Shown in pieces: positions 1 through 33,841 of a stretch of DNA of 33,841 nucleotides (position 1 is the first letter of the stretch; every line of letters starts with the position of its first letter). A model generated the notes under the pieces. The model saw only the letters and a list, made by a program, of their open reading frames with translations, ran no database searches and was not told the origin of the DNA. Origin of the DNA: Nitrospirota bacterium (GTDB lineage: Bacteria > Nitrospirota > UBA9217); NCBI GenBank assembly GCA_035516965.1, contig DATIZR010000104.1:1-33841 (forward strand), given 5' to 3'. Both the position numbers and the translations under genes were made by a program.

Positions 1-52
1 GGGCCTTTCGAAAATCGACTTTTTCTACAGGCTCGTTAGTCGGAGAATTAAC

Positions 53-685
53 ATGCAACCATATCGGATAATTTTGATAAGTTTAATTCTGAGTACTGCC
101 TCAAGTTTCACAATGGCGTCAGACGAAATGAAAGGACCTGATGCAATTACTAAAATAACAGGAACTCAGAGAAGGGCTGTCGCAGTTGATGTTGATTACA
201 AAGAAAAGTGCCCACTTATTTCAAAGAAATCCGGAGCCCTCGATTTCATTAGGGATGGTTTTTGTTTTTATAAAGATGTTGTTATAGACACCCGTACGAA
301 TTTAATGTGGACGCGCAACGCAAACATCGCAGAAAAACGTATGACTTGGGACGATGCCATTAAGTGGGTTGAAGGCACTTTCTTTAGTCGCAGATTGGGC
401 TACGCAAGCTACCGCAACTGGCGTTTACCAACGGTAGAAGAACTATATTTCTTTGCGAACGTAGCAGAAGGTAAGAACGTTGCTGCCTATTTCAATGCAT
501 TGGGTTTTAATATCGTTGACCAGCCCATGATGTTTTGGACATCCACAACTGCTGGAGCTGAATTACATTGGGGCCCAATTCCAATCAATAAATGTGATTG
601 GTATGTAAGTATGTTCGATGGCCACGCAGACATTGCCATTGGCAACTCAGAATATTATGTATGGCCCGTGCGTTTGAACAAATAA
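53..685 (+). CDS. Exported DUF1566 (Lcl C-terminal-like) protein
   Basis: The 210-residue product begins with a basic and then hydrophobic stretch typical of a Sec signal peptide (about residues 1-23). Its C-terminal two thirds carry the DUF1566/Lcl_C signature: a WTRN-type segment, the NWRLPTVEEL motif near residue 125, FWTST near 163, and a closing YVWPVR. The family is secreted or surface-associated and its biochemical role is not known. The ATG follows a good ribosome site (GGAG, 8 bases upstream). The gene is clearly more AT-rich than everything after about position 1600. It lies on the element side of a tRNA-Arg attachment-site remnant, so it is probably horizontally acquired. DUF1566 proteins are common in phages, genomic islands and integron cassettes. 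Confidence 0.75.
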   Translation: MQPYRIILISLILSTASSFTMASDEMKGPDAITKITGTQRRAVAVDVDYKEKCPLISKKSGALDFIRDGFCFYKDVVIDTRTNLMWTRNANIAEKRMTWDDAIKWVEGTFFSRRLGYASYRNWRLPTVEELYFFANVAEGKNVAAYFNALGFNIVDQPMMFWTSTTAGAELHWGPIPINKCDWYVSMFDGHADIAIGNSEYYVWPVRLNK

Positions 686-702
686 GGATGATTGTTGATC
701 GG

Positions 703-794
703 GTTGAACGAGGCGAAGCCTGCCGATGATTCTAACGAAGCGGGTCGAGACCGACGCGCAAGGGGTCGCGCGTCTCACCCGCGTGTTGTTCAAC
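703..794 (+). repeat. Imperfect hairpin region, weakly attC-like
   Basis: GTTGAAC (703-709) and GTTCAAC (788-794) are exact reverse complements. Between them are nested stems: GCGGGT (740-745) with ACCCGC (777-782), and GACGCGC (753-759) with GCGCGTC (768-774), with unequal bulges. An inner TTCTAAC (730-736) and GTTGTTC (785-791) lie where integron attC sites carry RYYYAAC and GTTRRRY, but neither matches fully and they pair at only four positions. The position just behind a DUF1566 gene fits a cassette attC. A plain structured 3' region fits equally well. Confidence 0.3.
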
Positions 795-906
795 TGCATA
801 TTACATCTGGAAAAGTGCAACTCTGTTGACAATTCGTCAGTTCCACAGTTGTAGGTGAAGGTTGTAAGGGTGGTTGCGCTGCGCGTAAAAAACGCTTCGT
901 AATAAA

Positions 907-938
907 GCCCCCGGGATAAACCCGGGGGCTCAGTTTTT
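907..938 (+). terminator. Rho-independent terminator
   Basis: A perfect 9-bp stem, GCCCCCGGG (907-915) and CCCGGGGGC (921-929), encloses a 5-base loop and is followed by TCAGTTTTT. It lies downstream of the DUF1566 gene, near the end of the putative integrated element. The other strand has only a short T run, so the + direction is favoured. Confidence 0.7.
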
Positions 939-1109
939 GACCTGCTCTTACTGATACAGGACTCATCTTGTACTGTATAGTAATTGTATAGTAAACACGC
1001 CAAAACAGCCAGAAATAGCCGGAAAGCGTATTTTGCTCGCTTCCCATAACCGTATGAAAAAAGAAAGAAACTGAACCATACGGAAAAGGGGAGCAAGGCA
1101 CTCGGTCGC

Positions 1110-1155
1110 TTTCCTAAACCGCGTGCCGGGTGTTCGAATCACCCCAGGGGCACCA
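1110..1155 (+). other. 3' half of tRNA-Arg(CCT): attachment-site (attR) remnant
   Basis: The sequence reads as an anticodon loop TTCCTAA (anticodon CCT), 3' anticodon stem ACCGC, variable loop GTGCC, T stem-loop (GGGTG, TTCGAAT, CACCC), 3' acceptor strand CAGGGGC, discriminator A and encoded CCA (1153-1155). No matching 5' acceptor (GCCCCTG) or D arm lies upstream, so this is not a working tRNA gene. Many tyrosine recombinases integrate at the anticodon loop or T arm. They restore the tRNA at one end of the element and leave this kind of 3' fragment at the other. The orientation puts the element to the left of 1110, with the intact tRNA-Arg expected beyond the window. Confidence 0.75.
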
Positions 1156-1170
1156 TAAATCAAGCACTTA

Positions 1171-1200
1171 GAGCCGGTCAACGAGACCGGCTCTTTTTTT
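1171..1200 (+). terminator. Terminator of the original tRNA-Arg gene
   Basis: A perfect 9-bp stem, GAGCCGGTC (1171-1179) and GACCGGCTC (1185-1193), has a 5-base loop and a run of seven T. It sits 15 bases after the tRNA CCA end, the normal place for a tRNA terminator. It therefore belongs to the chromosome side of the junction. Confidence 0.85.
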
Positions 1201-1486
1201 GCCGATTTATCAGGTAACAATGCAAGATTTATGAATACCTTCTGGCGCGTGAGTCACGATTTAACCGCTCACGCCCGAGAATCTTATCCTTCATCCTTGA
1301 GCACTAATCCAGCCTGATCCAATTTCTGAAATCTCAATCATAATTGGTATCAAACTTTAGTGCTAAATGTTCACGCTGACCCTTCGGTTCAAAATGGACA
1401 TGTCAAGTTGAACCGTTTTCCTCGCGTGCTATTCGTGGGCAGCTATCAAGATATTGATCTTTAATAACAATTGAGCTGAGTATTAA
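1201..1486. other. Intergenic region with no gene seen
   Basis: No plausible coding region is visible. The stretch is AT-richer than the core chromosome that follows. It contains a small inverted repeat, ATCAA-N4-TTGAT (1445-1458), about 30 bases upstream of the sigma-54 promoter. That is a possible site for an activator, although proven enhancer sites usually lie 80-200 bases upstream. Confidence 0.5.
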
Positions 1487-1502
1487 TGGCACTTACCTTG
1501 CT
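1487..1502 (+). promoter_or_regulatory. Sigma-54 (RpoN) promoter of the rpoS-like gene
   Basis: TGGCACTTACCTTGCT matches the sigma-54 consensus TGGCAC-N5-TTGCW at every fixed position. The invariant GG (1488-1489) and GC (1500-1501) are separated by exactly 10 bases. Initiation would be expected near 1513, giving a leader of about 130 bases before the start codon at 1644. Confidence 0.7.
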
Positions 1503-1511
1503 ATCAAGGTA
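1494..1511. repeat. Inverted repeat over the -12 element
   Basis: TACCTTG (1494-1500) and CAAGGTA (1505-1511) form a perfect 7-bp inverted repeat with a 4-base spacer. It overlaps the -12 part of the sigma-54 promoter and reaches almost to the predicted start of transcription. No T tract follows, so it is not a terminator. A repressor operator or a 5'-end stem are the simplest readings. Confidence 0.45.
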
Positions 1512-1545
1512 GGATAAAAAGAACCATATGATTTTTTTAGGGCTC

Positions 1546-1571
1546 ACGGGGTGGCACCGTAAATACCCCGT
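1546..1571 (+). promoter_or_regulatory. Leader hairpin of the rpoS-like mRNA
   Basis: ACGGGGT (1546-1552) and ACCCCGT (1565-1571) can pair in the leader between the sigma-54 promoter and the start codon. A long structured leader recalls other rpoS genes, which are controlled after transcription. Any such control here is inference. Confidence 0.35.
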
Positions 1572-1643
1572 AAACTGTCACCGGCAGTCAAGAGTTAGCT
1601 CAGAGTGCGCAGGGAAGAATATCATCATGGGAGAGGTCAGGGC

Positions 1644-2618
1644 ATGAAGCAGACAGACGAACTGATCGGTGAGAATGAGCTGAAGGAACATTTCGGATAT
1701 GCAGAAGCGGAGACCGCTGCCGATGCTGAGAATCTGGCGACCGATAAGGAAGATGAACCGGATGATGAAGACGCCAAGTCGCCTCGGATGGATCTCGATG
1801 TATTGGCGCTGTACTTGAAAGAGATCAGGAAGACGCCGCTTCTTACCTTTGCGCAGGAGCAGGAACTCGGCAAACTGGTCGCCGAGGGAGATGAGGCCGC
1901 GCGCGCCAGGATGATCGAAGCCAATCTCCGTCTCGTCGTTTCGATCGCAAAGAGGTACATCAACAGGGGACTGCCGTTCTCGGATCTCATTGAGGAAGGC
2001 AACCTCGGGCTTATTCGAGCGGTCGAAAAGTTTCAGTATCAGCGGGGCTTCCGGTTCAGCACCTATGCCTCGTGGTGGATCAAACAGGCGATCGACCGGG
2101 CCATCGCGAACCAGCTCCGGATCATCCGGCTGCCCGTTCACGTTGCCGAGGACCTCCATGCCTACGCCCGGACGACGAAGCAACTGACGCAATCGCTCGG
2201 CCGCGCACCGATCCCGGAAGAAGTCGCCGCGAAACTGCACAAAACGGTCCAGCATGTGAGAGCGCTGATCCAGATGACGAGGACCATCTATTCGCTCGAT
2301 ATGCTGATCAGTGACGACGGAGAAGACGCGCTCAAAGATGTACTGAGCGATGACAGCGCGCCCACGCCGGCCCAGCCTTACGAAGATCAGCTCAGGAAAA
2401 AAAATCTCACTGATTGGCTGTCCACACTTTCGGATACGGAGCGCCGGGTCCTCGCGCTGCGGTATGGTTTGGAAGCGGGCGAAGAGTACACGCTGAATAG
2501 CATCGGCAATCTGTTGGGAATAACGCGGGAACGCGTAAGGCAGATAGAGTCCAAGGCGATCGGCAGGCTCAGGTCTTTGACAAGGGATATGAACATAGCG
2601 CTGAACGACTTGATGTAG
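1644..2618 (+). CDS. rpoS: RpoS-like group 2 sigma-70 family sigma factor
   Basis: The 324-residue protein directs RNA polymerase to promoters. It has an acidic N-terminal 45 residues and region 1.2 ([12 protein letters not shown]). Region 2 carries [29 protein letters not shown] and the -10-reading [16 protein letters not shown]. Region 3 starts at IRLPVHV, and region 4 has the helix-turn-helix [19 protein letters not shown]. The length and the compact non-conserved region match RpoS rather than the ~600-residue RpoD. RpoH is less likely because it has no region 1.2 of this type. The start at 1644 is preferred over an upstream in-frame start because GGAGAGG lies 8 bases before it. It is monocistronic, behind a sigma-54 promoter and before a strong terminator, so the sigma factor may be made in an RpoN-dependent cascade. 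Confidence 0.85.
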
Positions 2619-2672
2619 GCCTTGCCGCAGATGACTGAAATCCGGATCGTCCCCGGGCATGGCGAAAACCAG

Positions 2673-2704
2673 AAAGGCCGGTCATCTGACCGGCCTTTGT
2701 TCTT
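2673..2704. terminator. Bidirectional terminator between convergent genes
   Basis: AAAGGCCGGTCA (2673-2684) pairs perfectly with TGACCGGCCTTT (2687-2698), followed by a T-rich tail on the + strand. It separates the sigma factor gene from the convergent regulator gene and can serve both. Confidence 0.8.
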
Positions 2705-2763
2705 CGGGCGGGAGATACGCGGGGCTCTCCGTACTTCTCCGTGGAAGGATGCGACAGCTTCCG

Positions 2764-3510
2764 TCACCCTTTCCGTTCAATGGCCGGGTTCACGCGTTCA
2801 TGGATATAACTTTGAATCGCGTCCCTGTCGAGCACGGACAAGTTCAAGAACTTCATTCCCATGCCAGGCTCCTCATACATGGCCTCCCCAAAACGGTAGA
2901 CGTAGAGAACAACCGCATCAGCCCGAATGATCCGGTCCTTGAGCACGAACGTTACCGCATGCTCCGTGCCGACGGGGTCGGGGTCAAGGGTGCGTATGAA
3001 CAGACCGCTGTCGGAAAGCGAGATCACGGTCCTCGTGTCCGCTGGCGTTCCATCCACGGAAGCGTTCAGCGCAGTCGCGACCCTGATATTCTGCCGGGGT
3101 GTCGGCTCAAGCGCCTGCTGAACGGCGCGGTAAAGTTCGGACGTTTGAAGCGGTTTGTTCAGGCAGGCAGCGCAGCCTGCTCTGCGGCACTGGTCCTGGC
3201 TCTGCACATCGGCAAACCGCGTCTGAATGAAAACCGGGGCAGCCGGCGCCAGGGTAAGCTGTTTCATCCGGTTGTACAGGTCGATACCGCTCATGTCCGG
3301 CAATGCCAACTCGCTGATAATCAGAGCAGGGGCGGCGATGTTCAGGAAGTCAAGCGCCTCTGAGCCTGTTCTCACCATCGTCGTGTTATACCCGAAATTC
3401 TGAAGCAGCATGGCCGTGAAGTTGCCATCGCGCTGGTTGTTGTCTGCGACGAGGATGAACTTCTTTTTCCTGATTGATTCCGATTTCTTTTTTTTATCAC
3501 CTTTGGTCAC
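2764..3510 (-). CDS. Receiver-PilZ regulator with Glu at the phosphorylation site
   Basis: The 248-residue protein has a lysine-rich N terminus, a CheY-like receiver (about 17-135) and a PilZ-like C-terminal domain (about 140-240). In the receiver, the acidic pair is D23-N24 and the switch Thr and the conserved Lys (CLNKP) are present. The phospho-acceptor position, normally Asp before the xxMPxMxG segment, is Glu67 (SELALPDMSG). The PilZ part shows RQNIR, fitting the c-di-GMP-binding RxxxR motif, but the second motif is SLSDSG instead of (D/N)xSxxG. A Glu there cannot form the normal phospho-Asp and may mimic the active state. The start is GTG at 3510, with AGGAG about 10 bases upstream. It probably acts as a c-di-GMP or partner-responsive adaptor, since no DNA-binding or catalytic output is present. 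Confidence 0.75.
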   Translation of the reverse strand: MTKGDKKKKSESIRKKKFILVADNNQRDGNFTAMLLQNFGYNTTMVRTGSEALDFLNIAAPALIISELALPDMSGIDLYNRMKQLTLAPAAPVFIQTRFADVQSQDQCRRAGCAACLNKPLQTSELYRAVQQALEPTPRQNIRVATALNASVDGTPADTRTVISLSDSGLFIRTLDPDPVGTEHAVTFVLKDRIIRADAVVLYVYRFGEAMYEEPGMGMKFLNLSVLDRDAIQSYIHERVNPAIERKG

Positions 3511-3545
3511 GAGGTCGCGCTCCTGTACTCCAGATTTGTATGAAA

Positions 3546-3574
3546 ATTATAGCAAAAATGATCATTTCAATCAC
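3546..3574 (-). promoter_or_regulatory. Promoter of the receiver-PilZ gene
   Basis: On the minus strand a perfect TATAAT (3551-3546) lies 17 bases after a weak -35, GTGATT (3574-3569). The box is 35 bases upstream of the GTG start. Confidence 0.55.
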
Positions 3575-3656
3575 GAGAATCTTTTTCTTCCGACACTTTT
3601 CCCGGAACACCGCGGCCAATGCACCTGGTATTTTAATGAAGTTTTCCGTTTTTTTA

Positions 3657-3685
3657 TTGACAAACCCTCTGAAATCTCATACAAT
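3657..3685 (+). promoter_or_regulatory. Strong sigma-70 promoter of the tRNA-Val/thrS unit
   Basis: A perfect -35 TTGACA (3657-3662), a 17-base spacer and TACAAT (3680-3685) lie 26 bases before the tRNA 5' end. No other good promoter is visible between here and thrS. Confidence 0.85.
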
Positions 3686-3711
3686 TCGCTCTCGTTCTGC
3701 AATCAGTGCAT

Positions 3712-3786
3712 AGGCTCGTAGCTCAGGGGGAGAGCGCTACCTTGACACGGTAGAGGTCGGCGGTTCGAAACCGCCCGGGCCTACCA
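3712..3786 (+). tRNA. tRNA-Val(GAC)
   Basis: A full 75-base cloverleaf is present: acceptor AGGCTCG pairing with CGGGCCT (one T-G wobble), D stem GCTC/GAGC, anticodon stem CTACC/GGTAG around TTGACAC (anticodon GAC, Val), a 5-base variable loop, T stem GGCGG/CCGCC around TTCGAAA, discriminator A and encoded CCA (3784-3786). No terminator follows, and thrS starts 28 bases later. Confidence 0.95.
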
Positions 3787-3814
3787 TGATTAACCGCAAC
3801 GGTAACATCCATTT

Positions 3815-5749
3815 ATGAGTGAAATACAACTCAGGCTGCCTGACGGTCAGGACAGAAAGTATGCCTCTGGCATCACCGGTCAGGAAGTTGCCGAGAAGAT
3901 CGGCTCTCGCCTCGCGAAAGACGCTCTTGCCATAAAATTAGACGGTCAACTCCAGGATCTCAACATCCCCGTTGATCACCCTGCTGCGGTAGAGATCGTT
4001 ACGTTCAAGTCGCAGGAAGGCCGCGATGTGTACTGGCACAGCACGTCGCACCTGATGGCGCACGCGGTCAAGCAGCTCTTCCCGCAGTCCCGGCTCGCGA
4101 TCGGTCCGGCCATCGAGGAAGGGTTTTACTACGACTTCGACATCGAGCGCCCCCTGACCCCGGAGGACCTCGAGAAGATCGAGAAACGGATGTCCGAACT
4201 GGCAAAGGCGGCGATGCCGGTCGTCCGGAAGGCGATCCCCAAGGCTGATGCCTTGACGTTCTTTCAAAAAAAGGGCGAGACCTACAAGGTCGAGCTCATT
4301 AATGAGCTTCCCGAGAGTGAGGCAATCTCGATCTACGAGCAGGGAGAGTTCGCGGACCTCTGCCGCGGACCCCATGTCCCGAATACAGGAAAGATCAAGT
4401 CCTTCAAGCTGCTTTCCATTGCCGGCGCGTACTGGCGGGGCAGCGAAAAGAACAAGATGCTCCAGCGCATCTACGGCATCTCGTTCCCGGCAAAGGACGA
4501 GTTGGACGCCTATCTCACGCGGCTCGAGGAGATCAAGCGTCGCGACCACCGGAAGATCGGCAAGGACCTGGACCTGTTCTCGATCTCCGAAGAGTCCGGC
4601 GGCGGCCTGGTCCTGTGGCATCCCCGGGGAGCGCTGATCCGGAAGACCATCGAGGATTTCTGGCGCGACGAGCATCAAAAGACCGGCTACGATTTCGTGT
4701 TTTCTCCCCATGTTGGCCGCGCAACGCTCTGGGAGACGTCCGGACACCTCGGCTTCTACCGGGAGAACATGTATTCGTCCATGGATGTGGAAGGGCAGGA
4801 GTATTATGTGAAGCCCATGAACTGCCCTTTCCATATCATGATCTACAAGAACAAATTGCGCTCGTACCGGGAGCTCCCGCTCCGGTACGCAGAACTGGGC
4901 ACGGTCTACCGCTTTGAGCGGTCGGGCGTGCTGCACGGCCTCCTGCGCGTGCGGGGATTCACCCAGGACGACGCTCATATTTTCGTGGCGCCCGAGGACA
5001 TGGAAGCAGAGGTCGTCCGTGTCCTCGAATTCGTCGTAAAGATGCTCAGGACCTTCGGGTTCGATGATTTTAAGGCATACATCGCGACAAAGCCCGAGAA
5101 GTCGGTGGGCGATGAAACGATGTGGGAAAAGGCGACACAGGCGCTCAAGGTTGCCGCGGACAAGGCTGGCCTCGGGTACGAGATGGACGAGGGCGGCGGC
5201 GCTTTCTACGGGCCGAAGATCGATATCAAGATCAAGGACGCTCTGGGTCGTCTCTGGCAGTGCTCCACGGTGCAGTTCGATTTCAACGAGCCGGAGCGGT
5301 TCGGCATGACCTTCGTCGGCGTTGACAACCAGCCGCACCGGCCGTACATGATTCACCGGGCGCTGCTTGGGTCTATCGAGCGATTCTTCGGCATGCTGAT
5401 AGAACACTACGCAGGCGCGTTCCCCGTATGGCTCGCGCCGGTCCAGGCCAAGGTGCTGCCCATCACGGACAAGCAACTGGACTTTGCGAAGGCCGTGCGT
5501 GACACCCTGCTCGCAGCGGGCATCCGGGCCGAACTGGACAACCGCTCCGAAAAGATCGGGTTCAAGATCCGCGAGGCATCGCTCGAAAAGGCGCCCTATA
5601 TCCTGGTCATCGGCGACAAGGAGGTCCAGCAGAACGCCGTGGCCGTCCGTGAACGGGGCGGCAAGGACCTCGGCGCGATACCGGTCCAGGCCTTCATCGA
5701 TCAAGTACTGACGAAAATACGCGATAAAAGCATCGTAACAGAACTGTAA
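3815..5749 (+). CDS. thrS: Threonyl-tRNA synthetase
   Basis: This class II synthetase charges tRNA-Thr in the cytoplasm. Its 644 residues match the usual bacterial length. An N-terminal TGS domain (1-62) is followed by the editing domain with HxxxH (H79 and H83) and a CRGPH segment near 183-187. The catalytic core has the zinc-binding Cys in MNCPFH, motif 2 (RFERSGVLHGLLRVRGFTQDD) and motif 3 (HRALLGSIERF). An anticodon-binding domain ends the protein. The start fits the family N terminus but has no recognisable Shine-Dalgarno. The mRNA appears to be co-transcribed with tRNA-Val, so tRNA 3' processing would leave a 28-base leader. It heads thrS-infC-rpmI-rplT, a conserved order. No T-box leader is present. 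Confidence 0.97.
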   Translation: MSEIQLRLPDGQDRKYASGITGQEVAEKIGSRLAKDALAIKLDGQLQDLNIPVDHPAAVEIVTFKSQEGRDVYWHSTSHLMAHAVKQLFPQSRLAIGPAIEEGFYYDFDIERPLTPEDLEKIEKRMSELAKAAMPVVRKAIPKADALTFFQKKGETYKVELINELPESEAISIYEQGEFADLCRGPHVPNTGKIKSFKLLSIAGAYWRGSEKNKMLQRIYGISFPAKDELDAYLTRLEEIKRRDHRKIGKDLDLFSISEESGGGLVLWHPRGALIRKTIEDFWRDEHQKTGYDFVFSPHVGRATLWETSGHLGFYRENMYSSMDVEGQEYYVKPMNCPFHIMIYKNKLRSYRELPLRYAELGTVYRFERSGVLHGLLRVRGFTQDDAHIFVAPEDMEAEVVRVLEFVVKMLRTFGFDDFKAYIATKPEKSVGDETMWEKATQALKVAADKAGLGYEMDEGGGAFYGPKIDIKIKDALGRLWQCSTVQFDFNEPERFGMTFVGVDNQPHRPYMIHRALLGSIERFFGMLIEHYAGAFPVWLAPVQAKVLPITDKQLDFAKAVRDTLLAAGIRAELDNRSEKIGFKIREASLEKAPYILVIGDKEVQQNAVAVRERGGKDLGAIPVQAFIDQVLTKIRDKSIVTEL

Positions 5750-5766
5750 GGGGGTGATCGTTTATC
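5748..5766 (+). promoter_or_regulatory. Extended Shine-Dalgarno and ATC start of infC
   Basis: AAGGGGGTGATC (5748-5759) can pair along 12 bases with the 16S rRNA 3' tail, one pair being G-U, and it overlaps the thrS stop codon. The in-frame codon 4 bases later is ATC (5764-5766). In-frame codons from ATC through the downstream GTG read ISSKITTRVNHM, which restores the RVN segment typical of IF3 N termini. An in-frame TGA at 5755 bars any earlier start. Confidence 0.7.
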
Positions 5767-6282
5767 AGCAGTAAAATTACAACAAGAGTGAATCACATGA
5801 TCAAGGTGAAAGAAGTCCGGGTCATCTCGTCAGAGGGCGAACAGCTCGGCGTGATGGAGACCCGGGACGCCGTCCGGAAGGCCGAGGAAGCGGGGCTCGA
5901 TCTCGTGGAGGTGGCGCCCACGGCCAAGCCTCCCGTCTGCCGCATCATGGACTTCGGCAAGTACAAGTATGAAGTAGCCAAAAAAGCCCATGAGTCCCGG
6001 AAGCACCAGACCGTCATCTTGATGAAGGAAGTCAAGCTCAGGCCGAGGACGGACGAACACGACGTCCAGTTCAAGACGAACAATATCAAACGGTTCCTCG
6101 AGGATGGCAACAAGGTCAAGGTGAGCGTGATGTTCCGCGGACGCGAGATGGCCCACACCGAACATGGCAGGGCGGTCCTTGAACGGATCGTTGCCGACCT
6201 GCAGAACGAGGCCGTTGTGGAGCAGCAGCCCCGGATGGAAGGCAGGAACATGATGCTCTACCTCGCGCCGAAGGCAAAGTAG
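5764..6282 (+). CDS. infC: Translation initiation factor IF-3, probable ATC start
   Basis: IF-3 binds the 30S subunit and rejects non-AUG starts and mispaired initiator tRNA. The 172-residue product has the N-terminal domain (RVN..., EVRVISSEGEQLGVM), the linker (MDFGKYKYE followed by KKAHESRK) and the C-terminal domain (KEVKLRPRTDEHD, VSVMFRGREMAH). A start at GTG 5788 would cut the conserved RVN segment and has no ribosome site. ATC at 5764 has an excellent one. Non-AUG infC starts are the rule in the family (AUU in E. coli, AUC in Myxococcus) and let IF-3 repress its own translation. ATT at 5776 is a less likely alternative. The gene starts 14 bases after thrS. Confidence 0.93.
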   Translation: MSSKITTRVNHMIKVKEVRVISSEGEQLGVMETRDAVRKAEEAGLDLVEVAPTAKPPVCRIMDFGKYKYEVAKKAHESRKHQTVILMKEVKLRPRTDEHDVQFKTNNIKRFLEDGNKVKVSVMFRGREMAHTEHGRAVLERIVADLQNEAVVEQQPRMEGRNMMLYLAPKAK

Positions 6283-6306
6283 ACAAGAGGCAAGGACGAT
6301 CAGCCT

Positions 6307-6324
6307 GCGGGAGTTCCTTCCCGC
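6307..6324 (+). promoter_or_regulatory. Hairpin in the infC-rpmI spacer
   Basis: GCGGGA (6307-6312) and TCCCGC (6319-6324) form a stem with a 6-base loop in the 105-base spacer before rpmI. Ribosomal protein L20 represses this operon through leader RNA structures in other bacteria, so this is a candidate site. There is no T tract, so it is not a terminator. Confidence 0.3.
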
Positions 6325-6387
6325 GATTGATATACCACACCAGCAGAGAGCGGATGCGCGCTCGATTTATCGGAAGGGGAACGTGAA

Positions 6388-6606
6388 ATGGCAAAAAAGG
6401 CAAAGATCAAACTGAAAACCAATCGAAGCGCCGCGAAGCGGCTGAAGGTGACCGGCTCGGGCAAGGTGATGCGGCGAAAGGGCTGGAAGGGCCACCTGCT
6501 GTCGGGGAAGAACTCGACGCGCAAGCGGAGGTTGACGGGAGCTGTTGAGATCACCAAGGACAACATGGAAAACGTCAAGCAGATGCTTCCCTACGGAAGC
6601 AAGTAA
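6388..6606 (+). CDS. rpmI: 50S ribosomal protein L35
   Basis: This small basic protein of 72 residues is slightly longer than the usual 64-66. It starts with the family signature KIKLKTNRSAAKRLKVTGSGKV and contains GHLLSGKNSTRKRRL. It is part of the large ribosomal subunit. AGGGG lies about 8 bases before the ATG. The gene sits in the standard place between infC and rplT. Confidence 0.95.
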   Translation: MAKKAKIKLKTNRSAAKRLKVTGSGKVMRRKGWKGHLLSGKNSTRKRRLTGAVEITKDNMENVKQMLPYGSK

Positions 6607-6717
6607 AAGCAATAAACGTGTGGCAGCTGGACCGAAGGCAAACGATACGGGCACAGTGTCTTGTCTGTTCGTCTGCCATCTGTCATCGGGCGTCATGATT
6701 TAAGGAGGAATTGAGAA

Positions 6718-7071
6718 ATGCCGAGAGCAAAAGGCGGCCCCAAAACGAGGGCCAGAAGAAAAAGAGTGCTCAACCTGGCCGAAGGGTATTGGGGAGCAAA
6801 ATCGAAGCTGTTCCGCTCCGCTACTGAGGCTGTTGACCGTGCGCTGAAGTACGCTTATCGCGACCGCAAGGCCCGGAAGAGGGATTTCCGCAGGCTCTGG
6901 ATCGCGCGTATTAATGCCGCTGCAAGACAGAACGGCGTGACCTACAGCAGGTTCATGGCAGGTCTGGCCAAGAACGGTGTGGTCATTGACAGAAAGATCC
7001 TTGCCGATCTGGCAATTACGGATCCCGCTGGCTTTACCAAGCTCGTGGAGACCGCAAAAACAGCTTCGTAG
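6718..7071 (+). CDS. rplT: 50S ribosomal protein L20
   Basis: The 117-residue product has the family N terminus ([25 protein letters not shown]), an [21 protein letters not shown] core and the SRFMAGL region. L20 is needed for early 50S assembly and in several bacteria also represses the infC-rpmI-rplT message. A strong AAGGAGG precedes the start. pheS, often the next gene, is absent and a terminator follows within about 160 bases. Confidence 0.97.
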
Positions 7072-7227
7072 AAGTCAGCGAAGGAGAACCACGAGGTCTC
7101 GATCCTGTCGGGGGTACGCAAGGGGGAAATACGGGTGAAAAGCTGTAAATCCATCTCTGCGATCCTCCCCAGTTTTACCCTGTGTCAGCAATGTAGACTG
7201 TGGTTCACCCTGCATTCGACCATGATC

Positions 7228-7252
7228 GGCCCCGGTTTCCGGGGCCTTTTTT
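7228..7252 (+). terminator. Terminator of the thrS-infC-rpmI-rplT operon
   Basis: GGCCCCGG (7228-7235) and CCGGGGCC (7239-7246) form a perfect 8-bp stem with a TTT loop, followed by six T. Confidence 0.9.
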
Positions 7253-7253
7253 G

Positions 7254-7282
7254 TTGACTTCTCGCGGCATTTCGGTTAAAAA
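7254..7282 (+). promoter_or_regulatory. Candidate promoter of the amidase gene
   Basis: TTGACT (7254-7259), a 17-base spacer and a weak -10 TAAAAA (7277-7282) directly follow the rplT terminator. The -10 ends 11 bases before the ATG and no Shine-Dalgarno is visible, so the leader would be only about 5 bases. Confidence 0.45.
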
Positions 7283-7293
7283 ACAACTCAGAT

Positions 7294-9123
7294 ATGATGA
7301 TACGCGGCCGTTCAAGCATCGCGGCCTGCATGGCTTGCTTCTTCCTGCTGGTCCTTAGCTCACCCGCATTCCCGTCTTACAATTCCGAAGCCGGGCGCCA
7401 GTATGCTGTCGCCTCTCAACGCCTCGCTGACCTCAAAAAATCAAGCAAAAAGAAGAAATACCGCTCCTACTGGATTGATTGCATACGCACCTTCGCGATG
7501 GTCGAAAAAAAGTATCCCAGGAGCCCGAGCGCTGCCGATGCCTGTTTCGACGGGGCATCGCTCTATCAGGAGCTCTACCAGTTCAGCAAATACTCGCGCG
7601 ACCTCGATTCAGCCATGCAATCCTACGGGAAGTGCCAGTCCTCCTATCCCCGGCATGCGAAGGCTCCGGAAGCGCTGTACCACGTCATCGATCTCTCCGC
7701 CGAGTTCCAGAAAAGCCCGTCCGCTGCAGCAAAAGCATATGCAAAGCTTGCCGAGGTGTACCCTGACAGCCCCTGGACAGGCAAAGCGAAGATTAGGCTC
7801 GGCATTTCTACGCGTAGCACAAAACCGGAACCGGAGATAAAAAAAATGCCAGTGCCGGTGCTGAGCGCGAGGAAGCCCAAAACGCCTGGCGTAGTACAAA
7901 AGATCCGGTACTGGTCGGGAGGGGCCTATACCCGCATCGTGATCGAACAGAACAGTCCGGCCAGATTCCAGGCACAGGAGCTTAAAAAACCGGACCGTCT
8001 GGTTTTCGACCTTTTCAACGCACGGCTTGGCTCCTCGGTCGATAAAGACCCGCTGTCGGTGAACGACGGCATCCTGAAACAGGTCCGCGCCAGCCAGTAC
8101 GCACCAGATATCGTGCGGGTTGTGCTCGACCTTGCGAGCATCAAGAGCTACGCAGCTTTTCCCCTTCGCGATCCTGAACGGCTGGTTATCGATGTGACCG
8201 GCGAGGGGGGAAGAGCACCTGAAATGTCGGTGTTGAGCGAAGAGTCAAACACCGAACAAACAGCTGAGAATATGCCTGAACAGCAATCAGGAGCTGAGAC
8301 AGAAAAAAAGGGAGAATCAAAGACCGATAATCCGAGTGCCGGCATTCCTCCTGTCAAGTCCCCTGCGGTCAATAATAATGACGGTCCCAAGCTTTCACTT
8401 TCTAATCAATTAGGGCTTAAAATCAAAACCATCGCAATTGACGCTGGCCACGGGGGTCATGATCCTGGTGCGATAGGAAAGAGCGGACTGAAGGAAAAAA
8501 CCATTACCCTCGATGTTGCGAAGCGGCTTGCCGCTCTTGTGAAAGAACGGCTCGGGTGCGAAGTGGTCATGACCCGCGATCGAGACGTATTTATCCCGCT
8601 GGAACAGAGGCCTTTGATCGCGAAATCAAAGAATGCCGACCTTTTTGTCTCGATTCACGTGAACGCGAACCGCAAGCGGAAAGCACGGGGCATCGAAACG
8701 TATATTCAGGGTCTGCGTGCCACGGACAGGGATGCCATGGCCACAGCGGCGAGAGAAAATGCGACCACGACGAAAACGCTCAGCGAACTCGACGATGAAC
8801 TCTCAAAAATCTTAAAGGGGCTGAGGATGGAAAGTAATGATGAAGATTCGATTTACCTGGCGCATGCAATACAGGGTTCGCTCGTTGAGAGGGTAAAACC
8901 CATACAGGGTCATGTGGCAAATCTAGGCGTGAAACGTGCTTTTTTTTACGTTCTCATCAATACGGGAATGCCCAGTATCCTCGCCGAAGTGGGCTTTATC
9001 AGCAATCCCGAGGAGGAAAAGCTGCTGCGCATGGAATCCTACCGCCAGAGCCTCGCTGAAGCCCTTTTCCAGGGTGTTAAGAAATACGTGGACGCGCGCT
9101 CGCCTCAGATGATGGGAATTTAA
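7294..9123 (+). CDS. N-acetylmuramoyl-L-alanine amidase (AMIN + amidase_3)
   Basis: The 609-residue exported enzyme cleaves the bond between MurNAc and the stem peptide in the periplasm. It has a signal peptide (about 1-28) and TPR-like helical repeats (about 35-170) with the spacing of tol-pal/YbgF-type tetratricopeptides. An AMIN domain (about 200-303) targets septal peptidoglycan, and a Pro/Glu/Ser-rich linker (305-375) follows. The C-terminal amidase_3 zinc domain carries H386 (DAGHGGHDPGA), E401, H455 (SIHVNAN) and the catalytic E565 (LAEVGFISN). The N-terminal TPR module is an addition to the usual AmiA/B/C plan and probably binds a partner. The alternative start, ATG 7297, differs by one codon. 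Confidence 0.9.
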   Translation: MMIRGRSSIAACMACFFLLVLSSPAFPSYNSEAGRQYAVASQRLADLKKSSKKKKYRSYWIDCIRTFAMVEKKYPRSPSAADACFDGASLYQELYQFSKYSRDLDSAMQSYGKCQSSYPRHAKAPEALYHVIDLSAEFQKSPSAAAKAYAKLAEVYPDSPWTGKAKIRLGISTRSTKPEPEIKKMPVPVLSARKPKTPGVVQKIRYWSGGAYTRIVIEQNSPARFQAQELKKPDRLVFDLFNARLGSSVDKDPLSVNDGILKQVRASQYAPDIVRVVLDLASIKSYAAFPLRDPERLVIDVTGEGGRAPEMSVLSEESNTEQTAENMPEQQSGAETEKKGESKTDNPSAGIPPVKSPAVNNNDGPKLSLSNQLGLKIKTIAIDAGHGGHDPGAIGKSGLKEKTITLDVAKRLAALVKERLGCEVVMTRDRDVFIPLEQRPLIAKSKNADLFVSIHVNANRKRKARGIETYIQGLRATDRDAMATAARENATTTKTLSELDDELSKILKGLRMESNDEDSIYLAHAIQGSLVERVKPIQGHVANLGVKRAFFYVLINTGMPSILAEVGFISNPEEEKLLRMESYRQSLAEALFQGVKKYVDARSPQMMGI

Positions 9124-9475
9124 GATTCCCGTGGTGACAGAAAAAACCTTCCTCTTCGTCCCTGTGCCCTTTCCTCAAAGTGTCTCATGCCTTGCCCCGT
9201 TTACGTCGTTTTGATTTTTCCCGCCACTGACCGCGTGCATGCCCGCCAGTACAGCCAACAGGGTTGGGAAGAATCGCGGCAAAATGAGTTCTTCTATATT
9301 TCTAGATATTGAGTACCTTCAATCATCGAAATTGATACCTCCGCCCTTTCCTGTCTTGCGGAGGAGGGTCATATACCCATAAACTGCCTCTCGACATCCA
9401 GAATCCAGCGCCCTGCCGGGAGAGGTATAATAGAAACAAGACCAGTATAGTCCTGAACCAGGGAGGCGAACATAT
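9124..9475. other. Intergenic region with the likely pirin promoter
   Basis: No credible gene is visible in these 352 bases. A perfect TATAAT (9426-9431) lies 44 bases before the pirin start. The -35 region is poor, which suggests an activator-dependent promoter. The rest shows no repeat or strong hairpin. Confidence 0.45.
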
Positions 9476-10189
9476 ATGATACGGGTACGCGATCCCAAAA
9501 GCATCTATCAGATCGATGGCGAGATAACAAACGGAAGCTTCCACGGTCGATGGCATTTCGCTTTTGGCGACTACTATGATCCTCAATTCGAGGACTTTGG
9601 CACGCTGCGCGTCTTTAATGACGATACCCTGACACCGGGAGCCGTCTGGCCGCTGCACCCGCATCGGGATAATGAGGTGGTTACCTATTGCGCTAGCGGT
9701 GAATTCAGGCACGCAGACGAGCGGGGCAAAGGCGGCGTTCTGCAAAAGGGATGGGTGCAGCACACGACGGTGGGACGCGGGATGTGGCATTCGGAGATCA
9801 ATAACCGCCCTGACCAGCCGGTGCGCTTCATTCAGATGTGGTTTTATCCCGCCCAGGCTGGCCTCGAGCCGTCCGTAGAGCAGAAAGCGGTCGAAAAGAC
9901 GGACAGGACCGACCGGTTCCTGCCGATTGTATCGAACGAGGACAAGGGCTCGCTTCCCATAGCTGCCGATGCGCGCGTATTTTCCAGCTTTCTCCATTCC
10001 GGGAAGACCGAGCACTATGACCTCGAGGAGGGGCGCGGTCTATACCTTTACGTGCTCGAAGGGGGGCCGATAACCGTGAATGGTGCGATGGTCCCGACGC
10101 TTGGTTCGGCAATGATCACCGGGGAAAGAGCGATACATCTATATGCCGAGGAAGATGCCGAGCTTTTGCTCGTGGAGGTGAAAAAATAG
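9476..10189 (+). CDS. Pirin family bicupin
   Basis: This 237-residue cytoplasmic bicupin has the family's metal site: H61 and H63 (PLHPHRDNEVVTY), H105 and E107 (GMWHSEINN), binding one Fe or other divalent metal. Several bacterial pirins, such as E. coli YhhW, show quercetin dioxygenase activity. Others regulate metabolic enzymes, so the exact role here is open. The start is supported by GGGAGGCG at the right distance. It stands alone between two intergenic gaps. Confidence 0.88.
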   Translation: MIRVRDPKSIYQIDGEITNGSFHGRWHFAFGDYYDPQFEDFGTLRVFNDDTLTPGAVWPLHPHRDNEVVTYCASGEFRHADERGKGGVLQKGWVQHTTVGRGMWHSEINNRPDQPVRFIQMWFYPAQAGLEPSVEQKAVEKTDRTDRFLPIVSNEDKGSLPIAADARVFSSFLHSGKTEHYDLEEGRGLYLYVLEGGPITVNGAMVPTLGSAMITGERAIHLYAEEDAELLLVEVKK

Positions 10190-10327
10190 CCGATAACCAG
10201 CACGTATACCGCGTTTCCGGCAACCTCTCTGCCCCAGCCGCCTCGTGATTCTCAGGTCTCGTTTACTCCGCCTCTCCGGTGACTTCCGTCATTTGATGAA
10301 GTCTGCGGGTATCAACTACTCTCCTCT

Positions 10328-10366
10328 GTTGGTTTCATGATTTGGTTTCATGATTTGGTTTCGTGA
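10328..10366 (+). repeat. Three tandem 13-bp repeats
   Basis: Three head-to-tail copies of TTTGGTTTCATGA (10328-10340, 10341-10353, 10354-10366) differ at one base in the first and one in the third. They lie just upstream of a possible -10 (TATAGT, 10367-10372) for the gene starting at 10441. Tandem activator sites or slippage-prone promoter DNA are possible. Confidence 0.6.
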
Positions 10367-10440
10367 TATAGTTATTCAGGAGCAGGTGAGCAGGACAATA
10401 ACCCGAGCATTCTGACGTCATGGAAAGCAGGGAGTCAACA

Positions 10441-10941
10441 ATGAAGTATCTTGTTACGGTACTTTCGCTGCTCGTGGCCACGGCATCGGTCGTGGGTGGA
10501 CAGAGGGCTGCCAACTCCAAGGTCGCTGAATTCGCATTACAGGATCAATTCGGCAACCTGGTTGATATCAGCCTGTATAAGGGCAGTATCGTTGTGATTA
10601 TTGCAAGCGATAAAGAGGGGATCGATCAAAACGAAAACTGGGAGAAAGCTATCCTGCAAAAAAATGGAGACGACATCATTCTTCTCCGCGTTGCAGACGT
10701 GCGGGGCGTCCCTTCCGACCTGAGAAAATACGTAAGGAAGAAATTCCAGGAAATTAAGTTGAGCATTCTGCTCGACTGGGATGGCACTATTTTCAGGCAA
10801 TACGGGTTGATGAAAAATGTTTCCAATCTTATCTTGATAGACAGGAAGGGTTATATACGTTATATGAGTTCTGGCCCGGCTGAAACCCCTGCCGTAGACA
10901 GGCTCTTCAATGAAATTGACGTATTGGAGAGATCCCGGTGA
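10441..10941 (+). CDS. Exported thioredoxin-fold protein without cysteines (YtfJ-like)
   Basis: The 166-residue product has a signal peptide (about 1-20) and then a thioredoxin/peroxiredoxin-type core: FALQDQFGN..VDISLYKGSIVVII, a central WEKAI helix, and the late strand NLILIDRKGYIRYMSSG. It resembles the YtfJ/AhpC-TSA group. There is no cysteine anywhere, so neither a CxxC nor a peroxidatic Cys exists and redox catalysis is excluded. A binding or chaperone role in the periplasm is more likely. The start at 10441 is chosen over ATG 10420 because AGGGAG lies about 7 bases before it and the signal peptide begins there. Confidence 0.65.
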   Translation: MKYLVTVLSLLVATASVVGGQRAANSKVAEFALQDQFGNLVDISLYKGSIVVIIASDKEGIDQNENWEKAILQKNGDDIILLRVADVRGVPSDLRKYVRKKFQEIKLSILLDWDGTIFRQYGLMKNVSNLILIDRKGYIRYMSSGPAETPAVDRLFNEIDVLERSR

Positions 10942-11119
10942 AAATGAGGAGTTCTAAGCGAAAAGATTCGGCTCGCTGGAGTTCTTGAAGCTATGCGAGG
11001 GCGGGAATCACTCTTAAGGTAAGATTCGGGACGTACCGGAATGACTGCATAAGTAATAAGTTCTTATAACTGATATGTCGTTCTTACTTTGAATCGCTTG
11101 GGAAAAGAGATACTGCCGC

Positions 11120-12254
11120 TTACTGCTTGCTTTCGATTGTTTTCTCGACTTTTGCCCCGCTGTTCGAAATCAGATAGGCCTCGATGAACTGATCGATATC
11201 TCCGTCCATCACGGCGTTCACATTCCCCGTCTCCACGACGGTCCGGTGGTCCTTCACCATCTGGTAGGGCTGGAACACATAGGACCTTATCTGGCTTCCC
11301 CAGGCGATGTCCTTCTTTTCGCTCACCAGCTTGCCCATCTTTTCCTCCTGCTCTTTTTTCCGGAGTTCGTAGAGCCTCGACTTCAGGACTTTCATCGCCA
11401 CATTCTTGTTCTTGAGCTGGGAGCGCTCGTTCTGGCACTGCACCACGATGTTCGTGGGTAAATGCGTGATCCTGACGGCAGAATCGGTCTTGTTCACATG
11501 CTGTCCTCCCGCGCTCGAGGCCCGGTAGGTGTCAATGCGCAACTCCTTGTCATCGATCTCTATGTCGATGTCGTCCTCGACTTCAGGATACACGAACACC
11601 GACGCGAAGGAGGTGTGACGCCTTTTGTTCGCGTCGAACGGGGAGATCCGCACGAGACGGTGCACGCCGGCCTCGGCCTTGAGCCTTCCATAGGCGTAGT
11701 CGCCTGAAACCGTGAAGGTGACTGACTTCACGCCTGCTTCTTCTCCGGCCTGGTAATCGAGGATCTCGGTCTTGTATCCGCGCTTCTCGGCCCAGCGGAG
11801 GTACATGCGCATGAGCATTTCGGCCCAGTCCTGCGCCTCCGTGCCTCCGGCGCCGGGATGGATCGAGACAATGGCGTTCGATGCATCCATTTCACCCGAC
11901 AGGAGGGCGGCAACCTCTACAGAAGCGATGTCTGCCTGGATGGAGAGAATATCCCGCTCCAGCTCCTGGTGCAGGGACTCGCCGCCTTCCTCGCTCGCGA
12001 GTTCGGCCATAGCCTGGAGATCGCTCGCCCGGTTAGCAAGGCCGGACCATTCCCGGAGTGCGCGTTCAATGACCGCTTTTTCCTTCAGGATGACATTTGC
12101 TTTGTCGGTTTTTTCCCAGAAACCCGTGGTTTCCGTCAGGCGGGTGAGTTCGGCCAGCTTTAATTCCTTGGCAGGGGTGTCAAAGATGCCTCCGGAGGGT
12201 CTCAAGCCTGTTCTTGATGGTTTCGATCTCCTGTTTGAGGTCTTCTAAAAGCAT
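11120..12254 (-). CDS. prfB: Peptide chain release factor 2 with programmed +1 frameshift
   Basis: RF2 reads UGA and UAA stops. Translation begins at ATG 12254 (SD CCGGAG) and runs 24 codons to an in-frame TGA (12182-12180). It continues after a +1 shift that skips one T, giving about 377 residues. The body carries the stop-codon-reading SPF tripeptide (RISPFDANKRRHTS) and the catalytic GGQ loop (SSAGGQHVNKTDSA). A reader using one frame only would wrongly start at 12205. The C-terminal end is slightly longer than usual. It lies downstream of lnt in the same orientation, an order seen in several related phyla. Confidence 0.96.
12179..12193 (-). promoter_or_regulatory. RF2 autoregulatory frameshift site
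   Basis: On the minus strand the order is an internal Shine-Dalgarno GGAGG (12193-12189), CAT, then CTT TGA C (12185-12179). The 3-base gap between the SD-like element and CTT equals that of E. coli prfB. Low RF2 lets the ribosome slip from CTT into the +1 frame; high RF2 terminates at TGA. Confidence 0.95.
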
Positions 12255-12358
12255 GATGTACTCCGGAAGAAATGGGATTCGCAGCGGCAAAGAGCCGCCA
12301 CGCAGAGATTATAGCACAGCGGCGGGCAAATTCAACAGCAAAGGTAAAGTGGCCAGCG

Positions 12359-13885
12359 TCACACCCGTGAACGGGGCTTGATCAGAACGAGGATGCCGAC
12401 CAGACAGCACAGATACGAGAACACATCGCCGTAACGGGTGTAGAAGGTCTTTTTCGAGCCGGGAGTAAGCGTCTGGGACAGGTATGCTTCGGTGAAGATG
12501 GGGGAGGCTGAAAGAATGCGGCCGTTCGCATCGATAAAGCCCGATATGCCCGTGTTCGCCGCGCGCGCTATGGGCACCCGGTTCTCGACCGCACGGAACA
12601 CGGCCATCGTAAAATGCTGGTAAGGCGCGGCGGTCTTCCCGAACCAGGCATCGTTCGTGATCGTCGTGATGACGGATGCCCCGCGGTCAACAAAGCGCCT
12701 CACCAGGTCCGGGAATATGATTTCATAACAAATAACGGTGCTGATGGTCACGTTCTTCCGGTCCGCGCCGCGCACCGGCACCTTCATGACGGTAAAGTCG
12801 GTGCCGGACGCGAAGTCACCGATGGCCTGCACCATCTTTTCGACAAAGAACAGCACGCTCTTGAGCGGCACGTATTCGCCGAAGGGGACGAGGTGGAACT
12901 TGTCGTACTCCGCATCGATCTCTCCGTCGCCCCTCACGAGGAAGGCGGAATTGCGCAGAATGACCGACCCCCGACCCCTCAGTTCATAAGTGGGGCTTCC
13001 GAAGAGGATCGGCACCCCCCCTTGCTTGACGAACTCCTTGAGCTCTTTCGTCAGTTGCTGGTCCCGGGGGGCGACGCCCCCGAAATAGAATGGCGTAGCT
13101 GTCTCCGGCCAAAGAACGAGATCAGGCTTCTGTCCGAGCGCTTCCGACGTTAATCTCTTGTACACGCTGATGGTCTCGCTCTGATATGCCGGGTCCCACT
13201 TTTTGTCCTGCTCGATGTTTCCCTGGACCACGGATATCCTGATCCTGTCTGTGCCTTCATCGGCGTGAAGCCGTGAGAACCCGTACCCGAGTGTAAGCGA
13301 CAGGATAACGACGGCCGGCAGCAGGACGGCGATCTTCTTTCTGTCCCGGATGAATTCTGAGATCGAAGCGTTGACCAGCACAATGAGGAACGAAACCCCA
13401 TACACGCCGGTCATATCCGAGATCTGTATGACCGGCAATATCCGGTACTGCGTGTATCCCAGAAGCGCCCAGGGGAATCCGCTGAAAACATAAGTCCTCG
13501 CCAGCTCGAGCGCGGTCCAGAGAGCGGGGGCGGCGATGAACAGAAGCGAAGGCCGGTGGCGCCGGACATGAACGACGAGCGACGCGAACAGGGCAGGATA
13601 GAGGGCCAGGTATGCGCAGAGCAGCAGCGTGATGAGGGACGCCGGGATGATCGGAACATTTCCGTAATAGTGGACCGAGTTCGTGACCCAATGGACGGTT
13701 CCGGCAAAGAACACGATGCCGCTGATACCGCCCAGAAAGAGGCCGTTTCTGACGTTCTGTCCATTCAGCGCGAGGAATAGGGGGATAAGGGCGACCCAGG
13801 CAAGGACAGGGAGAGCAACGGAGGGGAACGATGCGGCGAGCAGAATGCCTGAAGCTGCTGCAAGCGCCGTGGTGCGGAGATTCAT
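12359..13885 (-). CDS. lnt: Apolipoprotein N-acyltransferase
   Basis: Lnt adds the third acyl chain to lipoproteins at the outer face of the inner membrane. The 508-residue protein has a membrane half of about six helices (1-205) and a nitrilase-type periplasmic domain with the Glu-Lys-Cys triad: E261 (LWPETATPFYF), K329 (DKFHLVPFGEYVP) and C386 (VICYEIIFPD). A final C-terminal helix (about 485-503) ends the protein. The length matches the family. It begins almost directly after the Hfq-like gene at 13887 and is probably in one operon with it and prfB. Confidence 0.95.
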   Translation of the reverse strand: MNLRTTALAAASGILLAASFPSVALPVLAWVALIPLFLALNGQNVRNGLFLGGISGIVFFAGTVHWVTNSVHYYGNVPIIPASLITLLLCAYLALYPALFASLVVHVRRHRPSLLFIAAPALWTALELARTYVFSGFPWALLGYTQYRILPVIQISDMTGVYGVSFLIVLVNASISEFIRDRKKIAVLLPAVVILSLTLGYGFSRLHADEGTDRIRISVVQGNIEQDKKWDPAYQSETISVYKRLTSEALGQKPDLVLWPETATPFYFGGVAPRDQQLTKELKEFVKQGGVPILFGSPTYELRGRGSVILRNSAFLVRGDGEIDAEYDKFHLVPFGEYVPLKSVLFFVEKMVQAIGDFASGTDFTVMKVPVRGADRKNVTISTVICYEIIFPDLVRRFVDRGASVITTITNDAWFGKTAAPYQHFTMAVFRAVENRVPIARAANTGISGFIDANGRILSASPIFTEAYLSQTLTPGSKKTFYTRYGDVFSYLCCLVGILVLIKPRSRV

Positions 13886-13886
13886 C

Positions 13887-14279
13887 CTATTTTGCCGCCT
13901 TTTGCTCCTGCATCCACCGGAGGAGACCTTCCTTCATGCTGTTGTTGATGCTCGTGTCCGCCGGGGAGGCGGCGAGCGCCGGCTGGTGCTGGGGAGATCT
14001 CGGCTTGCCGGCAGGTTTCGGGGTGCGCGGAACGGTTGGCGCGTGACCATGGGAAACCGTGGGTGCCGCTCGGTGCGATTCCTGAAGAGCGTCTGCCACA
14101 ACAGAGGATACCGCGTGACGGTAGACGATCTCCCGCTTGGGCCCCTCGATGATCATCACATAGCTGTCGAAGGCCCTGATCCTTCCGGAAACGCGGATCT
14201 TGTTCTGCAGCGTGATGACCACCGGTGTCCGTGATTCCAGGTACGTATTCAACATCCTGTCAAGGAGATTGGTTTCCAT
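13887..14279 (-). CDS. Hfq-like Sm protein with long C-terminal tail
   Basis: The first 65 residues form an Sm-like domain of the Hfq type. LLDRMLNTYLESRTPVVITL is the N-terminal helix and strand 1, KIRVSGRIRAFDSYVMII corresponds to Sm1, and YRHAVSSV to the Hfq Sm2 motif YKHAIS, with K changed to R. A 60-residue Pro/Ala/His-rich tail follows. Hfq hexamers bind sRNAs and A/U-rich RNA. The changed lysine and the tail suggest altered RNA contacts. The gene starts 8 bases after the Hfq-like gene upstream and ends next to lnt, so it is translationally close to both. Confidence 0.75.
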   Translation of the reverse strand: METNLLDRMLNTYLESRTPVVITLQNKIRVSGRIRAFDSYVMIIEGPKREIVYRHAVSSVVADALQESHRAAPTVSHGHAPTVPRTPKPAGKPRSPQHQPALAASPADTSINNSMKEGLLRWMQEQKAAK

Positions 14280-14287
14280 GGTCCCGT

Positions 14288-14767
14288 CTACCGGTTGATC
14301 GTCGTGATCGCGTGTTTGTAATAGAGATGCTGCTTGGTGCCATCCTTGAGCAGGATCGTGAAATTGTCGTACGCTTCGATGGTTGCCTTGATCCGCTGTC
14401 CATTGATGAGGAAAAGCGTCAGAAACTGGCTCTCTTTTATCGCCTTGTCCAGGAACTCCTGCTGGATGTTCGGTTTTCGCAACGGTTCATCGGGTGCGCC
14501 CTGCTTCTCCGGTTCCGGGGCAGGGGGAGGGGACGGGATTTGCAGAACAGGCTGAAGCGCCGAGAGATAGGCAATTTCCTGTTTCAGAATGGTTACCGTT
14601 TTACCGTTCTCGTCAATATTGATCTCGTATCGGCCGATGTCCCTGATGATACCGTCATGCTCCGTCTTGTTCATCTGGCCCACATGGAGCCGCATGCCTT
14701 TAGCCTGAGCCTCTGAGAGGAACCTCGGTTCGATCGCGTGACGCAACTCTTCGTTCTGCACTTCCAT
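14288..14767 (-). CDS. Hfq-like protein with probable duplicated Sm domains
   Basis: The C-terminal 60 residues (about 100-159) are a recognisable Hfq domain: QQEFLDKAIKES helix, FLINGQRIKATIEAYDNFTILLK (Sm1) and YYKHAITTI (Sm2). The first 70 residues look like a second, degenerate Sm fold (GMRLHVGQMNKTEHDGIIRDIGRYEINI, then an Ile-Ala-Tyr-Leu end). A proline-rich linker joins the two. A tandem Sm protein might form a trimer or mixed ring instead of the normal hexamer, possibly with the neighbouring Hfq-like protein. The ATG has no Shine-Dalgarno, and the promoter -10 box is only 8 bases upstream. Confidence 0.72.
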   Translation of the reverse strand: MEVQNEELRHAIEPRFLSEAQAKGMRLHVGQMNKTEHDGIIRDIGRYEINIDENGKTVTILKQEIAYLSALQPVLQIPSPPPAPEPEKQGAPDEPLRKPNIQQEFLDKAIKESQFLTLFLINGQRIKATIEAYDNFTILLKDGTKQHLYYKHAITTINR

Positions 14768-14775
14768 TAAAAAAA

Positions 14776-14804
14776 ATCATATCCGAAATTCCGAGTTTTT
14801 GCAA
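14776..14804 (-). promoter_or_regulatory. Promoter of the Hfq-like/lnt unit, leaderless spacing
   Basis: On the minus strand, TTGCAA (14804-14799), a 17-base spacer and TATGAT (14781-14776) end 8 bases before the ATG at 14767. Transcription should start within a base or two of the start codon. Confidence 0.65.
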
Positions 14805-14818
14805 GGGAATTTTCTGTG

Positions 14819-14847
14819 TTGACTTTTGCGGGTATATACCATATTAT
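14819..14847 (+). promoter_or_regulatory. Promoter of queD, leaderless spacing
   Basis: TTGACT (14819-14824), a 17-base spacer and TATTAT (14842-14847) lie 8 bases before the ATG at 14856, with no Shine-Dalgarno. It is back-to-back with the Hfq-like promoter, with non-overlapping -35 boxes 14 bases apart. Confidence 0.75.
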
Positions 14848-14855
14848 TTTTTACC

Positions 14856-15224
14856 ATGTATGAACTGATGATCGAATCAAAGTTCGCGGCCGCTCACCAG
14901 CTGCGCGGGTATGAAGGGAAATGCGAACGTCTCCATGGCCACAACTGGCGGGTCACCATCGCGGTCACGGCAGAGCGTCTGAACGAGCAGGGACTGGCCA
15001 TCGATTTTCATGACCTGAAGGACGCTCTCCGGGAGGTCCTGGACCAGCTCGAACACACCTTTCTGAACGATATCTTCCCCTTTACCCAGATCAACCCGTC
15101 ATCCGAGAACCTTGCGAAGTGGATCTACGATACCATGGCCAAGAAGATCAACGATGACAACCTGGAAGTCAGCAGCGTGACCGTCTGGGAATCCGACACC
15201 GCATCAGCTAGTTATTTCGACTAA
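14856..15224 (+). CDS. queD: 6-carboxytetrahydropterin synthase (QueD)
   Basis: The 122-residue protein belongs to the 6-pyruvoyltetrahydropterin synthase family. The zinc ligands H14, H27 and H29 (AAHQL and CERLHGHNW), the catalytic C23 and the IDFHDLK segment are present. The small size and the CxxxHGHNW form fit QueD, which converts dihydroneopterin triphosphate to 6-carboxytetrahydropterin in queuosine synthesis. No other queuosine gene is nearby. ATG 14856 gives the family N terminus. An upstream in-frame start would lie inside the promoter. Confidence 0.9.
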   Translation: MYELMIESKFAAAHQLRGYEGKCERLHGHNWRVTIAVTAERLNEQGLAIDFHDLKDALREVLDQLEHTFLNDIFPFTQINPSSENLAKWIYDTMAKKINDDNLEVSSVTVWESDTASASYFD

Positions 15225-15269
15225 CGGTCGTTTATCGCCACCCCGCCGTTTTCACGGTCGACGCCCATC

Positions 15270-16607
15270 ATGGACAAACGAACTGCCGAATCGATCCTTA
15301 CCCGCGCGGCCGCCCTCAACGTTCAGGCCGCCGAGGTCTTTCTCCGCACCTCGAGCTCAAGCTCCATCGAGGTAAAGGACCAGAAGGTCGACGCCTTCGA
15401 CAGCGCGCAGGACCGCGGCGCCGGGCTGCGCGTACTGATCGACGGCCGCCAGGGGTTTGCCTTTACCACGGACATAGCGGACCGCTCCCTCGAAGTGCTG
15501 GCCCAGTCAGCCGTCACGAACGCTCTGAACACGGAACGGGACCCTTTTTTCTCCATTCCAGGGAAGCCCGCGGTCCCCTACGAGCATGTCCAGATGTATG
15601 ACCCCGCAATGGCGCGGCTGAGCGAGGACGCGAAGATCGAACGGGTCATGTCCATGGAACGGGAAGCTTTTGCCCTGGACCCCCGCATCAAGCGGATACG
15701 GAAGGCGTCCGCGGGCTTTTCCGAATCGGAAACGCTGATCATGAATACGAACGGTGTGGAAGTTTCCTATCAGGGCACCGCATGCTCCTCGAGCATCGAG
15801 GTCGTTGCGGAAGAAAACGGGGAATCCCAGTCCGGATCGGAATTTGACGTGACCCGGTACTATGGGCGTCTCGAGGTGGAGGAGGTTGCCCGCAAGGCGG
15901 CCCGCAAGGCCATCGATCTTCTGGGGGCCAGAAGGATCGATTCGGTGAAGGCTCCCGCGGTCCTGGAGGCGACGGTGGCCCAGGAGTTTTTGTCTATCCT
16001 CGCGAGCGGCTTTTCTGCGGAGAGCGTGCAGAAGAAGCGGTCGCTCTTCATGGGCAAGCTCGGGAGAAAGGTGGCCGCGACGGCCATTACCGTCACAGAC
16101 GACGGTCTTCTCCAAGGCGGCCTGGGCACTGCGCCCGCTGACGACGAGGCAGTGCCGATGCAGAAAAAGGTTATCATCGCCAACGGAACGCTTTCTCTCT
16201 TTCTCCATAATACGTACACCGCAGCCAAGGAAAAAACCTCGTCTACGGGGAACGGATTGCGCGGCGGGTTCAAGGGGATCCCCGGCGTGGGGATCACGAA
16301 CCTCTCCATCGAGCCCGGCCTCTCTTCTCTCGACGAGCTTATCCGCCAGGCGGGCCGGGGGTTCCTCGTGACGGATGTCATGGGCATGCACACTGCCAAC
16401 CCCATTTCCGGCGACTTTTCCGTCGGAGCGACGGGGTTCTGGTTTGAGAACGGCAGGAAGGCCTATCCCGTGCGCGAGGCCACGATCGCGGGAAACATCC
16501 TGGACGTTATGAGCAATGTTGTTCTGGTGGGAAGCGACCTTCGGTTCTCAGGCAGAATTGGCAGCCCCTCGCTCCTCATCAAGGAGCTTTCGATCGGGGG
16601 GAAGTAG
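15270..16607 (+). CDS. pmbA: TldE/PmbA-type metalloprotease subunit
   Basis: The 445-residue protein is full length for the TldD/PmbA family and lacks the HExxxH zinc motif of TldD, which identifies it as the TldE/PmbA partner. Typical segments are GAGLRVLIDGRQGFAFT near 50, NTNGVEVSYQ near 155, GNGLRGGFKGIPGVGITNLSIEPG near 330 and a GDFSVGATGFWFENG end. TldD-TldE is a heterodimeric cytoplasmic protease that trims modified peptides and unfolded proteins. tldD is not in the window. No Shine-Dalgarno is evident, and the gene follows queD by 45 bases. Confidence 0.9.
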   Translation: MDKRTAESILTRAAALNVQAAEVFLRTSSSSSIEVKDQKVDAFDSAQDRGAGLRVLIDGRQGFAFTTDIADRSLEVLAQSAVTNALNTERDPFFSIPGKPAVPYEHVQMYDPAMARLSEDAKIERVMSMEREAFALDPRIKRIRKASAGFSESETLIMNTNGVEVSYQGTACSSSIEVVAEENGESQSGSEFDVTRYYGRLEVEEVARKAARKAIDLLGARRIDSVKAPAVLEATVAQEFLSILASGFSAESVQKKRSLFMGKLGRKVAATAITVTDDGLLQGGLGTAPADDEAVPMQKKVIIANGTLSLFLHNTYTAAKEKTSSTGNGLRGGFKGIPGVGITNLSIEPGLSSLDELIRQAGRGFLVTDVMGMHTANPISGDFSVGATGFWFENGRKAYPVREATIAGNILDVMSNVVLVGSDLRFSGRIGSPSLLIKELSIGGK

Positions 16608-16899
16608 AAGCACCCAACCCTGAAACGGGGCCGGATACATTTCAAAAAGAAAGCTCCGTGCGAAGCCATCCTCTCGTGTCATTCGATCCCGTTTTTCCCG
16701 CCTACCGGTGAACCTCTGCACCGCCTTGATCGTCCGTCGTTCGTCCCCCTCGACGAGGATTCCGGACATCGGCCTTTTTAAATCAGTGAATGATACCCAC
16801 GGGCATCAGGCAGGCGAAAAAAGGCTTCGGAGAGGGATGCTTCAACAACCAGGGTTTGCTGTTCTGCCGATAACGCACCGCGAACGTGCGGCATCCTGT
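16608..16899 (+). pseudogene. Intergenic stretch with a GGDEF-domain remnant
   Basis: In the + frame, codons at 16735-16833 read as the start of a GGDEF domain. DIGLFKSVNDTHGHQAG (16765-16815) differs little from the usual D-x-D-x-FKxxND-x-x-GHxxGD signature, with the second Asp changed to Gly and the last Asp to Glu. An RRSSP segment stands where the strand before it belongs. No GGDEF active-site loop follows and no credible start precedes. This is a decayed fragment of a diguanylate cyclase gene. The rest of the stretch shows no gene. Confidence 0.6.
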
Positions 16900-18558
16900 T
16901 CAGGGGACAGCTTCTTCCTCTTGTTTATATAGCCTTTCCTCAGGCCACACTTTTTTTTCGATCTCCTTCAGCAGTTCCCCGAACGTCCTGGCATCGGTCG
17001 CCGAGCAGAGAACGCCGCTGAAGCGCGACGCGATCGCCCTTGCCCAGAGGGGATTCACCAGGTCGACCTTGTTGAACACGGCGAGCTTCGCGATATGGTC
17101 GAGGCCGATCTCGTTCAGGAGGTTGTCCACGGACTCCATCTGTTGTTCAAAGCGCGGGTTGCTGACATCGACAACATGCAGGATCAGGTCGGCATCCTGC
17201 ATTTCATCCAGGGTCGCCCGGAATGCGCCCAGCAGGTCCTTGGGCAGGTCCTTGATGAATCCCACGGTGTCGGTGATGACCACCTCGCGGTCACGCGGGA
17301 ATCGGAGCCTTCGGGTGGCCGTATCGAGCGTGGCGAACAGGAGGTCCTCTGCCTTGCCCTCGGACCTGGTCAGCATATTGAACAGGGTCGATTTGCCGGC
17401 GTTTGTATATCCCGCGATGGATACGATGGGGATTGCGCTCTGGATGCGTCTTTCCCGGCGCTGGTTCCTGGCCCTGCCGAGTCCTTCCAGCTGACGTTCC
17501 AGGCTGCGTATCTTGTCCCGAGCCCGGCGCATGTCTATCTCGAGCCTGGTCTCGCCCGGGCCCCTGCCTCCGATGCCTCCGGTGAGGCGCGAGAGGGCAG
17601 TGGAGCGCTCGGACAGCCTCGGGAGCCGGTACTTCAGCTGTGCAAGCTCTACCTGCACCTTGCCGTCTCCGCTATGGGCCCTCCGGGCGAAAATATCGAG
17701 GATCAGCTGGGTACGGTCGATGACACGCATCTCGGTGATATCGCCGATAGCCTTGACCTGGGCCGGGGTGAGGTTCTGGTCGAAGACGATCAGGTCCGCG
17801 CCGAGCTGCTGAGAGCGTATGATGAGCTCCTTAAGCTTGCCTTCTCCGAGGAGGTATTTCGGATTGATCTCGTGAAGCCGCTGCACCACGGTATCGAGGA
17901 CCGTGATGCCGTCTGAGCGGGCAAGCTCCTTCAATTCCTCGACAGACTCTTCCTGTTCCTGTTTGCTCTTCTTGGATACACTTACGAGGATCGCCCGGTC
18001 TTTCTTCGCCACTTCCCGGGCTGCCTGCGCCCGCTCCATCTGACGCTCCATATCGGCAATGAATTCAGCGGCATCGATGTCGATCGCATGGACGGAACGG
18101 GGCGGGAGGACCTCGTAGAGCTTCTCCTCGGGATTCGGCGGGATAAGGTAGGCGATAGAGATGTTGCCCGGAAGGCCGTCGGGACGGGCCGCGAGCGCAG
18201 CGATCATGTCCAGTCTCAGCAGGGCAAGGTCGGTCAGGTCCTCCTGGTTCAGCGGCATGTCCTTTAAATGGGTGTGGATGAGCCTGACGCCGCGGAGACG
18301 CCTGGAGCCGAGCCGGTGTTCGGAAAGATCGGGGATGAGGATGTCCTTGTTCGTGCCGACGAGTACGTTGCGTGTGGATCCCGAGCGGTCAATAATGAGC
18401 CCGACCTGCCTGCCGATCGCTGTTGACGCTTCGGTCAGGGCTCGTGCGGCCTCGGGTGTGATCACCAGGTTCGGAGGCGTCCTTCTGCGGTAAAGCCGCT
18501 CGAGCATTTTGAGCTCTGCGGGCTTGAGACCGGTAATATTGCCGTGAACGGAGGGGAT
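16900..18558 (-). CDS. hflX: GTPase HflX, long form, probable ATC start
   Basis: HflX binds the 50S subunit and splits stalled ribosomes under stress. Counted from ATC 18558 the protein has 552 residues, against about 426 in E. coli. The extra N-terminal 190 residues include an IDRSGSTRNVLVG strand pair and an IHTHL motif. The HflX domain carries KYLLGEGK and the glycine-rich GGIGGRGPGETRLE. The G domain has GYTNAGKST (383-391), DTVGF and NKVD. An ATG at 18507 exists, but the 17 codons before it read VHGNITGLKPAELK just ahead of LERLYRRR, a segment conserved in long HflX proteins. The only Shine-Dalgarno (AAGGAG, 18570-18565) lies 6 bases before ATC 18558. Confidence 0.93.
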   Translation of the reverse strand: MPSVHGNITGLKPAELKMLERLYRRRTPPNLVITPEAARALTEASTAIGRQVGLIIDRSGSTRNVLVGTNKDILIPDLSEHRLGSRRLRGVRLIHTHLKDMPLNQEDLTDLALLRLDMIAALAARPDGLPGNISIAYLIPPNPEEKLYEVLPPRSVHAIDIDAAEFIADMERQMERAQAAREVAKKDRAILVSVSKKSKQEQEESVEELKELARSDGITVLDTVVQRLHEINPKYLLGEGKLKELIIRSQQLGADLIVFDQNLTPAQVKAIGDITEMRVIDRTQLILDIFARRAHSGDGKVQVELAQLKYRLPRLSERSTALSRLTGGIGGRGPGETRLEIDMRRARDKIRSLERQLEGLGRARNQRRERRIQSAIPIVSIAGYTNAGKSTLFNMLTRSEGKAEDLLFATLDTATRRLRFPRDREVVITDTVGFIKDLPKDLLGAFRATLDEMQDADLILHVVDVSNPRFEQQMESVDNLLNEIGLDHIAKLAVFNKVDLVNPLWARAIASRFSGVLCSATDARTFGELLKEIEKKVWPEERLYKQEEEAVP

Positions 18559-18593
18559 AAAGGACTCCTTGCGTTTCGATCGTGCCAGCTATT

Positions 18594-18621
18594 AGTATAC
18601 CATGCTTTCGATCTCCGGCAA
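18594..18621 (-). promoter_or_regulatory. Promoter of hflX
   Basis: On the minus strand, TTGCCG (18621-18616), a 16-base spacer and TATACT (18599-18594). Transcription would begin near 18587, giving a leader of about 30 bases that holds the AAGGAG but no ATG until 18507. Confidence 0.6.
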
Positions 18622-18646
18622 GGCATGTGAGATCATTACCCGTTCA

Positions 18647-19201
18647 TCACTTCGTGCGGTATAGGATATCGTGCACCCGCGCGTGGTCCCTGATCTTGAT
18701 CCCGACGCTCTGTCCCGGCGTCGCCCGATCAAGATGCTGATGCTCGTATTCCATGGAATCGACTTCCTGCGTGAAGTCGGTCGTATGCCCCTTTATGCGG
18801 ACCGTGTCGCCGGTTTCGAGTGTGCCCTTGTTGATCTGCACAATGGCAACACCCAGATGACTGTAATAATGAGTAACAACACCGATCGCCTCCTCATGAG
18901 GAGCGGGTTCTTCCACGGGAGGGACCGCGAGGGTCGGCGGGCCGGGCTCGATGAGGAGGGACTCTTTCGCGGTAGCCTTTTTCGAAGCGACCTTTTTTGC
19001 CACGGCCTTTTTAGCGGTTTTCTTCTTTAATGCTTTCTTCTTTAATGTTTTCTTTTTTAATGCTTTCTTTTTTGCACTTTTCTTGACGACTGACTTCTTC
19101 CTGGGCTTCTTCAGGGACTTCCTCTTGCCGACAGGTCGACGGGGGGTTTTGGGTGAGGTTCTTTTTTTAGATTTGGATTTAGCCTTTCCTTTGACAGCCA
19201 T
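18647..19201 (-). CDS. Histone H1-like lysine-rich tail fused to EF-Tu domain 2-like barrel
   Basis: The first ~78 of 184 residues are an extremely Lys/Ala/Thr-rich tail of the histone H1 type, including pentads such as KKKAL and KKKTL. A proline/glutamate-rich hinge (80-103) leads to a C-terminal domain of about 78 residues. That domain resembles the second (beta-barrel) domain of translation GTPases: IGVVTHYYSHLGVAIVQI, LETGDTVRIKGHTTDF, and GQSVGIKI near the end. There is no GTPase domain. Such free-standing barrels are annotated as translation elongation factor-like proteins. The basic tail should bind DNA or RNA, so a nucleoid or ribosome-associated adaptor is plausible. ATG 19201 is chosen over an upstream in-frame start at 19243 because GAGGAGG lies 8 bases before it. 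Confidence 0.7.
   Translation of the reverse strand: MAVKGKAKSKSKKRTSPKTPRRPVGKRKSLKKPRKKSVVKKSAKKKALKKKTLKKKALKKKTAKKAVAKKVASKKATAKESLLIEPGPPTLAVPPVEEPAPHEEAIGVVTHYYSHLGVAIVQINKGTLETGDTVRIKGHTTDFTQEVDSMEYEHQHLDRATPGQSVGIKIRDHARVHDILYRTK
19026..19070. repeat. Three 15-bp coding repeats in the H1-like tail
   Basis: On the + strand, TTTAATGCTTTCTTC, TTTAATGTTTTCTTT and TTTAATGCTTTCTTT run head to tail and encode the lysine pentads on the minus strand. Low nucleotide divergence points to recent expansion, and the tail length may vary between strains. Confidence 0.8.
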
Positions 19202-19308
19202 ACGCTGACCTCCTCGCATTCGATTCGAGTGAAATGTCCGCACCTGCCCGGCTCACGAGCTGGAAATCAAAAAAATTGTAACAAATACTGAGGAAAAAGC
19301 AAGGTGAA

Positions 19309-19338
19309 AAAGCCGGTCTCAGGTCAATGACCGGTTTT
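19309..19338 (+). other. Orphan hairpin in a divergent intergenic region
   Basis: A 10-bp stem with one G-T wobble pairs 19309-19318 with 19329-19338 (core GCCGGTC and GACCGG). It ends in a T run on the + strand. It looks like a terminator, but no gene ends here, because the flanking genes are divergent. It could attenuate transcripts entering from the minus-strand promoter region or mark a lost gene. Confidence 0.4.
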
Positions 19339-19388
19339 GTGACGTGGAAGAAAAGGGGTGGCCTCAGGGAGCAGGCAGTTACTATTCC

Positions 19389-19417
19389 TTGACTTTTACA
19401 GTTAAGTATGAAATAAT
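19389..19417 (+). promoter_or_regulatory. Promoter of the FadL-type porin gene
   Basis: TTGACT (19389-19394), a 17-base spacer and AATAAT (19412-19417). The leader is about 90 bases and ends with a strong GGGGAGG ribosome site. Confidence 0.6.
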
Positions 19418-19515
19418 CTGCGCAACTCTATACAAATTGGCCAATTCCCGCTACTCACCGCGTAATGCAGCAGAGCGAGTACCGAGCATTTAATTTCTAA
19501 CAAGGGGAGGAAACT

Positions 19516-20790
19516 ATGAGGAAAGTAAGAGTGTTTCTGCTGTACGTTGTACTCGGAATCGCATCCTTGGCCATGGCTCAGTCGGCCTGGGCAACGAACG
19601 GTTATTTTGCACACGCCTATGGTGTAGGTGACCAGGCATTAGCCGGTGCAGGAGTTGCCTTGCCGCAGGATACCCTTGATGCGGCTGTCAACCCTGCAAA
19701 TATGGTATTTGTCGGCAAGCGATATGATTTCGGACTCGCCTTCTTCAATCCGAACAGGCAATACACAGTAACCGGCAACCCTTCAGGTGCGCCTGGAACG
19801 TTCGGCTTGGCGCCGGGCACGGTAAAAAGCAGCTCCAACTGGTTCGTGATCCCGTCGTTGGGGGCGAACTGGATGCTGAATCCGGACAGCTCGGCCGGCG
19901 TGTCGATTTTCGGAAACGGAGGCATGAATACCGACTATAACTCGCCCACGTTCGGTTTTTCTCCGACAGGTGTTGATCTCCAGCAGCTGTTCATCGCACC
20001 GACGTACGCAAGAAAACTGACTCCTCACCATGCTATTGGTATCACCCCGATCTTTGCGTATCAAAAATTTGAGGCAAGAGGACTTCAGGCTTTTGGCGCT
20101 TTCGGTTTTTCCAGCGACCCCAATAACCTCACCAATAAGGGCCATGATAATTCCTATGGCTACGGTGCGAGGATCGGCTACCAGGGCGAGATACTACCAA
20201 GCCACCTGAATGTCGGCCTCTCCTATCAGTCCAGAATATACATGAGCAAATTTCACGATTATGCCGGCCTATTTGCCCAGCAAGGTGATTTCGACATCCC
20301 TTCCAATTGGACCGTTGGTCTGGCATATAAAACCACCCCTGCCTTGACTTTTCTCCTTGATGTACAGCGCATCAACTACAGCGACATCAAAGCCATCCAC
20401 AATAAAATGCTGCCCAACCTTATGATCAGCCAACTCGGCAACGACAGCGGGGCTGGCTTCGGCTGGGACGATATGACGACCTATAAGATAGGCGTGCAGT
20501 GGCAAAGCAGTGATGCGTGGACGTGGAGAGCCGGATATTCCAAAGGGAACCAGCCTATTCCGAGCAGTGAAGTGCTCTTTAATATCCTGGCCCCTGGCGT
20601 CATAGAGCAGCATATAACCGTTGGCTTCACGAGGGCTATCTCGAATGGTCAAGACCTCAATTTCGCGCTTACCCGTGCCTTGTCTCACAGTGTCAGCGGC
20701 CCAAACCCCTTGGAAGTTCCCGGGCAGCAGACCATCGAATTGAAGATGGACCAGTGGCAGTTGGCGTTCGGCTACGCGTGGAAGTTCTGA
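19516..20790 (+). CDS. FadL/TodX-type outer-membrane transport protein
   Basis: The 424-residue protein has a signal peptide (about 1-27, ending AWA) followed at once by the N-terminal NGYFAHAYGVGDQALAGAGVALPQD segment, the family's hatch region, and an AAVNPANM motif. The remainder alternates polar and nonpolar residues as expected for a 14-strand barrel and ends in an aromatic residue (YAWKF), as required for BAM recognition. The family takes up long-chain fatty acids or aromatic hydrocarbons. The substrate here cannot be told from sequence. The gene is monocistronic with its own promoter and terminator. Confidence 0.88.
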   Translation: MRKVRVFLLYVVLGIASLAMAQSAWATNGYFAHAYGVGDQALAGAGVALPQDTLDAAVNPANMVFVGKRYDFGLAFFNPNRQYTVTGNPSGAPGTFGLAPGTVKSSSNWFVIPSLGANWMLNPDSSAGVSIFGNGGMNTDYNSPTFGFSPTGVDLQQLFIAPTYARKLTPHHAIGITPIFAYQKFEARGLQAFGAFGFSSDPNNLTNKGHDNSYGYGARIGYQGEILPSHLNVGLSYQSRIYMSKFHDYAGLFAQQGDFDIPSNWTVGLAYKTTPALTFLLDVQRINYSDIKAIHNKMLPNLMISQLGNDSGAGFGWDDMTTYKIGVQWQSSDAWTWRAGYSKGNQPIPSSEVLFNILAPGVIEQHITVGFTRAISNGQDLNFALTRALSHSVSGPNPLEVPGQQTIELKMDQWQLAFGYAWKF

Positions 20791-20832
20791 TAGCGTCACG
20801 ATAAATCAACGCGAAGTCGGCTGAAACTCAAA

Positions 20833-20868
20833 GAAGCAATCCCTTGGTCAGGGATTGCTTCTTTTTTT
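20833..20868 (+). terminator. Terminator of the FadL-type gene
   Basis: An 11-bp stem, GAAGCAATCCC (20833-20843) and GGGATTGCTTC (20851-20861), has a 7-base loop and seven T. Confidence 0.92.
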
Positions 20869-20966
20869 ATTCATTCCGATGATGGGTCGACCGGTACAGG
20901 AGAATACTGTTCACAACATGACGGATGCTCCGGAAAGACCGGATTCTGGTAACAAGCGTTTCCCGA

Positions 20967-20995
20967 TTGACGGGAAGCGCATGATGCATTATCAT
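20967..20995 (+). promoter_or_regulatory. Promoter of the heptosyltransferase gene, near-leaderless
   Basis: TTGACG (20967-20972), a 17-base spacer and TATCAT (20990-20995) end 12 bases before the ATG at 21008. The predicted leader is about 6 bases and contains no Shine-Dalgarno. Confidence 0.65.
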
Positions 20996-21007
20996 TGACA
21001 GAAATCC

Positions 21008-22033
21008 ATGCAGATACTGATCATAAAACTATCGGCAATCGGCGACGTGGTCCAGACGCTGCCGGCCCTGGAGGCCATCAAGCGACTCTATCCTGACAGC
21101 GAGGTCACCTGGGTGGTCGAAGAGGCCGCGGCGGGCATCCTGGAAGGGCATCCCGCTGTCAGGCACCTCCTGGTATCCGGAAGGAAATCGTGGCTCCGGA
21201 TGCTCAGGAAACCAGGCACGTTCCTGGCCGGCATGAAGAGCATCCTTCGTTTCTTGCGGGCACTGCGCGCCAGGGAATATGACATCGCAATCGATTTCCA
21301 GGGCCTCTTGAAGAGCGGCATCCTGATCGGGCTCGCGCGGGCCAAACGCAAGATCGGCTTTGACCGCACCCGGGAAGGCTCCTATCTGTTCCTGAACGAA
21401 CGGCTTCCTGCCTATGATATTGAGAAGCACGCTCTCGAGCGGTATCTTGACGTCGCGCGGTATCTGGGTGCGAGGAACCCTGAACCCCGGTGCAGTCTTC
21501 CCATCGGCGATGCGGTTCCCGCCATGCGGCTGCGGATCGGGGAGGTCAGGAGGGAAGGGCAGGCTCTTATCATCATCAACCCCGTAGCCCGCTGGAAGAC
21601 CAAGCTCTGGCCGGAACAAAATTTCGCCGAGCTCGCTGACTGGCTGGCGGCTGAAAAAGATGCAGCGATCATATTTACGGGAAGCGCTGACGACCGGGAA
21701 GTGACGCGGAGAATCCTGGGAATGATGAGCCGCAAGGCTGTGGACTGGTCCGGCCAGACGAGCCTGAAGGAGCTGGCGGCGCTCGCTTCTTTGTCCGACC
21801 TGTTCATTACGACGGACACGGGGCCCATGCACCTGGCGGCAGCCGCCGGCTCCCGGGTGCTCGCGCTGTTCGGCCCCACGGCGCCCTGGAGGACCGGCCC
21901 CTATGGACCCTCTCACCGTGTGGTTCGAACCGGCATAGACTGTTCTCCCTGTTTCCGGAGGACCTGCGACAGGGAAGTCCAATGCATGCGGGGCATCTCG
22001 GTCGATGAGGTATTGGGCGCGATCGACCTGTAA
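21008..22033 (+). CDS. GT9 family LPS heptosyltransferase (WaaC-like)
   Basis: The 341-residue GT-B enzyme belongs to glycosyltransferase family 9. Typical features are the N-terminal ILIIKLSAIGDVVQTLPALEAIK, the D-x-QGLLKSG segment near 98, and the C-terminal nucleotide-sugar site TDTGPMHLAAAAGSRVLALFGPTAPWRTGPYGP. The family adds ADP-heptose to Kdo or heptose of the lipopolysaccharide inner core on the cytoplasmic side. The overall pattern is closest to heptosyltransferase I. WaaF-like or WaaQ-like activity cannot be excluded. Cysteines near the C terminus (CSPCFRRTCD) are common in the family. Confidence 0.88.
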   Translation: MQILIIKLSAIGDVVQTLPALEAIKRLYPDSEVTWVVEEAAAGILEGHPAVRHLLVSGRKSWLRMLRKPGTFLAGMKSILRFLRALRAREYDIAIDFQGLLKSGILIGLARAKRKIGFDRTREGSYLFLNERLPAYDIEKHALERYLDVARYLGARNPEPRCSLPIGDAVPAMRLRIGEVRREGQALIIINPVARWKTKLWPEQNFAELADWLAAEKDAAIIFTGSADDREVTRRILGMMSRKAVDWSGQTSLKELAALASLSDLFITTDTGPMHLAAAAGSRVLALFGPTAPWRTGPYGPSHRVVRTGIDCSPCFRRTCDREVQCMRGISVDEVLGAIDL

Positions 22034-22034
22034 A

Positions 22035-22071
22035 ACAAAAAAGCGGACATGCCCAGCCTTCGGACATGCCC
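22035..22071 (-). terminator. Terminator of the minus-strand gene at 22090
   Basis: Two near-identical 11-base copies (CGGACATGCCC at 22044-22054 and 22061-22071 on the + strand) are each almost palindromic. On the minus strand they pair with each other over 11 bases with two G-U wobbles, and a T-rich tail (CTTTTTTG) follows. On the + strand those two positions become A-C mismatches, so it acts mainly in the minus direction. Confidence 0.65.
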
Positions 22072-22089
22072 GTTCATTTCATAGGATTC

Positions 22090-22539
22090 CTAGCGGCCGT
22101 ACATATCAACGGTCTTGTTCACATACATCACGATCTGTTCGAGTGTCAGTCTCCGGTCATCAAGAGCCCACCTATAGAATTCGTCGACCGACAGGAAGTG
22201 ACCGTAAGATGCCCGCTGGGAAGCAAGCATTTCTGCGGAGGCCTTGTCCGTGACGATCTGGCCGCTGGCGACGATCTTGTCCATGATCTGGGGAAAATCC
22301 GCGTACCATCCCTCGTACTTCCTGCCGAGCTGCTCGGAGAGCTTCGCCTTGATCATGTTCAGTACCGAACGGTACAGCTTCGCCTGGTCCTCGATCGTGT
22401 GCTCCGACTCGATGAGCAGGGAATGTATCCCGATGGTTTGGGTTATTTCCGCATAGCGCCCCCTCTTGAAATATTCCTCGATCGCCGCCATGAGCTTCTG
22501 GCGCGTTTCCACCGTCGATACCTTCACCACTTCGGGCAT
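22090..22539 (-). CDS. Unknown helical cytoplasmic protein
   Basis: I do not recognise this 149-residue protein. It has no signal peptide, membrane segment or cysteine. It is predicted to be nearly all helical, rich in charged residues (ETRQKLMAAIEEYFKRGRYAEITQTIGIHSLLIESEHTI near the start), and ends VMYVNKTVDMYGR. ATG 22539 is preferred over upstream in-frame ATGs because GGGAGG lies 7 bases before it. It is downstream of the octaheme nitrite reductase in the same direction, but a strong terminator separates them, so it is probably a separate unit. Confidence 0.6.
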   Translation of the reverse strand: MPEVVKVSTVETRQKLMAAIEEYFKRGRYAEITQTIGIHSLLIESEHTIEDQAKLYRSVLNMIKAKLSEQLGRKYEGWYADFPQIMDKIVASGQIVTDKASAEMLASQRASYGHFLSVDEFYRWALDDRRLTLEQIVMYVNKTVDMYGR

Positions 22540-22627
22540 GAACATTCCTCCCTCATTCATCAATAATTGGATAGGCCGATAAATACTATATCATGTCCCT
22601 GAGGGAAGCAAGAAGTTTTTTTACGGG

Positions 22628-22663
22628 GAAAAATGATGTGGCGGGGCCTGGGCCCCGCCACAT
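22628..22663 (-). terminator. Terminator of the octaheme nitrite reductase gene
   Basis: A perfect 13-bp stem pairs 22636-22648 with 22651-22663 (core GGCGGGGCC and GGCCCCGCC) and is followed on the minus strand by CATTTTTCC. It starts 19 bases after the stop codon. Confidence 0.85.
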
Positions 22664-22681
22664 GGAGTACGGCATTCCTGG

Positions 22682-24373
22682 CTAATGGCCTCCTGCAGCC
22701 GCGGGAGCCGCCTTCGGCGCCATGGCATCAGCGAGGATCTTGATCCCTTTCTGAGATTCATCAACGGACCGCGTCAAGGATTCTCGCGCCAGTTCGGGGT
22801 TGTGGAAGCCGTCTGAGTTCTCCGCAGTCCAGTATTCCCACAGGATATGGGCCCGGAGGTGCTGGTCCTGCGCCTGCTTGATGACTTCGGGATCCACACC
22901 GGCCTTCCTGGCCTCAACGATCTTGTCGATGAGCGCCGAAAGCCAGAATTCGGCTTTTCTCATCTTTCCCTTTCCGTAGGCCTTGATCGAGTCGATGGTG
23001 TACTTTGCCTGCTCTTCGGTCCACGAAGGGTGGCACTTCGCTGCCAGACAGGTCTCCTTCAGCTGGACCCGCGGCGTCACGGCAAAATGGGAGGTGAAGG
23101 TCTTGCCGGTTTTCTTGTCCGTGACCCTGGGTGTGTGGCAGGCGGCGCAGCCGACGCCCGCTTTGGCGTGCTTAGAATTGTAGTATGTTTCAGCCTCGGG
23201 ATGCTGGGCTTTCCACAGGAGCCCACCGGTGAGCCCGTGCTTGAAGTCGAGGAAGCCCACCTGCTTCACATAGTGGTCATAGAGCCCCAGCACGTTCTTA
23301 AAGGGGAAATGGTTGGTCCGCGGGTCCGCCATGGTCACGCTGTACTTGGAAGTATCGGGATTCTTCGGGTCGTACCCCGGGTTGCAATTGTACTCGACAT
23401 GGCACTGGCCGCACTGGAGCCGGGTGTCGTATTTCTCAAGGATCGCTATCTTTCTCGTGAAGCCGCGCGTGCCCATTTCGATGACCTTGAAGTTCGTGTG
23501 ATTGGGGTCCTGATGCCAGACCGTGTCCGCCTCGGGCCTTGTCAGTGCCTGGATCAGGGCGTCCCGGACGATGCGGGGCTTCGCGGCGTGAGGGTCGTGG
23601 CAGTAAAAGCAGTTCAGTCCGTATTGGAGGTCCCGGACGAGCTCAACGGGCCTAGAGGTGCGCGACCATTGCGCCCCTGGGACGGGCTCTCCCAGGTAGG
23701 ACCATTTGAGAATCAGGTCCTGGGACTTGCACTGGAGGCAGACCGGGTTTGCCGCTGTCGCGCTCTGGGGCATGAAGGTCTTCTGGTCGCTTGTCCCGGG
23801 CTCCCGGTCCATCAGAATATCCCATGCCTTTCCCTTTTCGAGCACATAGGTCCATCCGTTTTTCGGCTGGAACCTGCCGCCGTAGGCCCGGTCAACCACG
23901 AGGTGGTCAGGCAGCATGTTGACGTGGCTTCTTGTGAGATTATGCTCCTTCGTAAATCCGTGGCCCATCATAAGCTTATCCCAGAAGGGGTTGGGTGCGC
24001 GATTCGTGAGCTGCGACTTCTCGTCCCGCGCGGGGCGGTGATAGGCCTCCTGCATGAAGCTGTCATACTGCTCCTTGTGACAACTTCCGCATGCCTCCCA
24101 GGACACGTCCGTGACGGGACGCGTGTCAGGACCCGGGTTCTCCAGGTGTTTGGCCAGACCGGAATGACAGCTGGCGCAGTTTATCTTCGCGTGTTTTCCC
24201 AGGGTATGGAGTTGCTTGATCTTGTCATGACATCCGTAGCAAGTGTCTACGGCTACGTTTTTTTCTGGCGTTTTTTTCGCGTTTCCCCCGTACTGCGCAC
24301 CCACGTCCTTGATCCAGATGACAAGAGCGAACACGACGATAAAGGGAACGAGAACGCCAATTGTTTTCTTCAT
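22682..24373 (-). CDS. Octaheme cytochrome c nitrite reductase (ONR type)
   Basis: The 563-residue exported protein (signal segment about 1-26) has eight heme sites: CYGCH (45-49), CASCH (66-70), CGSCH (95-99), CLQCK (212-216), CFYCH (255-259), CGQCH (321-325), CAACH (409-413) and an unusual CX4CH (442-448). The fourth, lysine-ligated site is the catalytic heme position of octaheme nitrite reductases. Y328 and C330 (CHVEYNC) match the Tyr-Cys crosslink pair known from Thioalkalivibrio ONR. Q390-H391 (AQHPE) match its active-site Gln-His. The family reduces nitrite and hydroxylamine to ammonia in the periplasm. Pentaheme NrfA is excluded by the heme count. The C terminus is a Pro/Ala-rich tail. 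SD GGGAGG precedes the start. Confidence 0.9.
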   Translation of the reverse strand: MKKTIGVLVPFIVVFALVIWIKDVGAQYGGNAKKTPEKNVAVDTCYGCHDKIKQLHTLGKHAKINCASCHSGLAKHLENPGPDTRPVTDVSWEACGSCHKEQYDSFMQEAYHRPARDEKSQLTNRAPNPFWDKLMMGHGFTKEHNLTRSHVNMLPDHLVVDRAYGGRFQPKNGWTYVLEKGKAWDILMDREPGTSDQKTFMPQSATAANPVCLQCKSQDLILKWSYLGEPVPGAQWSRTSRPVELVRDLQYGLNCFYCHDPHAAKPRIVRDALIQALTRPEADTVWHQDPNHTNFKVIEMGTRGFTRKIAILEKYDTRLQCGQCHVEYNCNPGYDPKNPDTSKYSVTMADPRTNHFPFKNVLGLYDHYVKQVGFLDFKHGLTGGLLWKAQHPEAETYYNSKHAKAGVGCAACHTPRVTDKKTGKTFTSHFAVTPRVQLKETCLAAKCHPSWTEEQAKYTIDSIKAYGKGKMRKAEFWLSALIDKIVEARKAGVDPEVIKQAQDQHLRAHILWEYWTAENSDGFHNPELARESLTRSVDESQKGIKILADAMAPKAAPAAAGGH

Positions 24374-24529
24374 CGAAACCTCCCTGCAATAAGGAATCTG
24401 GTTGTCTCATTTTCAACGTTCAGTGGAATGCGTGACCGCAGTGCCGCGATTCACCCCCTTCCGTCCGCTCCGAAGGGCTGATCCTGCAGCATCAATTATC
24501 CTGGTGAAATAGAAGTGCTGTTGTGAGAT

Positions 24530-24545
24530 TGCAATATTAAAGCCT
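24530..24545 (-). promoter_or_regulatory. Possible sigma-54 promoter of the nitrite reductase gene
   Basis: On the minus strand, AGGCTTTAATATTGCA has GG and GC exactly 10 bases apart and a perfect TTGCA -12 part. The -24 part keeps only GGC of TGGCACG. Initiation near 24519 would give a leader of about 146 bases. This is weaker than the other two sigma-54 candidates in the window. Confidence 0.4.
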
Positions 24546-24642
24546 ATTGCGCCGCCTTGTTGTTATGATCTGTATCATACGCCTTCCTGATCAACGAGCT
24601 TTTTCCCGTTTCACGAGAGGTCATGCAAGAATGTCCGTTCTG

Positions 24643-24651
24643 TGGTATAAG
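24643..24651 (+). promoter_or_regulatory. Extended -10 promoter with leaderless spacing
   Basis: TGGTATAAG forms a TGN-extended -10 (TATAAG, 24646-24651) ending 8 bases before the ATG at 24660. There is no good -35 and no Shine-Dalgarno. Confidence 0.5.
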
Positions 24652-24659
24652 TTCTCATC

Positions 24660-25136
24660 ATGGAGAACAAAATAAGAGCGCTTCCTGTGTTCTTGGCCAT
24701 TCTCGGCATGGCGTTTTCCGTCTCTTTCCAGCATGCCTGTCATAAGGAGACCGAGGAGGAAAGAGTCAAGCATGCCGTTCAGGCGATCCAGAAGGGGACA
24801 GAAATCAAGGATATCAGGGCGATCCTCTCCCATATCTCGAAAAATTACCGCGATCCTCAGGGGAATGATCGCGAGGGAATCAAGGGACTGCTTCTTTTCT
24901 ATTTTTATCAGCACAAGTCGATCTCGGTCATCCTGAGCAATCTTGAGATCACCGTCCGTGAGGCATCGGCCACAGCCCGCTTTGAAGCGATCCTGTCAGG
25001 CAGGTCCGGCGATTCCGGGACGATCCTTCCCGAAGCGCTGGGTGCATACCGTTTCTCGGTCACCTTCTCGAAAGAGTCGGGAGAGTGGATGGTCGTCGCA
25101 GCCCAGTGGGACCGGCTCAGCGTGGCGATACCCTGA
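24660..25136 (+). CDS. Small exported protein, possibly a lipoprotein
   Basis: The 158-residue product has an N-terminal signal sequence with a Cys at residue 27 (SFQHAC). The preceding residues are a poor lipobox, so lipidation is uncertain. The mature part has two helices and then beta strands ending GEWMVVAAQWDRLSVA. This resembles the cone-shaped NTF2-like/SnoaL fold seen in many small exported proteins that bind ligands. No catalytic residue pattern is evident. It is divergent from the nitrite reductase gene and shares its intergenic region, so joint regulation is possible. Confidence 0.6.
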   Translation: MENKIRALPVFLAILGMAFSVSFQHACHKETEEERVKHAVQAIQKGTEIKDIRAILSHISKNYRDPQGNDREGIKGLLLFYFYQHKSISVILSNLEITVREASATARFEAILSGRSGDSGTILPEALGAYRFSVTFSKESGEWMVVAAQWDRLSVAIP

Positions 25137-25162
25137 TCCTGTCCCTGGCCCCGAATAACCGC

Positions 25163-25191
25163 TTGATATGCAGGTCTTTCTATGCGATAAT
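25163..25191 (+). promoter_or_regulatory. Promoter of livM-livG-livF, near-leaderless
   Basis: TTGATA (25163-25168), a 17-base spacer and GATAAT (25186-25191) end 11 bases before the ATG at 25203. The predicted leader is about 5 bases with no Shine-Dalgarno. Confidence 0.65.
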
Positions 25192-25202
25192 CTCAACCCG
25201 AT

Positions 25203-26363
25203 ATGCGATTGTATCCATCATCGGTGAGTTCCTATCGAGGCGGTCTTGTGCTGATCCCGGTCTGGACAGGCATTCTCGTCCTGCCTTTCACCGGTATCAG
25301 AGCGGCTCTTTCTCTGGCGGCTGCCGCCGCGCTTCTCATCGCAGTCGGGAACATGGCCGGCCACGGAACCGTTCAGCGCTTGCTCGTTTCGTTGCGGGAA
25401 AGGGCATCCCATGCTGTTGCCCGGTCCGCGCCGATCCGGGCAGCGCTCGGGTCCCGAACCTCCCTTGTCATGCTTGTCGTCCTGCTCATTGTCCTTCCTT
25501 TGTTCTTGAACGACTATTTTCGTGATGTTTTGACGCTCACCTGTATGTACGTCGTCCTTGCCCTGGGTTTGAATCTCATAGTCGGGCAGGCAGGCCTCCT
25601 GAATCTGGGCTACGTCGCCTTCTACGCGATCGGAGCCTATACGTACTCAATCCTTTCCACGACCGCGGGACTGCCGTTCTGGCCGGGACTCGTTGTGGGG
25701 GCGCTCGCCGCCGCGGGCTGCGCGGCCCTTGTCGGTCTGCCCACGCTCAGGCTGCGGGGCGATTATTTCGCGATCGTGACACTCGGGCTCGGCGAGATCA
25801 CGCGCATCATCCTGAACAACTGGGACCGGATGACGGGCGGCCCGAACGGCATCTCGAGGATCGGGAGGCCGGTCATTGCCGGGTACACTCTTCACCGGAC
25901 CATAGATTTCTACTATCTTATCCTGGCCATCGTGATCGTCACGATTTTTCTGATGCAGCGGCTGATTGCATCACGCATCGGCAGATCGTGGGTAGCTATC
26001 CGCGAGGACGAGGTGGCCGCAGAGGCCATGGGAGTCAATACGTTCAGGCTCAAGATGCTGGCTTTCGTTCTGGGCTCCGCCTGGGCGGGCCTGGCAGGCG
26101 TCTTCTTCGCCGCAAAGATGGCCTTCGTGTCTCCGGAGAGCTTCACCTTCTTTGAATCGGTCATCATCCTCTGCATGGTCGTCCTCGGAGGCATGGGGAG
26201 CATCCCCGGCATCATCCTGGGCGCGCTGCTCCTGATAACGCTTCCCGAGGTATTCCGTGACTTTCAGGACTACCGGATGCTGGCCTTTGGCATCGCCCTC
26301 GTGTTGATGATGATCTTCCGGCCCCAGGGGCTGTTGGGAACGGTCAAAACGGGGTCACGGTAG
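25203..26363 (+). CDS. livM: Branched-chain amino acid type ABC permease (LivM)
   Basis: The 386-residue membrane protein has about ten hydrophobic helices. LivM hallmarks are ALGLNLIVGQAGLLNLGYVAFYAIGAY, LPTLRLRGDYFAIVTLGLGEITRI and the coupling-helix segment GRSWVAIREDEVAAEAMGVNTFRLK, followed by VVLGGMGSIPGIILGA. The family imports branched-chain amino acids, urea or related solutes as a LivH-LivM heterodimer. The first ~85 residues form an N-terminal extension with two extra helices. It heads livM-livG-livF, but livH and a binding-protein gene are missing from the window. Confidence 0.92.
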   Translation: MRLYPSSVSSYRGGLVLIPVWTGILVLPFTGIRAALSLAAAAALLIAVGNMAGHGTVQRLLVSLRERASHAVARSAPIRAALGSRTSLVMLVVLLIVLPLFLNDYFRDVLTLTCMYVVLALGLNLIVGQAGLLNLGYVAFYAIGAYTYSILSTTAGLPFWPGLVVGALAAAGCAALVGLPTLRLRGDYFAIVTLGLGEITRIILNNWDRMTGGPNGISRIGRPVIAGYTLHRTIDFYYLILAIVIVTIFLMQRLIASRIGRSWVAIREDEVAAEAMGVNTFRLKMLAFVLGSAWAGLAGVFFAAKMAFVSPESFTFFESVIILCMVVLGGMGSIPGIILGALLLITLPEVFRDFQDYRMLAFGIALVLMMIFRPQGLLGTVKTGSR

Positions 26364-26399
26364 CATTCAAGAAAGTCCGGGATCGAGGATGGTATTGCA

Positions 26400-27167
26400 A
26401 TGCTGCTGCTCGAAACAAAAACACTGACAAAGAACTTCGGCGGACTCAAGGCGCTTGACGGCGTCGACATGAGGCTGGAGCGGGAGAGGATCGTCAGCAT
26501 CATCGGTCCGAACGGGGCAGGCAAGACCACCTTCTTCAACTGCATCACCGGGATCTATCAACCGACGCGGGGGAAGGCGATATTTCATGACCGAGACATC
26601 ACCGGCATGGCTCCCCACGATATCACTGCACTCGGAATCGCACGCACCTTCCAGAACATCCGGCTGTTTAGCGGCATGACCTGCCTGGAAAACGTCATGG
26701 TAGCGGGCCACTGCCGGACCAAAGCCGGAGTGTTCGGCGCCATGTTCCGGCCGAAGCGGGTGGTCAAAGAGGAGCGGGACATGGTATACCGCGCAGCGGA
26801 CATCCTGAAGTTCGCGGGTCTCGAAACCAGGCAGGCCATCCTGGCCTCGAACCTCTCCTATGGAGACCAGCGGCGTCTCGAGATCGCCCGCGCCCTGGGT
26901 ACCGAACCCCACCTGCTGCTGCTCGACGAACCTGCCGCCGGCATGAACCCCCAGGAAACCCGTGACCTGATGAACCTGATCCGCAGGATCCGCGACAACG
27001 GCGTTGCGATCCTGTTGATCGAACATGACATGAAGGTCGTCATGGGAATATCCGACAGGGTGCTCGTGCTGGATCACGGGGTGAAGATCGCCGAGGGAGC
27101 TCCCAGGGATATCCAGGACGATCCCCAGGTCATCGAGGCCTATCTTGGCAGGGAAGCTCATGCTTGA
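26400..27167 (+). CDS. livG: ABC transporter ATP-binding protein (LivG)
   Basis: The 255-residue ATPase has Walker A (GPNGAGKTT), the family's Q-loop region (ARTFQNIRLFSGMTCLENVMV), a degenerate signature (LSYGDQRRLEIARAL, as usual in LivG), Walker B (LLLLDEPAAGMN) and the H-loop (LLIEHDMKVV). It powers the LivM-type permease from the cytoplasmic side. The gene begins 36 bases after livM and its stop overlaps the livF start. Confidence 0.93.
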   Translation: MLLLETKTLTKNFGGLKALDGVDMRLERERIVSIIGPNGAGKTTFFNCITGIYQPTRGKAIFHDRDITGMAPHDITALGIARTFQNIRLFSGMTCLENVMVAGHCRTKAGVFGAMFRPKRVVKEERDMVYRAADILKFAGLETRQAILASNLSYGDQRRLEIARALGTEPHLLLLDEPAAGMNPQETRDLMNLIRRIRDNGVAILLIEHDMKVVMGISDRVLVLDHGVKIAEGAPRDIQDDPQVIEAYLGREAHA

Positions 27168-27861
27168 GCTCCGGGACGTGACCGTGTCCTACGGCATGAT
27201 CGACGCGCTCAAGGGGATCAGCCTTCGCGTCAACCGGGGAGAGATCGTCGCCCTGATCGGGGCAAACGGCGCCGGGAAGTCAACGACGCTGATGTCCGTC
27301 TCCGGCGTCACCCCTCTCCGGGGCGGAACGGTCCTGCTCCAAGATCAGCCCATTTCCGGCCTGCCGTCTCACGAGATCGTGCAGAGGGGCATTTCGCAGG
27401 TCCCCGAGGGACGAAGGATATTCCCCCGCATGACGGTGTGGGAAAACCTTGAGCTCGGCGCGTTCCGCAGCACGAAAGAGGAGTTCAACGGGGATATTGC
27501 ACGCATCTTCGACCTCTTCCCGGCCCTGGCGGAGCGCAGAAGACAGCCGGGCGGTACGCTGTCCGGCGGAGAACAGCAGATGCTGTCCATCGGCAGGGCG
27601 CTCATGTCGCGGCCGAAGCTGCTCCTCCTGGATGAACCTTCCCTGGGGCTTGCACCGATCATCGTGAGCAGGATATTCAGGATCATCAAGGAAATCAATG
27701 AACAGGGCATGACGATCCTGCTCGTGGAGCAGAATGCCAAGTCTGCGCTCCGCCTCGCGAACCGTGCCTACGTGATGGAAACCGGCAGGATCGTTCTGCA
27801 TGGCGATGCTTCTGAGCTCATACAGGATCCGGGGATCAAGAAGGCCTACCTGGGGGAATAG
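27160..27861 (+). CDS. livF: ABC transporter ATP-binding protein (LivF)
   Basis: The 233-residue ATPase has Walker A (GANGAGKST), the LivF-type GISQVPEGRRIFPRMTVWENLELGAF, the signature LSGGEQQMLSIGRAL, Walker B (LLLLDEPSLGLAP) and the switch region ILLVEQNA. ATG 27160 overlaps the last 8 bases of livG, implying translational coupling. It forms the ATPase heterodimer with LivG. The TTG five codons upstream is less likely. Confidence 0.93.
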   Translation: MLELRDVTVSYGMIDALKGISLRVNRGEIVALIGANGAGKSTTLMSVSGVTPLRGGTVLLQDQPISGLPSHEIVQRGISQVPEGRRIFPRMTVWENLELGAFRSTKEEFNGDIARIFDLFPALAERRRQPGGTLSGGEQQMLSIGRALMSRPKLLLLDEPSLGLAPIIVSRIFRIIKEINEQGMTILLVEQNAKSALRLANRAYVMETGRIVLHGDASELIQDPGIKKAYLGE

Positions 27862-27903
27862 GGCAGAGACGTCAGAAAACAGACTGAGGCTCCGTCGTCT
27901 GAT

Positions 27904-28662
27904 ATGGGTATGTCGAGAAACATCAAGCTGGTCCTGGAATACGACGGGACGAACTACCACGGCTGGCAGGCACAGGCCGGGACCGGCAGACCGACCGTCC
28001 AGGAAAGCCTGGAATCGGCGATCAAGGGGGTATCGGGCAAAGACGCGACCACATATGCCTCGGGGCGGACGGATGCGGGCGTTCACGCTCTGGGCCTGGT
28101 CGTCAATTTTCACGCCCCCGGCGCAATGCCGCCTGCCGCCTGGATGCCCGCGCTCAACCATGTGCTGCCCCCCGACATACGGGTCGTGCATTCGGAGGAA
28201 GTGCCCGAAGAATTCCACGCACGCTACAGCGCACAGGGAAAGACCTATACCTACCGGATCCTGAACCGGCGCGCGCCGAGCGCCCTGTACCGCAATTATG
28301 CCTGGCATGTTAATGTCCGGTTGAAACTGAGGCCGATGAGGCAGGCGGCAACGAGCCTGATCGGGAAACATGATTTTTCGTCATTTCGCGGCTCGAGATG
28401 TGGCGCGCGGTCGCCGATACGGACGCTCAGAAGAGTGGAGATCGGAAAACGGGGCGAATTCGTGGAACTCGTGATGGAAGCCGATGCATTCCTCCAGTAC
28501 ATGGTCCGGAACATCGCCGGGACGCTTGTCGAGGTCGGGCTGGGCAGGTTCGCCCCTGAGGATGTGGCTGCGATCCTTGCTGCTCAGGACCGCACCAGGG
28601 CGGGGCGAACGGCGCCGCCCCACGGACTCTACCTGGTTGCTGTTCACTACAATGGGGAGTAA
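27904..28662 (+). CDS. truA: tRNA pseudouridine(38-40) synthase
   Basis: The 252-residue enzyme isomerises uridines 38-40 in the tRNA anticodon stem. It has the family start (NIKLVLEYDGTNYHGWQAQ), the catalytic D57 in SGRTDAGVHALG, the HDFSSFRGSRC segment and the C-terminal FLQYMVRNIAGTLVEVG. The start may instead be ATG 27910. It lies 42 bases after livF in the same direction and may be read through from it. Confidence 0.95.
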   Translation: MGMSRNIKLVLEYDGTNYHGWQAQAGTGRPTVQESLESAIKGVSGKDATTYASGRTDAGVHALGLVVNFHAPGAMPPAAWMPALNHVLPPDIRVVHSEEVPEEFHARYSAQGKTYTYRILNRRAPSALYRNYAWHVNVRLKLRPMRQAATSLIGKHDFSSFRGSRCGARSPIRTLRRVEIGKRGEFVELVMEADAFLQYMVRNIAGTLVEVGLGRFAPEDVAAILAAQDRTRAGRTAPPHGLYLVAVHYNGE

Positions 28663-28690
28663 GTTTGCAACTATGAAACTTAATCAGTAT

Positions 28691-28710
28691 TTTTTGCACT
28701 TTTGCAAAAA
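28691..28710. repeat. Inverted repeat TTTTTGCA-N4-TGCAAAAA
   Basis: A perfect 8-bp inverted repeat lies 30 bases after truA and about 40 bases before the sigma-54-type promoter. It could be a weak terminator for truA. Its AT-rich perfect dyad also looks like a protein-binding site for the promoter downstream. Confidence 0.5.
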
Positions 28711-28750
28711 TTCACGTACGCCAATGCCTTGTATTTCATCCACTTATTAC

Positions 28751-28766
28751 TGGCATGTTATGTGCA
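28751..28766 (+). promoter_or_regulatory. Sigma-54-type promoter of the cytochrome c/b unit
   Basis: TGGCATGTTATGTGCA matches the consensus TGGCACG-N4-TTGCW except for T in place of C at one -24 position and G in place of T at the first -12 position. GG (28752-28753) and GC (28764-28765) are 10 bases apart. Initiation is expected near 28777. Confidence 0.55.
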
Positions 28767-28952
28767 AGATTTTATTGCCGATCTTACCAATTCGTATGAT
28801 GGCCGTTCGATGCGTCGCTCTGCAGCAAAAAACCCCCAATTTTAACGAAAGGAGAAGGCCGCTGGCGGCAGTACTGAATTCATGCCGGATCATTCATCCG
28901 ATCAGCAGTGACCGAACTTGTTTTATTAATTAACGATCCGAAAGGAGAATGT

Positions 28953-29849
28953 ATGAGGAATTGGTTGAACGCAACTCTGCTGCTTTTGTTCACCGCTGTT
29001 CTGGTCCCCGCCGCGCACGCGGCGACGGATGCCGCGACCTGTCTTGGCTGCCACGGGTCCATGGAAGGGTCCGTGAATGTCAACCAGGAGAAGTATGCGA
29101 AGTCGGTACATGGCTCCTTTGATTGCGTCATGTGCCACATGCAGTTGAAAGGGGACCAGCACAAGGGGCTTACGGGACATGCCGACAAGGCCACGCAGGA
29201 ACTCGGTGCCCTGATTGCCGCCAAGAGCAAGATCGATCCCATTGCCCAGGCGGCCTGCGCGCAGTGCCACGGAGAAATCTATCAGGCCTACAAATCGAGC
29301 GTTCACGGGAAGAACGTCATCGTCAAGAAGTCCTCCGACGGTCCGGTCTGCACGAGCTGTCATGGTTCTCCGCATTATATCCAGCCAAAGTCCAGCAAGG
29401 AATCTGCGGTAAACCATTTCAACGTGGTTCAGACCTGCGGCCAGTGCCATGAAGAAAAGTTCATGTCCGAGAAGTACGGGTTCTCGCCCCTGGTCATGGA
29501 TCGCTATCTGGAGAGCTTTCATGGCAGGAAGCTGAAGGTCGGTCATATGAACGCTCCGGCGTGCCCGAATTGTCACGGTGCCCATGACATCAAGAGCGAT
29601 AAGGACCCCTCATCGCCCGTTGTCGGCGAGAATAAGGTCAAGACCTGCTCGAAATGCCACGCTGGTGCCACGAGAAAATTCGTTGCCGCGATCACGCACA
29701 AACCGCTTAATCCGGTCGCGCACTTCGTGGAACTCGCCCTCGTCGTCCTCACGATGAGCGTGTTCGTCTTCATCTGCGTTCATGTGCTCCTCGATATCTT
29801 TGCGGACGTCCGCGATCGCCTGTTCAAGAAAGGAGACAAACATGAATAA
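28953..29849 (+). CDS. Membrane-anchored heptaheme cytochrome c
   Basis: The 298-residue protein has a cleavable signal peptide (about 1-24) and seven CXXCH sites: CLGCH (30-34), CVMCH (58-62), CAQCH (102-106), CTSCH (133-137), and then CGQCH, CPNCH and CSKCH. Many extra His residues are available as distal ligands. One C-terminal membrane helix (about 262-285) leaves a short basic cytoplasmic tail. All hemes are therefore periplasmic. It overlaps the next gene by 8 bases (ATGAATAA), so the two are translationally coupled and very likely form one quinol-linked complex. No NapC/NrfH family signature is evident. AAAGGAG precedes the start. Confidence 0.88.
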   Translation: MRNWLNATLLLLFTAVLVPAAHAATDAATCLGCHGSMEGSVNVNQEKYAKSVHGSFDCVMCHMQLKGDQHKGLTGHADKATQELGALIAAKSKIDPIAQAACAQCHGEIYQAYKSSVHGKNVIVKKSSDGPVCTSCHGSPHYIQPKSSKESAVNHFNVVQTCGQCHEEKFMSEKYGFSPLVMDRYLESFHGRKLKVGHMNAPACPNCHGAHDIKSDKDPSSPVVGENKVKTCSKCHAGATRKFVAAITHKPLNPVAHFVELALVVLTMSVFVFICVHVLLDIFADVRDRLFKKGDKHE

Positions 29850-30552
29850 GACCGTACCGGCAGAGATCGAGAGGTTTGACCTCTCCGCCAGGATCCAGCA
29901 TGTTATCATGTTCACGACGTTCCTGCTCCTGTCCTTCACGGGCTGGGGCCTCAAGTATGCCTATCAGGACCCGGCCAGCGCCTGGATCAGCTTCTGGGGC
30001 GGGGCCAAAATGGCCGGCATCATCCACCGCGTCGCGGGCATCACCATGCTGCTCGATTTCGCGTATCACCAGTTCTACCTGATCAACAAGGCGCGCAAGG
30101 GAGATTTCCGGTGGTCCCTGATCCCCATGCCGAAGGATGTCGTCGACCTGTTCAACAATTTTCTGTACTTCTTCGGCCTCAGGAAGGAAAAACCCTATTT
30201 CGGGAAGTTCAACTACATGCAGAAGTTCGATTACTGGGCGGTCTACTGGGGCATGTTCATTATCGGCGCGTCAGGGTTCTTCCTCGCATTCCCGGTGACC
30301 GTGTCGTCGATCTTCCCCGTCTGGACGATCCAGTGGATCTGGGATGTTATCTTCGCAATGCACAGCGATGAGGCGCTGCTCGCCATTGTGTTCATCCTGA
30401 TCTTCCATTTCTATAATGAACACCTGCGGTCCGAAGTCTTCCCGATGAACTGGATGTGGCTCACGGGAAAGATGAGCATCGACCAGCTGAAGCACCACCA
30501 TCCTGCGGAATATGACCGGCTGTACGGGGATAAACCGCAGAACAAGAAATAA
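29842..30552 (+). CDS. Cytochrome b subunit (formate dehydrogenase gamma/b561-like)
   Basis: The 236-residue membrane protein has four hydrophobic helices and conserved His pairs for two b hemes: H19 (ARIQHVIMF), the IIHRVAG and FAYHQFYLI histidines, and FHFYNEHLRSEVFP near the end. It resembles the cytochrome b/b6-type subunits that exchange electrons with the quinone pool. The product of the preceding overlapping gene supplies seven periplasmic hemes. Together they probably move electrons between menaquinol and a periplasmic acceptor such as the octaheme nitrite reductase encoded 4.6 kb away. That link is inference. Confidence 0.88.
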   Translation: MNKTVPAEIERFDLSARIQHVIMFTTFLLLSFTGWGLKYAYQDPASAWISFWGGAKMAGIIHRVAGITMLLDFAYHQFYLINKARKGDFRWSLIPMPKDVVDLFNNFLYFFGLRKEKPYFGKFNYMQKFDYWAVYWGMFIIGASGFFLAFPVTVSSIFPVWTIQWIWDVIFAMHSDEALLAIVFILIFHFYNEHLRSEVFPMNWMWLTGKMSIDQLKHHHPAEYDRLYGDKPQNKK

Positions 30553-30570
30553 AGGACTTCTCGGCACAAA

Positions 30571-30607
30571 TAAAAAACGGCGGCTCTCTTCAGAGGCCGC
30601 CGTTTTT
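30571..30607. terminator. Bidirectional terminator
   Basis: AAAAACGGCGGC pairs with GCCGCCGTTTTT, extended by TCT/AGA around a CTTC loop with one bulged G. A-rich and T-rich flanks let it stop both the cytochrome unit and the convergent ABC operon. Confidence 0.88.
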
Positions 30608-30632
30608 GTTTGGTGGACGGGATGCTGAGTAC

Positions 30633-31295
30633 CTAGGGGATTCGCTCAAGCGTTCCGTGTTTCATTTTGAGCCTTGTCCCGGCGCGTACCGCGAGTTCCG
30701 AGCTGTGGGTGACCATGATCATCGTCATTTTGTGCTCCCGGTTGACCCGTTCGAAGAACGACATGATCTCTGCCTCGGTCTCCTCGTCGAGGTCGCCTGT
30801 TGGTTCGTCGGCCAGGACGATCTCGGGATCATGAATGAAGGCGCGCGCGATCGCGACCCGCTGCTGCTCGCCGCCCGAAAGCTCCGAAGGATAGCGGTCG
30901 GTCTTGTCTCCCAGGCCGACCATTTGCAGAAGCTTCACGGCGTCAGCCGGGGTCTTATTTCCGCCGAAGACGGTGGGGAGCAGGACGTTTTCCGTGGCAG
31001 TGAGGGTCGGGATGAGGCTGGAGAACTGATACACAAACCCGAACTTCTCATTCCTTAATTTCGAGAGCTTCGTGTCGTTGTAGGACCGGATGTTCGCGCC
31101 ATTGATGAACACGGAGCCCGCATCAGGCAGCGCGATGCCGCCAATGAGGCTCAGCAGCGTGCTTTTCCCGCTTCCCGAATGCCCGACAATGGTCACGAAT
31201 TCGCCCGCCTGAATAACGAGGTCCACGGGCAGCAGCGCCGGGATGGTCTTGCCCGATACCCTATAGGTCTTTGACAGTCCCTTCAGTTCGATCAT
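30633..31295 (-). CDS. MacB/LolD-type ABC transporter ATPase
   Basis: The 220-residue ATPase has Walker A (GHSGSGKST), the signature LSGGEQQR, Walker B plus D-loop (VLADEPTGDLDEET) and the H-loop (MVTHSSELA). The sequence type (PALLPVDLVIQAGEFVTIVGHSGSGKSTLLSLIGG) is that of MacB/LolD ATPases, which work with FtsX-like permeases to drive periplasmic work rather than classical transport. Its permease partner is the first gene of the same operon. The ATG overlaps the stop of the DUF4418 gene (ATGA). Confidence 0.92.
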   Translation of the reverse strand: MIELKGLSKTYRVSGKTIPALLPVDLVIQAGEFVTIVGHSGSGKSTLLSLIGGIALPDAGSVFINGANIRSYNDTKLSKLRNEKFGFVYQFSSLIPTLTATENVLLPTVFGGNKTPADAVKLLQMVGLGDKTDRYPSELSGGEQQRVAIARAFIHDPEIVLADEPTGDLDEETEAEIMSFFERVNREHKMTMIMVTHSSELAVRAGTRLKMKHGTLERIP

Positions 31296-31696
31296 GCGGT
31301 TCCTTTCTTCTGAAGCCTTCTGGCCGAAACAATGAGTGCGACGGCCATGATCAGTCCGGCGATGATGGCAATGAACCTGATCGCCGGGACCATGCCGTAA
31401 TTGCAGGGCATCTGGCTGCTGTGGCAGAATCCGATCTTATCTGGGAGAAAGTAGGATGCGACCGACAGAATTAGTGCGATGCCTCCGCCGGCAAAGGCCA
31501 TCCTCGCCGATTTCACGAGCAGGGTCAGGATTCCGGCCAGCAGGAGCAGGACGCCCACGATCTGCTCGGCGTGCGCCGTGTCCGAACAGTGCATCCTTGC
31601 AAAGCCTTCGTATTCGCAGGCCGGGAGAACATACCGGGGCACGATCATCAGCAGGATGCCGCTGATTATCGCCGTCAGGCCGATCAGCTTCTTCAT
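31292..31696 (-). CDS. DUF4418 family membrane protein
   Basis: The 134-residue protein has four hydrophobic helices. Extracytoplasmic loops carry four cysteines and several histidines: CEYEGFARMHCSDTAHAE after helix 1, and FCHSSQMPC before helix 4. This pattern matches the DUF4418 family, whose function is unknown. Paired Cys/His/Met residues on the periplasmic side suggest metal or redox handling. Its place between NosL and the ABC ATPase, with 4-base overlaps at both ends, supports a shared task. Confidence 0.75.
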   Translation of the reverse strand: MKKLIGLTAIISGILLMIVPRYVLPACEYEGFARMHCSDTAHAEQIVGVLLLLAGILTLLVKSARMAFAGGGIALILSVASYFLPDKIGFCHSSQMPCNYGMVPAIRFIAIIAGLIMAVALIVSARRLQKKGTA

Positions 31697-32097
31697 TGCA
31701 CAGCCTTCATTGCCGCATCAAAATCCAGGGCGCTGCCGTATGCCGCTGCGTCCTTCCTGTCCTGAAACGCAGCAATGCCCCAGCCCATGGGTGAACTGAA
31801 TTTTTTTGCAGACCACACATAGGAGGCGCTCCGCGCGTCAATCCAGGCGCCGCTCGGGAAATCCTTGACCTGGATCCTGACATTTTGCGGTTTTTTTCTG
31901 TTCAGGTACGCGAAAAGGTCGCCAATGTCGCAGAAATAGAGGTCCTTGCCTTCCTCGACGATCTTTGCGGTGAATTTCGACCCCACCTCGAGCATCATGC
32001 CGCACTCCGTGCAGGTAATGGTCTCCGCAACAGTCGGAAGCGCGAACGAAAGAGCCAGTATTGCCGCAAACACGAGAACAAACGATGCCCGCTTCAT
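31693..32097 (-). CDS. NosL-family copper-binding protein
   Basis: The 134-residue exported protein has a signal peptide (about 1-24) followed by C29-x2-C32-G-M34 (TCTECGMML). This matches the NosL family, whose M/C-rich CGM motif binds Cu(I). YFCDIGDLFAYLN and the SPMGWGIAAF segment are also typical. Classical NosL is a lipoprotein that supplies copper to nitrous oxide reductase. Here the cleavage region looks like signal peptidase I rather than a lipobox, and no nosZ, nosD, nosF or nosY is present. A copper-chaperone role for another periplasmic target is likely. The gene overlaps DUF4418 and follows the TPR gene by one base. Confidence 0.82.
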   Translation of the reverse strand: MKRASFVLVFAAILALSFALPTVAETITCTECGMMLEVGSKFTAKIVEEGKDLYFCDIGDLFAYLNRKKPQNVRIQVKDFPSGAWIDARSASYVWSAKKFSSPMGWGIAAFQDRKDAAAYGSALDFDAAMKAVQ

Positions 32098-32098
32098 G

Positions 32099-32689
32099 TC
32101 ATTTCCTCCCCGCGTCGATCTGTTTTTTTAACGTGGCTGCAAGGGGTTCGTCAATGTTCTTCAGCCGGGAGTGTTCTTTCATGGCAGCGTCCCGTTTCCC
32201 CGCCTTGAGATAAGCCATGCCGAGATTGAAGTGGGCGATACCATAGTCCGGGCGCATGGAGATCGCCTTCTGGAGAGCCGCTATCTCCTCGTCTATCTTG
32301 CCCAGCTTGCCGTAGGAGAAGGCCATGTTATTATAGATCATCGGCTGTTTATGCTCGTATTTGGCGGCCTTGGTGAAACTCGCGACCGCCTCCTGATACA
32401 TGCCGAGCCTGTTGTAGGCAGTGCCCAGCTTGAAATGGGCATACCCCATGTCGGGCCGGATGGCGACCACTTTTTTGAGCGTCTCGATCTGCTCCTGATA
32501 CAGGTTCGCGCGTTCATAGAACTCCGCCAGATGGAACTGCGCATCGGCGTCGTTGGGGTTGCTCTGGATCTTTTCCCGCAGCAATTCGATATCGCTCTTC
32601 TGTTCGACGACCGGAGCGCTCTGTTTTTTTTCTTCCGAGCAGGAAAGCATCGTCATCGCCGCAAGGAGCAGTATCACGATATATCTCAT
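32099..32689 (-). CDS. TPR-repeat lipoprotein
   Basis: The 196-residue product has a lipoprotein signal ending MLSC (Cys17) and then a charged linker. About four tetratricopeptide repeats follow, with the usual A-x-F-x-LA, Y and P spacing (for example NPNDADAQFHLAEFYERANLYQE and RPDYGIAHFNLGMAYLKAGKRDAAM). TPR proteins act as docking platforms. A membrane-tethered periplasmic TPR protein in an ABC/NosL operon may hold the client protein or bring NosL to the permease. Its ATG overlaps the permease stop (ATGA). Confidence 0.85.
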   Translation of the reverse strand: MRYIVILLLAAMTMLSCSEEKKQSAPVVEQKSDIELLREKIQSNPNDADAQFHLAEFYERANLYQEQIETLKKVVAIRPDMGYAHFKLGTAYNRLGMYQEAVASFTKAAKYEHKQPMIYNNMAFSYGKLGKIDEEIAALQKAISMRPDYGIAHFNLGMAYLKAGKRDAAMKEHSRLKNIDEPLAATLKKQIDAGRK

Positions 32690-33841
32690 TCCGCGCTCCT
32701 TATGGCCTCATAGGGTTCCGTCCGGATCACCGACAACGACGGCAGCAGCGCCGAAAGCAGCCCGGTGACGAGCGAAAATGAGACGGCCGCCGCGATCAGG
32801 CTTATCAGTTCGACAGGAGACGGGAACAGGTAGGGAAGTTTCAAATTGTGCAGCATCAGGTTCTTGAAGCTGAACAGCAGCCCGAATCCGAGTGCAACGC
32901 CAGCCGCTCCGCCCGTGGCTGAGAGCAGGGCCGCCTCGCTCAGGATGATCGAAGCGATGTGAAGCCGGTTCGCTCCGATCGCCCGGAGGAGGCCGATCTC
33001 CCGCCGCCGTTCGTTCACGATCATGTAGAACGCGAAGGCCATGATCAGGAGCACGATGACCCAGAGAATGCTGCTGATGGCGACGATGGCGTGAATGAGG
33101 CCGGAGAGCTGCTTCCGCACCGTGCTGATGACCGTATCGGACACGAGCGCCTTGACGCCGGGGATGTCATGCTCGATCCTGATGGCTACCCGGTCCGGGG
33201 TGAAGTCCTCGCCGACCTGGACCAGGACCGTCGATATTTTGTCCCTCCCGATCTCGAGCGGCTGTATCGCCTTGGTTTTTGAATTCTGGGCCATCTGATA
33301 CGCGGACTCGAGACTCATGAACGCCGAGCGGTCAAAGAAGTCCATGCCCGTCGGCTCCATCGTGCCTGCAACATGGAAGGTGGTGCCGAAGAAGGGTATG
33401 TTGTCGCCGACGATGACCGGGATCTCCCTCCCCGTGATGATCTCGTTGGCCGCCAGCGGCCGGTTCAGGTGCTTTTCCAGCCACGGCTTCACCGTGAAAT
33501 CCGTCTCGGGATCAAAAGCGATCAGGAAAACGTCCACATTGAAGCAGCAGGTGAAACTGGTGGGCTTGATGAAAAGCTGGGGCGTTGCGCTCTTGACGCC
33601 CTCGATCTTTCTGACCCTGTCGAGCACAGTCTTGTCCATAAGAAAACTGGTCGGCTCCCCGGAAAGGAGGGCGGCCTTCGCGTTCTTTTCGGCGTTTTCG
33701 GGAACCACCAGGATGTCGGCGCCGAGGCGGTAGGTGCCGAGCTTGAGCGCATTATTGATACTGCGCAGGAAGAGGGTGGCGGTGAACAGCGTGCAGGAGA
33801 CTACGGCCACAATAGCCAGCAAAAGCCATGTCCGCGTGATC
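32686..33841 (-). CDS. MacB/FtsX-type ABC permease, 5' end outside the window
   Basis: The frame stays open to the window edge (the last codons read TRTWLLLAIVAVV), so the true start lies beyond. The visible ~385 residues hold the end of the first membrane helix, a large periplasmic MacB_PCD-like domain (about 25-240 of the visible part) and three C-terminal helices. They include the conserved coupling segment NERRREIGLLRAIGANRLHI. The periplasmic domain has an unusual adjacent Cys pair (SFTCCFNVDVFLIAFDPETDF). It would pair with the ATPase at the other end of the operon. MacB/LolCE-type systems transmit ATP hydrolysis to periplasmic movement. Confidence 0.9.
   Translation of the reverse strand, partial: ITRTWLLLAIVAVVSCTLFTATLFLRSINNALKLGTYRLGADILVVPENAEKNAKAALLSGEPTSFLMDKTVLDRVRKIEGVKSATPQLFIKPTSFTCCFNVDVFLIAFDPETDFTVKPWLEKHLNRPLAANEIITGREIPVIVGDNIPFFGTTFHVAGTMEPTGMDFFDRSAFMSLESAYQMAQNSKTKAIQPLEIGRDKISTVLVQVGEDFTPDRVAIRIEHDIPGVKALVSDTVISTVRKQLSGLIHAIVAISSILWVIVLLIMAFAFYMIVNERRREIGLLRAIGANRLHIASIILSEAALLSATGGAAGVALGFGLLFSFKNLMLHNLKLPYLFPSPVELISLIAAAVSFSLVTGLLSALLPSLSVIRTEPYEAIRSAE

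Follow-up and report, generated by a model that had tools for sequence, protein, structure and literature searches.

The window, which is the whole stretch of DNA analysed (33,841 nucleotides) and forms an entire contig (C104) of a Nitrospirota genome, carries in its list of open reading frames a block of five genes on the minus strand between positions 30633 and 33840 (Table 1). Adjacent genes overlap by 4, 4 and 4 bases, apart from a 1-base gap (position 32098) between the TPR and NosL genes. The five proteins match the Pfam models FtsX (67.8 bits), TPR, NosL, DUF4418 and ABC_tran (117 bits), so that coordinates and Pfam both agree with the five genes, joined by 4-base overlaps or a 1-base gap, that were named in the original prediction.

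Table 1. Features of the operon, of its upstream continuation on contig C105 and of the adjoining repeat
Feature	Position	Strand	Remarks
GC-rich inverted repeat	30573..30608	.	flanked by an A-run and a T-run; read by eye
LolD/MacB-like ABC ATPase, 220 aa	30633..31295	-	Pfam ABC_tran; NCBIfam
DUF4418 (PF14387) protein, 134 aa	31292..31696	-	Pfam 67.7 bits, cut-off 27
NosL-family protein, 134 aa	31693..32097	-	Pfam NosL 46.1 bits, cut-off 24
TPR protein, 196 aa	32099..32689	-	Pfam TPR
FtsX/MacB-type ABC permease	32686..33841, start at C105:10594	-	5' end beyond the window
Contig overlap	33701..33841	.	141-base exact identity with the end of contig C105, same genome
Propeller gene	C105/L040:9473-10489		upstream of the permease

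The permease gene runs off the end of the contig and is open at 33840. Within the genome, the overlap with contig C105 is confined to the two contig ends concerned and therefore places a propeller gene upstream of the permease; in the joined sequence it is the next upstream neighbour, at a spacing of about 105 bases. In a related genome, one contig (L018) carries the complete order propeller-FtsX-TPR-NosL-DUF4418-ABC. The five genes are thus present as predicted, but the set was incomplete: because a propeller with a CxxCH motif precedes the truncated permease on C105, the five-gene set is an artefact of the contig edge, and its treatment as a closed set was rejected. The sequence of the inverted repeat suggests that it is likely a bidirectional terminator for the operon and the convergent cytochrome genes. 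The latter encode a multihaem cytochrome c and a cytochrome b561 (window 28908-30552, plus strand) and are a possible electron partner of the propeller. The same multihaem cytochrome c is also encoded downstream of the operon in L018. Another multihaem cytochrome, of the Cytochrom_C552 (NrfA) family (161.6 bits), is encoded at window 22682-24373 on the minus strand.

The full-length permease, read from the joined contigs, has 398 residues, four predicted transmembrane helices and one large periplasmic domain. A vicinal cysteine pair, Cys112-Cys113, lies in the predicted periplasmic domain and is kept in all 52 permeases examined. The permease gene of G117 has an in-frame TAA. The best NCBIfam match of the ATPase is LolD, under the cut-off (232.7 against 307.75 bits). 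The operon proteins of the window scored 42 for LolCE (cut-off 362.45) and 179 for MacB (cut-off 966). MacB and LolCDE share with this system a four-helix permease with a large periplasmic domain and a LolD-like ATPase; they differ from it in that the operon encodes permease and ATPase in separate genes, holds no membrane-fusion protein and has an invariant periplasmic Cys-Cys in its permease. In one family a CAP-domain protein is encoded directly 3' of the ATPase (L017:6612-7253, L019:9495-10112, L097:12531-13148).

The propeller protein on C105 is 338 residues long, is of the exported type and ends in a C-terminal CASCH, an instance of CxxCH, the c-type haem motif. With a hydrophobic N-terminus, read by eye as the export signal, and the CxxCH, it shows these two traits of a c-type cytochrome. 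Sequence and model together suggest an exported protein with a C-terminal c-type haem. All 41 core propellers keep H41, H89, C128, C169, H213, H268, C309, C312, H313 and C330; H38 is present in 85% of the core sequences, and most of the conserved histidines and cysteines persist in ten divergent propellers. In the AlphaFold2 model (pLDDT 82, pTM 0.83), five blades of four strands each are clear, and further strands lie at the N- and C-termini. The start of the innermost strand of a propeller blade lines the hub. According to the DSSP assignment of the model and to repeat position, from which the hub geometry was read, H89, C128, C169, H213 and H268 fall within two residues of this point in five successive blades. 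The conserved histidines and cysteines would accordingly form a ring at the central hub, in which the place of H38 and H41, modelled on a hairpin, is uncertain, and the propeller is probably metal-binding. The best Foldseek matches are general propellers and include no copper enzyme, and a PDB search with the C-terminus returned nothing but general propellers and pieces of enzymes with a propeller, thiocyanate dehydrogenase among them. In the one-contig genome G026 the propeller gene is broken by an in-frame TAG (L104:8261-9019).

The distribution of the system was surveyed in a sample of 396 Nitrospirota-type genomes, with thresholds of at least 500 bits for the permease and more than 130 bits for the propeller (plus one propeller cut at a contig edge). 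The permease was found in 61 genomes, the propeller in 60 and both in 56, the two genes being normally adjacent; DUF4418 exceeded its cut-off in 23 of the 396. The Fisher value for co-occurrence of permease and propeller (4e-57) is descriptive only, since it takes no account of kinship and linked loci had served to build the models. The propeller adjoins the permease at 45 of 48 permease loci, counting L125, whose propeller (38 bits) falls just below the label threshold. Permease and propeller distances correlate with r = 0.87, against 0.49 for the best of 999 permutations, and shared ancestry contributes to this value. Downstream of the 43 core propeller places were found the permease (38), the TPR protein (31), the ATPase (30), NosL (14) and DUF4418 (11), all of them lower bounds because some places lie at contig ends. 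A YeeE-type sulfur transporter (Pfam Sulf_transp) lies upstream of the propeller at no fewer than 14 of these 43 places. Near the propeller of L024 (12675-15138) a second sulfur-transporter-like gene is accompanied by a class V aminotransferase gene resembling cysteine desulfurase. One scan of contigs returned Nitrospirota only. The operon is seen across one bacterial phylum, and permease, ATPase and propeller are the partners that remain constant in it.

The pairing has exceptions on both sides. Five genomes (G003, G004, G006, G193 and G345) hold a permease and no detected propeller; in G003 and G004, which are 100% and 96% complete, the permease occurs with NosL and DUF4418. These genomes argue against a single fixed client and indicate that the machine can serve another client or purpose. 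Some propellers (L087, L088, L090 and L110) stand apart from any permease gene. A strict scan between the propeller and permease genes found perfect-stem hairpins with T-rich tails at 19 of 37 loci, where shuffling of the bases predicts 0.25. It missed the locus of the window itself, in which a long hairpin precedes a T-run. Such terminator-like hairpins fit a propeller made in excess of its machine.

The N-terminal hydrophobic stretch of the TPR protein ends, when read by eye, in a possible non-canonical lipobox (MLSC). The NosL protein, the only one in the window's genome, has a Sec-type signal and no lipobox, both read by eye. Its invariant residues are C29, C32-G-M34 (a CXM motif), C56 and M104, and C32-G-M34 is present in 8 of 8 NosL proteins. 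In P. denitrificans, NosL is a Cu(I)-binding protein, probably through its CXM motif, and a propeller enzyme depends on it for its CuZ centre (PMC6530538). The retained Cu(I)-binding motif supports the earlier description of NosL as a copper protein. DUF4418 was modelled as a four-helix transmembrane bundle with its cysteines in loops on one side; C27, C91 and C98 are invariant and C37 is frequent. A fold search with this model gave nothing significant (best E 0.077). Among plasmids, no DUF4418 was found and the propeller matched only distant propellers. DUF4418 is named in a published expression table, where by locus number it adjoins an ABC permease (PMC7701253).

A core role for NosL and DUF4418 was rejected. 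One or both occur at 21 of 48 permease loci and both are missing at the other 27; L017 and L019 were labelled manually, since overlapping gene models had hidden DUF4418. On the tree of the 48 permeases their presence requires 7 changes, at least 3 of them forced by starred branches. The two genes also occur together without the permease (L016, L127), and DUF4418 occurs alone (L124). The components named in the original prediction thus do occur independently in part, whereas permease and propeller are normally adjacent. NosL, as a Cu(I) protein, and DUF4418, as a Cys-rich four-helix membrane protein, are best read as lineage-specific feeders. The docking site and the metal relay that the original prediction saw in the TPR protein and in DUF4418, respectively, would be hypothetical roles.

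Maturation of a plain nitrous oxide reductase was rejected as the function. In the window's genome, which is 97.7% complete, the NosZ propeller family PF18764 has no member and nothing exceeds the cut-off of TIGR04246 (nosZ); for L-NosZ (NF052460) the score reaches 31.3 bits against a cut-off of 700, with 0 of 14 genomes over it. The operon had been described as lacking nosZ, and this is confirmed. Of 49 genomes with parts of the system, 1 is positive for PF18764, so the gene set is not confined to the company of nosZ. The likeness to NosL/NosDFY-NosZ consists in a NosL with CXM, an ABC machine and a client in the form of a periplasmic propeller that has hub ligands, and sulfur transport near the operon recalls the Cu-S centre CuZ. 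However, the permease is of the FtsX/MacB type (PF02687) and not of the NosY type, NosD is not encoded in the window operon, and the propeller, unlike NosZ, is YVTN-type, carries CxxCH and two hub cysteines and lacks the length needed for a CuA domain. L-NosZ (clade III), hydrazine synthase beta, thiocyanate dehydrogenase and NirN share the propeller fold and weak sequence similarity, but the propeller is far under their family cut-offs. A NosDFY-NosL cluster that lacks NosZ and has other ABC genes is reported for Parageobacillus (PMC13068155).

Besides NosL/NosDFY-NosZ, the closest known kind is FetABCDEF of C. jejuni; it and sifABCDE of B. breve likewise combine FtsX-type permeases, an ATPase and a membrane partner in periplasmic metal handling. 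Two relatives of the window operon have an FtrD-like gene (DUF2318/PF10080), located inside the L094 operon (4371-4820, between the permease and TPR genes) and near the L022 operon (13161-13742); the window operon has none. It differs from these clusters in having neither the FTR1 permease nor P19, a single permease gene, and a propeller in place of P19; NosL and DUF4418 are unreported in those clusters. The system is best read as resembling a NosL-assisted or Fet-like periplasmic service machine, but not as an established member of either kind: apart from the CXM motif of NosL and the FtrD-like genes of relatives, it lacks the defining features of nos and Fet for which it was tested. No description of the propeller-permease pair was found in the open-access literature, subscription papers being outside the search, and the open-access literature combining propeller, FtsX and NosL concerns another system.

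The machine is an ABC system of the MacB/Lol type, of which the propeller is the likely partner, and the predicted dedicated, ATP-using machine acting on an exported client is probably correct. The preferred reading, for and against which the balance is about even, is that this machine acts in the maturation or upkeep of the propeller and supplies it with metal and/or reducing power. The Cys-pair permease and LolD-like ATPase, usually with the TPR protein, would face the periplasm and use ATP to move the periplasmic domain of the permease. Metal and/or reducing power would be handed to the propeller, where a hub cofactor would be built or regenerated. NosL would be the source of Cu(I) in the lineage of the window, with DUF4418 supplying electrons or thiol chemistry. 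The system would thereby unite traits of the NosL of P. denitrificans with those of FetBCD and FetA. Copper is a plausible metal, less so for the family at large, as most loci lack NosL. We infer, rather than observe, the maturation itself, the identity of the metal as copper and the direction of transfer. An unlikely but more far-reaching version of the same reading makes the propeller an undescribed redox metalloenzyme, in which His and Cys together would ligate a copper or copper-sulfur centre at the hub, wired to the C-terminal haem; the machine with the Cys-Cys permease, supplied by NosL, DUF4418 and a sulfur transporter, would be a second, independently evolved propeller-hub copper assembly line besides NosDFY-NosL.

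As copper is deduced from NosL only and NosL is optional, a purely reductive role is a real rival, although a somewhat unlikely one. In this rival, DUF4418, or an FtrD-like protein encoded elsewhere, would act with the machine and its Cys pair to keep the hub cysteines and CxxCH of the propeller reduced, for example for haem attachment, and NosL would be incidental. The invariant vicinal cysteines of the permease, the Cys-rich DUF4418 and the loci without NosL suit such a relay, as do the PF10080 gene found within the operon of L094 and a homologous gene in L107. PF10080 is the domain of FetA, a Cys-containing membrane protein that accompanies the analogous ABC system FetBCD of C. jejuni, for which a relay of reducing power was proposed (PMC10783030). 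However, NosL still has the Cu(I) motif and is found repeatedly in these operons, and haem attachment is already performed by the general cytochrome c maturation systems. It is quite unlikely that the machine instead extracts a lipoprotein or small molecule in the manner of MacB or LolCDE while the propeller acts in the periplasm as a sensor or capture protein. The permease and ATPase are most like LolC/MacB and LolD, and the TPR protein is present at 32 of 48 permease loci; but both proteins score below the Lol and MacB cut-offs, a fusion protein is missing, and the invariant cysteines of the permease and the His/Cys ring of the propeller would be left unexplained. Metal uptake like that of FetMP/P19, with the propeller as scavenger, draws on the ABC system with a Cys-rich membrane partner, as in FetABCDEF, and on the FtrD-like genes of relatives, but is improbable for an operon without FTR1 or P19 genes and with a haem motif unusual in a scavenger.

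If the preferred reading of a maturation machine is right, the propeller would be a metalloprotein widespread in Nitrospirota and matured by an ATP-driven machine of its own, and DUF4418 and the Cys-Cys FtsX permeases would gain a testable role. It would also provide a second system for asking how ABC machines build metal centres, a question that is open for NosZ. A second, different NosL-FtsX-ABC cluster was observed at L094:6531-10296, L101:6788-11097 and L120:4084-7767; it encodes a membrane protein of 332-337 residues with a THHCPFD motif and no Pfam match.
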